Notes under the pieces: generated by a model
Seen by the model: the letters and a program-made list of their open reading frames with translations, nothing else
What the model was told of the DNA's origin: nothing
Database searches by the model: none
Made by a program: the position numbers and the translations under genes
Shown here: in pieces, positions 1 through 64,000 of the stretch
Numbering within the stretch: the first letter of the stretch is position 1
Layout of the letters: every line of letters begins with the position of its first letter
Assembly: GCA_902775565.1 (NCBI GenBank)
Contig: CACYMP010000013.1
Coordinates: forward strand, 1-64,000
Length of the DNA stretch: 64,000 bases
Direction: 5' to 3'
DNA from: Oscillospiraceae bacterium
GTDB lineage: Bacteria > Bacillota > Clostridia > Saccharofermentanales > Saccharofermentanaceae

Positions 1-1
1 G

Positions 2-79
2 GATTTCATCTTCGCAGGAGTTCTCGCAGTCATGTCGATCCTTCAGTTCAAGGTACTTGAAACAAACGAAAAGGCATAA
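2..79 (+). CDS. C-terminal end of an unidentified, probably membrane, protein (partial)
   Basis: An open frame enters from the left edge and gives 25 residues before a TAA stop at 77-79. The visible part starts with a hydrophobic stretch (FIFAGVLAVMSILQF) and ends in a short charged tail, as in a last transmembrane helix followed by a cytoplasmic end. Too little is present to name a family. A terminator follows 30 bases downstream, so this gene ends its operon. Confidence 0.5.
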   Translation, partial: DFIFAGVLAVMSILQFKVLETNEKA

Positions 80-110
80 GTTATTCCTCACCATAAATCT
101 CCCCAAAAGC

Positions 111-139
111 AGACGGCCGGTCATCCGGCCGTTGTTTTT
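111..139 (+). terminator. Intrinsic terminator
   Basis: ACGGCCGG and CCGGCCGT form a perfect 8-bp GC-rich stem with a TCAT loop. A run of T follows (TGTTTTT). It ends the operon entering from the left. Confidence 0.9.
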
Positions 140-168
140 GCCTGGAAATACACATTGTTCATTTGGGA

Positions 169-197
169 TTTAACGGCATTTTTAAAGTTGGTATAAT
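169..197 (+). promoter_or_regulatory. Promoter of the diguanylate cyclase gene
   Basis: An extended -10 (TTGGTATAAT, 188-197) has a weak -35-like TTTAAC at 169-174, 17 bases upstream. The same ten-base string recurs at 27631, 45532 and 53951 in this window. Confidence 0.65.
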
Positions 198-233
198 GAT
201 AAATATGACCGTCAGGGCGGTGAAGAGGTGGTT

Positions 234-1316
234 ATGGCAGTTACCGAATATGTAATACAGAATTGGGCATTGCTGCTTGTTCTTTTGGGATTTGCCACAT
301 CCCTTATTTCGACTGTCTTTCTTGAGAAGAAGACAGTTATCCGTATGTATGCGCTTATCGCAGAGGTGCTTGTTCTCTCGATACTTGTATTCTTTGAGTT
401 TTATCTGGCTGATCAGGGCAGTTCCGATCCTGCCAGACCTTTTCTTATTGCGATCAGATACAGTGTCACTCCGTTCCTCGTCGCCCAGATCATCTATACG
501 ATAATCAAAAGCCAGAAATGGTTTGTGTTCATTCCTGCCGTGCTTCTTACGTTTATCGACTTTATATCGATACCGACAGGCATCGTATTCAGACTTGATG
601 AGTCCGGAGTGATGAAGCGCGGTCCGCTCGGTCTGCTGCCCTACGTTGTGGTCGGAATATACTGCGTTTTGCTGATCTTTCTTATGATCCGTCACAGTTC
701 CGGTCAGTCAACGGAGGTAATACCGATAGTTTATTTCTGTTTTGCTTTTTTCTCCGGGATCGTTATGCCGTTCCTGATTGGCAAGAGTTATTCTCAGCTG
801 TTCTGTGTCACGATAGCTGTTTCGATGTTTGTCTACTATGTTTTCCTGATCCTTCAGGTTACAAAGAGGGACCCTCTTACCGGGCTTCTCAACCGTCAGG
901 CATATTACGCTGATATTTCCAATGAACCGGAGGAGATCTCCGCTCTTATTTCGATAGATATGAACGGACTTAAGACCATTAACGACACTCAGGGACATAC
1001 GGCAGGGGATAAGGCCATTTCGACGATCGCATCCTGCTTCCTCCGGGCTGCAAAGAGAAAGCAGTACGTGTACAGAGTCGGCGGCGATGAATTTGTTGTC
1101 GTGTGCCGCAAGGTTTCCGAGAAGGATGTCATCAGTCTCACAGAACGTATCCACGAACAGGTTGATGCAACTGAATACAGCTGTTCCGTAGGATACAGCT
1201 ATTCTGCAGACGGTAAAAAGCCTATAGACGAACTTCTACGCGAATCAGATGAAAAAATGTATGCGGAAAAGCAGCTCTACTATGAAGAGCATGGAAAGCC
1301 GCAAGGGCGGAAGTGA
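234..1316 (+). CDS. Membrane-bound diguanylate cyclase (GGDEF)
   Basis: The product is predicted to make the second messenger cyclic di-GMP from two GTP at the membrane. Residues 1 to about 205 are a run of hydrophobic helices (about seven), a sensory membrane domain of unknown ligand. A GGDEF domain follows from LTGLLNR to the end, with an intact GGDEF catalytic loop near residue 283 (YRVGGDEF). The inhibitory I-site (RxxD ahead of GGDEF) is not present: the matching place reads KRKQ, so product feedback through that site is unlikely. ATG 234 is chosen because GAGG (225-228) sits five bases upstream; a GTG at 228 is possible. The next gene starts eight bases after the stop, so the two are probably cotranscribed. 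An HD-GYP protein at 35013 could degrade the same messenger. Confidence 0.88.
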   Translation: MAVTEYVIQNWALLLVLLGFATSLISTVFLEKKTVIRMYALIAEVLVLSILVFFEFYLADQGSSDPARPFLIAIRYSVTPFLVAQIIYTIIKSQKWFVFIPAVLLTFIDFISIPTGIVFRLDESGVMKRGPLGLLPYVVVGIYCVLLIFLMIRHSSGQSTEVIPIVYFCFAFFSGIVMPFLIGKSYSQLFCVTIAVSMFVYYVFLILQVTKRDPLTGLLNRQAYYADISNEPEEISALISIDMNGLKTINDTQGHTAGDKAISTIASCFLRAAKRKQYVYRVGGDEFVVVCRKVSEKDVISLTERIHEQVDATEYSCSVGYSYSADGKKPIDELLRESDEKMYAEKQLYYEEHGKPQGRK

Positions 1317-1323
1317 GGTGTCT

Positions 1324-2919
1324 ATGAAGCTTAAGCGTTTACCTGCGATCCTCATTATTCTTGCGGTGACAGCGGAAATGCTGCCCTGTACAGTATTGGC
1401 TTTTGAGTCTGATAAAGGACCTGAAATAACGGCCATTACCAAGACTGTCCTGCCTGAAGATGACCGTGCAAATTCCGGTGGGAATGTTACCGGAATCACA
1501 GGTGATATCAAATGGAGCTTAAATGAGGAGACCAAGACTCTTACCATAAGTCCGAAAAACAAAAAGAAAAAAGCTTCGATGCCGGACTTCACGTACTTTG
1601 GCGCACCGTGGTCAAACTATTATTTCGTTATCGAGAACGTGGTCATCTCGAACGGAATCACGAATGTAGGAAGTTATGCTTTCTGTGATTGCACTTTTCT
1701 TAAGAGCGTTAAGCTCCCCTCCGGTATTAAGAAGATAGGACAGTCTGCTTTTGCGCGTACAAGGATCGAGAAGATCCGTATCCCGAACACTGTAACTTCG
1801 ATCGAAAAATGGGCTTTTTACGATTGCACCGGATTGACAAATCTCTCTTTGCCTAATGGTGTAAAGACAGTCGGAGAAGCAGCTTTCGCAGGCTGTGACG
1901 GACTTTATTCGGTAACACTGCCGAAGACTGTCACGAAGATCGGCTCTGAAGCTTTCGACGGATGCGGAAAACTGGAAACAGTCGAGATCCTCGGACCTGC
2001 CGATATCGGAAGCTATGCTTTCAGGAAAGCAGGGGCGCTCTCAATCCTCAAGCTTGCCAAGGGAGTGAGATCTATCGGCAACAGTGCGTTTGAGGGTTGC
2101 CACAGCCTGACATCCTTGACTGTTCCCGGCAGTGTGGTCTCGATCGGAGATTATGCGTTTGAATCCTGTTCCGGCCTTATAAAGCTGACGATACAGGACG
2201 GAGTAAGAAAGATCGGTTCTTTTGCCTTCGAAGATTGTTATTCATTGCAGAGCGTAACTGTTCCCGGCAGTGTATCCGTTATCGATACGGGAGCCTTCTC
2301 ATACTGCACGGGGCTTGTGACCGTTAAGATCCAAAGAGGAGTAACTGCTATCGGTGATAGAGCCTTTGAGAATTGTACCATGCTCGAGAATCTGACGATC
2401 CCGTACGGTGTAAGAACCATCGGAAGAATCGCTTTTACTGAAAACATAAGTCTTACGGAAGTTACGATCCCGAGCAGTGTAACCGAGATCGGTTATTCCG
2501 CTTTCTGCGCATGCAAGAACCTCAAAAAGGTCAACATCTCTCAGGAAATGCTCGACAAGACCGATGCTTCAGCCTGGGCAGGATGTCCGGCCGATTTTGA
2601 TCTGAATATTCTTCAGGATAATCCGGTAAAGATCAAAGGAAAGAGCGTAACGGTCAGATCAAAGGCTTTAAAGAAAAAGAATCAGACAATACCGGCATCC
2701 GGAGCGTTCTCGGTCAATATGAAAGACCAGGAGCTTCTTTTCGTCAAGGTTTCAGGCAACAGCAATATTACTGTCAACAGTAATAACGGCAAGGTAACCG
2801 TAAAGAAGAAACTGAAAAAAGGTACATATAAAGTCAAGGTTAAGGTAATGGCTGCCGGCAACGGTAACTACAAGGCATCCGGATGGAAGACGGTAACTGT
2901 AAGGATAAAGGTTAAGTAA
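1324..2919 (+). CDS. Secreted BspA-like leucine-rich repeat protein
   Basis: 531 residues. An N-terminal signal peptide (MKLKRLPAILIILAV, cleavage near VLA-F) is followed by about a dozen LRR_5/BspA-type repeats of 22-24 residues with the pattern IGxxAFxxCxxLxxVxIPxxV (residues about 95-415). A lysine-rich C-terminal module of about 85 residues ends in GTYKVKVKVMAAGNGNYKAS. A related module closes the lipoprotein at 49459. Such proteins are surface or secreted adhesins or binding proteins in gut Clostridia; the ligand here is unknown. The longer frame from 1249 overlaps the preceding gene and lacks a signal peptide at its start, while ATG 1324 follows a GAGGTG site and opens directly on the signal peptide. 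It is probably translated from the cyclase transcript. Confidence 0.85.
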   Translation: MKLKRLPAILIILAVTAEMLPCTVLAFESDKGPEITAITKTVLPEDDRANSGGNVTGITGDIKWSLNEETKTLTISPKNKKKKASMPDFTYFGAPWSNYYFVIENVVISNGITNVGSYAFCDCTFLKSVKLPSGIKKIGQSAFARTRIEKIRIPNTVTSIEKWAFYDCTGLTNLSLPNGVKTVGEAAFAGCDGLYSVTLPKTVTKIGSEAFDGCGKLETVEILGPADIGSYAFRKAGALSILKLAKGVRSIGNSAFEGCHSLTSLTVPGSVVSIGDYAFESCSGLIKLTIQDGVRKIGSFAFEDCYSLQSVTVPGSVSVIDTGAFSYCTGLVTVKIQRGVTAIGDRAFENCTMLENLTIPYGVRTIGRIAFTENISLTEVTIPSSVTEIGYSAFCACKNLKKVNISQEMLDKTDASAWAGCPADFDLNILQDNPVKIKGKSVTVRSKALKKKNQTIPASGAFSVNMKDQELLFVKVSGNSNITVNSNNGKVTVKKKLKKGTYKVKVKVMAAGNGNYKASGWKTVTVRIKVK

Positions 2920-2923
2920 AAAC

Positions 2924-2951
2924 TTGACATTGCAATATATCCCGATAAAAT
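2924..2951 (+). promoter_or_regulatory. Promoter of the Fur-family/ABC operon
   Basis: A consensus TTGACA (2924-2929) and TAAAAT (2946-2951) are separated by 16 bases. The operator palindrome starts four bases after the -10 box. Confidence 0.8.
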
Positions 2952-2954
2952 GAT

Positions 2955-2973
2955 AATGAATTTCATATTCATT
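2955..2973. promoter_or_regulatory. Probable Fur/Zur operator
   Basis: AATGAAT and ATTCATT are exact 7-base inverted arms around a 5-base spacer (TTCAT). With the flanking GAT they resemble the AT-rich GATAATGATAATCATTATC-type Fur/Zur boxes. The site overlaps the expected transcription start, where a bound repressor would block initiation. The gene just downstream encodes a Fur-family protein, so autoregulation is likely. Confidence 0.65.
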
Positions 2974-2996
2974 TGTTATTTTATGGAGAATTCTTA

Positions 2997-3428
2997 ATGG
3001 CAGGTAATACCAAAGGCACATATAACACCAAGCAGTCCGCTGAGATCCTTAAGTTTATGGAGGACAACAGCGGCAAGCATCTGACTGCCCAGGATATTGA
3101 AGAGCACTTCAGGGCGCAGGGCATCAATATAGGTGCCGCCACCATTTACAGGCGTCTTGACCGTCTCACGAGCGACGGATTGGTAAACAAGTATCTGATC
3201 GACGATAAATCACCTGCATGCTACGAATACATTGGCGTTGATAACTGCTGCAGCGGTACCTGCTATCACATGAAGTGTGAGAAGTGCGGAAAGCTCTTCC
3301 ATTTAAGCTGTGACGAGATCAACGCCTTCTTTGCCCATATCAGAAAAGACCACGGCTTTGTTCTCGATCCCAAGCGCACCGTTTTCTACGGCATTTGCGA
3401 GAAGTGCGCTGCAACAGAAGGTGCCTGA
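2997..3428 (+). CDS. Fur-family metal-dependent repressor, probably Zur-type
   Basis: 143 residues, normal for the family. The N-terminal winged helix (TAQDIEEHF, then AATIYRRLDRL as recognition helix) is followed by a dimerisation domain with metal ligands, including a CEKCG pair near residue 95 and a closing CEKC pair near the C-terminus that would hold a structural zinc. ATG 2997 has GGAG eight bases upstream; the longer frame has no such site. The stop codon overlaps the start of an ABC ATPase, and a permease follows, so the operon pairs repressor and importer. The metal is inferred to be zinc because the transporter resembles ZnuBC/AdcBC. Fur (iron) or Mur (manganese) roles cannot be excluded from sequence alone. 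Confidence 0.85.
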   Translation: MAGNTKGTYNTKQSAEILKFMEDNSGKHLTAQDIEEHFRAQGINIGAATIYRRLDRLTSDGLVNKYLIDDKSPACYEYIGVDNCCSGTCYHMKCEKCGKLFHLSCDEINAFFAHIRKDHGFVLDPKRTVFYGICEKCAATEGA

Positions 3429-4135
3429 TGTCTCTTATTTCAGCTAAAGATCTGACCATAGGCTTCAGTGACCTTGTCTTATACCGCGACCTTTCTTTTG
3501 AGATCAACGAGGGCGATTATGTCTTCGTGATCGGTGAGAACGGCACGGGTAAGACCACGCTCATGCGTACGCTCCTGGGACTCCGGAAACCGCTTAAAGG
3601 TGAAGTCGTAACAGACGGCCTTAAGCTTTCCGAAATCGGTTATCTGCCTCAGCAGACCATAGTACAGCGCGATTTTCCCGCATCGGTTAAGGAGATAGTC
3701 CTTTCAGGTTTTGTCGGCCGCCTCGGGATAAATCCGTTCTATTCTGCTGCACAGAAGAAAAAGGCGCTTGATGCCATGAAGAGATTCGGCGTAGAGAATC
3801 TTGCTTCAAGATGCTACAGGGAATTATCCGGTGGACAGCAGCAGCGTGTCCTTCTTGCGCGTACGCTTTGCGCAGCTACAAAAGTACTCCTGATGGATGA
3901 GCCTGTTGCGGGACTTGATCCTTTTGTCACTGAGGAGTTCTACGGGCTCGTCGAAAAGCTTAACAGGGAAGGGATGACCATCATAATGATCTCCCATGAC
4001 ATCGCAGCGGCCAAAAAGTACGCTTCCCACATACTTCACATCAAGAACGATCCGAGCTTCACCGAGAAGAAGGAGTATTTCGCTTCCGGAAAAGGCAATG
4101 AATTCTCGATCGTCCGCGAGAAGGGGGAGGCATGA
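3428..4135 (+). CDS. znuC: Metal (probably zinc) ABC transporter ATPase
   Basis: 235 residues, a complete ATP-binding subunit on the cytoplasmic face of a metal importer. The Walker A motif (GENGTGKTT) lies near residue 38, the signature LSGGQQQR near residue 138 and Walker B (LLMDEP) near residue 157, followed by the H-loop ISHD. The ATG shares bases with the stop of the repressor gene (ATGA overlap), so translation is coupled. The family (ZnuC/AdcC/MntB) works with a membrane permease and an extracellular metal-binding lipoprotein. The permease is next door, but no binding protein is encoded here. Zinc is preferred from the neighbour repressor, with manganese as the alternative. Confidence 0.85.
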   Translation: MSLISAKDLTIGFSDLVLYRDLSFEINEGDYVFVIGENGTGKTTLMRTLLGLRKPLKGEVVTDGLKLSEIGYLPQQTIVQRDFPASVKEIVLSGFVGRLGINPFYSAAQKKKALDAMKRFGVENLASRCYRELSGGQQQRVLLARTLCAATKVLLMDEPVAGLDPFVTEEFYGLVEKLNREGMTIIMISHDIAAAKKYASHILHIKNDPSFTEKKEYFASGKGNEFSIVREKGEA

Positions 4136-4136
4136 C

Positions 4137-4967
4137 ATGCAGATACTGATCGAATACATGTCATATCCGTTTGTAAGATACGCCGTAATAGTAGGTGTTC
4201 TTATCGCATTCTGCTCGTCTCTTTTAGGCGTCACGCTTGTTCTCAAGAGGATGTCTTACATAGGTGACGGTCTGTCTCACGTTGCTTTCGGCGCTCTTGC
4301 CGTAGCATCTGTGCTCAAGCTGTCTAATAACATGCTTATAATCCTGCCGGTCACTGTACTCGCTGCGGTCATCCTTCTGGCATTCGGCAAGAATGCTGCT
4401 ATAAAAGGCGATGCCGCTATAGCGATGCTGTCAGTCGGAGCGCTGGCATTTGGATATCTTTTGCTTAATGTCTTTTCTTCGTCGGCAAACCTTGCCGGAG
4501 ATGTCTGCAGTACGCTTTTCGGCTCAACTTCGATCCTGACGCTGAAGCGAAGTGAAGTTATCCTGTGCCTGATACTTTCGATCATTGTAGTCTGCGTGTT
4601 CGTTCTGTTTTACAACAAGATATTTGCGGTTACGTTTGATGAGACTTTCGCTAAGGCGAGCGGCGTACGCACGGGCCTTTATAATCTGTTAATCGCGGTC
4701 ATTATCGCAGTGATAATCGTCCTTGCGATGAATCTTGTGGGATCTCTTCTTATCTCCGCGCTTGTTATCTTCCCGGCGATGGCTTCTATGAGGGTATTCA
4801 AGAGCTTTAAGGCGGTTACCGTATCGTCAGCGGTTTTCTCGGTCTTCTGCGCACTTGCGGGAATGATTATTTCGATGATGACCGGCACACCTGTAGGTGC
4901 AACGATAGTTGCCTGCGATGCGGTCATGTTCGGAGTGTTCTGCGTAATAGGCGCGGTCAGACAGTAA
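4137..4967 (+). CDS. znuB: Metal (probably zinc) ABC transporter permease
   Basis: 276 residues with eight or nine hydrophobic helices and the usual ABC-3 family features, including an early SYIGDGLSHVAFGA stretch near residue 40 and MNLVGSLLISALVIFPA near residue 200. It forms the membrane channel of the metal importer. ATG 4137 lies one base after the ATPase stop, with the GGGGGAGG site inside the end of the ATPase gene. The longer frame from 3996 overlaps the ATPase and is not supported. An intrinsic terminator follows directly, so the operon is three genes long and contains no solute-binding protein. Confidence 0.87.
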   Translation: MQILIEYMSYPFVRYAVIVGVLIAFCSSLLGVTLVLKRMSYIGDGLSHVAFGALAVASVLKLSNNMLIILPVTVLAAVILLAFGKNAAIKGDAAIAMLSVGALAFGYLLLNVFSSSANLAGDVCSTLFGSTSILTLKRSEVILCLILSIIVVCVFVLFYNKIFAVTFDETFAKASGVRTGLYNLLIAVIIAVIIVLAMNLVGSLLISALVIFPAMASMRVFKSFKAVTVSSAVFSVFCALAGMIISMMTGTPVGATIVACDAVMFGVFCVIGAVRQ

Positions 4968-4971
4968 TAAA

Positions 4972-5000
4972 AAAGGCTCCTTGCGGAGCCTTTGGTTTTT
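4972..5000. terminator. Bidirectional intrinsic terminator
   Basis: AAAGGCTCC and GGAGCCTTT form a perfect 9-bp stem around TTGC. T-rich sequence lies to the right and A-rich sequence to the left, so it can serve both the permease gene and the converging carboxypeptidase gene. Confidence 0.88.
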
Positions 5001-5002
5001 GG

Positions 5003-6436
5003 TTAGAGCATATTCGGTTTTCTTGTCGATTCGTTTCTTCTTCTTTTTATCATGTTCGCACGGAAGATGAGCGCTACGATTATGATGACAAGTATCAGTC
5101 CGGACAAGGCAGCGAAGACGGTGAGGACACGCCGTGCATCGGTCAGATGAGTCTTCTTTTTCGGATTGATCTCGATAACGCCAGCTTTCTGCTCTATCTT
5201 GACGACCAGCTTTCCGACTACATAGGTCTTGTCCGAATAGACTTTACACAGCGGTATTTCAAGCGTCTGTTCCTCTGCCTGTGAATCGATGACCGTTTTG
5301 GAAAGGTCTATCTTGTTTGTACTTCCGAGCTGTGCTCTGCTTGAAGTGGTGGTAACGTGAGAGGTCAGCGCGGCCTTCATCTCTGAGATATAAAGATTGG
5401 TTTCGGACATCAGCCTGACCATCTGGTTTCTCGTGTCATTGATCAGCGGTGTGAACTCGGCTTCGGTGATAGGAACTGTGGTAAAACTCGTGTATCCGTA
5501 ATCGAAAAGCTTGATCATGTCCCTGTATCTGATCGTTGAGCTTCCTGAATTGAAAAGAACGCCGATCAAGACCCTGTTATCCTTCTTCGCAGCCGCACAG
5601 AGAGTGTAGCCCGCAGAGTCCGTATAACCGGTCTTTCCGCCTGCGTAGTTGTCGTACTTGAAGTCGGCGGTGCTTATGAATCTGTTTGCGTTCTGGAGTT
5701 CTCTTGCGCTGCTGTATTTGTTTGTGGCGCTGATCTTATATGTGTATGTTTTCGCGATCTTCGAATACTCCGTGTTGGTGACCGCTTCGTTAAGGATGAG
5801 ACTTAAGTCGTAGGCGGTAGTGAGGTTGTCGGGCTTGGCATAACCGAAGCAGGAAGTGAAGTGAGTGTTCCTGCAGCCTAATTCCTCGGCCTTTTCATTC
5901 ATTATCTTGCAGAATTCAGCCTCCGTACCGCCCATCTGATATGCGAGGGCGATGCAGCAGTCATTTGCCGACTTGAGGACGGATGCGTAGATGAGATCCT
6001 TTACGGTGATCTCTTCGCCTTCCTGAAGCCCCAGGCGGACATAGTCCTTGTCCAGGTTCTTTATGTCCTTGGCCATAGCGGCGGTAATGGTTATGGTCTG
6101 GTTCATCTGCAGGCGCTCTAATGCCAGGAGGATCGTCATGATCTTGGTCATTGAAGCAGGCTCTTTCTGTGTCTCGTAGTCTTTTCCTAAGAGTATCGCA
6201 CCGCTGGTCGCATCGTAGAGGATATAAGCGGCGGCGTTTATCTTGGGCCAGTTATCGTGCTTCTCATTGAGAAGATCGGTCTGCTGTTCGTTCTGTGTAA
6301 TAATGCCGTCGTCCGGGTTATCGGGATAGATGGTCTCGTCAGCTTTGACTGCGCCCGGAAAAGCGGCAAGCATATAAGCTCCGGCGATAACAGCGGAGCA
6401 AAGAATGGTAAAAGCCTTTTTTATAATTGCGGACAT
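5003..6436 (-). CDS. D-alanyl-D-alanine carboxypeptidase (penicillin-binding protein, DacA/DacF type)
   Basis: 477 residues. The enzyme trims the terminal D-Ala from peptidoglycan stem peptides outside the cell. A signal peptide (about residues 1-31) precedes a peptidase S11 domain with all three motifs: SMTK (S95 nucleophile, K98), SAN (156-158) and KTG (268-270). A beta-rich domain follows, then a C-terminal hydrophobic helix (VLTVFAALSGLILVIIIVAL) and a basic tail that would anchor it in the membrane. The start at 6436 is chosen because AAGGGA lies just before it; an ATG 15 bases upstream would place this ribosome site inside the gene. It is monocistronic and divergent from miaB. Confidence 0.9.
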   Translation of the reverse strand: MSAIIKKAFTILCSAVIAGAYMLAAFPGAVKADETIYPDNPDDGIITQNEQQTDLLNEKHDNWPKINAAAYILYDATSGAILLGKDYETQKEPASMTKIMTILLALERLQMNQTITITAAMAKDIKNLDKDYVRLGLQEGEEITVKDLIYASVLKSANDCCIALAYQMGGTEAEFCKIMNEKAEELGCRNTHFTSCFGYAKPDNLTTAYDLSLILNEAVTNTEYSKIAKTYTYKISATNKYSSARELQNANRFISTADFKYDNYAGGKTGYTDSAGYTLCAAAKKDNRVLIGVLFNSGSSTIRYRDMIKLFDYGYTSFTTVPITEAEFTPLINDTRNQMVRLMSETNLYISEMKAALTSHVTTTSSRAQLGSTNKIDLSKTVIDSQAEEQTLEIPLCKVYSDKTYVVGKLVVKIEQKAGVIEINPKKKTHLTDARRVLTVFAALSGLILVIIIVALIFRANMIKRRRNESTRKPNML

Positions 6437-6557
6437 AGTGTTTCCCTTCATATATCAACACTATATTCTATATCTTAAATTAAAAATTACAAATTTATTT
6501 TTATTACGGATTTTTCTTGTATAATTAGCAAGGAAAATTCGTTATTAAGGAAAAGAA

Positions 6558-8039
6558 ATGAGTGTAATCAGGGTAGATAATACCGATAAGACCGAATTCG
6601 ACAGGGCTCTTGAAGAACTTAGGGGATATTTCTCCGTCCTTTCCCAGAACAAAGGACGCCCTGCAACATACAGCCTTCTGACCTACGGATGCCAGCTCAA
6701 CGAGTCCGACAGCGAAAAGCTTGCCGGAATGCTTGCGGAGATGGGTCTGGTCAAGAGCGAAGACAGCGGTGAGCTTGCGCCCGCCGACGTGGTGGTTATG
6801 AACACATGCTCGGTAAGGGAGAATGCCGACAGGCATCTTTTCGGAAACCTGGGAGTATTCAAGAATTTCTGCAGGAAAGGGGAGACTTCGGTTATAGCGG
6901 TCTGCGGCTGCATGATGAAGGTCCCCGAGAATGTTGAGAAGATAAGGAGATCTTATCCTTATGTAAATCTTGTTTTCGATCCCCAGCAGCTCCACAGATT
7001 CCCGATCCTTCTGCGTGACGCGCTCGATATCGGCAAACAGTCCGTCAGTGTCTGCGGCGAGGACTATATCGCCGAGGACAGCTATTTCCCGATCGAAAGG
7101 CAGAGGCGCTTCAGAGCTCTCGTGCCGATAATGTACGGCTGTAATAATTTCTGCACATACTGCATCGTTCCGTATGCGAGGGGAAGAGAGCGTTCCAGAA
7201 GCTTCGGCGAGATCATGAAAGAGCTTGAAGATCTTGCGTCAAAGGGCTACAGGGAGGTCATGCTCTTAGGCCAGAACGTCAATTCCTACGGCAAAGGCAA
7301 TGAGGACGGCAAGACTTTTGCTGATATCCTCGATGAGGCCTCAAAGATAAAGGAATTCTCAAGGATAAGGTTCATGAGTTCTCACCCGAAGGATCTTTCT
7401 GACAGGGTAATAGATATAATGGCTGACCGCCCGAATGTCGAAAAGCACCTGCACCTGGCTCTTCAGTCCGGTTCTGATGATGTCCTTAAGCGCATGAACA
7501 GACCTTACACGGCTGAAGGATATATGAAGATAGCCGATTATTTCAGATCGAGAGTTGAGGGCGGATCGCTCACAACGGATATAATCGTAGGCTTCCCGGG
7601 CGAGACTGAAGAGGATTTCGTAAAGACTCTTGAGATATGTTCAAGAGCGGCTTTTGACGCTGCGTTTACTTTCCAGTACTCGATCAGGCCCGGCACGAAG
7701 GCTGCCGAGTTCCCTGACCAGATCCCTTCCGATGTTGTGACTGAGAGATTCGGAAGGCTCACAAAGCTTACAAACTCTTTGTCTGAAGCCTCGTGCAAGA
7801 GACTGGTCGGGCAGAAGAAAGAAGTATTGATCGAAGGAATTAGCAAAGCCGGCGGCGGTGTTTATTCCGGCAGGACTATCTCAAATCATCTGGTCAATTT
7901 TACTGTCCCCGATGAGATAAGAAACAGCGGATCATTCTGTGAAGACTCCCTTGAAGGACGCCTTTGCGAAGTTGATATTCAGTATGCCAGACCTTACTCG
8001 GTCGACGGCGTGATGGAGCGTTTTACCGATGGAAAATAA
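6558..8039 (+). CDS. miaB: tRNA-2-methylthio-N6-dimethylallyladenosine synthase
   Basis: 493 residues. This radical SAM enzyme adds the 2-methylthio group to i6A37 of tRNAs reading UNN codons; MiaA, encoded downstream, makes its substrate. The N-terminal UPF0004 domain carries three cysteines (TYGCQLNESD, NTCSVREN, VCGCMMK). The radical SAM core has C195-x3-C199-x2-C202, and a TRAM domain lies at the C-terminus. About 85 residues precede the first of these motifs, a little longer than in E. coli. AAGGAAAAG lies just ahead of the ATG, and a TATAAT at 6520-6525 is a likely -10. Its stop overlaps the mutS start by 11 bases. Confidence 0.95.
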   Translation: MSVIRVDNTDKTEFDRALEELRGYFSVLSQNKGRPATYSLLTYGCQLNESDSEKLAGMLAEMGLVKSEDSGELAPADVVVMNTCSVRENADRHLFGNLGVFKNFCRKGETSVIAVCGCMMKVPENVEKIRRSYPYVNLVFDPQQLHRFPILLRDALDIGKQSVSVCGEDYIAEDSYFPIERQRRFRALVPIMYGCNNFCTYCIVPYARGRERSRSFGEIMKELEDLASKGYREVMLLGQNVNSYGKGNEDGKTFADILDEASKIKEFSRIRFMSSHPKDLSDRVIDIMADRPNVEKHLHLALQSGSDDVLKRMNRPYTAEGYMKIADYFRSRVEGGSLTTDIIVGFPGETEEDFVKTLEICSRAAFDAAFTFQYSIRPGTKAAEFPDQIPSDVVTERFGRLTKLTNSLSEASCKRLVGQKKEVLIEGISKAGGGVYSGRTISNHLVNFTVPDEIRNSGSFCEDSLEGRLCEVDIQYARPYSVDGVMERFTDGK

Positions 8040-10664
8040 CGACGGGCTTTTAAGACTTGCTGACATGAAGATGGATGACCTGTCTCCCATGATGCAGCAC
8101 TATGCGGAGATGAAAAAGCAGGTCGGTGACGCGTTCCTGTTCTACAGACTCGGCGATTTCTACGAGATGTTTTTCGATGACGCCATCGAAGGCGCCAGGA
8201 TACTTGAACTCGTGCTCACGAGAAGAGACTGCGGCAACGGTCTTCGCGCACCGATGTGCGGAATACCTTTTCATGCGTATCAGTCTTATGCTGACAGGCT
8301 TGTAAGCGAAGGCAAGAAGGTCGCTATCTGCGAGCAGCTTGAAGATCCGTCTCTCGCCAAAGGCCTTGTAAAGCGCGGCCTTATAAGGATACTTACTCCG
8401 GGTACTGTTACAGATGCATTAGATGACAGAAAGAACAACTATCTCATGAGTATCTGCTGCATCGGTTCGCAGTTCGGTGTGGCTTGCGCGGATATATCTA
8501 CAGGCGATTTCGAAGCGACCCAGCTCACTCTTCCGGACAACAACGAGCATTTGATAAACCTCGTAAGCAGATATCAGCCTTCCGAGATCATATGCAACAA
8601 AGCGTTTGAAGATACTGCCTGCTGCCAGGTGATAAAGACGGGAACCAATATCGTTCTTACATTAAGGAGCGACCGTGATTTCGCAAGAGACAGCGTAGAC
8701 AAGACAGAGATCCGTCCTGATAATCTCAAGCTCTTTAGCGATCCGTCACTGCTGATCTCGGCATGCGGCGCACTTATCCTTTATGCCGCAGAGACACAGA
8801 CCGAGAAGGTAAAGCATTTAAGGGATATTCACTGCTTCAAGATTTCCGATTCGATGGAACTCGATCATGCGACGAGGACCAACCTTGAACTTACACAGAC
8901 CATCAGGGGAAAGACCAAGAGGGGCTCGCTGCTCTGGGCTATCGACAGGACAAAGACGGCTATGGGCGGAAGGCTTCTGCGCAAATGGGTAGAGGAGCCG
9001 CTAATATCGGTTACCGCGATCAACAAGCGTCTTGACGCGGTTGAGGAAGCCAAGGATAAATATATCGCGAGACAGGAGATAATCGAGAGTCTTACGGGTC
9101 TTTACGATATTGAGCGTCTCGCAGGCAAAGTCTCACTCGGCACATGCAACGCCAGAGACCTTCTGTCGCTGCGCAATTCGCTTGCCAAGCTTCCGTTTGT
9201 GAAGGAACGACTTGAGAATTTCTCCAAAGGTATCTTCAAGGACATAAAAGAACTGCTCGATCCCATGGAGGATATCTGTGAGCTTCTCGAAAAGGGCATC
9301 GCCGAGGATCCGCCGGTAACCGTTAAGGAAGGCGGAATTATCAAGCGCGGCTACAATGCCGAGTGCGACGAACTCAACGATATCGCGCTGAATGCGAAAG
9401 AATACATAATGAACCTCGAAGCCGGAGAGCGTGAGCGGACCGGCATCAAGACTTTAAAGATCAGCTACAACAAGGTCTTCGGATACTATATTGATATTCC
9501 CAAGAGCCAGTCGGACAAGGTTCCCGAAGAGTATGAGCGCAAGCAGACTCTCGTCAACAACGAAAGATATATAACTCCTCAGATCAAGGAACTCGAGGAA
9601 AAGATAGTATCCGCGTCCGGCAGGAGAGTGGCGCTTGAATATGAGCTTTTCTCGCAGATAAGAGACAGAGTGTTAGGCGAATCCAAACGGCTTTTCGGAA
9701 CGGCTTCTGCGGTGGCTATGACTGACTGCATCACGGCACTTGCGGAGCTTGCCGAGAGTGAGAACTATGTAAGACCGGTAGTCGATATGTCTGAGGATAT
9801 CGAGATCAAATCGGGAAGGCATCCCGTTGTTGAGAAGATGATGTCTTCAGACGGGGAATCCTTTGTACCCAACGATATCCAACTCGATAACGAGAAGAGG
9901 CTCATGGTGCTGACGGGCCCTAACATGGCCGGTAAATCCACATACATGAGACAGGCTGCGCTTATCGTCCTGATGGCGCAGACAGGCTCGTTCGTCCCGG
10001 CCGAAGCCGCAAGGATAGGACTTGTCGATCACATATTCACGAGGAGATGTCCTACATAATGAAGAATGCCACAAGGCGCAGTCTGCTGCTCCTTGATGAG
10101 GTCGGCCGCGGCACCAGCACTTATGACGGTCTGTCTATTGCATGGGCTGCCATCGAATATATAGTCGATCCGGGAGTGCTCTACGCGAGAACAATTTTCG
10201 CGACACATTATCATGAACTTAATCAGATGGAACGCCTTAACAGAGGTGTATTCAACTGCCACGTTGAAGTAAGCGAGAACGACGGAAGCGTAAGGTTCCT
10301 GCATAAGATCTCAGCAGGCGGAACATCAGACAGCTACGGTATAGAAGTAGCTCGTCTCGCAGGACTTCCCGAGGATATACTCAAGAGATCCAAATCGATC
10401 CTTTCCGAGCTTGAGCGTATCGGTAAGTTCAAGGTCATGGGCAACACCGAGGGTGCTCCCGGAGGCGGAACGCAGCTGTCTTCAGCGGTTATTCCGGGAC
10501 AGGAATCTTTCTTCAATCCCGAGAATGTCCTTTACCAGAAGGAAGACAAGATCAGGGCGATGATCAAAGATCTTGATGTATCAAGACTTACTCCGATCGA
10601 GGCTATGAATATCCTTTATGAACTCCATACGATGGTGAAGGGAGAAGCCGATGGGCAGAATTAA
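8029..10664 (+). pseudogene. mutS: mutS, DNA mismatch-recognition ATPase, broken by an internal out-of-frame deletion
   Basis: The gene is in two frames: 8029-10059 (676 residues) and 10047-10664. The first part has the mismatch-binding GDFYEMFFDDA motif, connector, lever, clamp and Walker A (GPNMAGKSTYMRQ), then reaches IFTR and ends three residues after a stray arginine. The second part resumes at the point MutS normally reads after VE, with MSYIMKNAT, Walker B (LLLLDEVGRGTSTYDG) and a normal C-terminus. The block of about 16 residues that family members have between IFTR and VEM (the GASDDL-SGQSTFM segment, a nucleotide-contacting motif) is absent. The reading frame moves by two, so the deletion removed 3n+1 bases, about 49 if the intact gene was typical. 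As written, no functional MutS can be made. Both sides remain well conserved, so the event is recent or is an assembly fault at the junction near 10042-10047. Confidence 0.9.
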
Positions 10665-12564
10665 CGTCCTTGACAGCCGTACCGCGAATGCCATTAAGGC
10701 CGGAGAAGTTATAGAACGACCGGTCTCTGTCATTAAAGAGCTTTTAGATAATGCGGTTGATTCCGGCGCAGACAGGATCAGGATCGAATTTGCCGGCGGC
10801 GGTATCTCGCTCATAAGAGTTACCGACAACGGATGCGGAATGGACAGGGAAGACGCCGAGAAAGCGTTCCTCATCCATGCGACATCCAAACTCAAGACCA
10901 TTGAGGATATTTACGATCTTTCAACTATGGGCTTCAGAGGCGAGGCGCTTGCGTCTATAGCTTCGTGCGCTGACGTGACTCTTACCACATCACAAGGTGA
11001 CGGCAAAGGTACAAGGGTAACATATGAGGACGGAAGTCTTGTTGATGTCGTTGATGCCAGCTGTCCGCAGGGAACGACTGTCGAAGTCAGAAATCTTTTC
11101 AAGAATTTTCCGGCAAGATATAAGTTCCTTAAGAAAGACTCGACGGAAGGCATGTATATCACCGGCCTTGTCGAGAAACTCAGCATAATCAATCCGCAAG
11201 TTTCCATAAAGCTTATCAAGGACGGAGCGGTACAGTTTACCACTCCGGGAACCGGCCTTGTCCAGGATGCGGTCTATGCGGTTTACGGCAAAGAGACCGC
11301 TTCCAATCTTGTTCCCGTAAGCTATCAGATGGATGACATGAGGATCGAAGGATTTACCGGCATTCCCCGTTTTGTCAGAGGCAACAGGGGACTTCAGTGC
11401 GTATATGTCAACGACCGACTTATAAGGAGTAAGACCATCTCGGCTGCTATCGACGAAGCATACAAGAATGCGGTCATGAAGAACAAGTTTCCGATCTGTT
11501 TTCTCATGATCTACTGTGCTCCGGGAACTGTTGATGTCAACGTGCATCCGCAGAAAGCAGAGGTCAAATTCGCTTCTGATAACGATGTGTTCAGACTTGT
11601 ACTGCACGGGATCAGAAATGCGATCACTTCATCGGGAACGGCAGGCGGAACATTCAAAGGCATTGCCGAAGCCGATAGTGAAGTAAAGGAAACACCTGCT
11701 GAGGACAGACAGCTTCGATACGATATCAGTGCAGGAGGAAAGCTTTCCGGCGGACATAAGCTGGAAAGGGAGCCGGTGACTGTTCCTGTCGCGGGCGATG
11801 CCGCATCCGCGAATGAACTCCTTAAGATACTGTCAGGATTTAAGCCTGATGCATCTGTCGTAAGAGGTGAGAAAGAGCCCGTAAGCATTACTGAAGAAGT
11901 GATCGAAAAGCCTGCCGAAGAACCTGTTGAGGCAGTTCCTGTCACCAAGGCTGAGACCCTGACCGAGAAGACGGAGATCGAGAAGCTGGCAGGCGCAATG
12001 TTTACCGGTATCCTGTTCAATACGTACATAATCATGCAGACGACCGATACATGTTATATTGTCGACCAGCATGCTGCCCATGAGAGAGTCCTTTATGAGG
12101 AGTTCATGGAGAAAAAGGCACCTGGCAAAGAGGTTGCCGCAAGCGAACATATGCTGGTCCCCGCCGTTATGAAGGTGTCTGCTTCAGATTATTCCTTCAT
12201 TGAGGGTGCAATAGATAAGTTTACCGAGAACGGATTTGAGATCGAGCTCTTAGGCGACAGGGAGATCGCTCTGCGTGCTGTTCCCATGGGAAGTGCTGAC
12301 AAAGCTACGGAGATGTTCTCCGGCATCCTTACGGATCTTAAGCGTGAACTTCCCGCGAAAACGGATATCTGGTATCACCTTATACAGACTACAGCCTGCA
12401 AGGCTGCAATCAAAGCAGGAGACGTTATTACAAAAGAACAGGCATTGTCTCTCATAAACAAGATGACTAAGCTCGACGATCCTTACCACTGTGCTCATGG
12501 AAGACCCACTTTCTTCTCTGTTGCCCGCAAGGATTTCGAGAAGAATTTTAAGAGGATCGTCTGA
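10651..12564 (+). CDS. mutL: DNA mismatch repair protein MutL
   Basis: 637 residues. MutL couples mismatch recognition to strand nicking. The N-terminal GHKL ATPase has ELLDNAVDSGA, the DNGCGM lid motif and GFRGEALASIA. A long acidic, low-complexity linker (about residues 335-445) leads to a C-terminal endonuclease domain with the metal-binding motif DQHAAHERVLYEE (from about residue 472), as in MutL proteins of bacteria lacking MutH. The C-terminal GRPTFF motif is present. The start overlaps the end of mutS by 14 bases. MutL is intact although mutS is broken upstream, so expression by translational coupling may be altered. Confidence 0.95.
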   Translation: MGRINVLDSRTANAIKAGEVIERPVSVIKELLDNAVDSGADRIRIEFAGGGISLIRVTDNGCGMDREDAEKAFLIHATSKLKTIEDIYDLSTMGFRGEALASIASCADVTLTTSQGDGKGTRVTYEDGSLVDVVDASCPQGTTVEVRNLFKNFPARYKFLKKDSTEGMYITGLVEKLSIINPQVSIKLIKDGAVQFTTPGTGLVQDAVYAVYGKETASNLVPVSYQMDDMRIEGFTGIPRFVRGNRGLQCVYVNDRLIRSKTISAAIDEAYKNAVMKNKFPICFLMIYCAPGTVDVNVHPQKAEVKFASDNDVFRLVLHGIRNAITSSGTAGGTFKGIAEADSEVKETPAEDRQLRYDISAGGKLSGGHKLEREPVTVPVAGDAASANELLKILSGFKPDASVVRGEKEPVSITEEVIEKPAEEPVEAVPVTKAETLTEKTEIEKLAGAMFTGILFNTYIIMQTTDTCYIVDQHAAHERVLYEEFMEKKAPGKEVAASEHMLVPAVMKVSASDYSFIEGAIDKFTENGFEIELLGDREIALRAVPMGSADKATEMFSGILTDLKRELPAKTDIWYHLIQTTACKAAIKAGDVITKEQALSLINKMTKLDDPYHCAHGRPTFFSVARKDFEKNFKRIV

Positions 12565-12571
12565 TACTTTT

Positions 12572-13531
12572 ATGATCGATCCGGGTCCGTATCTAGAAAA
12601 ATATTCCTTTATCCCGATAGTCACGGGACCTACCGCAAGCGGCAAGAGTGCCATTGCGCTTGAGTTGTGCCGCATGACCGGCGGTGAACTGATATCTGCC
12701 GATTCGATGCAGATATACAGAGGACTTGATATCGGTACTGCAAAGGATTCGCCTGAAGAACTTGCCGAGATCCGCCATCACATGACGGATATTATCGATC
12801 CCGGTGAGAGCTTTTCCGTATACGATTATGCGAAGATGGCCGGAGAGTGTATTACTGATATCTTAAGCAGAGGCAAGCTGCCGGTAGTATGCGGCGGAAC
12901 AGGCCAGTATATCTCCGCACTTTTGTACGGTATCAATTACGGTGTGGAAGATGACGCCGCGGTGCGTGATGCTGAAGACTATTTCTACTCGGTCCTCGAG
13001 AAAGAGGGAAGGGATTCGCTTTATGCGATCCTTACGGATACGGATCCCGAAGCTGCAGAACTGATTCATCCGAATAATGTCAGACGTGTCGTGCGCGCTC
13101 TCGCTGTCGGAAAAGCCACAGGCGTCAGATTCTCCGAAAAGAACAGGAAGTCAAAGCTCGAAGGTCCTTCTTTCAATTTCAAGGCGTTCATGCCCGATAT
13201 GGACAGAGCGGTAATATATGACAAGATCAACCGCAGAGTCGATATCATGATGCAGCAGGGATTGGAACAAGAGGCAAGATCTCTTTATGAGAATGGCAAA
13301 GCGAAGGGAACCACCTGTTTCCAGGCCATAGGATACAAGGAATTCGAGAAGTATTTTTCCGGTGAAGAAGATCTTGAACAGACTGCCTATAAGATAAAAC
13401 TGGGTTCACGCCATTACGCAAAGCGCCAGCTTACATGGTTCAGGCAGATGGGTGAAGACATAAGGCCTGTACCTTCAGATGACATAAAAAAAGCTGCCGG
13501 GTATATCCTCAGCAGCAGCAAGATGTCGTGA
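12572..13531 (+). CDS. miaA: tRNA dimethylallyltransferase
   Basis: 319 residues. The enzyme transfers the dimethylallyl group to A37 of tRNA, the step before MiaB. The P-loop GPTASGKS spans residues 19-26. The SADSMQIYRGLDIGTAK block, the GGTGQYI motif and the C-terminal KLGSRHYAKRQLTWFR motif are all present. ATG 12572 is eight bases after mutL; the only ribosome-site candidate (GAGG near 12553) is rather distant, so translation may depend on coupling with mutL. The longer frame from 12491 overlaps mutL and is not supported. In many Clostridia hfq follows miaA, but here no hfq lies between miaA and lexA. Confidence 0.94.
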   Translation: MIDPGPYLEKYSFIPIVTGPTASGKSAIALELCRMTGGELISADSMQIYRGLDIGTAKDSPEELAEIRHHMTDIIDPGESFSVYDYAKMAGECITDILSRGKLPVVCGGTGQYISALLYGINYGVEDDAAVRDAEDYFYSVLEKEGRDSLYAILTDTDPEAAELIHPNNVRRVVRALAVGKATGVRFSEKNRKSKLEGPSFNFKAFMPDMDRAVIYDKINRRVDIMMQQGLEQEARSLYENGKAKGTTCFQAIGYKEFEKYFSGEEDLEQTAYKIKLGSRHYAKRQLTWFRQMGEDIRPVPSDDIKKAAGYILSSSKMS

Positions 13532-13596
13532 TTATTTTGTAATTTTTCGGCTTTTTGTCAAATAGTCCCATTATTCGACACATTAGGCTGATATCC

Positions 13597-13628
13597 TTGA
13601 ATTATCAAAAGCAAGCCTACTATAGTAG
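13597..13628 (+). promoter_or_regulatory. Promoter-like sequence with a palindromic -10, facing the 3' end of lexA
   Basis: TTGAAT (13597-13602) and TATAGT (13621-13626) are 18 bases apart. The -10 sits inside a perfect 12-base palindrome, CTACTATAGTAG (13617-13628). Downstream is a purine-rich AAAGGGGGGTGA (about 13660-13671), but no convincing reading frame follows it, and transcription would run antisense into lexA. Confidence 0.35.
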
Positions 13629-13675
13629 TTGTGTCACCGGTATTCATGCTAATCCAAAGTGAAAGGGGGGTGAGA

Positions 13676-14317
13676 TCAATTAATACTATATCTATGCAGG
13701 CCTACTACTTTGCCGAGGATCTTACAACCTTCTTTGTTGAAGGGAATGGGTGAGTAGTTATCATTCTCAGGGAACAGGTAGGGGCTTCCGTTCTTTTTAC
13801 CGAATCTTTTGACTGTTGCTTCATCATCGATCAGTGCAGCGATGATGTCGCCTTCATCACAAAAATTCTGCTTACGGACCAGGATATAATCACCGTCCAG
13901 GATATGCGCATTGATCATGCTGTTGCCTTTGACCTTCAGCATAAAGCATTCGGCATCTCCGATAACAGATTTGTTGACAAAGAATTTATCCCCGTAATCT
14001 TCGGTAGCCAGGATAGGAACTCCTGCTGTTATCTTACCGACGCAATAGACAGGTCTGCAGTCATTTAAAGAAGTGACTTTGGGGGCTGGTTCATCTTCCA
14101 TTTGCTTAATGATGATTGCTCTTCTCAGACCGGGTCTGTATTCGATCCTACCTTCGTTGTCCAGTTCTTTGAGATAAGTGTGGACGGAAGAAGTGGATTT
14201 GAGACCGACTCCCGCACAAATATCGCGGACAGAAGGAGAGATCTGGTTGTTCTTGATATAGTCGCAGATGTAATCGTAAACTCGCTCAATGGATTTGTTG
14301 TCGCTGAAACGGGACAT
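13676..14317 (-). CDS. lexA: SOS repressor LexA
   Basis: 213 residues, normal length. LexA represses DNA-damage genes and cuts itself when RecA filaments form. The N-terminal winged helix-turn-helix covers about residues 1-70. The C-terminal S24 domain has the cleavage site A98-G99 (ITAGVPI), nucleophile S133 (KGNSMIN) and general base K170 (ATVKRF), so it should be fully autoproteolytic. GGAGG precedes the ATG. The promoter (TTGACA, 16 bases, TAAAAT) overlaps a palindromic LexA-type box at 14375-14388, which implies autoregulation. The divergent sigma-like gene shares this control region. Confidence 0.96.
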   Translation of the reverse strand: MSRFSDNKSIERVYDYICDYIKNNQISPSVRDICAGVGLKSTSSVHTYLKELDNEGRIEYRPGLRRAIIIKQMEDEPAPKVTSLNDCRPVYCVGKITAGVPILATEDYGDKFFVNKSVIGDAECFMLKVKGNSMINAHILDGDYILVRKQNFCDEGDIIAALIDDEATVKRFGKKNGSPYLFPENDNYSPIPFNKEGCKILGKVVGLHRYSIN

Positions 14318-14349
14318 TTTGCGCCTCCAAACATATTTTCTTTAATGAC

Positions 14350-14377
14350 ATTTTACCATTATTGGCCGAGCTGTCAA
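14350..14377 (-). promoter_or_regulatory. lexA promoter
   Basis: On the minus strand TTGACA (14372-14377) and TAAAAT (14350-14355) are separated by 16 bases. The -35 box overlaps the inner end of the palindrome at 14375-14388. Confidence 0.8.
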
Positions 14378-14388
14378 ACAATTGTTTG
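14375..14388. promoter_or_regulatory. LexA-type operator
   Basis: CAAACAATTGTTTG is a perfect 14-base palindrome. It keeps the AACA-N2-TGTT core of the Bacillus-type SOS box (CGAACATATGTTCG) with A/T in place of the second and thirteenth bases. It covers the lexA -35 and lies 23 bases before the ATG of the divergent gene, so it could repress both. Confidence 0.7.
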
Positions 14389-14410
14389 CATTATAACGGA
14401 GGTTTTTGAG

Positions 14411-14962
14411 ATGAAATGGTTATTAGAAAACAGTAATTCTGTTCTTTCCAAAGAGAAGCTTAAATCATATCTGTTGCGGAAGCTTAATTCTTTGTACAAA
14501 GACGTCAATTCGGCACCTGAGGACACAACCTCTTATCTCAGTTTTATCAAGAGGACTGAGGAAGAAAAACGGAAGATTATTATGGATCTTTATGCAGGAT
14601 ATTATGCGCCGGCTAAGGTTACTGATTATTCCGGCCTTCCCAAGCGAAGATGTGATATGACCGGAGAGATGCTCGATTTTGTGGAAAACTTTGATAAGTA
14701 TATTGCTTCTCTTGAAGATGAATACAATTACTATATCAGGCAGAAGAGGGAGGCGGTCGCACTCCTGGCAATGATACTGTCTTTGAGACAGCCATATTCA
14801 AGGATCTTATATCTGAGATATTATAAAAAGATGCCGCCTGAGAAGATGTGCATCGAGTTGCATATTGCCAGATCCACGCTTTTCAGAAAGAGAAATGATG
14901 CGCTGGAAGTGCTTGCAGAGATGTTTGCTGAGAACAATAATCTGGTTCTTCAACCTGATTGA
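14411..14962 (+). CDS. Sigma-like/phage-regulator-like protein with C-terminal helix-turn-helix, divergent from lexA
   Basis: 183 residues, mostly helical, without signal peptide or membrane segment. The C-terminal third (RQPYSRILYLRYYKKMPPE, then CIELHIARSTLFRKRNDAL) has the look of a sigma region 4 or ArpU/RinA-type helix-turn-helix, where a conserved L-x-x-RYY is followed by recognition-helix spacing. The first 120 residues resemble no family I can name. ATG 14411 has GGAGG eight bases upstream; the longer frame from 14102 runs antisense through lexA. No good separate promoter is seen, and the LexA-type box lies within the 50 bases upstream. It may be an SOS-controlled regulator, but this is inference. 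Confidence 0.6.
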   Translation: MKWLLENSNSVLSKEKLKSYLLRKLNSLYKDVNSAPEDTTSYLSFIKRTEEEKRKIIMDLYAGYYAPAKVTDYSGLPKRRCDMTGEMLDFVENFDKYIASLEDEYNYYIRQKREAVALLAMILSLRQPYSRILYLRYYKKMPPEKMCIELHIARSTLFRKRNDALEVLAEMFAENNNLVLQPD

Positions 14963-15031
14963 TGACGATTCTTCTTTGATTTTCCCAATAATGATATAAT
15001 AGGCAAATCATGAAGAAAGGCGGTCCGTTTC

Positions 15032-15507
15032 TTGAGTGCGATCGGCGACAGAAAGATATCTGATGTTGCATCCGATTTTTTCGGCGCTTCCTGGCGTGCT
15101 ACGGTAAGAGTGGTTAAGAGTATTCCGTCAAGGATATTCGGCCGTATAAGGAAGACCTGGCGCGAGTTCCGCGACAGACCGCCGCGCAAGGATATAAGCC
15201 GTGTTTATTTAGTAGTCGGTTATACCACCAAGAAATACGTTGACGAGAGATATAACGCGGAGCGCAGGATGATGATCTTGAGAAGAGGACTTCTCGCACT
15301 CATATTCTTTTTGCTGCTGTTTATAGTAATGGACCGCACGTTATCCGTTCTGAATTTCGGCGAGCTCAAGCAGATGTTCGGATTCAGTTCCTGGACTGAG
15401 CTGATGAAGAATGACCCGTTCTCCGAACGAAAGGAAACGGAACAGACCACCCAGGCCATAGCGGCAACAACGGTCACAAAAGCGACAGAGAAACAATCAC
15501 AAACATG

Positions 15508-15508
<1 letters not shown>
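15032..15508 (+). CDS. Hypothetical single-pass membrane protein
   Basis: 158 residues from a TTG start with AAAGGCGG upstream. The N-terminal 85 residues are strongly basic (SRIFGRIRKTWREFRDRPPRK) and predicted cytoplasmic. One hydrophobic helix (GLLALIFFLLLFIVMD, about residues 90-107) is followed by a short acidic and threonine-rich outer tail. I do not recognise the family. It follows the sigma-like gene by 70 bases and is closed by a strong terminator. Confidence 0.6.
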
Positions 15509-17059
<1,551 letters not shown>

Positions 17060-17085
17060 TAACCTTATAAGATACTGAATTTCAT

Positions 17086-17118
17086 CCGCCTGTTCCGTTT
17101 CGGGGCAGGCGGTTTTTT
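17086..17118 (+). terminator. Intrinsic terminator of gdhA
   Basis: CCGCCTG and CAGGCGG form a 7-bp stem around a 13-base loop, followed by six T. Confidence 0.85.
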
Positions 17119-17220
17119 GTCCGGAAAAAACATGAGATTACTCAAAAAATTACAGTTGTGTTACTCAATTTAGGCAATTTGCCCATTTCTGCATAAATAA
17201 ATAGTAAATATGCGAAGAGG

Positions 17221-17229
17221 TGTTATAAT
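17221..17229 (+). promoter_or_regulatory. Extended -10 promoter of the PP2C-like gene
   Basis: TGTTATAAT lies 74 bases before the ATG with no clear -35. The leader contains a small hairpin (AAGTGCC/GGCGCTT, about 17254-17280). Confidence 0.6.
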
Positions 17230-17302
17230 ACTACCGATTTTAATCAATAAAATGAGTAAGTGCCGTCTGAAGGCGCTTGAATGATATATCGGGAGAAGAT
17301 TT

Positions 17303-19066
17303 ATGAGCAAAACAGTAGCAACCTGTATAGCTGAGACTAATCAGGAACAGAATAAACCGCAGGAGAACGTTTTCTTTCTGACGTTATCACGTAAGATCGA
17401 GGATTTTCCGAATGAATTCCTGAGAACGGCCCGTTCCACATCTCCGATCCAGATCTGCGCGATCTTTTCTACGATCGGTCCGGATAACCTTGCGGCAGAA
17501 CTTAACCTCGAACTCAATTCAGAACTCGAGAAGATAGTCGCACAGACAGCTAATCAGCCCGTTCTTGATTTTGAGTCTTTTTCAAACCTCGTTGTAAATA
17601 CGCTTAACGTAAGAGTATGCAATTTCGGCATCAATAAAGGCAAGCAGTTCAAGACTTCAATGACCATGCTCGTCATTGAAGGTGATATCCTGCGCGTTAT
17701 CCATCTCGGAATCACCAAAGCCGTGATCTTCCGTGACAAGAAGATAATGGTGCTTACCGAAGATCATTCCGTAGCTCACCGCTATGTTCAGATGGGTTCG
17801 ATCACCGCTGCCGAGGAGAAGGATCATCCGGAGAGCATGAATCTTACGCAGTATCTCGGCAAACTCCCTCAGGACGGAGACCTTAAGCCTGATAAGAAGG
17901 TTCATCTCAAATTGAAGGATGACGATGAGATAATCCTTATGGGTCTCGGTATCTCAAGAGGTATGCCTGCCCAGATGCGCAATGCGATAATCGTCAAGCC
18001 TGTTCCTACAGAAGAAAAAGCTAAAGATATTATCAATGCAGCCGTAAATTACGGCGTTAAGTCCGGTCTTACCATCATTGATCTCAAGGTTGAATCTACA
18101 TTCCTGCTTCCCGGTGATGCTGTTATCAGGAGCGATCTTAGAACTGACGCTTCTCTTGCGACCACTACAGCGGCAGCTGCGGCAGTAGATAAGAATAATT
18201 TCACGCCTTTTGATGCTTCTCTTGCTGAGACTGAAGAAGATGCTGACGATACGATCAGTTTCGTTCCCGGAAAAACTTATCCCAACGAACCTGAGGAAGA
18301 GGAAGAGCCTGAAGAAGAGGAAGAGGATGATACGGAAGAAAAAGCTACGGCAGGCCGTAAAGCCGCTACTATCATCATGCCTATCATCATTTTCGTGCTC
18401 TGCCTCATACTTGGATTCGGAATCATGTTCCTCGTATTGAACCTGAGGGATTTCATGGAGGCAAATGCTCCCGAGACGATCCCCAGCGCTGCTGTAGGAA
18501 CTGTCTATTACGCAATCAACGACAACACGCCTGTATATGCACAGCCTTCGCTTAACTCAACAGTTATCGCTTCTTTGAAGAAAGGCGATCAGGTTACTCT
18601 TCAGCAGGAGGTAGATCCTACTTTCTCAAAGGTCGTTACTGCCGGCAGCCTTACAGGTTACTGCCTTACATCCCAGCTGACGCAACAGGATCCCGTAAAT
18701 TCGGTACCTACGGAATCAAGTACGGAGACGACTGATCCCGAAGCAACAAATCCCGAGGGCGCTGACGCTACCACCACGACTTCGGAAACGACTGAGCTGG
18801 CTGAAGAAGACCCCACGCCGACTCCCACACCCAAGCCGGTCAAGAAAGCAACAGCTACTCCTACACCTAAGCCTGTAGAGACTGAAGCGCCCGAGACTGC
18901 TGCTCCTACAGAAACACCTGCTCCTGAGACGGCAAAGCCCACGGAGACTCAGGCACCCGAGACGGCAAAGCCTACGGAGACCGCAAAGCCTACAGAGAAG
19001 CCTACGGAAAAGCCTGCCGAAACAACCAAGAAGGCAGAAGAACAGCCTCAGGAAAACAACGGTTAA
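17303..19066 (+). CDS. Membrane-anchored PP2C-like protein with external SH3-like domain and TP-rich tail
   Basis: 587 residues. Residues about 20-265 resemble a PP2C-type serine/threonine phosphatase (TEDHSVAHRYVQMG, then HPESMNLTQYLG and DDEIILMGLG). The classic first metal motif (DGMGG) is not obvious: the corresponding region reads FGINKGKQ, so catalysis is uncertain and a pseudophosphatase is possible. An acidic linker (EEEEEPEEEEEDD) leads to one transmembrane helix (about 354-380), then a bacterial SH3-like domain (VYYAINDNTPVYAQPSLNST, about 393-455) outside the cell, and a Thr/Pro-rich tail with PTPTPTPKP and repeated APETAKPTET units that could span or bind the wall. The layout suggests an inside-outside signalling protein. 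ATG 17303 has GGGAGAAG upstream. Confidence 0.7.
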   Translation: MSKTVATCIAETNQEQNKPQENVFFLTLSRKIEDFPNEFLRTARSTSPIQICAIFSTIGPDNLAAELNLELNSELEKIVAQTANQPVLDFESFSNLVVNTLNVRVCNFGINKGKQFKTSMTMLVIEGDILRVIHLGITKAVIFRDKKIMVLTEDHSVAHRYVQMGSITAAEEKDHPESMNLTQYLGKLPQDGDLKPDKKVHLKLKDDDEIILMGLGISRGMPAQMRNAIIVKPVPTEEKAKDIINAAVNYGVKSGLTIIDLKVESTFLLPGDAVIRSDLRTDASLATTTAAAAAVDKNNFTPFDASLAETEEDADDTISFVPGKTYPNEPEEEEEPEEEEEDDTEEKATAGRKAATIIMPIIIFVLCLILGFGIMFLVLNLRDFMEANAPETIPSAAVGTVYYAINDNTPVYAQPSLNSTVIASLKKGDQVTLQQEVDPTFSKVVTAGSLTGYCLTSQLTQQDPVNSVPTESSTETTDPEATNPEGADATTTTSETTELAEEDPTPTPTPKPVKKATATPTPKPVETEAPETAAPTETPAPETAKPTETQAPETAKPTETAKPTEKPTEKPAETTKKAEEQPQENNG

Positions 19067-19088
19067 AAGATAAACGGATATGGAAATT

Positions 19089-19118
19089 AAAAAGGCGGTG
19101 CAATCGCACCGTCTTTTT
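19089..19118. terminator. Intrinsic terminator between converging genes
   Basis: AAAGGCGGTGC and GCACCGTCTTT pair around AATC, flanked by A-rich sequence on the left and TTTTTT on the right. It can serve both strands. Confidence 0.87.
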
Positions 19119-19142
19119 TATGTCTTGATTTAGATCCCGGTA

Positions 19143-20495
19143 TCAGTATCTGAAGAGTTCCTTGTAGAGGACTCTTACAGCATAAGAGCAGTAAGACTCT
19201 GATACACCGAACATCATGGAGATCTCGGAAGCACCCTGGTTAACGATCCTCAGGTTTATACCTGCGTTTGAAAGGGCGGAAGCGGCTCTTGCCATGATAC
19301 CTACTGAATTTGCCATAGCTTCACCTACGATCATTACGATGGCGAGATCGTGGTCAACGCTTACATTTGCACCGAGTTCATTTTTGATACGCTCAACGAT
19401 AACCGCTTCCTTCTCGGGTGTGAAATACTTCTTACGGAGAACGATGGTAACAGTGTCGATTCCGGAAGGAATGTGGTCGATGGAGATCGCTTCATCAGAG
19501 AAGATCTGAAGGAGGGATGCAAGGAATCCTACCTGGCGGTTCATCATGTATTTGCTTACCGTGACGGTGCAGAAGCCCTTGTCGCCTGCGATTCCCGTAA
19601 CGAGTGAATCGTAATGTGATCTCTTTGATACGATCCATGTGCCCTTGGCAGTGGGATTGTTGGTGTTCCTGATGTTGAGCGGGATGCCTCTTCTGAATAC
19701 GGGATAGATAGCTTCCTCATGAAGGACGTTGAATCCGGCGTAAGAAAGCTCGCGCATTTCGTCGTAGGTTATTTCGGTGATCGGGAACGGATTCTTTACA
19801 AGGTTCGGGTTGACTGCGAAAACGTTGTCAACGTCTGTCCAGTTCTCGTAAACCTCTGCATCAAGAGCAGCTGCAAGGATAGAACCTGTAATATCGGAAC
19901 CGCCTCTTGAGAAGGTGATGATCTCATTCTCTTTGGAAACACCGTAGAATCCGGGGAATACGAGGAGAATGTCTGTCTCGTCCTTGAGCTTTGCGAGATT
20001 GTCGTATGTCTCGTCTAAGATAACCGCTTTGCCTGCCTCATCGTGCTTTAAATAAAGGCCGCACTCTGCGGGATTGCAGTATTTAGCCTTGTGACCTTCT
20101 TTGGTCAGATAGTATGCAACGAGCCTTGCGCTGCAGTCTTCGCCCATGGCCTTTACGGAATCGAGGTATTTGATGTCATCCGTATAATCAGCAGACGCAA
20201 TGTTGTTAAGTCTTTCGATGATGTCAGGCATGACCTGCTCGATGTTGAGCTCATCGGCGATCTCTTCATAACGCGCGATGACCTTGTCGAGCTCGGCAGT
20301 GTAAGAGCTGCCGCCAAGACGGGCTTTCGCAACCGCGATGAGAAGGTCGGTTACCTTTATATCGTCCTTTGTGCGCTTGCCGGGTGCGGAAACTACTATA
20401 ACTCTGCGCTCTTCATCGGAAAGAACGATGTTGCAGACTTTCTGTATCTGGAAAGCATTGGCAAGCGATGAGCCGCCGAATTTCGTGATCTTCAT
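19143..20495 (-). CDS. lysC: Aspartate kinase
   Basis: 450 residues. It phosphorylates aspartate, the first step to lysine, threonine, methionine and diaminopimelate for the wall. The N-terminal KFGGSS motif (residues 5-10) and SRGGSDITG substrate loop belong to the amino-acid kinase domain. Two ACT domains form the C-terminus (residues about 300-450), the usual site of feedback by lysine or threonine. AAGGAGC precedes the ATG. No lysine riboswitch or T-box is present in the 120-base space to the divergent gene, so control may be allosteric or from elsewhere. Confidence 0.94.
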   Translation of the reverse strand: MKITKFGGSSLANAFQIQKVCNIVLSDEERRVIVVSAPGKRTKDDIKVTDLLIAVAKARLGGSSYTAELDKVIARYEEIADELNIEQVMPDIIERLNNIASADYTDDIKYLDSVKAMGEDCSARLVAYYLTKEGHKAKYCNPAECGLYLKHDEAGKAVILDETYDNLAKLKDETDILLVFPGFYGVSKENEIITFSRGGSDITGSILAAALDAEVYENWTDVDNVFAVNPNLVKNPFPITEITYDEMRELSYAGFNVLHEEAIYPVFRRGIPLNIRNTNNPTAKGTWIVSKRSHYDSLVTGIAGDKGFCTVTVSKYMMNRQVGFLASLLQIFSDEAISIDHIPSGIDTVTIVLRKKYFTPEKEAVIVERIKNELGANVSVDHDLAIVMIVGEAMANSVGIMARAASALSNAGINLRIVNQGASEISMMFGVSESYCSYAVRVLYKELFRY

Positions 20496-20618
20496 AACGG
20501 GTATTGCTCCTTAATCTTTATAAACTACCATACTATAATATCATAAAAGCCGCTTGTTTACTTTTCGGCCTTTTAAATATAATATTTGTCAAGAAATCAA
20601 CCGGCGGTATGGTACCTG

Positions 20619-21116
20619 ATGAACATTTTCAAAGCGATGAAGCCCGAGAGGGTATACACCACAGCAAAGATGATCCCGTGGGTCAGCCTGAAGAGCGAGG
20701 GAATTACTGTAGCCCTGCTTGATTTTGACAATACATTGGGTCCGGATCACGCGACTGCTCCCACGGACTTTTCTTTCGAATGCGTAAAGGAGATACAGGA
20801 CGCCGGAATAAGGTGCTGCCTGGTATCCAATGCCAAATCAGGAAGATCCGCAGGTATAGCCAAGGCACTGGACATTCCCTGTGTCACTTACGCAAGGAAG
20901 CCGGAACCGGTAGGCGTGAGGCGTGCACTGGAACTCATGCAGGCGGGGCCTGAAGATGCTGTGATGGTCGGCGATCAGATCTTTACCGACGTTATCGCGG
21001 GTAATCTTGCCGGAGTACGTACGTTTATGGTCGAAAAGCTGCATCGCAAGGAGATATGGTACGTTGCTTTGAAGCGTATTCCCGAAAAACTGGTCAGACT
21101 GATAGGACGCTTCTGA
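20619..21116 (+). CDS. yqeG: YqeG-family HAD phosphatase
   Basis: 165 residues, full length for the YqeG IIIA subfamily. Motif I is LLDFDNTLGP with the nucleophile and acid aspartates. Motif II is LVSNAKSGR. Motif III/IV is GDQIFTDVIAGNLAG with KP between. Substrate is unknown; related proteins are linked to phosphatidylglycerophosphate removal in plants and yeast, and in Bacillus the gene sits beside ribosome and shikimate genes. Start choice is uncertain: ATG 20619 fits the usual family N-terminus (NIFKAMKPERV), with GGCGG about 12 bases upstream. Confidence 0.85.
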   Translation: MNIFKAMKPERVYTTAKMIPWVSLKSEGITVALLDFDNTLGPDHATAPTDFSFECVKEIQDAGIRCCLVSNAKSGRSAGIAKALDIPCVTYARKPEPVGVRRALELMQAGPEDAVMVGDQIFTDVIAGNLAGVRTFMVEKLHRKEIWYVALKRIPEKLVRLIGRF

Positions 21117-21195
21117 CAGATACTTGCAAGAAAACAGGCTTTCAAGTAAAATTATTTAGTTTAGCATTAATATTTTTATATAAAGGAGCTATTTT

Positions 21196-21753
21196 ATGAT
21201 AAGCGCAGGAGATTTTAGGAACGGTTTATGCTTTGAAATGGACGGCCAGGTATATCAGGTCGTAGAATTCCAGCACGTTAAGCCGGGTAAGGGTGCAGCA
21301 TTCGTCAGAACTAAGTATAAGAACGTTAAGACTGGTTCAGTTGTTGAGAGATCTTTCAACCCTAACGAGAAGTTTGAGCAGGCTCAGCTTGAGAGACGCG
21401 ACATGCAGTTCATCTATGCTGACGGTGACCTCTACTACTTCATGGATACTGATACTTATGAGCAGACACCCATCCATTCCGACAAGATCGGTGACGGCAC
21501 AAAGTTCCTCAAAGAAGAGATGATCTGCAAGGTCGTTTCCTACAAGGGCGATATCTTCCAGGTTGAGCTTCCTATCACAGTTGAGCTCGAGATCACAGAG
21601 TGCGAGCCCGGCGTAAGAGGCGATACGACAAACAACGCAAACAAGTACGCTACACTTGAGACAGGTGCAGTCGTTAAGGTTCCTCTTTTCGTCAACCAGG
21701 GTGAGAAGATCCGTGTTGACACAAGAACCGGTGAATACTTAGAGCGCGCATAA
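21196..21753 (+). CDS. efp: Elongation factor P
   Basis: 185 residues, normal length. EF-P relieves ribosome stalling at consecutive prolines. The modifiable lysine is K32 in [10 protein letters not shown]. The N-terminal KOW-like and two OB domains are complete, ending in [22 protein letters not shown] precedes the ATG. The stop is followed immediately by the Asp23-family start, so this gene leads a long operon. Confidence 0.97.
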
Positions 21754-22122
21754 ATGCCTGATAACCTGACCCCGGAATCAATCAAGGGCGACCGCTCCAT
21801 GACACAGGGGTTCGTCGCGCAGTACGCCTCAGAAGCAGCGCTTCAGATCGACGGCGTAGTGTCACTTGTTCCTTCGTTTGCCGTGGCACTCAAAGAGAAA
21901 GCCGGCGTAGTCCATGAAGGAAAGGGCGTCAGGGTTGTGTTCGATGATACCGATGACAATACGGTATCTATAACCGTTTATCCGGTGATCAGTTACGGGA
22001 AGATAATCCCGGAGGTTGCCTGGCTGGTACAAGAGAAGGTGAAGCACGATGTTGAGCGCTTCACCGGTCTCTCGGTTGAAAGTGTGGACGTCTATGTCTG
22101 CGGGGTAAAGGAGAAGGAATGA
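21754..22122 (+). CDS. Asp23/Gls24-family envelope stress protein
   Basis: 122 residues. Asp23-type proteins form filaments under the membrane and are tethered by AmaP, encoded next. The family pattern is clear: AALQIDGVVSLV near the start, VSITVYPVISYGKIIPEV in the middle, and VERFTGLSVESVDVYVCGV at the end. The start codon directly follows the efp stop and no separate ribosome site is evident, so translation is probably coupled to efp. Confidence 0.88.
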   Translation: MPDNLTPESIKGDRSMTQGFVAQYASEAALQIDGVVSLVPSFAVALKEKAGVVHEGKGVRVVFDDTDDNTVSITVYPVISYGKIIPEVAWLVQEKVKHDVERFTGLSVESVDVYVCGVKEKE

Positions 22123-22123
22123 T

Positions 22124-22678
22124 ATGAACGGCTTTATCAGAGTCCTGATGTTTATCTATTCGGTCTTTATCGCGATCATGTCTGTGGTCCTGCTCTACGG
22201 ACTTTATGATCAGGACATTTTCTCGGACATTATCTCACCGCTTCCTTCCGTAGCTACCGGACCTATCAGCAAATACATTTATTTCGCGGTCCTTATGCTG
22301 CTCTTCGTATCCGCGATCGTTTCCATATCGAATTCGGTTACATACGGAAGACTCAGCAGGACCAGACTCAGAAAGACTGAGATCGGCACGGTCGATATCG
22401 GAGCAGGAGCTATCGAGAGTATCGCACTTAATGCCGCAAAGTCTGCACAGGTCGGAATCAAGAGCGCGAGATGCCATGTCGCGCCCGCCAAGAACGGCGC
22501 TATTAAGGTCAACCTTTCATGCGAGCTGTATTCGAATGTCGAGATACCTGCTTCCATGGCCAAGGTTCAGGAGAAAGTAAAGAAGGATATCGAGAGATAT
22601 ACCGGCGTTATCGTCGAGTCTGTATTGGTTAAGGTGGCTAAGGTTGAAGCCACTACTGCAAGAGTCGAGAGCAGGTAA
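22124..22678 (+). CDS. amaP: Alkaline shock response membrane anchor protein AmaP
   Basis: 184 residues. Two hydrophobic helices (about 5-27 and 48-70) precede a cytoplasmic domain that ends with the Asp23-like VQEKVKKDIERYTGVIVESV. AmaP anchors Asp23 filaments to the membrane. The start is one base after the Asp23-family stop, in the usual asp23-amaP-DUF2273 order. Confidence 0.85.
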   Translation: MNGFIRVLMFIYSVFIAIMSVVLLYGLYDQDIFSDIISPLPSVATGPISKYIYFAVLMLLFVSAIVSISNSVTYGRLSRTRLRKTEIGTVDIGAGAIESIALNAAKSAQVGIKSARCHVAPAKNGAIKVNLSCELYSNVEIPASMAKVQEKVKKDIERYTGVIVESVLVKVAKVEATTARVESR

Positions 22679-22681
22679 TAC

Positions 22682-22918
22682 ATGGAACGGTTCCTTTCCA
22701 AGATCTTCGAGAAGTTACGCAACTTGAAGGCGGGTACTGTAGTCGCCTTCTTTTTCTTCGTTACCGGAGTTCTTCTTTGCATTTTCGGCTTCTTTAAGAC
22801 GCTGTTCATAATATTGTTTACCGCGGTAGGATTCTTTGTAGGATCGTTCCTTTTCAGCGATACGAGCAGATTCAAGAAATTCCTTGATCGTATCCTGCCG
22901 CCCGGGAGGGTCAGATGA
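22682..22918 (+). CDS. Small DUF2273 membrane protein
   Basis: 78 residues with two hydrophobic helices joined by a short turn (TVVAFFFFVTGVLLCIFGFF, then FIILFTAVGFFVGSFLF) and a basic C-terminal end. It fits DUF2273, which sits with amaP and Asp23-type genes in Bacillota and is thought to belong to the same membrane complex. The stop overlaps the nusB start by four bases. Confidence 0.75.
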   Translation: MERFLSKIFEKLRNLKAGTVVAFFFFVTGVLLCIFGFFKTLFIILFTAVGFFVGSFLFSDTSRFKKFLDRILPPGRVR

Positions 22919-23313
22919 GCAGAATAGAGACAAGAGAATGCGCAATGGAATTCCTTTTCCAGTGCTTTTTCAGGAATGATCCGGTTGCGGGTCAGCTTGA
23001 TATATTCAAGGAGAACCATCCTGAACTGGCAGGCGATGAGACATATTTCGTAGATATGGTCTACGGTGTATTCAATAAGCGTGACGAATTGGATAATCTC
23101 TTTGCTCCGTTCCTCAAGAAGTGGAAGCTCGAAAGGCTCCCTCTGACAGACAGGATAATCCTTGAGATAGCGGTCAATGAGATCGTCAACTTTGAAGATA
23201 TTCCCACATCCGTATCGATCAATGAGGCAGTAAAGCTTGCCAAGAAATACGGTACCGATAATTCCGGTTCATTCATCAACGGCGTTTTGAGCTCTTTCGA
23301 AAAGAGTCTTTGA
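22915..23313 (+). CDS. nusB: Transcription antitermination factor NusB
   Basis: 132 residues, normal size. NusB with NusE (S10) binds boxA in rRNA leaders and holds the antitermination complex. The start RETRECAMEFLFQC, the central LPLTDRIILEIAVNEI and the closing SINEAVKLAKKYG and SFINGVL motifs are all present. Its ATG overlaps the preceding stop (ATGA). Confidence 0.93.
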   Translation: MSRIETRECAMEFLFQCFFRNDPVAGQLDIFKENHPELAGDETYFVDMVYGVFNKRDELDNLFAPFLKKWKLERLPLTDRIILEIAVNEIVNFEDIPTSVSINEAVKLAKKYGTDNSGSFINGVLSSFEKSL

Positions 23314-23316
23314 TAT

Positions 23317-24534
23317 ATGGTTGAATTCAAGTCTGTAAGCCAGCTTGACAACTATATCAAAAGCTACCTTACAGGCAGTGAGTATCTCTCTGATTTCAGT
23401 GTAACCGGCGAGATCGCCGCATATACCGTATCATCCAGAGGTCACGCGTATTTCACCATTAAGGATCCTGATTCTGTAATGCCGTGCGTGATGTTCTCCA
23501 GATATTTCTCATATGTTTCTTTTACTCCCGCGATAGGAACGAAGGTAACCGTTACCGGATGCATGGATTTTTATGCTCCGGGCGGAAAACTCCAGATGCA
23601 GGTCCTGACCATGAAAGAAGCGGGAAAAGGCGACCTTCATGAGCAGTACAAGCAGCTTTTCGAAAGGCTTTCCAAAGAAGGACTTTTCGATCCCGAACAT
23701 AAGAAACCGCTTCCTGTACTGCCGCAAAGGATAGGTGTTGTCACTTCGGCATCAGGCCGTGTCATCTCCGATATCGTGAATACGTTAAGGAAGAGGAATC
23801 CTTATTTTGATCTGCTCTTGTATCCGGCAAGCGTGCAGGGCGAGAACTGTCCTGCTGAGGTTACCGAGGGCATCAATTATTTCAATGATAAGAAGAACGT
23901 TGATGTCATCATAGTCGCCAGAGGCGGCGGTTCTTACGAGGACCTTTTCGGGTTCAACGACGAGCGCATAGCAAGAGCTGTCTATGCCTGTGAGATCCCT
24001 GTCATATCAGCTATCGGACATGAGCCGGATTATACGATCATCGATTATGTTGCTGACTTAAGGGCTGCGACTCCGACCGCTGCGGCCGAGCAGGTAATGG
24101 CTTCATATGACGACCAGAAGAATATGGTGGATAACCTTGCTCTGAGCCTTGATATAGCGGTTAACCAGTATCTGAACGCGAAAAGAAGCCAGCTGGAAAT
24201 ACTGAAGAATCATAAGGCTCTGCATACACCTGCATTCTTTGCGCAAAATCAGCTTACCGTTATCGAGAACTACAGATCAAAGATGAAGAGCGCGATGGAA
24301 GCAAAGATCACAAAGCTTCAGTCGGATTATAAGAACATGCAGGGTAAGCTCGAATCGCTTAACCCCACAAACGTCCTCAAGAGAGGATATTCATATGTCA
24401 GCGGTGCTGACGGAAAAGCCGTTGAATCGGCGTCATCGCTCAAAAAAGGCGATGTTATAGGAATTGTCTTTGCCGACGGCAGGGCAACAGGTACGATTAC
24501 AGACACTTCGTGTGATGACAGGAGGACTTCGTGA
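23317..24534 (+). CDS. xseA: Exodeoxyribonuclease VII large subunit
   Basis: 405 residues. With XseB it degrades single-stranded DNA from both ends. An N-terminal OB fold (TGEIAAYTVSSRGHAYFTIKD) precedes the catalytic domain with RIGVVTSASGRVISDI, the VARGGGSYEDLFGFNDE block and SAIGHEPDYTIIDYVADLRA. A helical region and the closing VLKRGYSYV motif complete it. It starts four bases after nusB; folD, often found between them in Clostridia, is absent. Confidence 0.95.
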   Translation: MVEFKSVSQLDNYIKSYLTGSEYLSDFSVTGEIAAYTVSSRGHAYFTIKDPDSVMPCVMFSRYFSYVSFTPAIGTKVTVTGCMDFYAPGGKLQMQVLTMKEAGKGDLHEQYKQLFERLSKEGLFDPEHKKPLPVLPQRIGVVTSASGRVISDIVNTLRKRNPYFDLLLYPASVQGENCPAEVTEGINYFNDKKNVDVIIVARGGGSYEDLFGFNDERIARAVYACEIPVISAIGHEPDYTIIDYVADLRAATPTAAAEQVMASYDDQKNMVDNLALSLDIAVNQYLNAKRSQLEILKNHKALHTPAFFAQNQLTVIENYRSKMKSAMEAKITKLQSDYKNMQGKLESLNPTNVLKRGYSYVSGADGKAVESASSLKKGDVIGIVFADGRATGTITDTSCDDRRTS

Positions 24535-24535
24535 T

Positions 24536-24775
24536 ATGGCAGGTAAGACCGAGAAGATGAGCTATGAAGAAGCTTTGGAAGAGCTTAAGCAGATAGTTGC
24601 CCGTCTCAATGAGGGCAAGGTCACGCTCGACGAGTCACTGCAGCTCTATAAGAGAGGCAACGAGCTTGCCGCTTATTGTGATAAAAAGCTCCGTGAAGTC
24701 ACGCAGAAGATATCTGAAGTCAACAAGGCTTCCGGTACGGAAGATCCTCTGAACATCGAAGACAGTGATGTTTGA
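24536..24775 (+). CDS. xseB: Exodeoxyribonuclease VII small subunit
   Basis: 79 residues. The helical-hairpin small subunit is recognised by MSYEEALEELKQIVARLNEG followed by LYKRGNELAAYCDKKL. ATG 24536 lies one base past the xseA stop. The longer frame from 24464 only overlaps xseA. Confidence 0.93.
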   Translation: MAGKTEKMSYEEALEELKQIVARLNEGKVTLDESLQLYKRGNELAAYCDKKLREVTQKISEVNKASGTEDPLNIEDSDV

Positions 24776-24791
24776 TGAAGGAGACGGATCA

Positions 24792-25706
24792 ATGACGATC
24801 GGGCAGTACGCAAGTGACACCGCAAAATGGCTGGATCCTGAACTGGGTTCGGTCTTTTCCGATGAGCAGAAAGAAGACATAACAGTCAAAGCCGCCCTTT
24901 ACAGCCTTAACGCGGGCGGAAAGAGGATCCGTCCTCTTATGATGAGGATGACAGCCGGTATGATCGGCTGCTCTGATGAGAAGATGGCTGATGTCCTGTA
25001 TTACGCGGCAACGCTCGAGATGATCCACACATATTCGCTTATTCATGATGATCTTCCGGCAATGGATAACGATGATCTGAGAAGAGGAAAACCCACATGC
25101 CACAAAGTGTTCGGTGAAGGTATCGCGACACTTGCGGGAGACCTTCTTCTCAACACAGCATGCGAAAGGCTTTTTAAGATTGCTCTGTCCAAGCCCGAAT
25201 ATCTTTATGCATCCTATTACATGTGTAAGAATGCCGGTCTTGACGGAATGGTCGGAGGCCAGAGCATAGATCTGGATTCTGAAGGGAAGACGATAGGCCT
25301 TGATCTGCTATATGAGCTTCAGAGGAAGAAGACCGGTGCGTTGATAGAATCTGCCGTAGTGACGCCTTACTATCTGATAAAGGGTCTGGATGAGAAGCAG
25401 GCAAATGAGGATATAACTGCCGGACTGTTGAGAAAGCTTGCGGGACATATCGGTCTGGCATTCCAGATAAGAGACGACATCCTGGATGTCTTATCTGATC
25501 CGAGCATACTCGGTAAGAACACCGGAAAGGACGAGCGCGATTCCAAAGCGACCTTTGTAACCCTGCTCGGTCTGGATGGTGCGCAGGACAAGCTTTCAGG
25601 CGAGATCAAAGCGGCATATGAAGTGCTTTCGGCTCTTGAGAAGGCGGGCTATGATACGAACGGATATAAAGTGCTTACAGATTATCTGGAGAAACGTGAC
25701 AGCTGA
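24792..25706 (+). CDS. ispA: Geranyl/farnesyl diphosphate synthase
   Basis: 304 residues. It condenses isopentenyl and dimethylallyl diphosphate to farnesyl diphosphate for undecaprenyl carriers and quinones. The first aspartate-rich motif is HDDLPAMDNDDLRRG (about residues 85-99) and the second is FQIRDDILD (about residue 232). GGKRIRP lies near residue 42. ATG 24792 has AAGGAG eight bases upstream, so an in-frame ATG at 24765 inside xseB is not needed. The stop overlaps dxs by one base. Confidence 0.94.
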   Translation: MTIGQYASDTAKWLDPELGSVFSDEQKEDITVKAALYSLNAGGKRIRPLMMRMTAGMIGCSDEKMADVLYYAATLEMIHTYSLIHDDLPAMDNDDLRRGKPTCHKVFGEGIATLAGDLLLNTACERLFKIALSKPEYLYASYYMCKNAGLDGMVGGQSIDLDSEGKTIGLDLLYELQRKKTGALIESAVVTPYYLIKGLDEKQANEDITAGLLRKLAGHIGLAFQIRDDILDVLSDPSILGKNTGKDERDSKATFVTLLGLDGAQDKLSGEIKAAYEVLSALEKAGYDTNGYKVLTDYLEKRDS

Positions 25707-27595
25707 TGGACTATAAGATACTCGGGAAAAAAGATCTGACGCCTGTTGCCCTCAAGACCATGAGTAATGAGGATCGTATTCAGCTGTGCGCCGAATTAAG
25801 GGATAAGATACTTAATACGGTGTCAAAGAACGGCGGTCATCTTGCGAGCAACTTAGGCGTTATCGAGCTGACAGTATCGCTTCTTTCGGTCTTCGATTAC
25901 ACAAGGGACAAGATAGTCTTCGACGTGGGACACCAGTCTTATGCATATAAGATCCTTACGGGCAGATTCGAACAGTTCGATACGTTAAGGCAGAAGGGCG
26001 GTATATCCGGATTTCCCAGGATATCCGAATCCGAGTATGACCGTTTCGACACGGGACACAGTTCGACATCGATATCGGCTGCCCTCGGAATGGCACGCGC
26101 AAGAGATCTCAGAAAAGAATCCCAATACGTTGTCTCCGTGATAGGTGACGGTGCTCTTACCGGCGGACTTGCCTATGAGGCTATCAACGATGCGGGTCAC
26201 TCCAAGACACGCATGCTGATCATACTTAACGATAACGAGATGAGCATCGACAGAAACGTCGGAGGCCTTTCCAAATATCTTTCAAAACTCCGTTATTCGA
26301 GCGGATACATTTCCGCAAAAGCGACGACTGAATCATTCCTTAGGAAGCTCGGCTTTTTCGGCAGGGGACTGATACGCATCATAATCGCACTCAAGGATTT
26401 CTTCAGATTCCTCATCTACCGTAAGAAACCATCTATCTTTGAGGACTTGGGGCTCGTTTACTACGGCCCCGTCGACGGCCATGATGTTAAGAGCATGATC
26501 AAGGCTATGGATGCCGTAAAGGATGTTAAAGCTCCTGTCCTGCTTCACGTCGTTACCAAGAAGGGTAAGGGCTACCGCAATGCAGAGCTCAATCCTTCCG
26601 ATTACCATGGAGTAGGAGCCTTTGATCTTGATGCGGGTGTAGAAAAATCTAACAAGGGGTCTTACACGAAGATCTTCGGAGGCACGATCTGCGACTTAGC
26701 TAACCGGAACAGCAATGTTATTGCCATCAGTGCAGCAATGACGCAGGGTACGGGTCTTGAGAATTTCTCGATGAAGTATCCTACGAGGTTCTTCGACTGC
26801 GGAATAGCCGAGGAACACTGCGTTACCATGGCCGGAGGACTTGCGGTATCGGGATTTACTCCTGTGGTTGCCGTCTATTCATCGTTCCTTCAGAGAGCTT
26901 ATGACGAGATGATAACCGACGTCTGCTTCATGAACAGCCATGTTGTTTTCGCGATCGACCGTGCAGGTTTTGTCGGCAATGACGGACACACCCATCACGG
27001 ACTTCTGGATATCTCTTATCTGAATACGATGGTCAACATGACCGTTTTGTCACCGCGTGACTATAAAGACCTCAGGAATTGTCTTGATTACGCGGTAAAC
27101 AAGTGCAAGGGTCCTGTAGCCGTAAGATATCCCAGGGGAAGCTCGCCTTTCGAAATGTCAGGTCCTTTGTATGAAGATCCCGCCGATTGCGTATTGCCGC
27201 ATCTGTCTTCCGGCAGCGGAACTGATTTTGCCATTATATCTGTCGGCAGGATCAGTGAACAGGCTGATAAGGCTGTTGAGCTTTTGAAGGAGAAAGGCAT
27301 AAACGGTATCAATATCAATCTTACGCTCATCAAGCCGATACCTCTGAAGGAAATTACCGGCATGATCTCAGGTATCAGCCATATCTTTACTCTCGAAGAG
27401 GGAATACAGAGCGGCGGATTCGGTGAGGCACTGGCAAGAGGACTCGGCGAATTTGATTTCCCCGGTCATGTCTGCAATATCGCAGTTTCGGATCCGATGA
27501 TCCGTGCCGCGTCATCTGATCAGCAGATCAGAGAGGCGGGCCTTGATGCCGTATCTGTTGCTATGAAGATCGGCAAGGTGCTCGGCAGACTGTAA
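25706..27595 (+). CDS. dxs: 1-deoxy-D-xylulose-5-phosphate synthase
   Basis: 629 residues. A thiamine-diphosphate enzyme condensing pyruvate and glyceraldehyde-3-phosphate, the first step of the MEP isoprenoid pathway. The opening GGHLASNLGVIELTVSL, the ThDP motif GDGALTGGLAYEAINDAG, GIAEEHCVTMAGGLA and the closing transketolase C domain are complete. Start and ispA stop overlap (TGATG). In many Clostridia tlyA follows dxs; here an 87-base gap with a new promoter leads to nadK instead. Confidence 0.96.
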   Translation: MDYKILGKKDLTPVALKTMSNEDRIQLCAELRDKILNTVSKNGGHLASNLGVIELTVSLLSVFDYTRDKIVFDVGHQSYAYKILTGRFEQFDTLRQKGGISGFPRISESEYDRFDTGHSSTSISAALGMARARDLRKESQYVVSVIGDGALTGGLAYEAINDAGHSKTRMLIILNDNEMSIDRNVGGLSKYLSKLRYSSGYISAKATTESFLRKLGFFGRGLIRIIIALKDFFRFLIYRKKPSIFEDLGLVYYGPVDGHDVKSMIKAMDAVKDVKAPVLLHVVTKKGKGYRNAELNPSDYHGVGAFDLDAGVEKSNKGSYTKIFGGTICDLANRNSNVIAISAAMTQGTGLENFSMKYPTRFFDCGIAEEHCVTMAGGLAVSGFTPVVAVYSSFLQRAYDEMITDVCFMNSHVVFAIDRAGFVGNDGHTHHGLLDISYLNTMVNMTVLSPRDYKDLRNCLDYAVNKCKGPVAVRYPRGSSPFEMSGPLYEDPADCVLPHLSSGSGTDFAIISVGRISEQADKAVELLKEKGINGININLTLIKPIPLKEITGMISGISHIFTLEEGIQSGGFGEALARGLGEFDFPGHVCNIAVSDPMIRAASSDQQIREAGLDAVSVAMKIGKVLGRL

Positions 27596-27630
27596 TTTTA
27601 TTCAAATTTGTGATTAATTATCAGAAGAAG

Positions 27631-27640
27631 TTGGTATAAT
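27631..27640 (+). promoter_or_regulatory. Extended -10 promoter of nadK-argR-recN
   Basis: TTGGTATAAT, identical to the box at 188-197, lies 43 bases before the nadK ATG. No good -35 is seen. Confidence 0.65.
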
Positions 27641-27682
27641 TAGAAACTGATAATCTGTAATCAAAGGAATCCGGATAAGAAA

Positions 27683-28555
27683 ATGAATTACGGAATACAC
27701 TCAAATGATAACCGGGATACCGGATATGCCGTCGCCCGCAAGACTGCTGAGATAATCCTCGCATGCGGCGGGACTCCCGTTTTTGCCAAGGAGTTCGAGG
27801 GCGAATTTGACGCGCCCGAAGGTACGGTTTTCGAGAATTTCTGTAAGATCCCGCTCAAGACGATAATCTCGATCGGCGGCGACGGGACTTTCCTTTCGGT
27901 TGTAGAGAAATACAGGGAACTGGATACCGAATTTATCGGTGTTAACAAGGGCTCTATCGGTTTTCTTACCGAGATCAATGTCGACGATCTCGAGAAGGAC
28001 ATCACAGCTCTTGTTAAGGGTGAATACAAGATCCTTGAAAGAACGCAGCTTGAGGTGCAGGTCTTCTCTAAAGACGGCACGCTCAAGGGAACAGAAGAGT
28101 GCCTGAACGACATTATGATCGTCAGGGGAGCAAAGCCGCATGTAACAAGACTTACGCTCTCTATTGACGGTCAGAAGATCGAGAAGTTCTACGGCGACGG
28201 TCTTATCATTGCCACGGCGACCGGTTCTTCGGCTTACTCGCTTGCCGCAGGCGGTCCTCTCCTTATGCCTGAGATGAAGGACATCATCGTAACTCCGATC
28301 TGCTCTCATACTTTCAACGGTCTTACGTATGTGACAGGTCCTGACAGCGTTGTACGCGTTGATCTTGATAATTTCGAGTCCGCGCCCATGATATGTCCCG
28401 ACGGCAGACATTTTGTCGATCTCGAGCCTTTTGATTCGATAATAATCAAGCGTTATTCCAAAGTGCTGAAGACAGCTACGCTCAAGAGTGACAATTTCTT
28501 CGGAGACGTCAGAAAGAAGATCGTTCAGAGGGGTTCCTTCTATGAAAACAGGTAA
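27683..28555 (+). CDS. nadK: NAD kinase
   Basis: 290 residues. It phosphorylates NAD to NADP. The GGDGT motif (65-69, in ISIGGDGTFLS) supplies the catalytic aspartate. The second half has ECLNDIMIVRG and DGLIIATATGSSAYSLAAGG, the nucleotide-binding core of the family. ATG 27683 follows AAAGGAA at some distance. Its end overlaps argR by 14 bases. Confidence 0.95.
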   Translation: MNYGIHSNDNRDTGYAVARKTAEIILACGGTPVFAKEFEGEFDAPEGTVFENFCKIPLKTIISIGGDGTFLSVVEKYRELDTEFIGVNKGSIGFLTEINVDDLEKDITALVKGEYKILERTQLEVQVFSKDGTLKGTEECLNDIMIVRGAKPHVTRLTLSIDGQKIEKFYGDGLIIATATGSSAYSLAAGGPLLMPEMKDIIVTPICSHTFNGLTYVTGPDSVVRVDLDNFESAPMICPDGRHFVDLEPFDSIIIKRYSKVLKTATLKSDNFFGDVRKKIVQRGSFYENR

Positions 28556-29027
28556 GAATGCCAGACAGGAGCTTATCTTAAGGCTCATCCGCGAAAAAGA
28601 CATTTCCACACAGGAAGACCTGACAAGGCTCGTCCGCGAGGCAGGCTTTGAAGCTACTCAGGCGACCTGTTCAAGAGATATAAAAGAACTCGGGATAATA
28701 AAGATAACCCTTCCCAATAAATCGACTAAATACGCCGTTCTGGACAGGACGGGTGACGTGGCGCCCGGCAGGCTGCTCGCGGTATTCTCCAACAGCCTTG
28801 TTTCTGTTCAGGCAGCTATGAATATCCTTGTGATCAAGACACTTCCCGGTATGGCTCAGGCTGCAGCATCCGCACTCGATTCCATGCATCTTCAGGATGT
28901 GGTGGGAACCATAGCGGGCGATGATACGGTTTTCTGCGCGGCAAGCGGAATAGATGAAGCAAAGGCTCTCGTAATGACGATCTCCGACATGATGGATCGC
29001 GGAGCATCTTCAGACGGGACGGTGTGA
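28542..29027 (+). CDS. argR: Arginine repressor ArgR/AhrC
   Basis: 161 residues. In Bacillota it controls arginine synthesis and catabolism and may act as recombination cofactor. The N-terminal winged helix (KNARQELILRLIREKDISTQ, then ATCSRDIKELGIIK) is followed by the arginine-binding hexamerisation domain with VIKTLPGMAQAAASALD and GTIAGDDTVF. ATG 28542 is within the end of nadK and translation is probably coupled. Confidence 0.94.
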   Translation: MKTGKNARQELILRLIREKDISTQEDLTRLVREAGFEATQATCSRDIKELGIIKITLPNKSTKYAVLDRTGDVAPGRLLAVFSNSLVSVQAAMNILVIKTLPGMAQAAASALDSMHLQDVVGTIAGDDTVFCAASGIDEAKALVMTISDMMDRGASSDGTV

Positions 29028-29030
29028 CAG

Positions 29031-30737
29031 ATGCTTCTACGCCTTGAGATAAGGGATTTCGCCGTAATCTCAAATATCGTTTTCGAACCTTCTTACGGAC
29101 TCAACTGCATCAGCGGTGAGACCGGCGCAGGTAAGAGCCTCATTGTTGATGCCATAAGCCTGATCCTTGGCGCAAAGGCATCGAAGACTCTTGTCAGGTC
29201 CGGTTCTTCTTCGTGCTTTGTTGAGTCATGCTTTGACATGACCGATCTCAAGAACAGGAAAGATCTTGATAAGATGCTTGAAGAACAGGGAATCACCTGT
29301 GAAGAAGACATGCTCATGATCTCGCGTCAGATCTACGTCAACGGCAAGAGCATGGCCAGGATCAACGGAGTAGGAGTCACACTCCAGCTGCTCAAGGAAG
29401 TTGCATCTTTCCTGGTCGATATTCACGGACAGCACGATACCCAGGCTATCTTCGATGAGAAGAGCCACTGCGGATACTTAGACAGTTACGGCGGCGAAAA
29501 GATCGCAGCGCTTCATGCAAAATATACCGAATATCTTGAGGAATATAAGCAGATAGTTACGCGCATTAAGGGCATATCGTCTTCGCCCGATTATTTGGAC
29601 AGAAGAAGGGAGTACCTCGAATTCGTCGTAAAGGAGATAGGTGATGCCGCCTTCAAGGACGGTGAGGAAGAAGAACTCATCGAGACCAGAAAGAAACTTC
29701 AGCAGAACGAATCGACGGCATCTGCGCTCTCAGAAGTCCTTTCAGTGCTCGAAGGTTCTGACGGCAATGACGGCAGTTCTTCACACGGAGCTGCATCCGA
29801 TACCGCTTTCGCCGCAAGGGAACTTGCAAAGGTCGCTTCGCATGATTCTTCATATACGAGTCTTTCGGCCCGCGCAAATGCCATTTCTCTTGACCTTGAG
29901 GCTCTTGCCGCAGATATTGTAAAGATCCTCGATGAAATGAACTACGATCCCGAGCTCCGCGGAAAGACTGAGGAGAGGATCGGGCTTTTGTACGATCTCA
30001 AGAGCAAGTACGGTAAAGATATTGCCGAGATCAATGAGTTTGGTGCAAAGGCATCTTCAGAGCTGTCTGAGATAGATGCCAATAAAGACCTTCTTTCCGA
30101 ACTCAAGACGAAGAGATCCTCTGTTGAGAAAAAGCTTCTGTCCTGTGCCGAGGAACTCTCCGAAGCGCGCAAGAGTGCGGGTAAAAAGCTTTCCTCATCG
30201 ATAGTAAAAGAACTTGCCGATCTTGAGATGCCTAACGCGGTATTTGAGGTTGAATTCACCAGACGCGAGAAGAACAGGTTCTTCTCGTCTTCGGGTATAG
30301 ATGATATAGCATTCAGATTCAGCGCAAATCCCGGCCAGGAGCCCAGAGCGCTGTCTGCCATAGTATCCGGAGGTGAAGCTTCAAGGATAATGCTCGCTAT
30401 CAAGAATGTGTTGAGCAGAAGCGATAATACGCCTACCCTTATCTTTGATGAGATCGATACCGGTGTTTCAGGAAAAGCTTCTGCCGCCATCGCGAAGAAG
30501 CTCAAGTCTATTGCGGAGGGCCATCAGGTGCTCTGCGTAACCCATACGGCACAGATCGCCGCGGCGGCTGACTGCAATTTCCTGCTTACGAAGCGTGTTG
30601 TATCCGGAAATACCCTGACCGAGTGCGAGCTTCTCGATAACGATTCACGCGTAAACGAAGTATCAAGACTGCTTTCGGGCGGGAACGGAGAGTCTTCGGT
30701 CAATCTTGCGAAAGACCTTATCAGATCTTTCCTGTAA
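29031..30737 (+). CDS. recN: DNA repair protein RecN
   Basis: 568 residues. This SMC-like ATPase gathers broken DNA ends. Walker A is GETGAGKS (29-36). A long coiled-coil middle (about 150-370) carries low-complexity insertions such as EGSDGNDGSSSHG. The signature LSAIVSGGEASRIMLAI and Walker B TLIFDEIDTGVSG close the ATPase head, with a final D-loop and VTHTAQIA. It starts three bases after argR, a conserved order. Its last 17 bases overlap the converging pseudouridine synthase gene. Confidence 0.95.
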   Translation: MLLRLEIRDFAVISNIVFEPSYGLNCISGETGAGKSLIVDAISLILGAKASKTLVRSGSSSCFVESCFDMTDLKNRKDLDKMLEEQGITCEEDMLMISRQIYVNGKSMARINGVGVTLQLLKEVASFLVDIHGQHDTQAIFDEKSHCGYLDSYGGEKIAALHAKYTEYLEEYKQIVTRIKGISSSPDYLDRRREYLEFVVKEIGDAAFKDGEEEELIETRKKLQQNESTASALSEVLSVLEGSDGNDGSSSHGAASDTAFAARELAKVASHDSSYTSLSARANAISLDLEALAADIVKILDEMNYDPELRGKTEERIGLLYDLKSKYGKDIAEINEFGAKASSELSEIDANKDLLSELKTKRSSVEKKLLSCAEELSEARKSAGKKLSSSIVKELADLEMPNAVFEVEFTRREKNRFFSSSGIDDIAFRFSANPGQEPRALSAIVSGGEASRIMLAIKNVLSRSDNTPTLIFDEIDTGVSGKASAAIAKKLKSIAEGHQVLCVTHTAQIAAAADCNFLLTKRVVSGNTLTECELLDNDSRVNEVSRLLSGGNGESSVNLAKDLIRSFL

Positions 30738-31623
30738 CCCTTAAGATATCTGGCGGCAGGGGGCTTTCGAACTCTCTGAGTATATTATTCTCCAAAGGAT
30801 CGTTGAACTTCAGGCTGTATGCATGAAGCGCCACGCGTCCTGCGAGCTTGTCCAGTTCCATGGATTCAGGGAATCTGTCGGAGGGATTGTCGACCGAATT
30901 GGGACCGTAAAGACCGTCACCCACAAGCGGATGACCCATGTATAAGGAGTGCACGCGGATCTGATGGCATCTGCCTGTCTCGAGTTTATATTCGACTAAG
31001 GAGATATCCTTATCAGGATAGTATTCAAGGACTGTATAGTGAGTAACGGATTCGCGTCCCGTGCCGTCCGTTACGCAGTCCCTGATCATGACGGAACCGG
31101 GTCTTCTCGCGATCGGAACATCTATGGTGCCTTTATCCTTTTCCCATTTGCCGTAAGTTAAAGCCTTGTATCTCTTGGAAATGTCTGCATGAGCAGAGAG
31201 GGTGTTGTGGGTATAGCCGTCCTTTGCGATTATTATCAGACCGGATGTCTCGCGGTCAAGGCGCATTACAGGGTGAAGTGGACGGTCAGACAGATGGGTC
31301 AGGAGCGAATCGTCCAGATGGCCGTGCCCGGGATGGGTAACCATACCGGAGGGCTTGTCGACAACCGCATAAGACCCGTTTTCGAAAAGTACAGGTATCT
31401 CCGGAAGGCGGTTTAGGGGATAAGAATTGTCCTCATATTCGAAATATAGGCGGTCGCCTTCTTTGACCGTATCGATGACGCGGGCGTGAACACCGTTCAG
31501 ATCGACTGTTCCGTACAGCTTGAGCTTTTTGATCATAGTACCGCTCATCTTGAATTTTCGGGCCAAAATGGCCCTTATTTCGCAGTTTTCGTATTGTTTT
31601 TCGGTCAAATACTCTATTTTCAT
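30721..31623 (-). CDS. RluA-family RNA pseudouridine synthase
   Basis: 300 residues. It converts uridine to pseudouridine in rRNA or tRNA. An N-terminal S4-like region (KKLKLYGTVDLNGVHA) precedes the catalytic domain with VVDKPSGMVTHPG and PVMRLDRETSGL, where the aspartate is the catalytic residue, and later LETGRCHQIRVH. The target (RluD-like or RluC-like) cannot be told from sequence. ATG 31623 is followed by the proper N-terminus; the frame stays open back to 32100 but that part lies antisense to rny. The converging overlap with recN has no terminator. Confidence 0.9.
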   Translation of the reverse strand: MKIEYLTEKQYENCEIRAILARKFKMSGTMIKKLKLYGTVDLNGVHARVIDTVKEGDRLYFEYEDNSYPLNRLPEIPVLFENGSYAVVDKPSGMVTHPGHGHLDDSLLTHLSDRPLHPVMRLDRETSGLIIIAKDGYTHNTLSAHADISKRYKALTYGKWEKDKGTIDVPIARRPGSVMIRDCVTDGTGRESVTHYTVLEYYPDKDISLVEYKLETGRCHQIRVHSLYMGHPLVGDGLYGPNSVDNPSDRFPESMELDKLAGRVALHAYSLKFNDPLENNILREFESPLPPDILRVTGKI

Positions 31624-31642
31624 AACTATATTGTAACAAATG

Positions 31643-31671
31643 TTGACACAAGGATATTTTATTTCTAAAAT
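31643..31671 (+). promoter_or_regulatory. rny promoter
   Basis: TTGACA (31643-31648) and TAAAAT (31666-31671) at 17-base spacing, the most canonical promoter in the window, with a 65-base leader. Confidence 0.85.
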
Positions 31672-31741
31672 ATTTGATGGCTTGTCAGAGCCATATAAAC
31701 GTTCTTTGACAACTAAATATATTTTGGAGGTGAGTACCAAC

Positions 31742-33319
31742 GTGCCACAACAAGGTTTTGGTTTAATTGTTGTGATAATCGTGGGCGTTGTCAGTCTCAT
31801 CCTGGGTATAGTAATATCCGCTTTGTTCTTTATGTCAGGTATATCCAAATCACAGAAGAAACTTGCGGAAGATATAGCGAAGTCCAAAGAAGATCTGGAC
31901 GCACAAACAGCTAATGCCAGGAAAGAGGCAGAGAATAACAAACGCGATTTGCTTTTGCAGGCGAAGGAAGAAGTCTCAAGGGTACGTTCCGAACTGGAGC
32001 GTGAAGCCAAGGACATCAAGCAGGAACTTGCAAAAGAACGCAACAGACTTGAGCAGAGAGAAGAAAATATCATCCGCTTGGAGCAGGGTTGTGAACGCAA
32101 GCAGGAGGAGATCGAGAAGAGGCAGCAGAATGTCGCTGAACTCGAAGCCCGCGCTAAAGACTACGAATCACGTAAGAAAGTGGAACTTGAGAATGTTTCC
32201 GGTCTTACGGTAGCCGAAGCAAAGAACCTCGTGCTTGAAGAAGCAAAGCGTGAATATACGCATGATATGGCAGTAATGCTCAAGCAAATGGAAGAGAAAA
32301 CGAAGCAGAATGCTGACAAGGTAGCAAAAGACATCATCGTCAATGCGATCCAGCGTTACGCATCCGACTACGTTTCAGAGGTAACGGTATCGGTTGTAAA
32401 TCTCCCTAACGATGAGATGAAGGGAAGAATCATCGGTCGTGAAGGACGTAACATCCGTGCCATTGAGACCATAACAGGAGTCGACCTTATTATTGACGAT
32501 ACTCCCGAAGCCATCGTATTGTCTTCTTTCGATCCTATCAGAAGAGAGATCGCAAGACTGACGATTGAGAAGCTTGTCGCTGACGGAAGAATCCATCCCG
32601 CAAGGATAGAGGAAATGTCCAACAAAGCCAAGAAAGAACTCAATCAGACGATCAAGGCAGAGGGTGAGAAGGCTTCCTTCGATACAGGCGTTATGAATCT
32701 TCATCCGGAGATCATTAAGCTTTTGGGAAGACTTCACTACAGAACATCATACGGACAAAATGTACTTCAGCATTCGATTGAAGTATCTTGGATTGCTTCT
32801 ATGATGGCCGATGAATTGGGTCTGGACAGCAATCTGGCAAAGAGGGCAGGATTACTCCACGATATTGGTAAGTCAGTTGACTTCGAGCAGGAAGGAACAC
32901 ACGTTCAGCTCGGTGTTGAGATTGCCAAGAAGTACCATGAGAATCCTGATGTCATCAACTGCATTGAAGCACACCACGGCGATGTTGAGCCGACATGTGC
33001 TGAAGCAGTGCTTGTAGCCGCAGCAGATGCGATTTCAGCTGCTCGTCCTGGAGCGAGGAGAGAGAATCTCGAGACTTATATCAAGAGGATCGAGAAACTC
33101 GAAGAGATCGCCACAAGCTTTGAGGGTGTTGAGAAGAGCTTTGCGATTCAGGCCGGCCGTGAGATCCGAGTTATCGTTTCTCCCGATAAGGTTTCTGATG
33201 ATGAGATGGCGCTTAAAGCTCATGAGATCTGCAAGAAGATCGAAGATGAGCTCGATTATCCCGGCCAGATAAAGGTCAATGTAATACGTGAAATTCGCGC
33301 GACAGACATTGCAAAATAA
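31742..33319 (+). CDS. rny: Ribonuclease Y
   Basis: 525 residues. The membrane-anchored endoribonuclease starts bulk mRNA decay in Bacillota. One N-terminal transmembrane helix ([18 protein letters not shown]) leads to a coiled coil (about 40-190), a KH domain ([19 protein letters not shown]) and an HD domain with the [13 protein letters not shown] metal site. The GTG at 31742 matches the usual short N-terminal segment before the helix, with GGAGG 11 bases upstream. It has its own strong promoter and terminator. Confidence 0.94.
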
Positions 33320-33387
33320 TATAAATGCAATAGCGTTTTGATATATATTTTGAAACAACAGCGTGGGAATTCACTTATCCAAAGAAC

Positions 33388-33423
33388 AAAAAAGGACCAT
33401 ACGATCGTATGGCCCTTTTTTAT
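33388..33423 (+). terminator. Intrinsic terminator of rny
   Basis: AAAGGACCATACGA and TCGTATGGCCCTTT pair around a tight centre, followed by T-rich sequence. It may also serve the converging nitroreductase gene. Confidence 0.85.
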
Positions 33424-33436
33424 TGGTTTTTGCAGT

Positions 33437-34108
33437 TTATTCGTAGATGAAGTTCTCTCTTCCGGCGCCTACTTCGAAATGGTATTTGATGATGCCCAGA
33501 TCAAGTCCCGAGTACATGCCTTTTGCGTATGTGATCTTAACCTTGTTCTCGTGACCTTCGATCTTGAAAGCCTGACGGTTCAGCGCGGTGGGAGCAAGAA
33601 GTGCGCTTCCTACGCCTCTGATGAACCAGAACGGGGGAGTAGAGCCTATATACTTTGATACATCATCGATGCTCTTGGATTTGTGAGCTACGCCCGGGTT
33701 CTCGCCATAGCCGATGATGATTATTCCCTTGATAAGATTGCTTCCGGGAATACCGCCGTTCTCTCTTGCTTTGCCTTTGTTAAAGGTTCCGCTGACCCAC
33801 CAGGTGTTGAGTCCTAATGTCTGTGCGAAGAGCATCAGATCGGCTCCGCCGTAGCCGAGCTTTTCTTCGAGGTCGGGTTCATTCTTCCCGGAAAGGACGA
33901 TGTAGTTGTTGACGTTCTTGGTAATGCCTATCCTGACGGCAGCATTCAGAGCGCTGGAATCGTTGGTTACAAGCGACATGAATACATCAAGCCCTTCGTT
34001 GAGAGCTTTGATCCTTTCATTCAGCTGCTTTGCGACATCAGCGGGTATAGGTGTCTTTTTGTAAACTCTAACCGTGTGTCTTTCTCTGATAGCTTCATCA
34101 ATGGTCAT
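33437..34108 (-). CDS. Nitroreductase-family flavoprotein
   Basis: 223 residues. It resembles the TM1586 subgroup of FMN nitroreductases: an opening MTIDEAIRERHTVRVY with the phosphate-binding arginines, a central GYGGADLMLFAQTLGLNTWWV, then IIIGYGEN and a closing core. Substrate is unknown; such enzymes use NAD(P)H to reduce nitro groups or quinones. ATG 34108 is preferred because GGAGG lies 11 bases ahead; an ATG six codons earlier would include that site. Confidence 0.78.
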   Translation of the reverse strand: MTIDEAIRERHTVRVYKKTPIPADVAKQLNERIKALNEGLDVFMSLVTNDSSALNAAVRIGITKNVNNYIVLSGKNEPDLEEKLGYGGADLMLFAQTLGLNTWWVSGTFNKGKARENGGIPGSNLIKGIIIIGYGENPGVAHKSKSIDDVSKYIGSTPPFWFIRGVGSALLAPTALNRQAFKIEGHENKVKITYAKGMYSGLDLGIIKYHFEVGAGRENFIYE

Positions 34109-34242
34109 GCAACAACGGTCCTCCATAAAGCGTATTTCGATTATAACAAGGTTTATTTCGGCTCTCTATAATTTATTGATAGAAAAATATTAAAAATCTG
34201 AAAGTGAAAAGTTTATTCAAGTATTTTGCTCTGTTTCTTATG

Positions 34243-34251
34243 TGATACAAT
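34243..34251 (+). promoter_or_regulatory. Extended -10 promoter of mntP
   Basis: TGATACAAT lies 43 bases before the TTG start. No manganese (yybP-ykoY) riboswitch fold fits in this short leader. Confidence 0.5.
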
Positions 34252-34293
34252 GCGGTAGTAATTTGAAGCGACACTCATAACAGGAGCATCATC

Positions 34294-34923
34294 TTGAATA
34301 CAGACGCCGGAACAGTCATTGGAATACCTTTGATCATAAATTCGCTTTTGCTCGGTGCAGGACTCGCAATGGATGCGTTCTCAGTCTCGATAGCCAACGG
34401 GCTTGAAGAACCTTCTATGCGCAAGAGAAGGATATGTGCCATAGCCGGCGTGTACGCCTTGTTCCAGTTCGCAATGCCGCTTATCGGATGGTTTTTCGTT
34501 CATTCGCTCGCCCTCGCATTCCGTGCTTTCCAACCGTTTATCCCTTGGATAGCACTTATTCTTCTTTCAGTTATCGGAGCCAAGATGATCTGGGAGGGAC
34601 TTGCAAAAAAGACTCACGGGGATCAGGAGACTGCTCAAAACAGCAAGCCGTCATCAGGAAAGATCACGCTGGGAGTTTTGCTCGTACAGGGTGTCGCGAC
34701 ATCTATTGATGCTCTTTCGGTCGGTTTCACGATAGCGGATTATACAGTATTGTCTGCGATCGTATCTTCACTTATCATCGGCATCGTTACGTTCCTTATA
34801 TGTATCGCGGGCCTGGTCTTCGGGAAGAAACTGGGCGAAAAGTTCTCTGATAAAGCTACTGTTATCGGCGGCTTTATACTTATCGGCATCGGAATTGAAA
34901 TCTTCATAAAAAGTTTTTTATAA
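34294..34923 (+). CDS. mntP: MntP-family manganese efflux pump
   Basis: 209 residues in six hydrophobic helices. The two family motifs with membrane aspartates are present: LGAGLAMDAFSVSIANGL and GVATSIDALSVGFTI. The protein should export Mn(II) across the membrane. The start is a TTG with AGGAG six bases upstream. A charged loop of about 30 residues (KKTHGDQETAQNSKPSSG) separates the two halves. Confidence 0.88.
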   Translation: MNTDAGTVIGIPLIINSLLLGAGLAMDAFSVSIANGLEEPSMRKRRICAIAGVYALFQFAMPLIGWFFVHSLALAFRAFQPFIPWIALILLSVIGAKMIWEGLAKKTHGDQETAQNSKPSSGKITLGVLLVQGVATSIDALSVGFTIADYTVLSAIVSSLIIGIVTFLICIAGLVFGKKLGEKFSDKATVIGGFILIGIGIEIFIKSFL

Positions 34924-34959
34924 ATAAATAGATATTTTGTAATTTTAATAAGCTCTGAG

Positions 34960-34968
34960 TGCTACAAT
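34960..34968 (+). promoter_or_regulatory. Extended -10 promoter of the propeller/HD-GYP gene
   Basis: TGCTACAAT lies 45 bases before the ATG. A TTGTAA at 34937 is too far (20 bases) to be a good -35. Confidence 0.45.
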
Positions 34969-35012
34969 TGAAGAGTATGATTTGGTAAACAAGATGTTGT
35001 TGCACCGGGTAT

Positions 35013-38000
35013 ATGGACAGAAAGCTATTTAAAAAGTCTGTTTTGCAGATAAGCGTATTCATTCTTTGCCTTTTCCTGACGGCGTCGGTTTTCCATGCAA
35101 GTTACCCGGCTTTTGCTGACGGCGATGAGAATTCCACAGAAGTTAAAGTAGACCCCGTCCATTCCAATGACGGTTATTCCGCTGTTCTTTACGACAATAA
35201 GAGCGGTCTGCCGACATCTGAAGCCAATGCGATCGTTCAGACGGAAGAAGGCTTTATCTGGATCGGCAGCTACAGCGGTCTTATCAGATATGACGGCAAT
35301 ACTTTCCAGAGCTTGAGTACAGACGCAGGCATCTCGAGTGTTGTCAGTCTTTTTGTTGATTCATCCAACAGACTCTGGATCGGTACCAATGACAGCGGTG
35401 CAGCCGTTATGGAAAAGGGACAGTTCAGAAAATACGGCAGAAAAGAAGGTCTCGGTTCTCTGTCCGTAAGGACCATATGTGAAGATGCCCAGGGCAACAT
35501 TCTTATCGGTACAACCGCCGGCATCTCATACGTTGATAAGAACATGGAACTTCACACGATCGAAGCAGGCCTGATCGATCATGAGTATATCAGGAGTCTT
35601 AAGGCTGGTAAGGACGGTACCGTTTACGGAGTAACGGTCGAAGGAAGCGTGTTTACTATTAATGAACTCAGACTGACCGGTTTCTATAGTGATAAGTCGC
35701 TTCATATCACAGGCGCAAGATCCGTTCTTCCTGACGATGAGAACCCCGGATATCTCTATATCGGAAATTCTGGCAATACGATTTACTACGGAAGCTTTAT
35801 CGGCGGCACGTTCTCGCTTTCGAGAAGATTCCTTACCGGAGATAAACTGTCCGTTAACTCCATAGAGAGATTTAACGGCTTTATGTGGGTCTGTACCGAT
35901 AAGGGTATAGGCTATTTCGATGATTACGATTTCTATCCTGTCAATGATATTCCGATGACCACATCGGTAGAGAACATGATGGCGGATTATAACCACAACC
36001 TCTGGTATGTCTCTTCACAGCAGGGCGTAATGAAGGTCGTTGCCAATCAGTTCACCGATATCTTCAATAAATACGGTATCCCGAGCGGCGTCGTTTATAC
36101 AACCTGCGTATATGATGACTGTCTTTATATCGGAACCAAGAATTCCGGTCTTGTCGTTATCAAGGGCGGAAAGGTTCTTAAACAGCTCCCGGTCAAATAC
36201 GGAGATGAAGATTTCGATCTTATCGGACTGTTTTCCAACAGCAGGATCAGATCCATTGATGTCGACAGCAACGGAACAATCTGGTTCTCAACGTTCGGTG
36301 ATCACGGGCTTGTCGGTTATAAGAACGGCAGGATAAGAAAGATAAGGTCTGCTGAAGGACTGCCTTCAGACAGAGTCAGGCACGTTCTGGAACGCCGTGA
36401 CGGCTCGCTGCTCGTACCGTGTACCGGCGGACTTGCTGTTATTGAAGGCGGCACGGTCACACGCGTCTACGGCGAGGATGACGGAATAACTAATGATGAG
36501 ATCCTTTCTGCGTCCGAAATGGATAACGGCGACATCGTCCTCGGCACTGACGGCGGCGGTATCTTCGTTATCGGCAAGACGGGGGTGAAGTGCATCAACG
36601 TTGATGCGGGACTAAGTTCCGACGTCGTAATGAGGGTCAAGAAAGACCGTACCAGAAACATCATGTGGTTTGTAACCAGCAACTCCATCGGTTATCTGGA
36701 TGCGGATTATCAGATAAAGATCATTGATGCATTCCCATACCTCAATAACTTCGATCTGTATCAGAACAGCAAAGATCAGATGTGGGTTTTGAGCAGCAAC
36801 GGTATCTATGTAGCCAAGACTGATGATATGCTCAGCGGCAAACCGTTCAATTTCCTGTATTACGGAATCTATAACGGCCTGCCCGGAATATCAACATCCA
36901 ACTCCTACAGTGCGCTAACAGAAGACGGATACCTTTATATCGCGTGCACAACGGGTGTTACCAGAATAAATATCGATCACTCTGTAGATACCGTTGACAG
37001 CGTAAAAGCTGCAGTTCCTTTCATTGAAGCCGACGGCGTCATGATCTACCCGAAAGCAGACGGAAGCTTTTCTGTCGGCGCGAACGTAAAGAAGCTGACC
37101 GTTTACAGCTATGTATTTAACTATTCGCTTATCAATCCTGAAGTTACTTATAAGCTTGAAGGCTTTGATAACAATGCGGTTACCGTTTTGAGGAGCAATC
37201 TCCAGCCTGTTGATTACACGAACCTTAAGGGCGGAAGATATTACTTCAACATGAAGATCGTCGATCCTCATAACGGTCAGTCGAATGAGATCAGAGTCCA
37301 GATATTCAAGCAGAAGCATTTCTATGAATACATGTGGTTCAATATCACACTTGCCATTCTGATTGTTGCTCTGGTCTATATAGTCTTAAGGAAATACATA
37401 GACCGAAGGACCGACAAGCTCATAGCAAAGAACAATGAGCAGAAGAAACTCATCAGAGAGGTCGTAGAAGCCTTTGCACGAGTAATCGATATGAAGGACA
37501 AATATACGAGAGGTCACTCTATAAGAGTTGCTCATTATACGGCTATCCTTGCCAAAGAAATGGGATGCGATGAGGATACCGTCGAGAAGTACTACAATAT
37601 CGGACTTCTCCATGATATCGGAAAGATCGGCATCGATGACGGCGTTTTGAACAAACCCGGAAAGCTCAATGACGATGAGTATGCAACGATACAGTCGCAT
37701 TCCGCTCTTGGTTTTGATACGCTCAAGGACATCAGCATCATGCCGGATCTCGCGATCGGCGCAGGCGCACATCATGAGCGTCCTGACGGCAAGGGATATC
37801 CTAACGGACTTAAGGGTGATGAGATCCCTGAGGTTGCCCGTATCATCGCTGTAGCAGATACCTTTGACGCCATGTATTCGAACCGTCCGTACAGGAACAG
37901 GATGCCGTTTGCAAAGGTGCTTAAGATCATTAAAGAGATAAGGGGTACCCAGCTCGATGCGGATGTTGTCGACGCTTTCTTAAGGCTTGTCGATCAGGGA

Positions 38001-38081
38001 ATGTTTAAAGCTCCTGATGATGACAGCTGGCCTGAGAAGGATGACGAAAAGAAAGATGAGAACAAGCCCGGGAAGGAATGA
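35013..38081 (+). CDS. Membrane receptor with two-component-type beta propeller, Y_Y_Y domain and HD-GYP output
   Basis: 1022 residues. A signal peptide (about 1-35) precedes an extracellular run of Reg_prop repeats (GLPTSEANAIVQ, GFIWIGSYSGL, RLWIGTND and so on, about 55-660) forming a propeller, then a Y_Y_Y Ig-like domain (about 690-765). A single transmembrane helix (about 773-795) leads to a cytoplasmic HD-GYP domain with HDIGKIGI (H867, D868) and HHERPDGKGYP, which normally hydrolyses cyclic di-GMP. It is the layout of hybrid two-component sensors with the kinase replaced by a phosphodiesterase, so an outside ligand would control cyclic di-GMP. No strong ribosome site is seen before ATG 35013. 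Confidence 0.88.
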   Translation: MDRKLFKKSVLQISVFILCLFLTASVFHASYPAFADGDENSTEVKVDPVHSNDGYSAVLYDNKSGLPTSEANAIVQTEEGFIWIGSYSGLIRYDGNTFQSLSTDAGISSVVSLFVDSSNRLWIGTNDSGAAVMEKGQFRKYGRKEGLGSLSVRTICEDAQGNILIGTTAGISYVDKNMELHTIEAGLIDHEYIRSLKAGKDGTVYGVTVEGSVFTINELRLTGFYSDKSLHITGARSVLPDDENPGYLYIGNSGNTIYYGSFIGGTFSLSRRFLTGDKLSVNSIERFNGFMWVCTDKGIGYFDDYDFYPVNDIPMTTSVENMMADYNHNLWYVSSQQGVMKVVANQFTDIFNKYGIPSGVVYTTCVYDDCLYIGTKNSGLVVIKGGKVLKQLPVKYGDEDFDLIGLFSNSRIRSIDVDSNGTIWFSTFGDHGLVGYKNGRIRKIRSAEGLPSDRVRHVLERRDGSLLVPCTGGLAVIEGGTVTRVYGEDDGITNDEILSASEMDNGDIVLGTDGGGIFVIGKTGVKCINVDAGLSSDVVMRVKKDRTRNIMWFVTSNSIGYLDADYQIKIIDAFPYLNNFDLYQNSKDQMWVLSSNGIYVAKTDDMLSGKPFNFLYYGIYNGLPGISTSNSYSALTEDGYLYIACTTGVTRINIDHSVDTVDSVKAAVPFIEADGVMIYPKADGSFSVGANVKKLTVYSYVFNYSLINPEVTYKLEGFDNNAVTVLRSNLQPVDYTNLKGGRYYFNMKIVDPHNGQSNEIRVQIFKQKHFYEYMWFNITLAILIVALVYIVLRKYIDRRTDKLIAKNNEQKKLIREVVEAFARVIDMKDKYTRGHSIRVAHYTAILAKEMGCDEDTVEKYYNIGLLHDIGKIGIDDGVLNKPGKLNDDEYATIQSHSALGFDTLKDISIMPDLAIGAGAHHERPDGKGYPNGLKGDEIPEVARIIAVADTFDAMYSNRPYRNRMPFAKVLKIIKEIRGTQLDADVVDAFLRLVDQGMFKAPDDDSWPEKDDEKKDENKPGKE

Positions 38082-38099
38082 TCCCGGGCTCGTTTTTTT
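38065..38099 (+). terminator. Intrinsic terminator overlapping the end of the HD-GYP gene
   Basis: AGCCCGGGA and TCCCGGGCT form a 9-bp stem around eight bases that include the stop codon, followed by CG and seven T. The 5' arm is coding. Confidence 0.88.
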
Positions 38100-39192
38100 A
38101 CAGCGAGAATACCCATCCTGCCAAAGGTGACATGAATATCATTACCACGGAAAAGCAGAACGAGTTTACAGAGATAAGAGTGGCTCTCTGTTCTGCCGGA
38201 ACCATAGAGTTGAGCTCGATGTCTGATCTGATCTGCAGAAGATCGTCCGCAAATGAAGTCAGGAATCCGCCAAGAGTCATCAGATACCAGATGCCCGTGA
38301 ACTCGGTCAAAAGCCCTGATAAAGCAATGGTGATACATATAAAGAACAGCTTTTTCAAAGAATAACGTCCGGATCCTGAAGACAGCTTCGCACCCAGAAT
38401 GCCGCCAAGCGACATAATGAAGAGGAGCGGACCCAGTGACCATTCGGGGATCCCTGTCATGGGAAGCTTGGCCTGCATAAAGAACAAAAGAAGCACGTCG
38501 ACTGCACCAACAAGCGCGTTTCTGAATATCAGACCTGCAACTCTTGTGTTGCCTTTAAGGAATCTGAAAGCGCCTTGGTATGTGTCCTTGAATCTTTTGG
38601 ACAGCGACACGTTTTTCTTCCTTGTTATCACGAGGTTCTCCTTAAGGCCTGATAAGATGAGGATGTTGATCAGGGACAGACCCATCGAGATGATCTGGGC
38701 TTTAGTGTTGCCTAAGATCACGGCAAGGCCCGCTGCCAGAGTAGCGATCCCGTTCGAGATTCGGTATATGACCGTCTGGTTGGATATGTATCTGTCGTAT
38801 TCGTTCTCCCGTTTTTCTTCGAGCAGGGAGTCATAAGCCAATGCGCTGTCTGACCCTGACGCAAAGTTATACGAAAGGGCAGAGAAGGCGATCGAGAGCA
38901 GAACGAACCCGAAGCCCGGAAGAAAACCTCTGACCACTGCGGACATGAGTGCTGCAAAGCTGCTCATCAGAAGGCTCTTTTTCCTGCCTATGGTATCGGC
39001 GATAACTCCTGACGGGATCTCGAAAGACAGGCTTACGGCATGGAAGACTGTCTCTGCTATGCCGACCTGTATCAGGGAATAGCCGTCGTTGACCAGAAGC
39101 AGTACCCATGCTGCTCCCGCAATTGAAATGTTGGATATGAAATTTGAAAGATACAGCCTTTGAAGCTGATTCTTTATTTTGTCCTTGAACAT
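38098..39192 (-). CDS. Major facilitator superfamily exporter, drug-efflux-like
   Basis: 364 residues in about eleven or twelve hydrophobic helices, slightly short for the family. The MFS motif A between helices 2 and 3 is SGVIADTIGRKKSL. Residues following helix 4 (SGSDSALAYDSLLEE) are typical of a drug-efflux-like branch in Bacillota. Substrate is not known. The gene is preceded by a leader with a 27-codon reading frame and a terminator that ends directly at its ATG and overlaps its ribosome site (AAGGAG), so expression depends on read-through. Induction by a ribosome-targeting compound is inferred, which would make the protein a resistance exporter. Confidence 0.82.
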   Translation of the reverse strand: MFKDKIKNQLQRLYLSNFISNISIAGAAWVLLLVNDGYSLIQVGIAETVFHAVSLSFEIPSGVIADTIGRKKSLLMSSFAALMSAVVRGFLPGFGFVLLSIAFSALSYNFASGSDSALAYDSLLEEKRENEYDRYISNQTVIYRISNGIATLAAGLAVILGNTKAQIISMGLSLINILILSGLKENLVITRKKNVSLSKRFKDTYQGAFRFLKGNTRVAGLIFRNALVGAVDVLLLFFMQAKLPMTGIPEWSLGPLLFIMSLGGILGAKLSSGSGRYSLKKLFFICITIALSGLLTEFTGIWYLMTLGGFLTSFADDLLQIRSDIELNSMVPAEQRATLISVNSFCFSVVMIFMSPLAGWVFSL

Positions 39193-39361
39193 AAAAAATC
39201 TCCTTTTGAATTAAGTGATTCAAAGGAGAAATGCGCTGCAAAAAAGCAAGTTATTTAGTTGGATATTACCTGAAAATGGGCGCAGTTCTCCTTAAAGGAG
39301 CTGCATAGAAACCGTTCATAAGATGTATGTTAGGTGTTATCCAGTGCATCTGTTTGCGCCC
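39193..39361 (-). promoter_or_regulatory. Attenuator leader of the MFS exporter gene
   Basis: Reading on the minus strand, 39230-39193 is an intrinsic terminator: TCTCCTTTGAAT, loop CACTTA, ATTCAAAAGGAGA, six T, then the exporter ATG. The segment 39293-39280 (AAGGAGAACTGCGC) can pair with GCGCATTTCTCCTT (39236-39223), which contains the terminator's 5' arm, at 13 of 14 positions: an antiterminator. The same segment can instead fold into the hairpin 39304-39282 (GCAG-CTCC/GGAG-AA-CTGC), which would leave the terminator free. A third pairing joins GGGCGCA (39361-39355, at the leader ribosome site) with TGCGCCC (39284-39278). The exporter's own ribosome site is inside the terminator 3' arm. The segment lies within the leader reading frame, so ribosome position would decide the fold. 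Confidence 0.82.
39266..39349 (-). CDS. Leader peptide of the MFS attenuator (27 residues)
   Basis: A short frame runs from ATG 39349 to TAA 39266, preceded nine bases upstream by GAAAGGG. The peptide starts MHWITPNIHLMNGFYA and ends APLRRTAPIFR. Codons 16-18 form the 5' arm of the anti-antiterminator hairpin, and codons 19-24 encode the segment that can pair with the terminator arm. A ribosome held at about codons 11-17 would break the first hairpin and free the second segment, allowing read-through. The RR pair recalls the basic motifs of macrolide-stalling leader peptides, but I do not recognise this peptide. Translation is inferred, not shown. Confidence 0.65.
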   Translation of the reverse strand: MHWITPNIHLMNGFYAAPLRRTAPIFR

Positions 39362-39461
39362 TTTCTTTAGATTTCACGATAATACTAACATAAAAAATCA
39401 GAATGTGAAGTGGTATGGGCAATATACTTCGTTTAAAATAGAAGCAGGGAGGGACGACGTT

Positions 39462-39872
39462 ATGAATGAAGAATTGATCAGAAGTGCTCTTGGAGTATTG
39501 GATAATTCTTATGCGCCCTATTCGCATTTTCACGTGGCTGCGGCGGTACTTACCGATACCGGTAATGTCTATACGGGTGTAAATGTCGAGAATGCTTCCT
39601 ATCCGGCAGGTATCTGTGCGGAGTGCAATGCGGTAGCAAAGGCTGTATCATGCGGGGAACGCAAGATAAGAGCTGTTGCCATAGTCGGCAGGGATTCCCA
39701 GGGAAAAAGCAGCGGATATGTATCACCCTGCGGTATCTGCAGACAGGTGTTAAGGGAATTCTCCGTTCCGCAAGAATTGAAGGTTATCCTGGCGAAGGAT
39801 GTTGGCGATTATAAAGAGACGACGCTCGAAGAACTGCTTCCTGCAAGCTTCGGACCGGAATCACTCGGCTGA
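39462..39872 (+). CDS. cdd: Cytidine deaminase
   Basis: 136 residues, normal for the tetrameric bacterial type. It converts cytidine and deoxycytidine to uridine forms in pyrimidine salvage. Zinc ligands and catalytic glutamate are in NVENASYPAGICAECNA and PCGICRQVL, giving C-x-E and C-x2-C. ATG 39462 has AGGGAGG upstream; the longer frame from 39327 overlaps the divergent leader and is not supported. Confidence 0.94.
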   Translation: MNEELIRSALGVLDNSYAPYSHFHVAAAVLTDTGNVYTGVNVENASYPAGICAECNAVAKAVSCGERKIRAVAIVGRDSQGKSSGYVSPCGICRQVLREFSVPQELKVILAKDVGDYKETTLEELLPASFGPESLG

Positions 39873-39942
39873 AAAGTCCATTTTTAGTGATTTCATATTT
39901 TGCTCATTTTTGCACATATTTTGCTATATTTGTTCAAGGTGT

Positions 39943-39970
39943 TTCACAATTCGCGATTACTGTATATAAT
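39943..39970 (+). promoter_or_regulatory. Promoter of the DHH phosphoesterase gene, with phased T tracts upstream
   Basis: TTCACA (39943-39948), 16 bases and TATAAT (39965-39970). Between about 39895 and 39930 runs of T end in TGC at 39901, 39911 and 39922, a 10-11 base phase that suggests bent DNA or an UP element. Confidence 0.6.
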
Positions 39971-40089
39971 GCTTGACTGTAACCCGGGTATTTTTTCTTG
40001 ATATTTAATTCTTTTATTCTTGTAATATGAATGATAACTATATCTGTTAGAATACCAACGTTAGATAAATCTGTTTGGCAGAAGAGAGC

Positions 40090-41571
40090 ATGCGTTTAAG
40101 AGACTTACTTAAATATAAAAAGATAATTATCCAGTGCCATGATAATCCGGATGCTGATGCATTGGCGTCAGGATATGCTCTCAAATGGTTTTTCGAAAAG
40201 AACAACAGAGACGTTAAGTTTATATACAGAGGCAGATATCAGATCCAGAAACTCAATCTCATTACGATGGTCGAGAAGCTTGATATTCCGGTCGTATATG
40301 CGCCTTTTATCAGCGAGGATCCCGAACTGCTTATTACTGTCGACTGCCAGTATGGTGAGAAGAACATCACCAAGACCGGCTGCGATCATGTGGCAGTGAT
40401 CGATCACCACAGACAGATCGTCGATACGCCTTCCCAACTGACAAATATAAACAGCGAGCTCGGAAGCTGCTCTACCGTTATCTGGCAGATGCTTAAGGAA
40501 GAAGGCTATGATCCTAACGAGAATAAGCTTCTTGCTACAGCTCTTTACTACGGTCTTTATACAGATACCAACAGATTTGCGGAATTGTCCCACCCGATAG
40601 ACCGAGATATGCTCGACTCTTTGTCTTATGACAGGAGCATCATCACTGAAATGTCCAATTCCAATATCTCTCTTGATGAACTTAAGATCACGGGAAAGGC
40701 GATACTTAATTACGAGTACTATGCCAGCAACAAATATCTTGTTATAGAAGCAGAACCCTGCGATCCTTCCATCCTGGGTGTCATAAGCGATTTCGCGCTT
40801 GAGACCGTCGGAGTTGACGTATGCCTTTCATATTTCGTAGGTAATTATGAAGTCAAGTTCTCGGTAAGGAGCTGCACCAAGGAAGTGCATGCGAATGAGC
40901 TTGCGGCGTTCCTGGCAGATGGTATTGGCGGCGGCGGCGGTCACATACTCAAGGCCGGCGGTACGATCAAGCCGGAGCTCCTCAACAGACCCGCTTCGGA
41001 AGTATTAAGAGAAAGACTGTCTCTTTATTACGATACGTATCTCGTTATCTATGCAAAAGATACGATGCTCGATACATCAAGTATGAAACGTTACAGCAAG
41101 GCTCCGCAGACGCTTGGAGCGGTAAAGCTTTCTGAAGTATTCCCGATCGGGACGCATATCAACATCAGAACATTGGAAGGCGATGTCGATACTATCATTG
41201 ATAAAGGCACATGGCTCATGATCGGTGTTGATGGCGAGATCTATCCTATTAGCGAGCAAAAGCTAATGAAGAGCTACGAGTTTACGAGTTTCCGTTATAA
41301 CCGTGAATTCGAATATGAGCCGAGGATAAGGAACTCCGGTACGGGCGAGATCAAGCACGTTCTCCAATATGCCAAGACCATCAGGCCTACCGGCTCATCT
41401 ATTATTTTCGTAAAGCCTTTGCAGCAGCCTGTTAAGCTTTTTACCCAGTGGACTGAAGACAGATACTATTCCGGCAGGGTCGGTGACTATATCGCAGTCA
41501 GAGCTGATGATGAGCACGATATCTATATAATCAATAAAGAAATATTCGAAAAGACCTACAGGTCTGTCTGA
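40090..41571 (+). CDS. DHH/DHHA1-family phosphoesterase with a C-terminal PGDYG-like domain
   Basis: 493 residues. The DHH domain opens with CHDNPDADALASG, and its motif is VIDHHRQ (D105-H106-H107), all needed for two metal ions. The DHHA1 domain has GGGGHILKAGGTI near residue 280. Family members (NrnA, GdpP C-half) cut short oligonucleotides, pAp or cyclic di-AMP. A C-terminal extension of about 150 residues ends in FTQWTEDRYYSGRVGDYIAV and resembles the PGDYG domain, an unusual addition whose role is unknown. ATG 40090 matches the family start; a TTG at 40075 would add five residues. Confidence 0.8.
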   Translation: MRLRDLLKYKKIIIQCHDNPDADALASGYALKWFFEKNNRDVKFIYRGRYQIQKLNLITMVEKLDIPVVYAPFISEDPELLITVDCQYGEKNITKTGCDHVAVIDHHRQIVDTPSQLTNINSELGSCSTVIWQMLKEEGYDPNENKLLATALYYGLYTDTNRFAELSHPIDRDMLDSLSYDRSIITEMSNSNISLDELKITGKAILNYEYYASNKYLVIEAEPCDPSILGVISDFALETVGVDVCLSYFVGNYEVKFSVRSCTKEVHANELAAFLADGIGGGGGHILKAGGTIKPELLNRPASEVLRERLSLYYDTYLVIYAKDTMLDTSSMKRYSKAPQTLGAVKLSEVFPIGTHINIRTLEGDVDTIIDKGTWLMIGVDGEIYPISEQKLMKSYEFTSFRYNREFEYEPRIRNSGTGEIKHVLQYAKTIRPTGSSIIFVKPLQQPVKLFTQWTEDRYYSGRVGDYIAVRADDEHDIYIINKEIFEKTYRSV

Positions 41572-41612
41572 ACCTCACATTAAATTCATAATAGTGATTT
41601 ATAATCATTAGT

Positions 41613-42287
41613 ATGAAAAACATTCTTGTAGTTGAAGATGAACTTGAGATAAGGCAGCTTCTTGCAAATTATCTCAGAAATGAAGGGTTCTCTGTCTCAG
41701 AGGCAGAGGACGGCGTTGCCGCGATCGAGCTTTTCGGGAAAGAGAAGTTCAATCTGGTGATATTGGATATATTGATCCCGAAGATAGACGGATACGGCGT
41801 CTGCGAACTGATAAAGAGCAAGTCGGATGTCCCTGTTATCTTCCTGTCCGCATTAGGGGACGAGAGATCCATGATCAAAGGCTATGATTCGTTTGCTGAT
41901 GACTACGTAACAAAGCCGTTCTCCATGCCCGTTTTCCTTCGTAAGGTCAAGGCTGTCTTAAGACGTGACCTTTCTTCTTCTAATGAAGATTACTCAAAGA
42001 TCACCTACAAGAATATAGTTATGATCCCTGATCTTATGAAAGTCATGGTCGAAGGAACAGAGGTTGAGCTCACGAGTAAGGAATTTGATCTTCTCCTGAC
42101 TCTCGTTAAGAATCCCGGACGCGTATATACGAGGGAAATGCTCCTTGAGATGCTCTGGGACTACAATTCGCTCGTTGATGAGCGCATCATCGACAGCCAT
42201 ATCAAGAACATCCGTCATAAGGTTGGTGAAGGTATAATCGAGACCGTGAGGGGCAGGGGGTACCGCGTTGAGAAAACGGATAACTGA
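41613..42287 (+). CDS. OmpR-family response regulator
   Basis: 224 residues. The receiver has the acidic pair (VVEDE), phospho-acceptor D52 (VILDIL) and lysine (TKPFS); a winged-helix DNA-binding domain with LTSKEFDLLLTLVKNPG and the closing VRGRGYRVE follows. Its end overlaps the sensor kinase by 20 bases, a cognate pair. Targets are not known; the downstream lipoprotein hydrolase is a candidate. Confidence 0.92.
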   Translation: MKNILVVEDELEIRQLLANYLRNEGFSVSEAEDGVAAIELFGKEKFNLVILDILIPKIDGYGVCELIKSKSDVPVIFLSALGDERSMIKGYDSFADDYVTKPFSMPVFLRKVKAVLRRDLSSSNEDYSKITYKNIVMIPDLMKVMVEGTEVELTSKEFDLLLTLVKNPGRVYTREMLLEMLWDYNSLVDERIIDSHIKNIRHKVGEGIIETVRGRGYRVEKTDN

Positions 42288-43725
42288 CAGATTATCTTTC
42301 AAGGTCTTTCTGATAACCTTTATCGTTCAGGTCCTGTTTGGCGCTCTGATCTTCGTACTGCTCTATAACACGACTCCTTTGAGTTGGAATACGCTCAGAA
42401 GGATCGAGATGGAGACAAAATTCGCGCGGTTTGTCGAGAAGCTTAACAATACGCCTTATGCCGATTCCGGAGAACTGGTGGATGACTTTATCCTTTCGAA
42501 TAATTGCCACATTGTCTTTTATAAAGAGGACAAGAACGAATGGGACCGTTTTCCCGCTGATATCACGGAGTCTAAGTATCAGTTAAGAGTAAGAGATGAC
42601 GTATTAAAACTAATTAACCTCGAAGACGATAAAGAAATGATCTTATCCGCGTCAGGACGCGTAAGATTTGAGGATATTAAGGGGAGAAGAGACAAGAATT
42701 TCACTGTTGTCTGCCTGTGGTCCCAAAAAGGTGAGTACGTTATCTTTGCGTCATTAAAAAGAACCTTGCCTGTGATCATCGCAGCAGTGCTTTTGATTTC
42801 TGTTGTCTGTTCGTTCATTTACGCTTATCTGTTCGCAAGACCGGTCCGCAAGCTCTCACTGCTTTCAGGAAAGATAGCCGGCATGGACTTCTCGGTAAGG
42901 AGTGACTCGAAAAGGCGCGATGAAATAGGAGATCTCGGAAGAGACCTTGATAACCTTTCTGCAAGCCTTAATGAGACCATCACCGATCTTAACCAAAGAA
43001 CCCTGGAACTTGAACATGAGGTAAAACGTGTAAACGAACTGGAAAAGCAGAAGGAAGTATTCTTCATTGCGGCTTCCCATGAGCTTAAGACACCAATCAC
43101 CATTGCCCAGGGCCAGGTCCGCGGCATGATCGACGGTGTACCGCCTTATGATGATCTCGATACTTACCTTCCCAGGACCCTGGCTGCATTAAAGCGTATG
43201 GAATCGCTCATAGGCGAGATCCTTACCGTATCAAGGATGCAGGCTGCTAATGAGATCACTCAGGTAAAGGTGGATCTGACTTCTTTACTGAATAACAGGA
43301 TCGACGAGATCAGGGAATTGCTTGATGTAAGAGAGATACCTCTTGTTACAAGTATAGACAGAGGCCTTTTCTGTGACGGCAATGCCGAGCTTATCTCCAT
43401 GGCTGTCGGGGCTTTCCTTTCAAATGCGGTATTTTATTCTTCCGAGGGTTCAAAACTCACCGTAAATGCACATGAAGAAAATGGGTGTATCTTAACCGAG
43501 ATACGCAATACAGGATCGCATATCGATGAAGAAGACATTCCGCATCTTTTCGAGGCGTTCTACAGGTCAGACAGCTCAAGGAACAGAAGAAGCGGAGGTT
43601 CAGGTCTCGGCCTTTATCTCGGAAAGATCATAATCGAACGTCATAACGGCACTGTTTCTCTCGGTAATGAGGGCGATGATGTAGTTGCAAAGATAGAATT
43701 GCCTGTCTCCACAGAAAATCCATAA
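42268..43725 (+). CDS. Sensor histidine kinase paired with the regulator at 41613
   Basis: 485 residues from a TTG start inside the regulator gene. Two transmembrane helices (about 10-32 and 165-190) enclose an extracellular sensor domain of about 130 residues. A HAMP domain, then the H-box FFIAASHELKTP (H271), N-box, and the G-boxes SGGSGLGLYLGK follow. The kinase is complete. The signal is unknown. Confidence 0.9.
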   Translation: MRKRITDRLSFKVFLITFIVQVLFGALIFVLLYNTTPLSWNTLRRIEMETKFARFVEKLNNTPYADSGELVDDFILSNNCHIVFYKEDKNEWDRFPADITESKYQLRVRDDVLKLINLEDDKEMILSASGRVRFEDIKGRRDKNFTVVCLWSQKGEYVIFASLKRTLPVIIAAVLLISVVCSFIYAYLFARPVRKLSLLSGKIAGMDFSVRSDSKRRDEIGDLGRDLDNLSASLNETITDLNQRTLELEHEVKRVNELEKQKEVFFIAASHELKTPITIAQGQVRGMIDGVPPYDDLDTYLPRTLAALKRMESLIGEILTVSRMQAANEITQVKVDLTSLLNNRIDEIRELLDVREIPLVTSIDRGLFCDGNAELISMAVGAFLSNAVFYSSEGSKLTVNAHEENGCILTEIRNTGSHIDEEDIPHLFEAFYRSDSSRNRRSGGSGLGLYLGKIIIERHNGTVSLGNEGDDVVAKIELPVSTENP

Positions 43726-43814
43726 TACTTTCATATCAATTCCAATTGACCTTGTTATCTTCAAATTGTAAGTTCACACAGAGTGAGCCTCTTTGAGAAA
43801 GGAAGGGCAGATCG

Positions 43815-45458
43815 ATGAAGAAGGTAATCTCGTCATTAATGGCATTTGCGATATGTTTATCGCTTGTCTCGTGCGGGCAGAAGTCAAAGTATCCGCTGTC
43901 CGGCATCAAGCTTACGGAATCTGAAAGATCCTGGACAAATCCGGATAAAGAGTATTCCGGACTTACCGAGCTTTATGCCGGTGCAACCTGTGCAGGTACG
44001 ATGGTCGTTGCAACGGATAAGGAAACCGTATATCTCTATGCAGAAGATGAGAAGGAGACAGACGGTAAGACTTTTGAATCTCAGGATACTGTATTTGACC
44101 TGGGATCCGTCAGCAAGACTTTCACGGCGGTAGCAGTTCTGCAGCTCGTAGAAAAAGGAAAGATAAAGCTTGATGACACGCTCGATAAGTATTTCCCCGA
44201 ATATGAGACAGGCAAAAAGATAACTATCGACAATCTCCTTCACATGCGTTCGGGGATTCCCGATTACAACAACAATCCCGATCCGTTCTGGAACATATCG
44301 GGAGAAGATGCCGCCAACAAGAAATTAAGCGATGTATATTTCGACAGGATCACCGATGAGGAATTCCTTAAGGCGCTCTATCAGGCTCCTCTTGGCTTTG
44401 AGCCGGATTCACAGTTTGAATACAGCAATACAAACTACCATCTTCTTGCGTTCATTATCGAAAAGGTGTCAGGCATGAAGTACTGCGATTACGTCAAGAA
44501 GAATATTTTTGACAAGTGCGGCATGAAGAAGACCACGTCAATGGCTACAGGCGACCTGACTTACGTCCCCGTTAACTTTGACGATCTCGTGAAATACAAC
44601 TTCTCAAAGGACGGGTATCCTGCCTGCCCGAACAGCACAAGAGGTGACAGCGGAATACACTCCTGCCTTACAGACATGGTTGCATTTGACAGGGCTCTTT
44701 TCGCAGGAAAACTCCTTAATAAGAATTCCATGGAGATAATGCTTAAAGAAACCGACGGTTACTGCTGCGGCCTTATGAAGGAAAAAGACGGTTATTCGCA
44801 CAGCGGATCTTCGTTTACATGTTTAACCAATAACAGGATCATCGAATCAAAAGAGTACGGTCACATTTACGTTATCTCGCTTGAGAGGACCGGTGTCGTT
44901 CCAAAGTCCAGCAGTGAAGATCCCATGGTAGGCACAAACTTTACAAAGGGCGCCGTCAAAGACAGGATGTATACCAACGAATATGCAGGTCTGAAGATAA
45001 AGATTCCCGACGGTTACTCCGTCATCGGCGAAGACGAACGTCAAATGAATATGGCAGAAGCGATCAGATCTGTTGAAGACAGTAAGGAAAAGACCAGACT
45101 GCTCGCTACATGTTTCGATGCGTGGGTCTGGGACGGAAATACCGGCGATTCGATCATGGTGAATTTCCTGAATACCAAGCGCGGTTTCCCCGGTAATCCG
45201 GGTCTTACTGAAGAAGACTATCTGAATCTTGTAATTAAACAACAGTTCGAGGAATTCAAGATCGTTAAAAATGTGATCAGCAAGGTAACCTTGGGCGGAA
45301 AAGAATATACGAGAGCCGAACTGAACATGGATATCGAAGGCAAAAAGAGCTTCATGTATATTTACGCCAGAAAACTGGACGATAACCTGATGGTTGAGAT
45401 CGAAGCAGGCGGCATCAGCGGCAAGACTTCTGAGTATTTCGAGAAGATGTTCATCTGA
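43815..45458 (+). CDS. Serine beta-lactamase-fold lipoprotein (class C/PBP-like hydrolase)
   Basis: 547 residues. A lipobox (LVSC, C20) predicts anchoring to the outer face of the membrane. The beta-lactamase-like domain (about 50-370) has SVSK as the SxxK motif, YSN as YxN and HSG as the third motif (GYSHSGSSF). The remaining 170 residues form an extra C-terminal domain without an assigned function. Members act as esterases, peptidases or penicillin-binding proteins, and true beta-lactamase activity is not implied. Location after a two-component pair suggests regulation by it. A perfect 9-bp hairpin lies 26 bases past the stop. Confidence 0.82.
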   Translation: MKKVISSLMAFAICLSLVSCGQKSKYPLSGIKLTESERSWTNPDKEYSGLTELYAGATCAGTMVVATDKETVYLYAEDEKETDGKTFESQDTVFDLGSVSKTFTAVAVLQLVEKGKIKLDDTLDKYFPEYETGKKITIDNLLHMRSGIPDYNNNPDPFWNISGEDAANKKLSDVYFDRITDEEFLKALYQAPLGFEPDSQFEYSNTNYHLLAFIIEKVSGMKYCDYVKKNIFDKCGMKKTTSMATGDLTYVPVNFDDLVKYNFSKDGYPACPNSTRGDSGIHSCLTDMVAFDRALFAGKLLNKNSMEIMLKETDGYCCGLMKEKDGYSHSGSSFTCLTNNRIIESKEYGHIYVISLERTGVVPKSSSEDPMVGTNFTKGAVKDRMYTNEYAGLKIKIPDGYSVIGEDERQMNMAEAIRSVEDSKEKTRLLATCFDAWVWDGNTGDSIMVNFLNTKRGFPGNPGLTEEDYLNLVIKQQFEEFKIVKNVISKVTLGGKEYTRAELNMDIEGKKSFMYIYARKLDDNLMVEIEAGGISGKTSEYFEKMFI

Positions 45459-45484
45459 AAGACGGTATACAGCTGAGTTAATAC

Positions 45485-45510
45485 GACCGGAAGACATTCT
45501 TCCGGTCGGT
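45485..45510 (+). terminator. Possible terminator hairpin
   Basis: GACCGGAAG and CTTCCGGTC form a perfect 9-bp stem around ACATT. The following sequence (GGTTGATTATTA) is only weakly T-rich, so termination efficiency is doubtful. Confidence 0.5.
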
Positions 45511-45531
45511 TGATTATTAGGACCCGAATTT

Positions 45532-45541
45532 TTGGTATAAT
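45532..45541 (+). promoter_or_regulatory. Extended -10 promoter of the hybrid kinase/binding protein genes
   Basis: TTTGGTATAAT ends at 45541, 31 bases before the hybrid kinase ATG. No good -35 is seen. Confidence 0.6.
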
Positions 45542-45572
45542 AGGTTATCAAAAATATTTAAAGGAAACGGCA

Positions 45573-48125
45573 ATGGAATCCACCAAGAGCCTGAAGAAAT
45601 TCATTATTATCTTTGTCAACGTGATCATAATGGCTGCCATTTTGGTCTTCGTTGTTCTGTATACAAGATTTGAAAGCAGGGATTCCTTTCGCAGACAGAT
45701 AGAGAACTTCGAAAATACGACCATAACCATGGAACGTGTTACGGCGAATTATCTCGAAGGCGAGCAGCGGATCTGCGATGTGTGGGCTCAATACATTAAT
45801 GGCAGAGAGATGTCTGTAAAAGAGGCGGCCGAATATATACGGGCCTCTCATGTTCTTGAGCACACTTCTGCTCATGTAATAGAACTCGACAGCCTGACCG
45901 GCCTTTCCACGCGCCCGAGACTTGGTACAACTGACGACTATGCCGTTTCCTATGAGCGCTTGAATCTGCTAAATGACGTAAAATGGATCGACGAGATCGG
46001 TAAGTCCGTCAACATTACACGTGCTTATACAAATCCGATGAACGGTGAGCAGTCACTTGCATTCTGTAACAAGGTCTTTCTTTATGATAAGGTAAGCGGA
46101 GCAAAGAAGGCTGCGGTACTGCTGCGTGTAATACCGATATCCGAACTGGAAAAGAAATGGGTTTTCCCGCAGACTGAGCTTGTAAATGCCGAGATCTCGA
46201 TGATCGATGCCAACGGTGATTATATCCTTAAGGGTTATGGCTTTAAGAATTCAAGCTTTTTCGAGTTCTACAAATCCTATAATGCGACTGATCCCGAATC
46301 ATCAAGGAAACTGTTTGACAGCATCACTTCATCCACCGGCTTTGTCTCGATGACGGATTCTCACGGACAGGAGTGCATACTTGCCTATACTCCGGTAACT
46401 GATACGGACGGATGGACGATGCTTGGACTTGTTCCTTCCAAGGACCTGATTATTAAAAAGGAAAACCGTGCACTGTTCATCGTGGTTTCCGCGGGCCTTC
46501 TTATCCTGTTCATAAGTGACCTTATCTACGTGCTCTACTTTAACAAGCGCCTCCAGATAACGGCCAGGAAAGCCGAGTCCGCCAATAAGGCTAAGACAGA
46601 TTTCCTGTCAACAATGTCTCATGATATCCGTACTCCGATGAATGCGATCATCGGTCTTACGGCAATTGCCGAGAAGAATACCGCTGATGAGGAATCGACA
46701 AAGGAGAGCTTAAGGAAGATCAGTCTGGCCGGCAATCATCTGCTGACGCTGATCAACGACATCCTTGATATCTCGAAGGTGGAAAGCGGTAAGCTCAAGC
46801 TCAGCCCTCTGACGTTCTCGATAGTTGAGACGGTGGAGAACCTCGTAAACATCTCGCAGCCGATGATCAAAGAAAAGAATATCGAATTTAGTTTCCACAT
46901 AAACCAGTTCGAAAAAGAATATCTTTACACAGATCAGCTCCGTCTGAATCAGATCTATATCAACATCCTTTCCAACGCCGTCAAATACACGGAACCGGGA
47001 GGCTCTGTCAGCGTTGATCTACGTGAGGAAAGAAGCGATGTTCAAGGCTCTATAAGACTGATATACGTCGTGTCTGATACGGGTATCGGAATGAGTCCTG
47101 AATTCATGGAAACCATGTATACTCCTTTCTCAAGACAGGTTGACAGCCGTGTCAACAGCATTCAGGGAACGGGTCTCGGTCTTGCCATAACAAAGCAGAT
47201 GGTCGAATTGTTAGGTGGAACGATAGACTGCCAGAGTGAGCAGGGCAAGGGAACGACCTTTACTGTAGCCCTTGATATCCCGTTGGCTGACAGGCAGAGG
47301 GATGATATGAAGCTTGATCCTATTGATGTTCTTATCGTTGATGATGATGAGACAATGCTGAATACGGCGGTCGACACTCTTTCTTCTCTCGGTGCAACTG
47401 TAGAACAGGCAACCGGTGGACTGGAAGCACTTGGAATGATCGAACACAGGCATCAGTCCGGAAAAGACTACAATGTCATAATTGTTGACTGGAAAATGCC
47501 TGAAATAGACGGACTTGAGACGATACGCAGGATCCGTTCTGTAATAGAAACAAAGATCCCGATCTTACTGATCTCAGCATATGACTGGTCTGATATTGAG
47601 GATAAAGCTAAAGCTGCCGGCGCAAACGGTTTTGTCAGCAAGCCTCTGTTCAGATCGACGCTCTACGATAAGATCAACAACCTGACAGGAAAAGAATCCG
47701 GTTCCGGTGAGCCTGAGGAGGATTATTCCGATCTTAAGGGACTTAACATTCTTGTAGCCGAGGATAACGACATCAACTGGGAGATCATATCTGCCATGCT
47801 TTCAATGTTCGGTATTACCACTGAAAGGGCAGAGAACGGCAGGATATGCGTTGATATGATAAGCAGCGCAGAAGAAGGCAGGTATGCGCTTGTCTTTATG
47901 GACGTTCAGATGCCTGAGATGAACGGCCTGGACGCAACCAGAGCGATACGCAAACTCGATAACCCGTGGGCGGCATCCATACCGATCGTTGCCATGACGG
48001 CAGACGCGTTTTCCGAGAATATCACGGCATGTCTTGATGCCGGAATGAACGGACATATTGCAAAACCGGTAGATATAAAGTTAGTGATCAAGGAGATCCG
48101 CAGGATCAAGGAGGAAAGAAGATAG
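45573..48125 (+). CDS. Hybrid sensor histidine kinase with two receiver domains
   Basis: 850 residues. A first transmembrane helix (about 7-29), an extracellular dCache-like sensor region (about 35-300) and a second helix (about 310-330) precede HisKA with [15 protein letters not shown] (H350), HATPase with [12 protein letters not shown] and two tandem receivers. The first receiver has [12 protein letters not shown] and the second has [12 protein letters not shown], each with its phosphorylatable aspartate. There is no Hpt domain or output domain in the protein. The next gene, four bases on, encodes a solute-binding lipoprotein with no permease, which suggests ligand delivery to the sensor region. 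ATG 45573 has AAAGGA upstream; the frame extends to 45510 only by chance. Confidence 0.9.
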
Positions 48126-48127
48126 TT

Positions 48128-49420
48128 ATGAAAAAGATTTTGTGTTTATTGTTATCGGCAGTAATGATGCTCTCTTTAGCTTCATGCAACGCTGGGAAGA
48201 AGGGCGCTTCTGATAAAGCGTTCAAGCCGTCAATGGATACTTCTGCCAGCGGCAACATTAAGATCGGCGGAGGTTACGAGAACTTTGAAGCTCTTGAGGC
48301 TGAATTTGAACGCTTCAACGTTTACTATCCCAATGTGAAGCTGGTATATACGAAGATCGATGACTATAACAACATGATAGGCACGGTCCTGAACGGAAAC
48401 GATGCACCTGACATCTATGTCAATTATTCATGGATGTATGGCCGTGAGCAATATAAAGCTTCCATCGATCATGCGGAGAACCTTGCTGATCCTTCTCTGG
48501 GACTCGATCTGAAATGCATCAGGAGCAATATCATCCTTAAGACAGACGACGGTACGCTTCCCATGGTTCCTGTCTTTGCCAACACATACGGTATGCTCGT
48601 TAATCAGACACTCTTCGAGAAAGAAGGACTGAAAGTTCCCACGACCTATAAGGATCTTGTTAAAGTATGCTCCGCTTTCCGCGAAAAGGGCTATAAGAAT
48701 CCTTTGATGGGATTTACCAAAAAGGAAACAACGTCGATCTTCACACTGACAGTCTATCCGTTCTTCTGCGAGAGTGTTGCCAATAACGCGGAAGCCGTCA
48801 AAAAGCTCAACTCGCTTGATGCTTCTGCCGGTGAATACATGCGTCCGTCGCTTGAGAAGATAAAGCAGTTTACAAGTGACGGGTGCTTTGATATTAATTC
48901 ATGCAATGAGATCGAGAATAACTATGATGCGGTGATCATGCGCTTTTTCAAGGGCGATGTTCCCATGATGACATGCTCGGGCGACACCGTTTCAGGCACA
49001 AAGAAGCGTGAGAGCCGTTCCGAGGAATTCATTGCAAACCCGTTTAAATATACTTTTGTTCCTGTTCCTTTTTCTGATGAAGGGGCTGTTTTCCTTGATA
49101 TGCCTAACCTTCAGTTCTCTGTAAATAAAGACAGCAAGAACCTGAAAATGGCAAATGAGTTTATGCGGTTCCTTATCACACAGCGTGAACTCAGTGAGAT
49201 GGCACAGAATAAGGGACTTGTGTCGCCTACAAAAGACCTTTCTTTTAACAGTATGTATGCTGCATTCGGCAAGATCCCGGAAAAACGCATCTTCTCGCCT
49301 GAAGTTATTGGGATTACGGACGATGCGGTCATACAGTTAAGACAGGCAAGCTATCGCGTTGCTACAGGTCAAATGACCATAGATGAGGCAGTTGCCTCAT
49401 ATGGCAAGCTTGAGCAATGA
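48128..49420 (+). CDS. Orphan ABC-type extracellular solute-binding lipoprotein
   Basis: 430 residues. A lipobox (LASC, C20) is followed by the fold of sugar-type extracellular binding proteins: ALEAEFERFNVYYPNVKL, DAPDIYVNYSW and PMVPVFANTYGMLVNQTLF. No permease or ATPase gene is near. The start follows the hybrid kinase stop by two bases, so the pair is cotranscribed. I infer a co-sensor role, as seen for binding proteins that present ligands to sensor kinases; a role with permeases encoded elsewhere is the alternative. Confidence 0.82.
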   Translation: MKKILCLLLSAVMMLSLASCNAGKKGASDKAFKPSMDTSASGNIKIGGGYENFEALEAEFERFNVYYPNVKLVYTKIDDYNNMIGTVLNGNDAPDIYVNYSWMYGREQYKASIDHAENLADPSLGLDLKCIRSNIILKTDDGTLPMVPVFANTYGMLVNQTLFEKEGLKVPTTYKDLVKVCSAFREKGYKNPLMGFTKKETTSIFTLTVYPFFCESVANNAEAVKKLNSLDASAGEYMRPSLEKIKQFTSDGCFDINSCNEIENNYDAVIMRFFKGDVPMMTCSGDTVSGTKKRESRSEEFIANPFKYTFVPVPFSDEGAVFLDMPNLQFSVNKDSKNLKMANEFMRFLITQRELSEMAQNKGLVSPTKDLSFNSMYAAFGKIPEKRIFSPEVIGITDDAVIQLRQASYRVATGQMTIDEAVASYGKLEQ

Positions 49421-49458
49421 CAGGGTGAAAAGATAAGGTTTTAATGGAGGAAATATAA

Positions 49459-50991
49459 ATGATGAGATTGAGAAAAACAGGTGCTGTTTTTCTTGCGTTA
49501 ACCATGATCGCAAGCTTTGCCTCAATGACAGGATGCTCCGGAACAGCACAGAAAACTGAAATAACCACAACTTCTGTAACAAGCGAAGAGACTACAGAAC
49601 CTAAGGCAACGGAGACATCTGCTGCTGAGACTACATCGGATCCTGAAAAACCTGCAAAGGGAACGTCTGATTATGCCGAAGCAATCGCAGCATGGCGTAT
49701 AAGCGGCGGAGGTCCGGCACAGGCAAACAGAAAGATAGAAGCATCTCTCGGAGACAACGGCGTTCTCTCCTGGAATAATATGGTCCCTGAACAAACTCAG
49801 GATGAAGAGGACGCGATTACCTATCGCATCTATATATCAGGTGTATGTGTGGATGTTATCGACCCGGATAGTAATTCAGCAACTGCCAGGTTTTCGAAAA
49901 ATCTGAAGAAACTGATCGATGCCTATATCAAATCAGGACAACTCGAAAGATCTGAAAATGGCAAATATACAGTTTTATTGATTGAAGAATTGGATTTTTC
50001 AGATGTTTATGCTTCATGGCAGGGTGAACTCGTTTATGAGTCGAAAGCAAAGACTGCCAAAAAACTCGGCAAGATAGATGCGCGTATTGATGAAAACGGC
50101 AAACTTACATGGAAAAGCTATAAAGGTGCAGAGCAATACCTGATATATGTAAACGAATATTTCTTTACCGTTTTCACAAGTAACAGAAGCATTCTTCTTA
50201 AGAAGCAGATTGATTTCATGATCAAGTGCGGCTTCATCAAGAAGGCCGATACTTATGATATAACGATCTCCGCGTTTGACGATCCTTATGAAAGCGTATT
50301 GGCAAAATGGAGCAGTAAGTTCTCATACGCTTCAGATGCCGTGCCCGGCGGCAATTTAGGAACTGTTGATGGTCTGTCACTTAAAAACGGTTTCCTGTCA
50401 TGGAATAAATTCGAGGGTTCCGATACCTATTACGTTGAAGTCTTCATAGACGGAAAATTTAAGGTTAGCTTTTTCACAGAAGAAAACAAATACGATGTAA
50501 ATGACTATATTGCTAAAGAGATCTACGAAGACGATATGGATATGGATCTGAACACAACAAAGTTCACTTTCAGGGTATCAGCTGTGGAACTCTCTTGCGG
50601 AGATGCCTATGGTATTTTTGAATCTGAGCGGTTCGTAATGGCTTCCGGCCTTTATGGCGATTATAAGCTCGAAAAGGTATCTAACCCGCTGTCAGTAAGC
50701 GGAAAAGAAGCAACTGTCAGCAGCGCTAAACTCAGCAATAAAAAACAGACAATTGCTGCAGGAAAGGTGTTTGAGGGCTTAAGTACCGGACGCGGTGGCT
50801 TTGTTTTTACCAAGCTTTCGGGAGACGGCAGTATCAGCATAAATAAATCCTCAGGTACGGTAACCATCAAGAAGAACGGCCTTAAGAAAGGACAGACCTA
50901 TCCGGTCAGTGTCAGGGTAGTTTCAAAGGGTAATGCCGGTTATGAAGCTTCATCACCCCAGGAAGTATCTTTCACCATAAAGGTGACTTAA
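49459..50991 (+). CDS. Secreted lipoprotein with repeated beta domains and a KKK-type C-terminal module
   Basis: 510 residues. A signal peptide ends at a lipobox (MTGC, C26) followed by a Thr/Glu-rich linker. Three similar units (about 85-170, 185-275, 290-390) each contain a pattern like GxLSWNxxxxxxxYxVxI, resembling fibronectin III-type modules (NGVLSWNNMV, NGKLTWKSYK, NGFLSWNKFE). The C-terminal 85 residues match the terminal module of the leucine-rich repeat protein at 1324 (both end in a GNAGYEAS/GNGNYKAS-like turn before TVxIKV). It may bind surfaces or carbohydrates. It follows the binding-protein gene by 38 bases with GGAGG before the ATG. Confidence 0.68.
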   Translation: MMRLRKTGAVFLALTMIASFASMTGCSGTAQKTEITTTSVTSEETTEPKATETSAAETTSDPEKPAKGTSDYAEAIAAWRISGGGPAQANRKIEASLGDNGVLSWNNMVPEQTQDEEDAITYRIYISGVCVDVIDPDSNSATARFSKNLKKLIDAYIKSGQLERSENGKYTVLLIEELDFSDVYASWQGELVYESKAKTAKKLGKIDARIDENGKLTWKSYKGAEQYLIYVNEYFFTVFTSNRSILLKKQIDFMIKCGFIKKADTYDITISAFDDPYESVLAKWSSKFSYASDAVPGGNLGTVDGLSLKNGFLSWNKFEGSDTYYVEVFIDGKFKVSFFTEENKYDVNDYIAKEIYEDDMDMDLNTTKFTFRVSAVELSCGDAYGIFESERFVMASGLYGDYKLEKVSNPLSVSGKEATVSSAKLSNKKQTIAAGKVFEGLSTGRGGFVFTKLSGDGSISINKSSGTVTIKKNGLKKGQTYPVSVRVVSKGNAGYEASSPQEVSFTIKVT

Positions 50992-51104
50992 CGTGTCTTC
51001 AAAATCAATTCAGCAATTCCGGCAACAGCGATTATTGTTGATATTTGGCGTGACATACTGACGACATACCGGAAGAGTATGATGTTGGCATGGAGGATGA
51101 AGCT

Positions 51105-51785
51105 ATGTCTTACAGATTGTTGATCGTTGAAGATTCACCGGAACTTCTTGAGGCCACTTGTGACTTCTATCGCGAGGAAGACGCAGGACTTTGGGACGTG
51201 GTGACCGCATCTGACGGAAACGATGCTTTGGCCAAGGTCAGCAGTGAAGATTTCGACCTCATGATCTTAGACATAATGCTTCCCGGGGCTTCCGGATTTG
51301 ATATATGCAAGGCAGCGAGAAAAAGAAGCGACTGCCCGATCATATTCGTGACTGCTCTCGGCTCCGAAAACAATGTACTTAAAGGATATGAGACGGGGTG
51401 TGACGATTACGTCGTAAAGCCCTTTTCGATAAGGCAGCTCTATGCCAAGAGCCTGGCTCTCCTGAAGCGTGCAAAAAGGAACGCTGACAGCGAGATCTTA
51501 AGGTGCGGAGCCATATCCTTGGACAAGAAGACCATGCAGGTCAAAGTCTCTGACCGGGAGATCGTCATCAACGCCAAAGAATATTTTCTCTTAGTATATC
51601 TGCTCGAAAACAAGGGCTCGGTCCTCACGCGCCAGAACATCCTGGAACACGTGTGGGGCGACGATCTTGATGTTAACGACAGAGTCGTGGATAACACGAT
51701 AAGGCGTCTTCGTGAATGCCTGGGAAAGGCCTCCGGACTGGTTAAGACTGCGATCGGCAGGGGTTACCGAATAACGGAGGAATAA
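51105..51785 (+). CDS. OmpR-family response regulator
   Basis: 226 residues. A receiver with VEDS, D56 (MILDIML) and VVKPFS is followed by a winged helix (INAKEYFLLVYLLENKG, IGRGYRITEE). ATG 51105 has GGAGG seven bases upstream; an ATG five codons earlier would contain that site. A cognate kinase starts two bases downstream. Confidence 0.92.
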   Translation: MSYRLLIVEDSPELLEATCDFYREEDAGLWDVVTASDGNDALAKVSSEDFDLMILDIMLPGASGFDICKAARKRSDCPIIFVTALGSENNVLKGYETGCDDYVVKPFSIRQLYAKSLALLKRAKRNADSEILRCGAISLDKKTMQVKVSDREIVINAKEYFLLVYLLENKGSVLTRQNILEHVWGDDLDVNDRVVDNTIRRLRECLGKASGLVKTAIGRGYRITEE

Positions 51786-51787
51786 CC

Positions 51788-53377
51788 ATGAAAGGACGCA
51801 AAGGTACCATTGAGAAACCTAAGTTTATAGTTTCGTATTTGAACAGTTTTTTCCTATTGTTAGTGATCTTCACGATCATCGCACTTATCCCTTACGTTGG
51901 GTCGTATGTCAGCTACGGATATGATGCCCGGGAATTTAAGGACTATATGAACGTGGAAAATCTAATTGGAGACTATGCCTACGAAAACAATATAGAAAAA
52001 GAGAGATTGTCAGGTGAAGATATTTCAAGGATCAAGAACGCCCTGATCATGAACTATCTGTCATACGGTCAAAGGTACAGAATACATATAAATGACGGAA
52101 GCGTCATAGATACGTCCCGGACTGCGGTAGTAAGCTACAGCGTATTATCGGATGATCAGTCAAAACTCATAAGAGACAATACATTGAGGCTGGCAGATAA
52201 TAAGTATCTGAAGTATTTCGATACACCGGAGGTAAATGCTTACAAAACAGCTGCCCGCGAGGATGATGTAATGGATTACTTTGAACGTACGGATGATGAT
52301 CTGTCTTATATCCGTTTCAAATGCAGAGAATTCTATGCGGATTTTGATAAGGGGGTATTCATTCCTGTAGAAGCCGAGATCTGTACCTATACCGACGGAC
52401 AAGGCGATATCACGCTATCGGGAGTCATTGTCAGGTGCGAACCCGATAATACCGAAGGATATACACTTATTAAAACTCAGGATGGTGTCAGTTCATGCAT
52501 CGGTATCATCGCAGGATATACCGGAACAGATAATGATTCAGACTACACCGGATTCAGCACCAGCGAAAATGGTCTGGTCACCAGGAGAGAATGGACGCCT
52601 TTAGTACAGATCCCGTTTACAAAAAAGTTCAGCAAAGGCATCATGATGGGAGTAGCTGCGATCATCTTAGCTGCTGTTGTTTTCGCGTTCATACCCGCCA
52701 CGATCAGATACAACACTAAAAAGAGAAGATACGAGGTCTTCGAATACAGGAGCCAGATGGTCGATGCCATGGCACATGACCTCAAGACCCCGATGGCAGC
52801 TGTATCTGCCTACGCCGAGAACCTTTCCAACCACATAGGCACCGACAAGCAGGAATACTATGCCGGAAAGGTTGAAGAGAAGGTCGCTCAGATGAACAAG
52901 ATGGTCAATGACATGCTTGAATTCTCCAAGTCCGAGAAACAGACTGCCGCTATTGCCAAGGAAGATGTTGATATTTCCGGCGTGATCTCAAAGGTGATCG
53001 CAGACAATGAGCATATGATCGGAGAGCGTTCCCTGAAGATAAGTTACGACAAGAAGAGCATTACGGTCAAAACAGATGAAAGCCTTTTCAGACAGGCGAT
53101 ATCAAACCTGATAAACAATGCCGTTATCTACAGCAAAGAGGGGAGTACTATCGCGATCTCGTGTGACAGCAGACTCCTGACGATCAGCAATACATCGGAC
53201 GGTGAGATTGATACTTCGCGTGACCTCAAGCAGCCTTTTGCTAAGGGAAGTTCTGCCCGCGGCAACCATGGTACGGGACTTGGGCTTGCTATTGCCAATA
53301 ACAACCTCGCAATGCTTGGATATAAACTGGAGATCAGGATCTCAGAAGACAGGTTCATAGTGGAAGTAAAGCTGTAA
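51788..53377 (+). CDS. Sensor histidine kinase paired with the regulator at 51105
   Basis: 529 residues. A first helix (about 15-40), an extracellular sensor of about 235 residues without recognised family and a second helix (about 280-302) lead to HisKA with AMAHDLKTPMAAVSAYAENL (H330) and HATPase with [14 protein letters not shown]. No HAMP domain is obvious between helix 2 and the H-box. The kinase is complete; its signal is unknown. Confidence 0.9.
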   Translation: MKGRKGTIEKPKFIVSYLNSFFLLLVIFTIIALIPYVGSYVSYGYDAREFKDYMNVENLIGDYAYENNIEKERLSGEDISRIKNALIMNYLSYGQRYRIHINDGSVIDTSRTAVVSYSVLSDDQSKLIRDNTLRLADNKYLKYFDTPEVNAYKTAAREDDVMDYFERTDDDLSYIRFKCREFYADFDKGVFIPVEAEICTYTDGQGDITLSGVIVRCEPDNTEGYTLIKTQDGVSSCIGIIAGYTGTDNDSDYTGFSTSENGLVTRREWTPLVQIPFTKKFSKGIMMGVAAIILAAVVFAFIPATIRYNTKKRRYEVFEYRSQMVDAMAHDLKTPMAAVSAYAENLSNHIGTDKQEYYAGKVEEKVAQMNKMVNDMLEFSKSEKQTAAIAKEDVDISGVISKVIADNEHMIGERSLKISYDKKSITVKTDESLFRQAISNLINNAVIYSKEGSTIAISCDSRLLTISNTSDGEIDTSRDLKQPFAKGSSARGNHGTGLGLAIANNNLAMLGYKLEIRISEDRFIVEVKL

Positions 53378-53404
53378 TGCGGTGTCTTAAACATTCTGCA
53401 CATC

Positions 53405-53413
53405 TGATATAAT
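53405..53413 (+). promoter_or_regulatory. Extended -10 promoter of the phosphatase gene
   Basis: TGATATAAT lies 38 bases before the ATG. Confidence 0.6.
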
Positions 53414-53451
53414 GTCCCCGTGAATTTATTAAGATAAGACTCGAGGATAGA

Positions 53452-53910
53452 ATGATTAAGGTTTTGTTTGTATGTCATGGAAATATTTGCAGGAGCACTA
53501 TGGCTCAGTGTATGTTTCAGGACATGGTCAATAGAAAGGGACTGTCAGATCGTTTTTATATCGATTCGGCTGCGACGAGCAGGGAAGAGATCGGTAACGG
53601 TCCTCACTACGGTACTGTGCAAAAACTCAGAGAGGTGGGGATACCTGTAGTTCCCCACAGGGCAAGACAGATGACGCGTGCCGATTATGATAACTACGAT
53701 TATCTGATCGGCATGGATTCCTATAATGTTTCCAACATGACGCGCATCGCAGGCGGCGATCCGGACAACAAGATATATCAGATGCTCGAATTTGCAGGAA
53801 TCAACAGGAGCATTGCGGATCCCTGGTATACGGATAATTTTGATGATACCTATAATGATCTGGTTATTGGTCTGAACGGTTTTTGGAATAAACTTTCTTC
53901 GCAACTGTAA
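53452..53910 (+). CDS. Low-molecular-weight protein tyrosine phosphatase
   Basis: 152 residues. The P-loop VCHGNICRS holds nucleophile C8 and R14, and the general acid is in DPWYT near residue 123. Members remove phosphate from tyrosine or arginine residues. No tyrosine or arginine kinase is encoded in the window, so the partner is unknown. GAGGAT precedes the ATG. Confidence 0.92.
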   Translation: MIKVLFVCHGNICRSTMAQCMFQDMVNRKGLSDRFYIDSAATSREEIGNGPHYGTVQKLREVGIPVVPHRARQMTRADYDNYDYLIGMDSYNVSNMTRIAGGDPDNKIYQMLEFAGINRSIADPWYTDNFDDTYNDLVIGLNGFWNKLSSQL

Positions 53911-53950
53911 CTGTATATTTACAGCCTGTGTGTTAAAAATCTTTAATCTC

Positions 53951-53960
53951 TTGGTATAAT
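53951..53960 (+). promoter_or_regulatory. Extended -10 promoter of the hydrolase gene
   Basis: TTGGTATAAT, identical to the boxes at 188 and 27631, 33 bases before the ATG. Confidence 0.65.
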
Positions 53961-53993
53961 ATCCTTATAAGCGGTTTCGGGGGATATTTATCA

Positions 53994-55046
53994 ATGACTA
54001 TGCGTGAAAGACTCACAAACTCATTGGTTTGCGCTTTTGTTGCGCTGATCGCAGGCGGCATAACTCTTGCTGTCGCAGCCCCGAAAGCCAGAGGCGTAAT
54101 GATAGCGATGCTGATAATTGCAGCAATTGCATTTGTTACCGTCCTTGTATTAAAGATCGTTCTTTCCAAACAGAAAGACCGCATTAAGATACTGTCATAT
54201 GCAGGTGCAGCTGTAGTTTTTGCGGTAGCCATATTTTCTGTTCTCATCGTTAATCTGGGAAATCAGTCGATGTATCATCCGCATGTTGATGAAGAAGAGA
54301 CTGCAAAGCTCGCCGAGATAGCAGAAAAGCATACTCTCGGCATCGAAGTGGAAGAAGTAAAGACTGCAGGCGGTATTTATTCCGGTTGGCGATATAAAGC
54401 GACAGGAAAATCCGCTTCTGCAAAACGTCCGGTACTGCTTTATTTCTGCGGCAACGGAGAGACCGCCTCAAGAGCTGTTCTCAGGTTCATTGAAAATGAG
54501 CAGTGGAAAAAGATAGCCCCGGGCTGTGATGTTATTTGTTTTGATTATCCGGGTTACGGCAAGAGCACCGGAGTTCCCCGTGAGAAGTCTATGAAAGCCA
54601 TGGCTGCTGAGGCATATAAGTATGCATCTGATTTAGAGACTACTTCAGGTGTTATTGTCATGGGCTATTCGATAGGCACGGGAATTGCCGTATATACCGC
54701 TTCACAGGCAGAGACCGCTCCGGCAGGACTTATTCTGCTTGCCCCGTATAACAGCGGTTATGATCTTTACAACAACGCTCTGAACATATTTCACGGTCCT
54801 GTCAAACTGCTCGCTTCTTATAGGATGCCCGTATACAAATACGCAGGGAAGGTCAAGTGTCCTACGCTTATCGTCGCATCTGACGCCGATGAGGTTGTTC
54901 CGATCGCTTCGAGCAGAAAACTGTTCTCGGAATTCTCTTCGGCCAATACGGATTTTGTAACTGTTGAAGGCAAACTGCATAATGATCTGCCTGTTGTTGA
55001 GAAAGTAACTTCAAGGGCAGGCGAATTCGTCAAATCTGTAACATAA
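53994..55046 (+). CDS. Membrane-attached alpha/beta hydrolase
   Basis: 350 residues. Three hydrophobic helices (about 9-32, 35-57, 68-88) precede an alpha/beta hydrolase domain with an oxyanion FCGNGE loop, nucleophile in GYSIG, an aspartate in ASDADEVVP and histidine in KLHNDLP. The layout resembles the BEM46/YqiA-like family of uncertain substrate. ATG 53994 has GGGGGA nine bases upstream. The small membrane gene 12 bases downstream is likely cotranscribed. Confidence 0.82.
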   Translation: MTMRERLTNSLVCAFVALIAGGITLAVAAPKARGVMIAMLIIAAIAFVTVLVLKIVLSKQKDRIKILSYAGAAVVFAVAIFSVLIVNLGNQSMYHPHVDEEETAKLAEIAEKHTLGIEVEEVKTAGGIYSGWRYKATGKSASAKRPVLLYFCGNGETASRAVLRFIENEQWKKIAPGCDVICFDYPGYGKSTGVPREKSMKAMAAEAYKYASDLETTSGVIVMGYSIGTGIAVYTASQAETAPAGLILLAPYNSGYDLYNNALNIFHGPVKLLASYRMPVYKYAGKVKCPTLIVASDADEVVPIASSRKLFSEFSSANTDFVTVEGKLHNDLPVVEKVTSRAGEFVKSVT

Positions 55047-55058
55047 GGGGGGGATAAG

Positions 55059-55325
55059 ATGTTTGAATCGTTCAAAGAAAAACTGCTTCTCCCGGTTATA
55101 TTCGCTGCCTCTGTTATCGTCGCAGGCATATTAGGCATTTTTCTTCTCTTCAGTGTTAATCCGGCATGGCTCAGATTCTTCCCGCTCATAATGCTGGTAC
55201 TGGGCTTTGTGGGAGGATTTGCACTCTCGTTCATTCCGATCTTTAAAGACCGTAAGTTTATTCCCGTAGCTGCGGTTGCCGTTTCGGCGGTACTGACGGG
55301 AATTGTGATCGCCGTCATTCTTTAA
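55059..55325 (+). CDS. Small hypothetical membrane protein
   Basis: 88 residues with three hydrophobic helices and few charged residues (FKDRK between helices 2 and 3). AGGGGGG lies seven bases ahead of the ATG. No family is recognised. It sits between the hydrolase gene and glnA. Confidence 0.6.
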   Translation: MFESFKEKLLLPVIFAASVIVAGILGIFLLFSVNPAWLRFFPLIMLVLGFVGGFALSFIPIFKDRKFIPVAAVAVSAVLTGIVIAVIL

Positions 55326-55369
55326 TGGAATGACCTTCAGTTTGTATCCTATAAAGCGGAGGAACAAAT

Positions 55370-56797
55370 ATGTTTAAGACGGCAGAAGATGTGATGAACT
55401 TCATTTCTGACAACGACATCGAAATGATCGATTTCAGAATGATCGACATCAACGGCAGGTGGCATCATCTCACGATTCCTGCAAAGAGATTCGGAGAGGA
55501 TACCATGAAGAACGGCATCGGATTCGACGGAAGCAATTACGGGTTTGCTCCTGTCGAGAAGAGCGACATGGTCTTTATTCCGGACGTTTCCAGTGCGGCT
55601 ATCGATCCGTTCCCGGAGATAAAGACGCTTTCGATGATCGGAGATGTCCGCGTTATCGGTGATGACGGCAACAAACCCTTCGATCAGGAACCCAGAAATG
55701 TCTGCAAGAGGGCAGAAGAGTACATGAAAGAACTCGGCGTCGCAGATACATATCTGCTCGGACCGGAGTTCGAATTCTATGTTTTCGATTCTGCTTCCTT
55801 CTCCAATGATCCTTCGGAATCAGGTTTTTCGATCGATACGGAAGAAGCATTCTGGAACAGCGGATGTTCTGATTCCAACGGATTCCAGACTCCGCACCAG
55901 GGAGGCTATCACATAGCACCGCCTCAGGATATCCATTACGATTTCAGAAGCCGTGTAACGATGCTGATGGAAGAGCAGGGTATTGATGTTAAGTATCATC
56001 ACCATGAGGTCGGCGGCCCCGGTCAGATGGAAGTTGAAGTTGAATTCGGTACTATGACAGAGATGGCAGATAAGACAATGCTCGCCAAGTACATCATCAA
56101 GAATGAGGCTGTCAGAGAAGGCAGGACCGCTACATTCATGCCGAAGCCTATCTATGGCGAAGCAGGTTCAGGCATGCATGTCCATATGCTGATGTTCAAG
56201 GACGGCAAGCCGGTATTCTACGATGAGAACGGCTATTCAGGCCTGTCACAGACTGCGATGTATTTCATCGGCGGTATCCTTAAGCACATCGGTGCTATCT
56301 GCGCTTTCTCCAATCCTTCAACGAATTCGTTTAAGAGACTGATCCCGGGATTTGAAGCTCCGGTTACGATCGGTTTTGCAACAGCAAACCGCAGTTCCGT
56401 CATAAGGATACCGGCTTATGCAAGAACTCCTGACAAGAAGAGATTTGAACTTCGTAATCCTGATGCGACGTGCAATCCTTATTATTGTTACGCAGCAATC
56501 CTTATGGCAGGTTTGGACGGAATCAGGAAAAAGATCGATCCGGTAGCGGAAGGCTACGGACCTTACGATTTCAATCTGTTTAATCTGTCTGATGCCGAGA
56601 AGGCAAAGATAAAGGGCCTGCCCAAGTCGCTCGGTTCCGCGATCAAGGCTTTGGCTGCTGATAACGAGTTCTTGAGAGAAGGCGGTGTATTCCCGAAAGA
56701 ACTCATCGATATATGGATCAACAATAAGAGGAAAGATCTTAAGAGACACGTAGCAATGCCTACTCCCATGGAGTACGAAATGTATTACGATCTCTGA
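55370..56797 (+). CDS. glnA: Glutamine synthetase, type I
   Basis: 475 residues, the length of the GSI type. It makes glutamine from glutamate and ammonia with ATP. Seen are GFDGSNYGF, the GPEFEFYVFD metal site, the GGPGQMEVEVEFG loop and the ATP-binding KPIYGEAGSGMHVH. The adenylylation tyrosine region reads NLFNLS: F404 replaces the tyrosine of NLYDLP, so control by adenylylation is ruled out. This fits Bacillota. No GlnR-type gene lies next to it. GGAGGAA precedes the ATG, and a strong terminator follows. Confidence 0.96.
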   Translation: MFKTAEDVMNFISDNDIEMIDFRMIDINGRWHHLTIPAKRFGEDTMKNGIGFDGSNYGFAPVEKSDMVFIPDVSSAAIDPFPEIKTLSMIGDVRVIGDDGNKPFDQEPRNVCKRAEEYMKELGVADTYLLGPEFEFYVFDSASFSNDPSESGFSIDTEEAFWNSGCSDSNGFQTPHQGGYHIAPPQDIHYDFRSRVTMLMEEQGIDVKYHHHEVGGPGQMEVEVEFGTMTEMADKTMLAKYIIKNEAVREGRTATFMPKPIYGEAGSGMHVHMLMFKDGKPVFYDENGYSGLSQTAMYFIGGILKHIGAICAFSNPSTNSFKRLIPGFEAPVTIGFATANRSSVIRIPAYARTPDKKRFELRNPDATCNPYYCYAAILMAGLDGIRKKIDPVAEGYGPYDFNLFNLSDAEKAKIKGLPKSLGSAIKALAADNEFLREGGVFPKELIDIWINNKRKDLKRHVAMPTPMEYEMYYDL

Positions 56798-56816
56798 TAT
56801 AGGAAGATATGGTTTG

Positions 56817-56851
56817 AGAGGGTCCCGGGTCTTCCGGGCCCTCTGTTTTTT
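56817..56851 (+). terminator. Intrinsic terminator of glnA
   Basis: AGAGGG-T-CCCGG and CCGGG-CCCTCT pair with one bulge around a short loop, followed by GTTTTTT. Confidence 0.88.
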
Positions 56852-56870
56852 CAGTCAGGAACAAATTGCT

Positions 56871-57542
56871 TTGTACAGGATTTTATTGATCGAAGACTCT
56901 TTTGACATAAGGGAACAGGTTAAGGAGTATTTTTCGTTAAAAGGTAACGGTATATTCGAGCTGGATATGGCCTGTGACGGTTCTGACGGACTTGAAAAAG
57001 TACGTTCTCATGAATATGGTATCGTTATGGCCGACATCAGGCAGCGCGGTGACATAGCCGTAGATCTATGCAGGAGGATAAGGGATAATTGCAAGTGCCC
57101 TATTGTTTTCATCTCTGATCTCAATAATTTTGAGGATACGGATCTAATGTATGCGATCGGTGCCGATGACCTTATTCTTAAACCGTTCATGCCGATGGAA
57201 CTTTTCTATGTTGCGCTTGAGTATGCGGGCGACAAGAAAAAGACCGTTAAAATGCTTGAGTGCGGAGGTATCAGGATGCATCCTGTTACAGGACTTGTAA
57301 CCGTTGACGGCAGGATTGTTGATCTTCCTGACAGGTTAATGCTGATACTTAAAGTGCTTCTCGAAAACAAACCGGAGGCTGTAAGCCGTGATACAATTCT
57401 GAAAGAAGTCTGGGGAAACGGTTACACCGGTACCGAAAGAGTAGTGGATACTCAGATAAAGTACCTGAGAAAACTCCTTGGCCAAAAAGGAAAACTGATA
57501 CAGACAGTCAAAGGCTCAGGTTACAGAATGAAAGGGATATGA
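56871..57542 (+). CDS. OmpR-family response regulator without an adjacent kinase
   Basis: 223 residues from a TTG with AGGA ten bases upstream; an upstream extension would run through the glnA terminator. The receiver has IEDS, D55 (VMADIRQRGD) and ILKPFM, and the winged helix has VSRDTILKEVWGNG and VKGSGYRMK. No sensor kinase is adjacent, so it is an orphan, perhaps driven by the hybrid kinase at 45573, which lacks an output. The next gene starts three bases later. Confidence 0.87.
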   Translation: MYRILLIEDSFDIREQVKEYFSLKGNGIFELDMACDGSDGLEKVRSHEYGIVMADIRQRGDIAVDLCRRIRDNCKCPIVFISDLNNFEDTDLMYAIGADDLILKPFMPMELFYVALEYAGDKKKTVKMLECGGIRMHPVTGLVTVDGRIVDLPDRLMLILKVLLENKPEAVSRDTILKEVWGNGYTGTERVVDTQIKYLRKLLGQKGKLIQTVKGSGYRMKGI

Positions 57543-57545
57543 CAG

Positions 57546-58235
57546 ATGACGCTGACAAAGATACAAAAGCATCTTTTTGATATAAGGAGTGATCCGGACT
57601 ACCGTGCGTTGCAGCAAAAGATCATTACCACCGTTGATCCGGAAACGATCATCGGCATACGCACTCCGGATGTAAAGAAATATGCCAAGGAATTGCGCAA
57701 GAACGGTGAATACAAGGCATTTATAAGCAAGCTGCCTCATAAGTATTATGAGGAGAATCTGCTTCATGCCATGATACTTAATGACGAGAAAGATTTTGAT
57801 ACAATAATAAGGGAGACGGAGAATTTTCTTCCTTTTGTTGACAATTGGGCAGTTTGTGACCAATTTATACCTAAGGTACATAAAAAGCATACCGAAGAGC
57901 TTTTGCCGTATATATCCCGGTGGCTGGGTTCAGATGCGGAATACACGATACGTTACGGTATAAAGATGCTCATGTCGTTCTATCTTGATGACGACTTCAA
58001 GCCCGAATATCTGGAAATGGCGGCAGGAGCAGACAGAACAGACCTTAAATATGTGAGTCTGATGACTGCATGGTATTTTGCAACTGCTCTTTCCAAGCAG
58101 TACGATGAAGCGGTAAAGGTTATCGAAGCCAAGCGGCTCGATGAAAAGACACATAATAAGGCAATTCAAAAAGCAGTGGAGAGCTTCAGGATCTCTGATG
58201 AGCAAAAGAAGTATTTAAGGACTTTGAGGGTCTGA
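57546..58235 (+). CDS. AlkD-like DNA alkylation repair protein
   Basis: 229 residues, all helical, with the HEAT-repeat pattern of AlkD DNA glycosylases. Family landmarks are GIRTPDVKKYAKEL, the FVDNWAVCDQF block and YTIRYGIKMLMSFYLDD, with the KYVSLMTAWYFATAL helix. AlkD removes cationic alkylpurines without flipping the base; I cannot confirm its activity here. It is likely cotranscribed with the orphan regulator. Confidence 0.82.
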   Translation: MTLTKIQKHLFDIRSDPDYRALQQKIITTVDPETIIGIRTPDVKKYAKELRKNGEYKAFISKLPHKYYEENLLHAMILNDEKDFDTIIRETENFLPFVDNWAVCDQFIPKVHKKHTEELLPYISRWLGSDAEYTIRYGIKMLMSFYLDDDFKPEYLEMAAGADRTDLKYVSLMTAWYFATALSKQYDEAVKVIEAKRLDEKTHNKAIQKAVESFRISDEQKKYLRTLRV

Positions 58236-58376
58236 GATCTGCTCTGATATGCCATATTAAAGGCTTTGGAAAGGGAAGAGAACAGAAGATATAATAAAAT
58301 CTATATCTTGGGGTATTTTAATATATTGTATAGCCAATGCCACTACAAATTGTGAGAACAAATTTTCGAATTGCTA

Positions 58377-58404
58377 TTGATTTTAATTCCAAGAGTGGTA
58401 TATT
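58377..58404 (+). promoter_or_regulatory. Promoter ahead of a structured leader
   Basis: TTGATT (58377-58382), 16 bases and TATATT (58399-58404) with the extended TGG just before it. A GAAC-AAAT-TTTC stretch at 58356-58367 is a weak LexA-box-like match. Confidence 0.7.
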
Positions 58405-58410
58405 GAACAC

Positions 58411-58757
58411 AAAACTTCAGAAAGGAGCATCTATTTTTGTAACTGTCGGTTAAGGGGAACGTCCGGTTATTATTGTTTGTCGTTAGTTTTTGGGCGTTTC
58501 TGAAGAGTTTGTTTTTTTAGGTAGGTTTAAGTGGTTACAGTTTACTTTGGCAAAGATAGCTCCGATAGCGTGAGGTACATGCTGCAGCTGGCAGCGTGAT
58601 TTCCGTAAAACTGAATATAGTCCGCATTTGAGGCAGTTGATGCCTTGGATATTTATACTCGCTGTTTGCAGTAAGGGATGCACGCAGCGTGGTTTAAAAC
58701 CCTCTGCGTACTGTCTTCTGGAGTGTTTTTACCGACGTGAAAGAAAGGGTTAAAGAC
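58411..58757 (+). ncRNA. Candidate structured RNA or long leader of about 345 bases
   Basis: This region has no convincing reading frame on either strand. Helices that can form: CTTCAGAAA (about 58415-58423) with TTTCTGAAG (about 58497-58505), a 9-bp closing stem followed by a T-rich run; CAGTTTAC with GTAAAACTG (about 58538-58545 and 58605-58613); CATGCTGC with GCAGCGTG around AGCTG; AGGC with GCCT; CGCAG-GGTT with AACC-CTGCG (about 58683-58708). The run to the next ATG is continuous, so the RNA could be an independent molecule or the 5' leader of the small gene at 58758. I do not recognise it as RNase P, 6S, tmRNA or SRP RNA. The rest of the gap (58236-58376) holds only a weak AGATATA/TATATCT hairpin. 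Confidence 0.5.
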
Positions 58758-59102
58758 ATGAGAGAATTGAATTGTACAGTTAAAGACATTGCATTCAGAC
58801 GTGAAGCCATTGAGCTCCTTACTTCATCCATGGCTGAGAACGGTTATACCGATCCCAGAGATGCTTTTATGACTATCGTAAATCATTGGAACGAGGCTCT
58901 TAACTGCGCTTCTGCCATGACAGGCGCTGAGAAATCAAGGATAGCTATGCGCTATCTTACAGGAAATATCACTATTGAGAGGATCTCTAACCTCGAATTC
59001 TATAACAACAGGACTATCAGAAGATATATCCGCGAGTTCTGTGAGTGCATAAGGAAGTTCTATCTCGAAAGATTCGATATTTCACTTGCAAAATACTGCT
59101 GA
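58758..59102 (+). CDS. Small helical helix-turn-helix-like protein
   Basis: 114 residues. The C-terminal part (ITIERISNLEFYNNRTIRRY, then REFCECIRKFYLERF) looks like a sigma region 4 or ArpU-like helix-turn-helix. The first 60 residues are helical with no clear relative. ATG 58758 follows AGAAAGGG; an in-frame GTG 21 bases upstream would enclose that site. It is the first gene after the long structured leader and is followed after 14 bases by a second small gene of similar character. Confidence 0.6.
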   Translation: MRELNCTVKDIAFRREAIELLTSSMAENGYTDPRDAFMTIVNHWNEALNCASAMTGAEKSRIAMRYLTGNITIERISNLEFYNNRTIRRYIREFCECIRKFYLERFDISLAKYC

Positions 59103-59116
59103 GGAGGTGACCCGGT

Positions 59117-59350
59117 ATGAAAGACTATTATACTGAAGCATTTTGGAAAGCTGTTTCTGAGACAGCAGAGAAAGACGGCCTTATCGATGCCGCGGTCATC
59201 GTTTTCTGCCGCGTCAACAAGATGCCGATCAGCGAGTGCTGCTCTGTTATCGGTCTTGGAGCAAAGCGCGTAAAGACTGTTCTGAGCAAGTTTGACGTAT
59301 ATCTTGCTTCCATGATCTCTGTTGCGGATTCGGACAAGCTGAGCGCCTGA
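59117..59350 (+). CDS. Small helix-turn-helix-like protein
   Basis: 77 residues, helical, with a possible helix-turn-helix (MPISECCSVIGLGAKRVKTV). GAGGAGGTGA precedes the ATG, a strong site. It is likely cotranscribed with the gene at 58758. Function unknown; a small phage-type or sigma-like regulator is a guess. Confidence 0.55.
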   Translation: MKDYYTEAFWKAVSETAEKDGLIDAAVIVFCRVNKMPISECCSVIGLGAKRVKTVLSKFDVYLASMISVADSDKLSA

Positions 59351-59452
59351 TATCAGTCCGTTTAATCTCACTTTTTGTTTCTTGTCCCGTTGTATAATTG
59401 GGATAATTGTAAGTGTCCGAAGTTTTATCTGTAATTTCGAGGGAGCAGACAT

Positions 59453-60525
59453 ATGAAGCTGATACATTTGGGAGACCTTCATCTTGGCAGAAGCCTTGGA
59501 GAATTCGATCTGATCGAGGATCAGAAGTATATCCTCGGTCAGATCCTTGATCTGATCGATAAAGAGAAAGTTGACGCTGTGCTTATCTCAGGCGATGTCG
59601 AAGTATGATCAGCGGCAATCACGATTCCGATGACAGGCTCAACTACGGCAAATGGACGTTTGAGAAGCAGGGAGTCTATATTTCCGCGATCTATGATGGC
59701 AAACTTGACTGCCATGTCTTAAAAGACGGGGATACCGAGATAAATATCTATATGCTTCCGTTTGTAAAGGCCTCACACGTAAGACACGTATATCCGGATG
59801 AGACGATCGATACATATGAAGATGCGGTAAGGCTGGTGATCGATAAAGCCGGTATTGATGAGAGCAAGTGCAATATTGTAATCGCCCACCAGTTCGTCGC
59901 AGGTAAGGAAGATCCTTTACTCAGCGGTTCAGAGAGCATCGGAACACAAAATGTCGGTACTGTTGAGAAGGTAGGATATGACTGTTTCAGCAAGTTCGAT
60001 TATGTTGCATTAGGCCATATCCATTCGGCTCAGAAAGTTGGAAGAGATCTGTGCAGGTATTCTGGAACTCCGCTTAAGTATTCTCTCAAAGAGATCAACG
60101 ACAAGAAGTCAGTCCCTTTGATCACGGTAAACGGGAAGAACGACATAAGCTTTGAGCTTGTTCTGCTTAATCCTAAGCGTGATGTCAGGCATATTAGAGG
60201 TAAGATGGAGGAGCTCCTTGACCCTGCTAATATCTCATCTCCCGATGATTTTATTTATGCAACGCTGACAGATGAGGACATCATTGATAATGTCATGGGT
60301 ATTTTCCAGCAGAGTTATCGCAATACTGTCAAGGTCGATTTCGACAATTCACGTACAAGAGAAGTTGAAAAGGTTGATATTTCACAGATAGCAGAGAACA
60401 GGACATTTGAAGACCTGATAAGTGATTTTTATAAGCAGGTTTACGGTTGCGATATCAGCGATGAGGAGATGGCTGTAATGAGAGAAGCAGCCAGAGAGGC
60501 AGGTGTTTTAAATGAAGCCGATTAA
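59453..60525 (+). pseudogene. sbcD: sbcD, exonuclease subunit, broken by an internal out-of-frame deletion
   Basis: The first frame (59453-59608) gives 51 residues, MKLIHLGDLHLGRS and LISGDV, then a stop. The second frame starts at ATG 59605 (MISGNHDSDDRLNYG) and runs 306 residues to a normal end. Relatives have about 30 to 35 residues between the GDV and ISGNHDS motifs, starting with YD, part of the metal site. These are missing here and the frame changes at about 59597-59604. The downstream part keeps ALGHIHSAQKVG and TPLKYS, so it was recently functional. As written the nuclease cannot be made intact. The gene overlaps sbcC by 14 bases. A TATAAT at 59393-59398 is a likely -10. Confidence 0.87.
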
Positions 60526-63500
60526 GCTTATTATCAGCTCGTTCGGACCATATGCCGGTCTGATGCCCGAGATCAACTTTGAAAGATTCGAAGATAAAGG
60601 CTTGTTCCTTATTACCGGTGATACCGGTTCAGGAAAGACTATGCTCTTTGACGCCGTCTGCTTTGCTCTTTATGGTGATACCAGCTGCCATTACAGAGAT
60701 AAGGAACACCTTAGGAGCGAATATGCTGATGCCAAGCAGAAGAGCTTTGTTGACTTCTACTTCTCGCACCAGGGTCACGAATATCACGTTTACAGAGAAC
60801 CCTCTTATGAGTACGAGAAGAAGCGCGGAGAAGGCACTGCAAGGAAGGCCGGGAGTGCGGTTCTCTACGCAGACGGCGCTCCGATTGCAGACGGTCTTAC
60901 CAATGTAAACAAAAAGATCGTCGATCTTCTGAAGATAGACGATAAGCAGTTCAAGCAGATCGCAATGATCGCTCAGGGCGAATTTTGGGATCTTCTTAAT
61001 GCTGATACTAAAGAAAGGACAGAGATATTACGTACTATCTTTAATACCAGCGGATACAATCAGATCGCGGAAAGACTTTTTAACCGCGTCAAGAATAACG
61101 AGTCGATGGTCCATGATGCCGAGAAGAGCATTGTGCAATACTTTGATGACGTAATAGCCGAGCCTGAAGATGAGCATTACGCAGATCTTACAGAACTTCA
61201 GGAAAAGGCAAGGAATACCGGCAGCGCTTGGAATATTGATGATATGATCGCTGTTATCGATAAACTGGTCGCCTCTGATAATGTTAAGAGAGAATCCGTC
61301 AAAAAAGATCTTTCAAAAGCTGAAAAAGCACAGAAAGAACTTGACGCCAAATATGCTACTGCCGAGACAAACAATAAGTTCATTGAGCGCGTTCAAGAGC
61401 TTGAGAAGCAGGCAGAAAAGCTTAAAGAACAGCAGAAGGAGATGACTGATCTTGAGGCTTTGCTCAACCGTCAGAAGGCAGCTTCGCGTGAAGTAAACCC
61501 TTCATTTGTTGCATGGGATAACAAGCGCAATGAAATTGCCGCCACAAAGGAGCAGATCAACAAGAAGCTTGCTGATAATGCCAATGCCGAAAAGAAGGCT
61601 AAGGAAGCGGAGGAAGCGCTTTCTGAAGCTGAAAAGCGCAGACCTGAACTTGAAGAACTGAACAAGCGCATTGATAAGATTTCCGAAGAGGAAACTAAAT
61701 ACAGGCAGCGTGATGACCTTTCCAAGAAGCTTAAAGATCTTGAAGAAGCTGACAAGAAAAATAAAGACGCGGATGCCAGCATCAAGGCTGATGAAGCTGC
61801 TCTGAAGGAAAAAGTAAATTCGCTTCAGAAAACAATAGAAGATTTAAAGAATAAGCCGATAGAAAGGCAGAAGGCTGAAACTGAAGGCAAGGAACTTAAG
61901 TCTCATTCTGAAGAGATCAAGGCGATCCTGGATGCTCGTGTTAAGGAATGCAAAAAGCGTCGTGATGACCTTAAGCTCAAACAGGATAAATACAAAAAGT
62001 CCTTTGAGGCCTATGAGAAGGCAAATGCAGACCGTATAAATGCGGAGAAGATAATCGAAGGGAACAAGGCCGGAATACTTGCTAAAGATCTGCAGGACGG
62101 GCAGCCCTGTCCGGTATGCGGTTCTACGCATCATCCTCATCTTGCCGTTATCCCGGAAACAGATATCTCCGAAAAAGAATTTGAAGCATTAAAGAAGAAA
62201 GAGACTGATCTTCAGACAAAAAAAGCAGACGATAACACTGCGGCCGAGATAGCAAAAAATACTCTCGGTGAATATGAAGAGCAAATGAGATCTGATATTC
62301 TGGATGCATTGCTCAAAACTTCCTTCAAGGAGGATTCCGAAGGCAAGAGTCTTGATGATCTCGTTGTCGTACTCGGTAAAGCTGATACTGAGATCAGTGA
62401 AAAGATCAATGCTAATGAGGCTGTATATATCCAGCTCAGCAAAGATTGTGATCGCCTGGATAAGGCACAGAAGGAACTGGCTAAGGCCGGTGAGAAAACT
62501 GAAGAGATCGGAAACAGAAAACAGCAATTGAGTGAGAGCAACAGTGCAGTTGAAAAAGCACTTGCTGAGACAAGCGCAACTCTTAAGACTCTTGAAAAAC
62601 TCAGCTATGCAGACTGGAAGACTGCATCCGGTGAGATGAACAAAGCAAAAAAGCTTGCTGAAGAGATCAACAAGAAGCTTGAAGATGCCGTCTCCGGCAA
62701 AACAAAGGCTGATAACGAGAAAACGGCTGCAGCTTCTGCTCTGAAGACCCTTAATGAGACCTTACAGACTCAGACAAATGATGAGAAGATCCTTAAGGAA
62801 GTTTTGGACGAAAAGCTTTCTGCTCAGAAGTTCGCATCGGTTGAAGAGATGCGTGCTCTTGCTGTTCCGGAAGGAGAGCTTACCAAGACTGAAAACAAGA
62901 TAAACAAGTATAAGCAGGATGTCTCCACAAATGAGACCCAGCTTAAGCAGGCAAGAGAAGATGCCAAGGGTAAGACTGTTATCGATCTTGAAGAGCTTAA
63001 GACAAAGTGTGCTGAACAGGAGAAAGCTGTTAAAGAAATAAGAGCTGTTGAAAATAAGATCTCCAACAGAATCTCGATCAACAACGAAAAGAAAAAGAAT
63101 ATTTCAGATCAGAAGGCCGGTCTCGAGAAATCAAGAAAGGAATACTATATCTGCAAGAGACTCAGTGACCTTGCGCGTGGTAATACCGGTAAAGGAAAGA
63201 TCACGCTGGAACAGTATATCCAGGCTGCAGGATTTGACGGCATCATTGCCGCTGCGAACAGGAGACTGACCCCTATGAGTGACGGTCAGTTCAGACTTTT
63301 GCGTAAAGATGATCAGCTCAGCAAAAAGACCGGAAATTTCCTTGACCTTGAGGTATTTGATTACCATACCGGTCACAAGAGGCCTGTAGGCAATCTTTCA
63401 GGCGGTGAGAGCTTCAAGGCTTCTCTCAGTCTGGCACTTGGTCTTTCAGATACTGTTTCATCCAATAACGGCGGCGTTCAGATGGATGCTCTTTTTGTCG

Positions 63501-63697
63501 ATGAGGGCTTTGGTACACTTGATAAGAAGTCTATCGATACGGCTATCGAGATACTTGAGAACCTGACCGGAGCCAATAAGCTCGTCGGCGTTATCAGCCA
63601 CAGGGAAGAGCTTATAGCGGCTGTCCCTGAGAGCCAGCAGATCAGGGTCATCAAGACCTCGACGGGAAGCAAGTTGGATTTCCCGGATCCTGATTAA
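60512..63697 (+). CDS. sbcC: Exonuclease subunit SbcC
   Basis: 1061 residues. SbcC is an SMC-like ATPase that works with SbcD to cut DNA hairpins and double-strand ends. Walker A is GDTGSGKTMLFDA (about 36-48). A long coiled coil (about 180-850) is broken by the zinc hook CPVCG at C533-C536 followed by HHPH. The C-terminal signature is LSGGESFKASLSLALGL and Walker B is DALFVDEGFGTLD. The protein is intact while its partner gene is broken. ATG 60512 overlaps sbcD by 14 bases, so translation coupling through sbcD may be lost after the frame change. Confidence 0.93.
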   Translation: MKPIKLIISSFGPYAGLMPEINFERFEDKGLFLITGDTGSGKTMLFDAVCFALYGDTSCHYRDKEHLRSEYADAKQKSFVDFYFSHQGHEYHVYREPSYEYEKKRGEGTARKAGSAVLYADGAPIADGLTNVNKKIVDLLKIDDKQFKQIAMIAQGEFWDLLNADTKERTEILRTIFNTSGYNQIAERLFNRVKNNESMVHDAEKSIVQYFDDVIAEPEDEHYADLTELQEKARNTGSAWNIDDMIAVIDKLVASDNVKRESVKKDLSKAEKAQKELDAKYATAETNNKFIERVQELEKQAEKLKEQQKEMTDLEALLNRQKAASREVNPSFVAWDNKRNEIAATKEQINKKLADNANAEKKAKEAEEALSEAEKRRPELEELNKRIDKISEEETKYRQRDDLSKKLKDLEEADKKNKDADASIKADEAALKEKVNSLQKTIEDLKNKPIERQKAETEGKELKSHSEEIKAILDARVKECKKRRDDLKLKQDKYKKSFEAYEKANADRINAEKIIEGNKAGILAKDLQDGQPCPVCGSTHHPHLAVIPETDISEKEFEALKKKETDLQTKKADDNTAAEIAKNTLGEYEEQMRSDILDALLKTSFKEDSEGKSLDDLVVVLGKADTEISEKINANEAVYIQLSKDCDRLDKAQKELAKAGEKTEEIGNRKQQLSESNSAVEKALAETSATLKTLEKLSYADWKTASGEMNKAKKLAEEINKKLEDAVSGKTKADNEKTAAASALKTLNETLQTQTNDEKILKEVLDEKLSAQKFASVEEMRALAVPEGELTKTENKINKYKQDVSTNETQLKQAREDAKGKTVIDLEELKTKCAEQEKAVKEIRAVENKISNRISINNEKKKNISDQKAGLEKSRKEYYICKRLSDLARGNTGKGKITLEQYIQAAGFDGIIAAANRRLTPMSDGQFRLLRKDDQLSKKTGNFLDLEVFDYHTGHKRPVGNLSGGESFKASLSLALGLSDTVSSNNGGVQMDALFVDEGFGTLDKKSIDTAIEILENLTGANKLVGVISHREELIAAVPESQQIRVIKTSTGSKLDFPDPD

Positions 63698-63744
63698 CGG
63701 TATTTTACGGGAATATGCGGAGATTATTGCGCAGTAATCTACTG

Positions 63745-63753
63745 TGCTATAAT
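63745..63753 (+). promoter_or_regulatory. Extended -10 promoter of the last gene
   Basis: TGCTATAAT lies 31 bases before the ATG at 63785. Confidence 0.6.
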
Positions 63754-63784
63754 TTCCGTATATATATTTCCGGAGGATCATCTG

Positions 63785-64000
63785 ATGATTATTAGTTTTG
63801 CTTCGCTTCCGTCAAATGTTACCGAGCTGAAGGCATTACCCGAGGCAAGTCTTAAGGAACCCGAATACGGAGCAGCACTTTTTGTCGCTGCAATGATGAG
63901 ATACAAGGATGATCCCGCTGCAGCAATTTCCATGCTTGAGTTCCTGAAAGGTCCCGGCGGCGTTTCGGAGTATGAGAAGCAGTTCATCAAAGACAGATTA
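63785..64000 (+). CDS. Hypothetical protein, N-terminal part (cut by the window edge)
   Basis: The frame from ATG 63785 stays open to the end and gives 72 residues. GGAGG lies eight bases upstream. The visible part has no signal peptide or membrane helix. A stretch AALFVAAMMRYKDDPAAAIS followed by MLEFLKGPGGVSEYEKQFIKDR resembles a small protein family common in gut Clostridia (DUF6935-like, from memory). Function is not known. Confidence 0.6.
   Translation, partial: MIISFASLPSNVTELKALPEASLKEPEYGAALFVAAMMRYKDDPAAAISMLEFLKGPGGVSEYEKQFIKDRL

Follow-up and report, generated by a model that had tools for sequence, protein, structure and literature searches.

The DNA upstream of a minus-strand MFS exporter gene in the 64,000-nucleotide stretch analysed here (the window; source genome of 2.6 Mb) probably encodes a ribosome-operated attenuator of transcription, and in addition of translation, in which a short leader peptide together with a ligand would stall the translating ribosome. 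The element is a four-segment attenuator with pairings between the leader Shine-Dalgarno (SD) region and the 3′ end of the leader ORF (1:2, here P1), between this 3′ end and a downstream segment (2:3, antiterminator), and between that segment and the arm that follows it (3:4, terminator hiding the exporter SD). Comparison of homologous sequences indicates that the attenuator is real and conserved, and the pattern of conservation fits control by the ribosome. The features are listed in Table 1.

Table 1. Positions in the window of the leader, its RNA segments and the exporter gene.
Feature	Positions	Strand	Basis
Predicted promoter TTCACA-16-TAGTAT, extended −10 (TG)	39382..39409	minus	consensus scan: 1 found, 1.1 expected by chance
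Segment 1, leader SD region AAGAAAGGGCGCA; GGGCGCA is the 5′ arm of P1	39355..39367	minus	sequence; swap test
Leader ORF, 27 codons + TAA (MHWITPNIHLMNGFYAAPLRRTAPIFR)	39266..39349	minus	frame open in homologues; HMM match
Codons 1-14 (MxWITPNIQLMNGF), conserved as peptide; presumed nascent-chain sensor	39308..39349	minus	dN/dS 0.19
Local hairpin, competitor of antiterminator	39282..39304	minus	−8.8 kcal/mol in window
Segment 2, 3′ half of ORF (AAGGAGAACTGCGCCC); antiterminator 5′ arm and P1 3′ arm	39278..39293	minus	codons 15-26 dN/dS
Segment 3 GCGCATTTCTCCTTTGAAT; antiterminator 3′ arm and terminator 5′ arm	39218..39236	minus	swap test z −7.3
Segment 4, terminator 3′ arm AAAAGGAGA, includes exporter SD	39199..39207	minus	sequence
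Intrinsic terminator; stem 39229-39218 / 39211-39199, T-run 39198-39193	39193..39229	minus	stem −11.1 kcal/mol
MFS exporter, 364 aa	38098..39192	minus	Pfam MFS_1 E 9.5e-15

The leader sits between the exporter gene and a cytidine deaminase gene on the opposite strand (39459-39872, plus strand). Among named relatives, the exporter is closest to proteins of MAGs assigned to Oscillospiraceae (93% identical), uncultured Clostridia (88%) and Saccharofermentans (68%). The HP1165, Tet(40) and TetA(P) models match it weakly, all far below cut-off, a PDB search by sequence gave no relatives and a plasmid search with the exporter gave no match; no close characterised relative was thus found with the resistance models, the PDB sequence search or the plasmids. 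The predicted promoter is only suggestive, since one such match is expected by chance; it would place the transcript start just some 10-15 nt upstream of the leader SD, and TGxTATAxT-like motifs occur at a similar position in the orthologues. A gene for an MntP-like small membrane protein (LGAGLAMDAFSVSIANGL) was observed near the exporter gene at 34294-34923, and an MntP-like gene also adjoins the MFS gene at loci of genus g28 (L118 and L124), so that the two genes possibly form a conserved neighbourhood. Convergent with the exporter, a large plus-strand gene (35013-38081, 1022 aa) ends just downstream of the exporter stop; by eye, its product has beta-propeller-like repeats, a transmembrane segment and a C-terminal HD-GYP-like domain.

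An initial annotation, made from the window alone, had described a 27-codon frame, a terminator touching the exporter and three competing pairings, and all of these features were recovered at their coordinates; they go far beyond chance. The frame reads as ATG, 26 further codons and TAA and has its own SD, GAAAGG. The last T of the T-run (39193) lies directly before the exporter ATG (39192), and the exporter SD, AAAAGGAG, is found within the terminator 3′ arm as had been proposed. The T-run just before the exporter start is present in 63/63 homologues, and the arrangement with the exporter SD inside segment 4 recurs in all homologues. A simple terminator scan of the window missed the real terminator, probably because the stem has a bulge. 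The antiterminator pairs 39293-39280 (AAGGAGAACTGCGC) with 39236-39223 (GCGCATTTCTCCTT) through 13 Watson-Crick pairs and one G-U, and the 7-bp P1 pairs GGGCGCA (39361-39355) with TGCGCCC (39284-39278). The states are mutually exclusive, as claimed: the three alternative pairings exclude each other by sequence, and terminator and antiterminator share segment 3. The 191-nt leader as a whole folds better than 200/200 dinucleotide shuffles (z −3.4).

For the analysis of its distribution, a protein search for the exporter was performed in 99 related genomes. The exporter was found in 42 genomes of the genus with 43-93% identity (in one genome split over two contigs), and one remote match came from another family. 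The leader lies at the same place in 40/40 orthologues with upstream DNA fetched; 39 fit a 25-28-codon pattern and the remaining one (L073, genome G023) carries a shortened variant. A peptide HMM, which matches the window's own genome as a single copy (E 1e-18), found the leader once per genome in 42/42 exporter-bearing genomes of the genus, while no match was listed in the 17 genus genomes without exporter; it also matched additional members of the genus and one other genus of the family. Every full-length or truncated leader that was opened precedes an MFS gene, and no other type of gene was found under control of an MxWITPNIQLMNG leader among the loci. A class-wide sample added leaders from another family (f29), where they likewise precede MFS orthologues, and a search with the f29 exporter yielded a dozen more loci whose leaders are divergent (MTWKTTNIHLMKG, MYWKQTNLQLKKG and MSWKNINVQLIKG, for instance). 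The leader family looks restricted to parts of Clostridia, because the sole match in a phylum-wide sample of 398 genomes was the window's own genome. A marginal match in the window's family (G126, E 0.0025) was rejected as a leader, and a match in G414 is not the MxWITPNIQLMNG leader. No leader was found in plasmids (the lone match being chance) and no f29-type 3′ module in viral contigs. Two loci are rearranged. Around position 1500 of L162 (G594) leader and terminator are intact and the exporter is cut after about a dozen codons, followed by unrelated DNA, which makes this an orphan leader from deletion or insertion; in L132 (G523, 535-2220) about 1.6 kb of other DNA lie between leader-terminator and MFS gene, which looks like an insertion at the terminator.

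Selection on the frame was analysed with 63 aligned leaders, whose consensus for codons 1-13 is MxWITPNIQLMNG. The dN/dS ratio is about 0.19 in codons 2-14 versus 0.75-0.9 in codons 15-26, and codons 1-14 contain zero in-frame stops in the 63 homologues, compared with 91 and 43 in the other frames. Trp3 and Gly13 are invariant, and substitutions at Asn7 and at Leu10 are limited to three sequences each. Early stops occur in eight leaders (seven at codon 19, one at codon 22), and these, among them L073, L122, L123 and L125, keep the downstream RNA (e.g. GGGGGTAGTGCGCCTTTTTTCGG) but not the codons. The split in dN/dS and the retention of RNA past the early stops together indicate that the first half of the frame is kept as peptide and the second as RNA. 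The early-stop leaders tend to be without P1 (Mann-Whitney p 0.0001), and their local hairpin tends to be stronger (p 0.003), both with ancestry uncorrected; P1 is weak or absent in several f29 homologues; the sequences suggest that P1 and the local hairpin may replace each other as the element hiding segment 2. Macrolide leaders such as those of mef(E), erm(K) and msr(D) carry an R-x-R motif. R/K-x-R/K is absent from codons 1-14 of the window peptide, as is any MRLR-like stall motif. Fragments of the peptide were absent from open-access papers (subscription papers lying outside that search), and the leader peptide family is apparently undescribed.

Covariation was assessed by a swap test, in which the pairing energies of cognate and swapped segments were compared for 18 representatives less than 75% identical in the frame, using 5000 permutations. 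The pairing energy of segments 2 and 3 is −19.5 kcal/mol for cognates and −15.0 kcal/mol for swapped partners (z −7.3, 0/5000), and that of segments 1 and 2 is −13.7 versus −11.0 kcal/mol (z −4.7, 0/5000), shared ancestry not being fully removed in either comparison; the control pair 1:3 gave z −1.8. Antiterminator columns 5, 6, 8 and 10 each hold several Watson-Crick pair types, and compensatory combinations are GTACTGCG with a GTAC-containing arm (L069, L070), GTCAG/CTGAC (L060) and GATAG/CTATC (f29). Corresponding changes in P1 are GGGCACAG/CTGTGCCC in L071 and GGGCGTAGTA/TACTATGCCC in L072. The local hairpin, which had been put forward as a further competing state, is strong in the window but not generally conserved across the family: 18 divergent representatives have a mean of −6.3 versus −5.5 kcal/mol for shuffles. 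A comparison with homologues had been set beforehand as capable of refuting the proposed switch. In it the frame, the antiterminator and the leader-SD pairing proved to be kept with compensatory changes, always before the same MFS exporter, and the local hairpin only partly; ribosome-dependent attenuation is well supported because this comparison did not refute it.

In order to relate ribosome position to RNA structure, partition-function folding was performed with a 30-nt ribosome mask, with values for the window and as a mean. P1 and the terminator form without a ribosome. With the P-site at codon 13 and segment 4 not yet transcribed, the antiterminator probability is 1.0 in the window and 0.93 in the mean, and when only the start codon is masked the values are 0.92 and 0.70, respectively. 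From codon 18 onwards a ribosome causes loss of the antiterminator, and the terminator forms. For the complete transcript with a single ribosome at codon 13, the equilibrium in the window still favours P1 and terminator, so that the on state depends either on timing during transcription or on an additional ribosome at the start codon; with the latter, the antiterminator persists on the complete RNA (1.0 and 0.91), although the 3:4 score is also partly high. With the P-site no further than about codon 14, segment 2 (from nt 57) stays outside the normal ribosome footprint. This limit coincides with the point where the conserved peptide ends, and a putative arrest near codons 13-14 is argued mainly from that coincidence. 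According to the folding model, antitermination would result if transcription proceeds while a ribosome is held no later than about codon 14.

The off state is supported by folding and conservation. In this modelled state, segment 2 would be unavailable either through P1, in which the leader SD pairs with the 3′ end of the leader ORF, or through a ribosome running over that end. The terminator would form, ending transcription at the start codon of the exporter and hiding the exporter SD in its stem. For the on state, we infer stalling, its codon, an inducer and a substrate of the exporter as follows. The nascent MxWITPNIQLMNG peptide would hold the ribosome on the first 13-14 codons in concert with a ligand, for which an antibiotic that targets ribosomes, or a related natural product, is the most likely candidate. 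Free segment 2 would pair with segment 3 as the latter leaves RNA polymerase, the terminator would be blocked and the released SD would let the exporter be made. Drug-induced stalling is plausible by analogy with cplR, vmlR and mef(E). As the sensor peptide differs from known leaders, the nature of the inducer may give a clue to an antibiotic or natural product encountered by these bacteria and to the substrate of the exporter.

The same attenuator could also respond to a general signal, namely any slowing of early translation, whether by start-codon stalling with tetracycline-, lincosamide- or pleuromutilin-type drugs or by starvation, the peptide then being a tuned slow frame. The antiterminator formation obtained with the start-codon mask alone agrees with such a signal, E. 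coli toiL answers several drug classes at different codons (PMC12121999), and the three-codon cplR frame is likely stalled with little context specificity (PMC10201436). However, strong amino-acid selection on codons 2-14, with Trp3 and Gly13 invariant over two families, is needless for a slow frame, and a general signal is regarded as rather unlikely.

Two further explanations were considered and rejected. A single conserved Trp codon could act as a sensor of tryptophan charging as in trp leaders: TGG at codon 3 is invariant in the 63 leaders, and a ribosome there leaves segment 2 free, with a mean antiterminator probability of 0.57 (P-site at codon 3). There is, however, one Trp codon and no run, several other positions are conserved at the amino-acid level, the controlled gene encodes an MFS exporter and not a biosynthetic function, and in the window a ribosome at codon 3 leaves the terminator and P1 intact; amino-acid attenuation is accordingly very improbable. 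Slightly more improbable still is a trans-acting or ligand-binding RNA switch working without a ribosome, to which the short frame would be incidental. Such a switch could draw on the mutually exclusive pairings, which exist without a ribosome, but the low dN/dS in codons 2-14 and the lack of in-frame stops point to translation, and a conserved aptamer-like loop outside the frame was not seen. Moreover, no Rfam family matched the window at gathering score, and a permissive search returned weak, sub-threshold and chance-like matches to the leader. Attenuation through peptide-dependent stalling is therefore the preferred reading.

A second type of leader was observed at three loci (L151, L152 and L155), where a different conserved peptide, MNGLGY[TI]P[VI]CSSSS..., precedes MFS genes whose products share 32-34% identity with the f29 exporter and is followed by a similar RNA module (GGGATTACTGCGC[CT]CTTTTTTA and its partner GTAATTCC). 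These sequences suggest that sensor peptides may be exchangeable on one switch module. We tentatively propose that MxW[I/K]TxNIxLMxG peptides form a new class of arrest peptides that stall at about codon 13-14 with a small molecule outside the usual macrolide and phenicol inducers, and that the RNA module is coupled to exchangeable sensor peptides. If this is true, the MFS pumps of Clostridia are served by a modular set of chemical sensors carried on the ribosome. The more than 60 loci described here extend the ribosome-sensing attenuators of Clostridia from rumen and gut by a leader-peptide family that is well supported and apparently undescribed, and they offer exact targets for testing in the form of residues (Trp3, Gly13) and base pairs. 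The frame, cleanly divided into one half kept as peptide and one kept as RNA, is a good natural test case for nascent-peptide sensing.

In trp-type attenuators the position of the ribosome decides between the pairings 1:2, 2:3 and 3:4. The window leader has the same four-segment plan but no run of regulatory codons; its conserved feature is the peptide and its target an exporter. A leader frame of 28 codons is found upstream of the Tn916-type tet(M) resistance gene (L074), but its peptide MLCIPMVMHKNPSDKSIYHWDFYALLGF is without similarity and the gene encodes a ribosomal protection protein; kinship with the DNA upstream of tet(M), tet(S), tet(O) and tet(W), raised by an apparent likeness of the SAPFFGK end, was rejected after sequence comparison. 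The mef(E)/mel system of Streptococcus likewise has an MFS efflux gene under macrolide-dependent transcription attenuation with a leader peptide (PMC4335068). Its leader MTASMRLR bears the R-x-R macrolide stall motif, which codons 1-14 of the window peptide do not have, and no close relation between the mef(E)-type and window exporters was found. The consensus uORF peptides of vmlR from Bacillus (MIN) and lsa(A) (MAGN) (PMC10201436) share with the window leader a short frame and a terminator, but their frames have 3-4 codons and the resistance genes that follow are ABC-F genes. In C. difficile cplR, mutants in the uORF start codon, terminator stem and poly-U showed combined transcription and translation attenuation, and the window leader resembles it in the uORF, the antiterminator/terminator switch, the terminator ending at the start codon, the hidden main SD and a 5′ hairpin holding the uORF (PMC10201436). 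It differs in that the cplR uORF, MR[I/M], has 3 codons and precedes an ABC-F gene, compared with 27 codons, a conserved 13-residue peptide and an MFS exporter here. By its architecture, known here from the sequence, the leader would work like cplR, vmlR and mef(E) attenuation, and it apparently represents a new family among the ribosome-sensing attenuators, one with a 27-codon sensor peptide.
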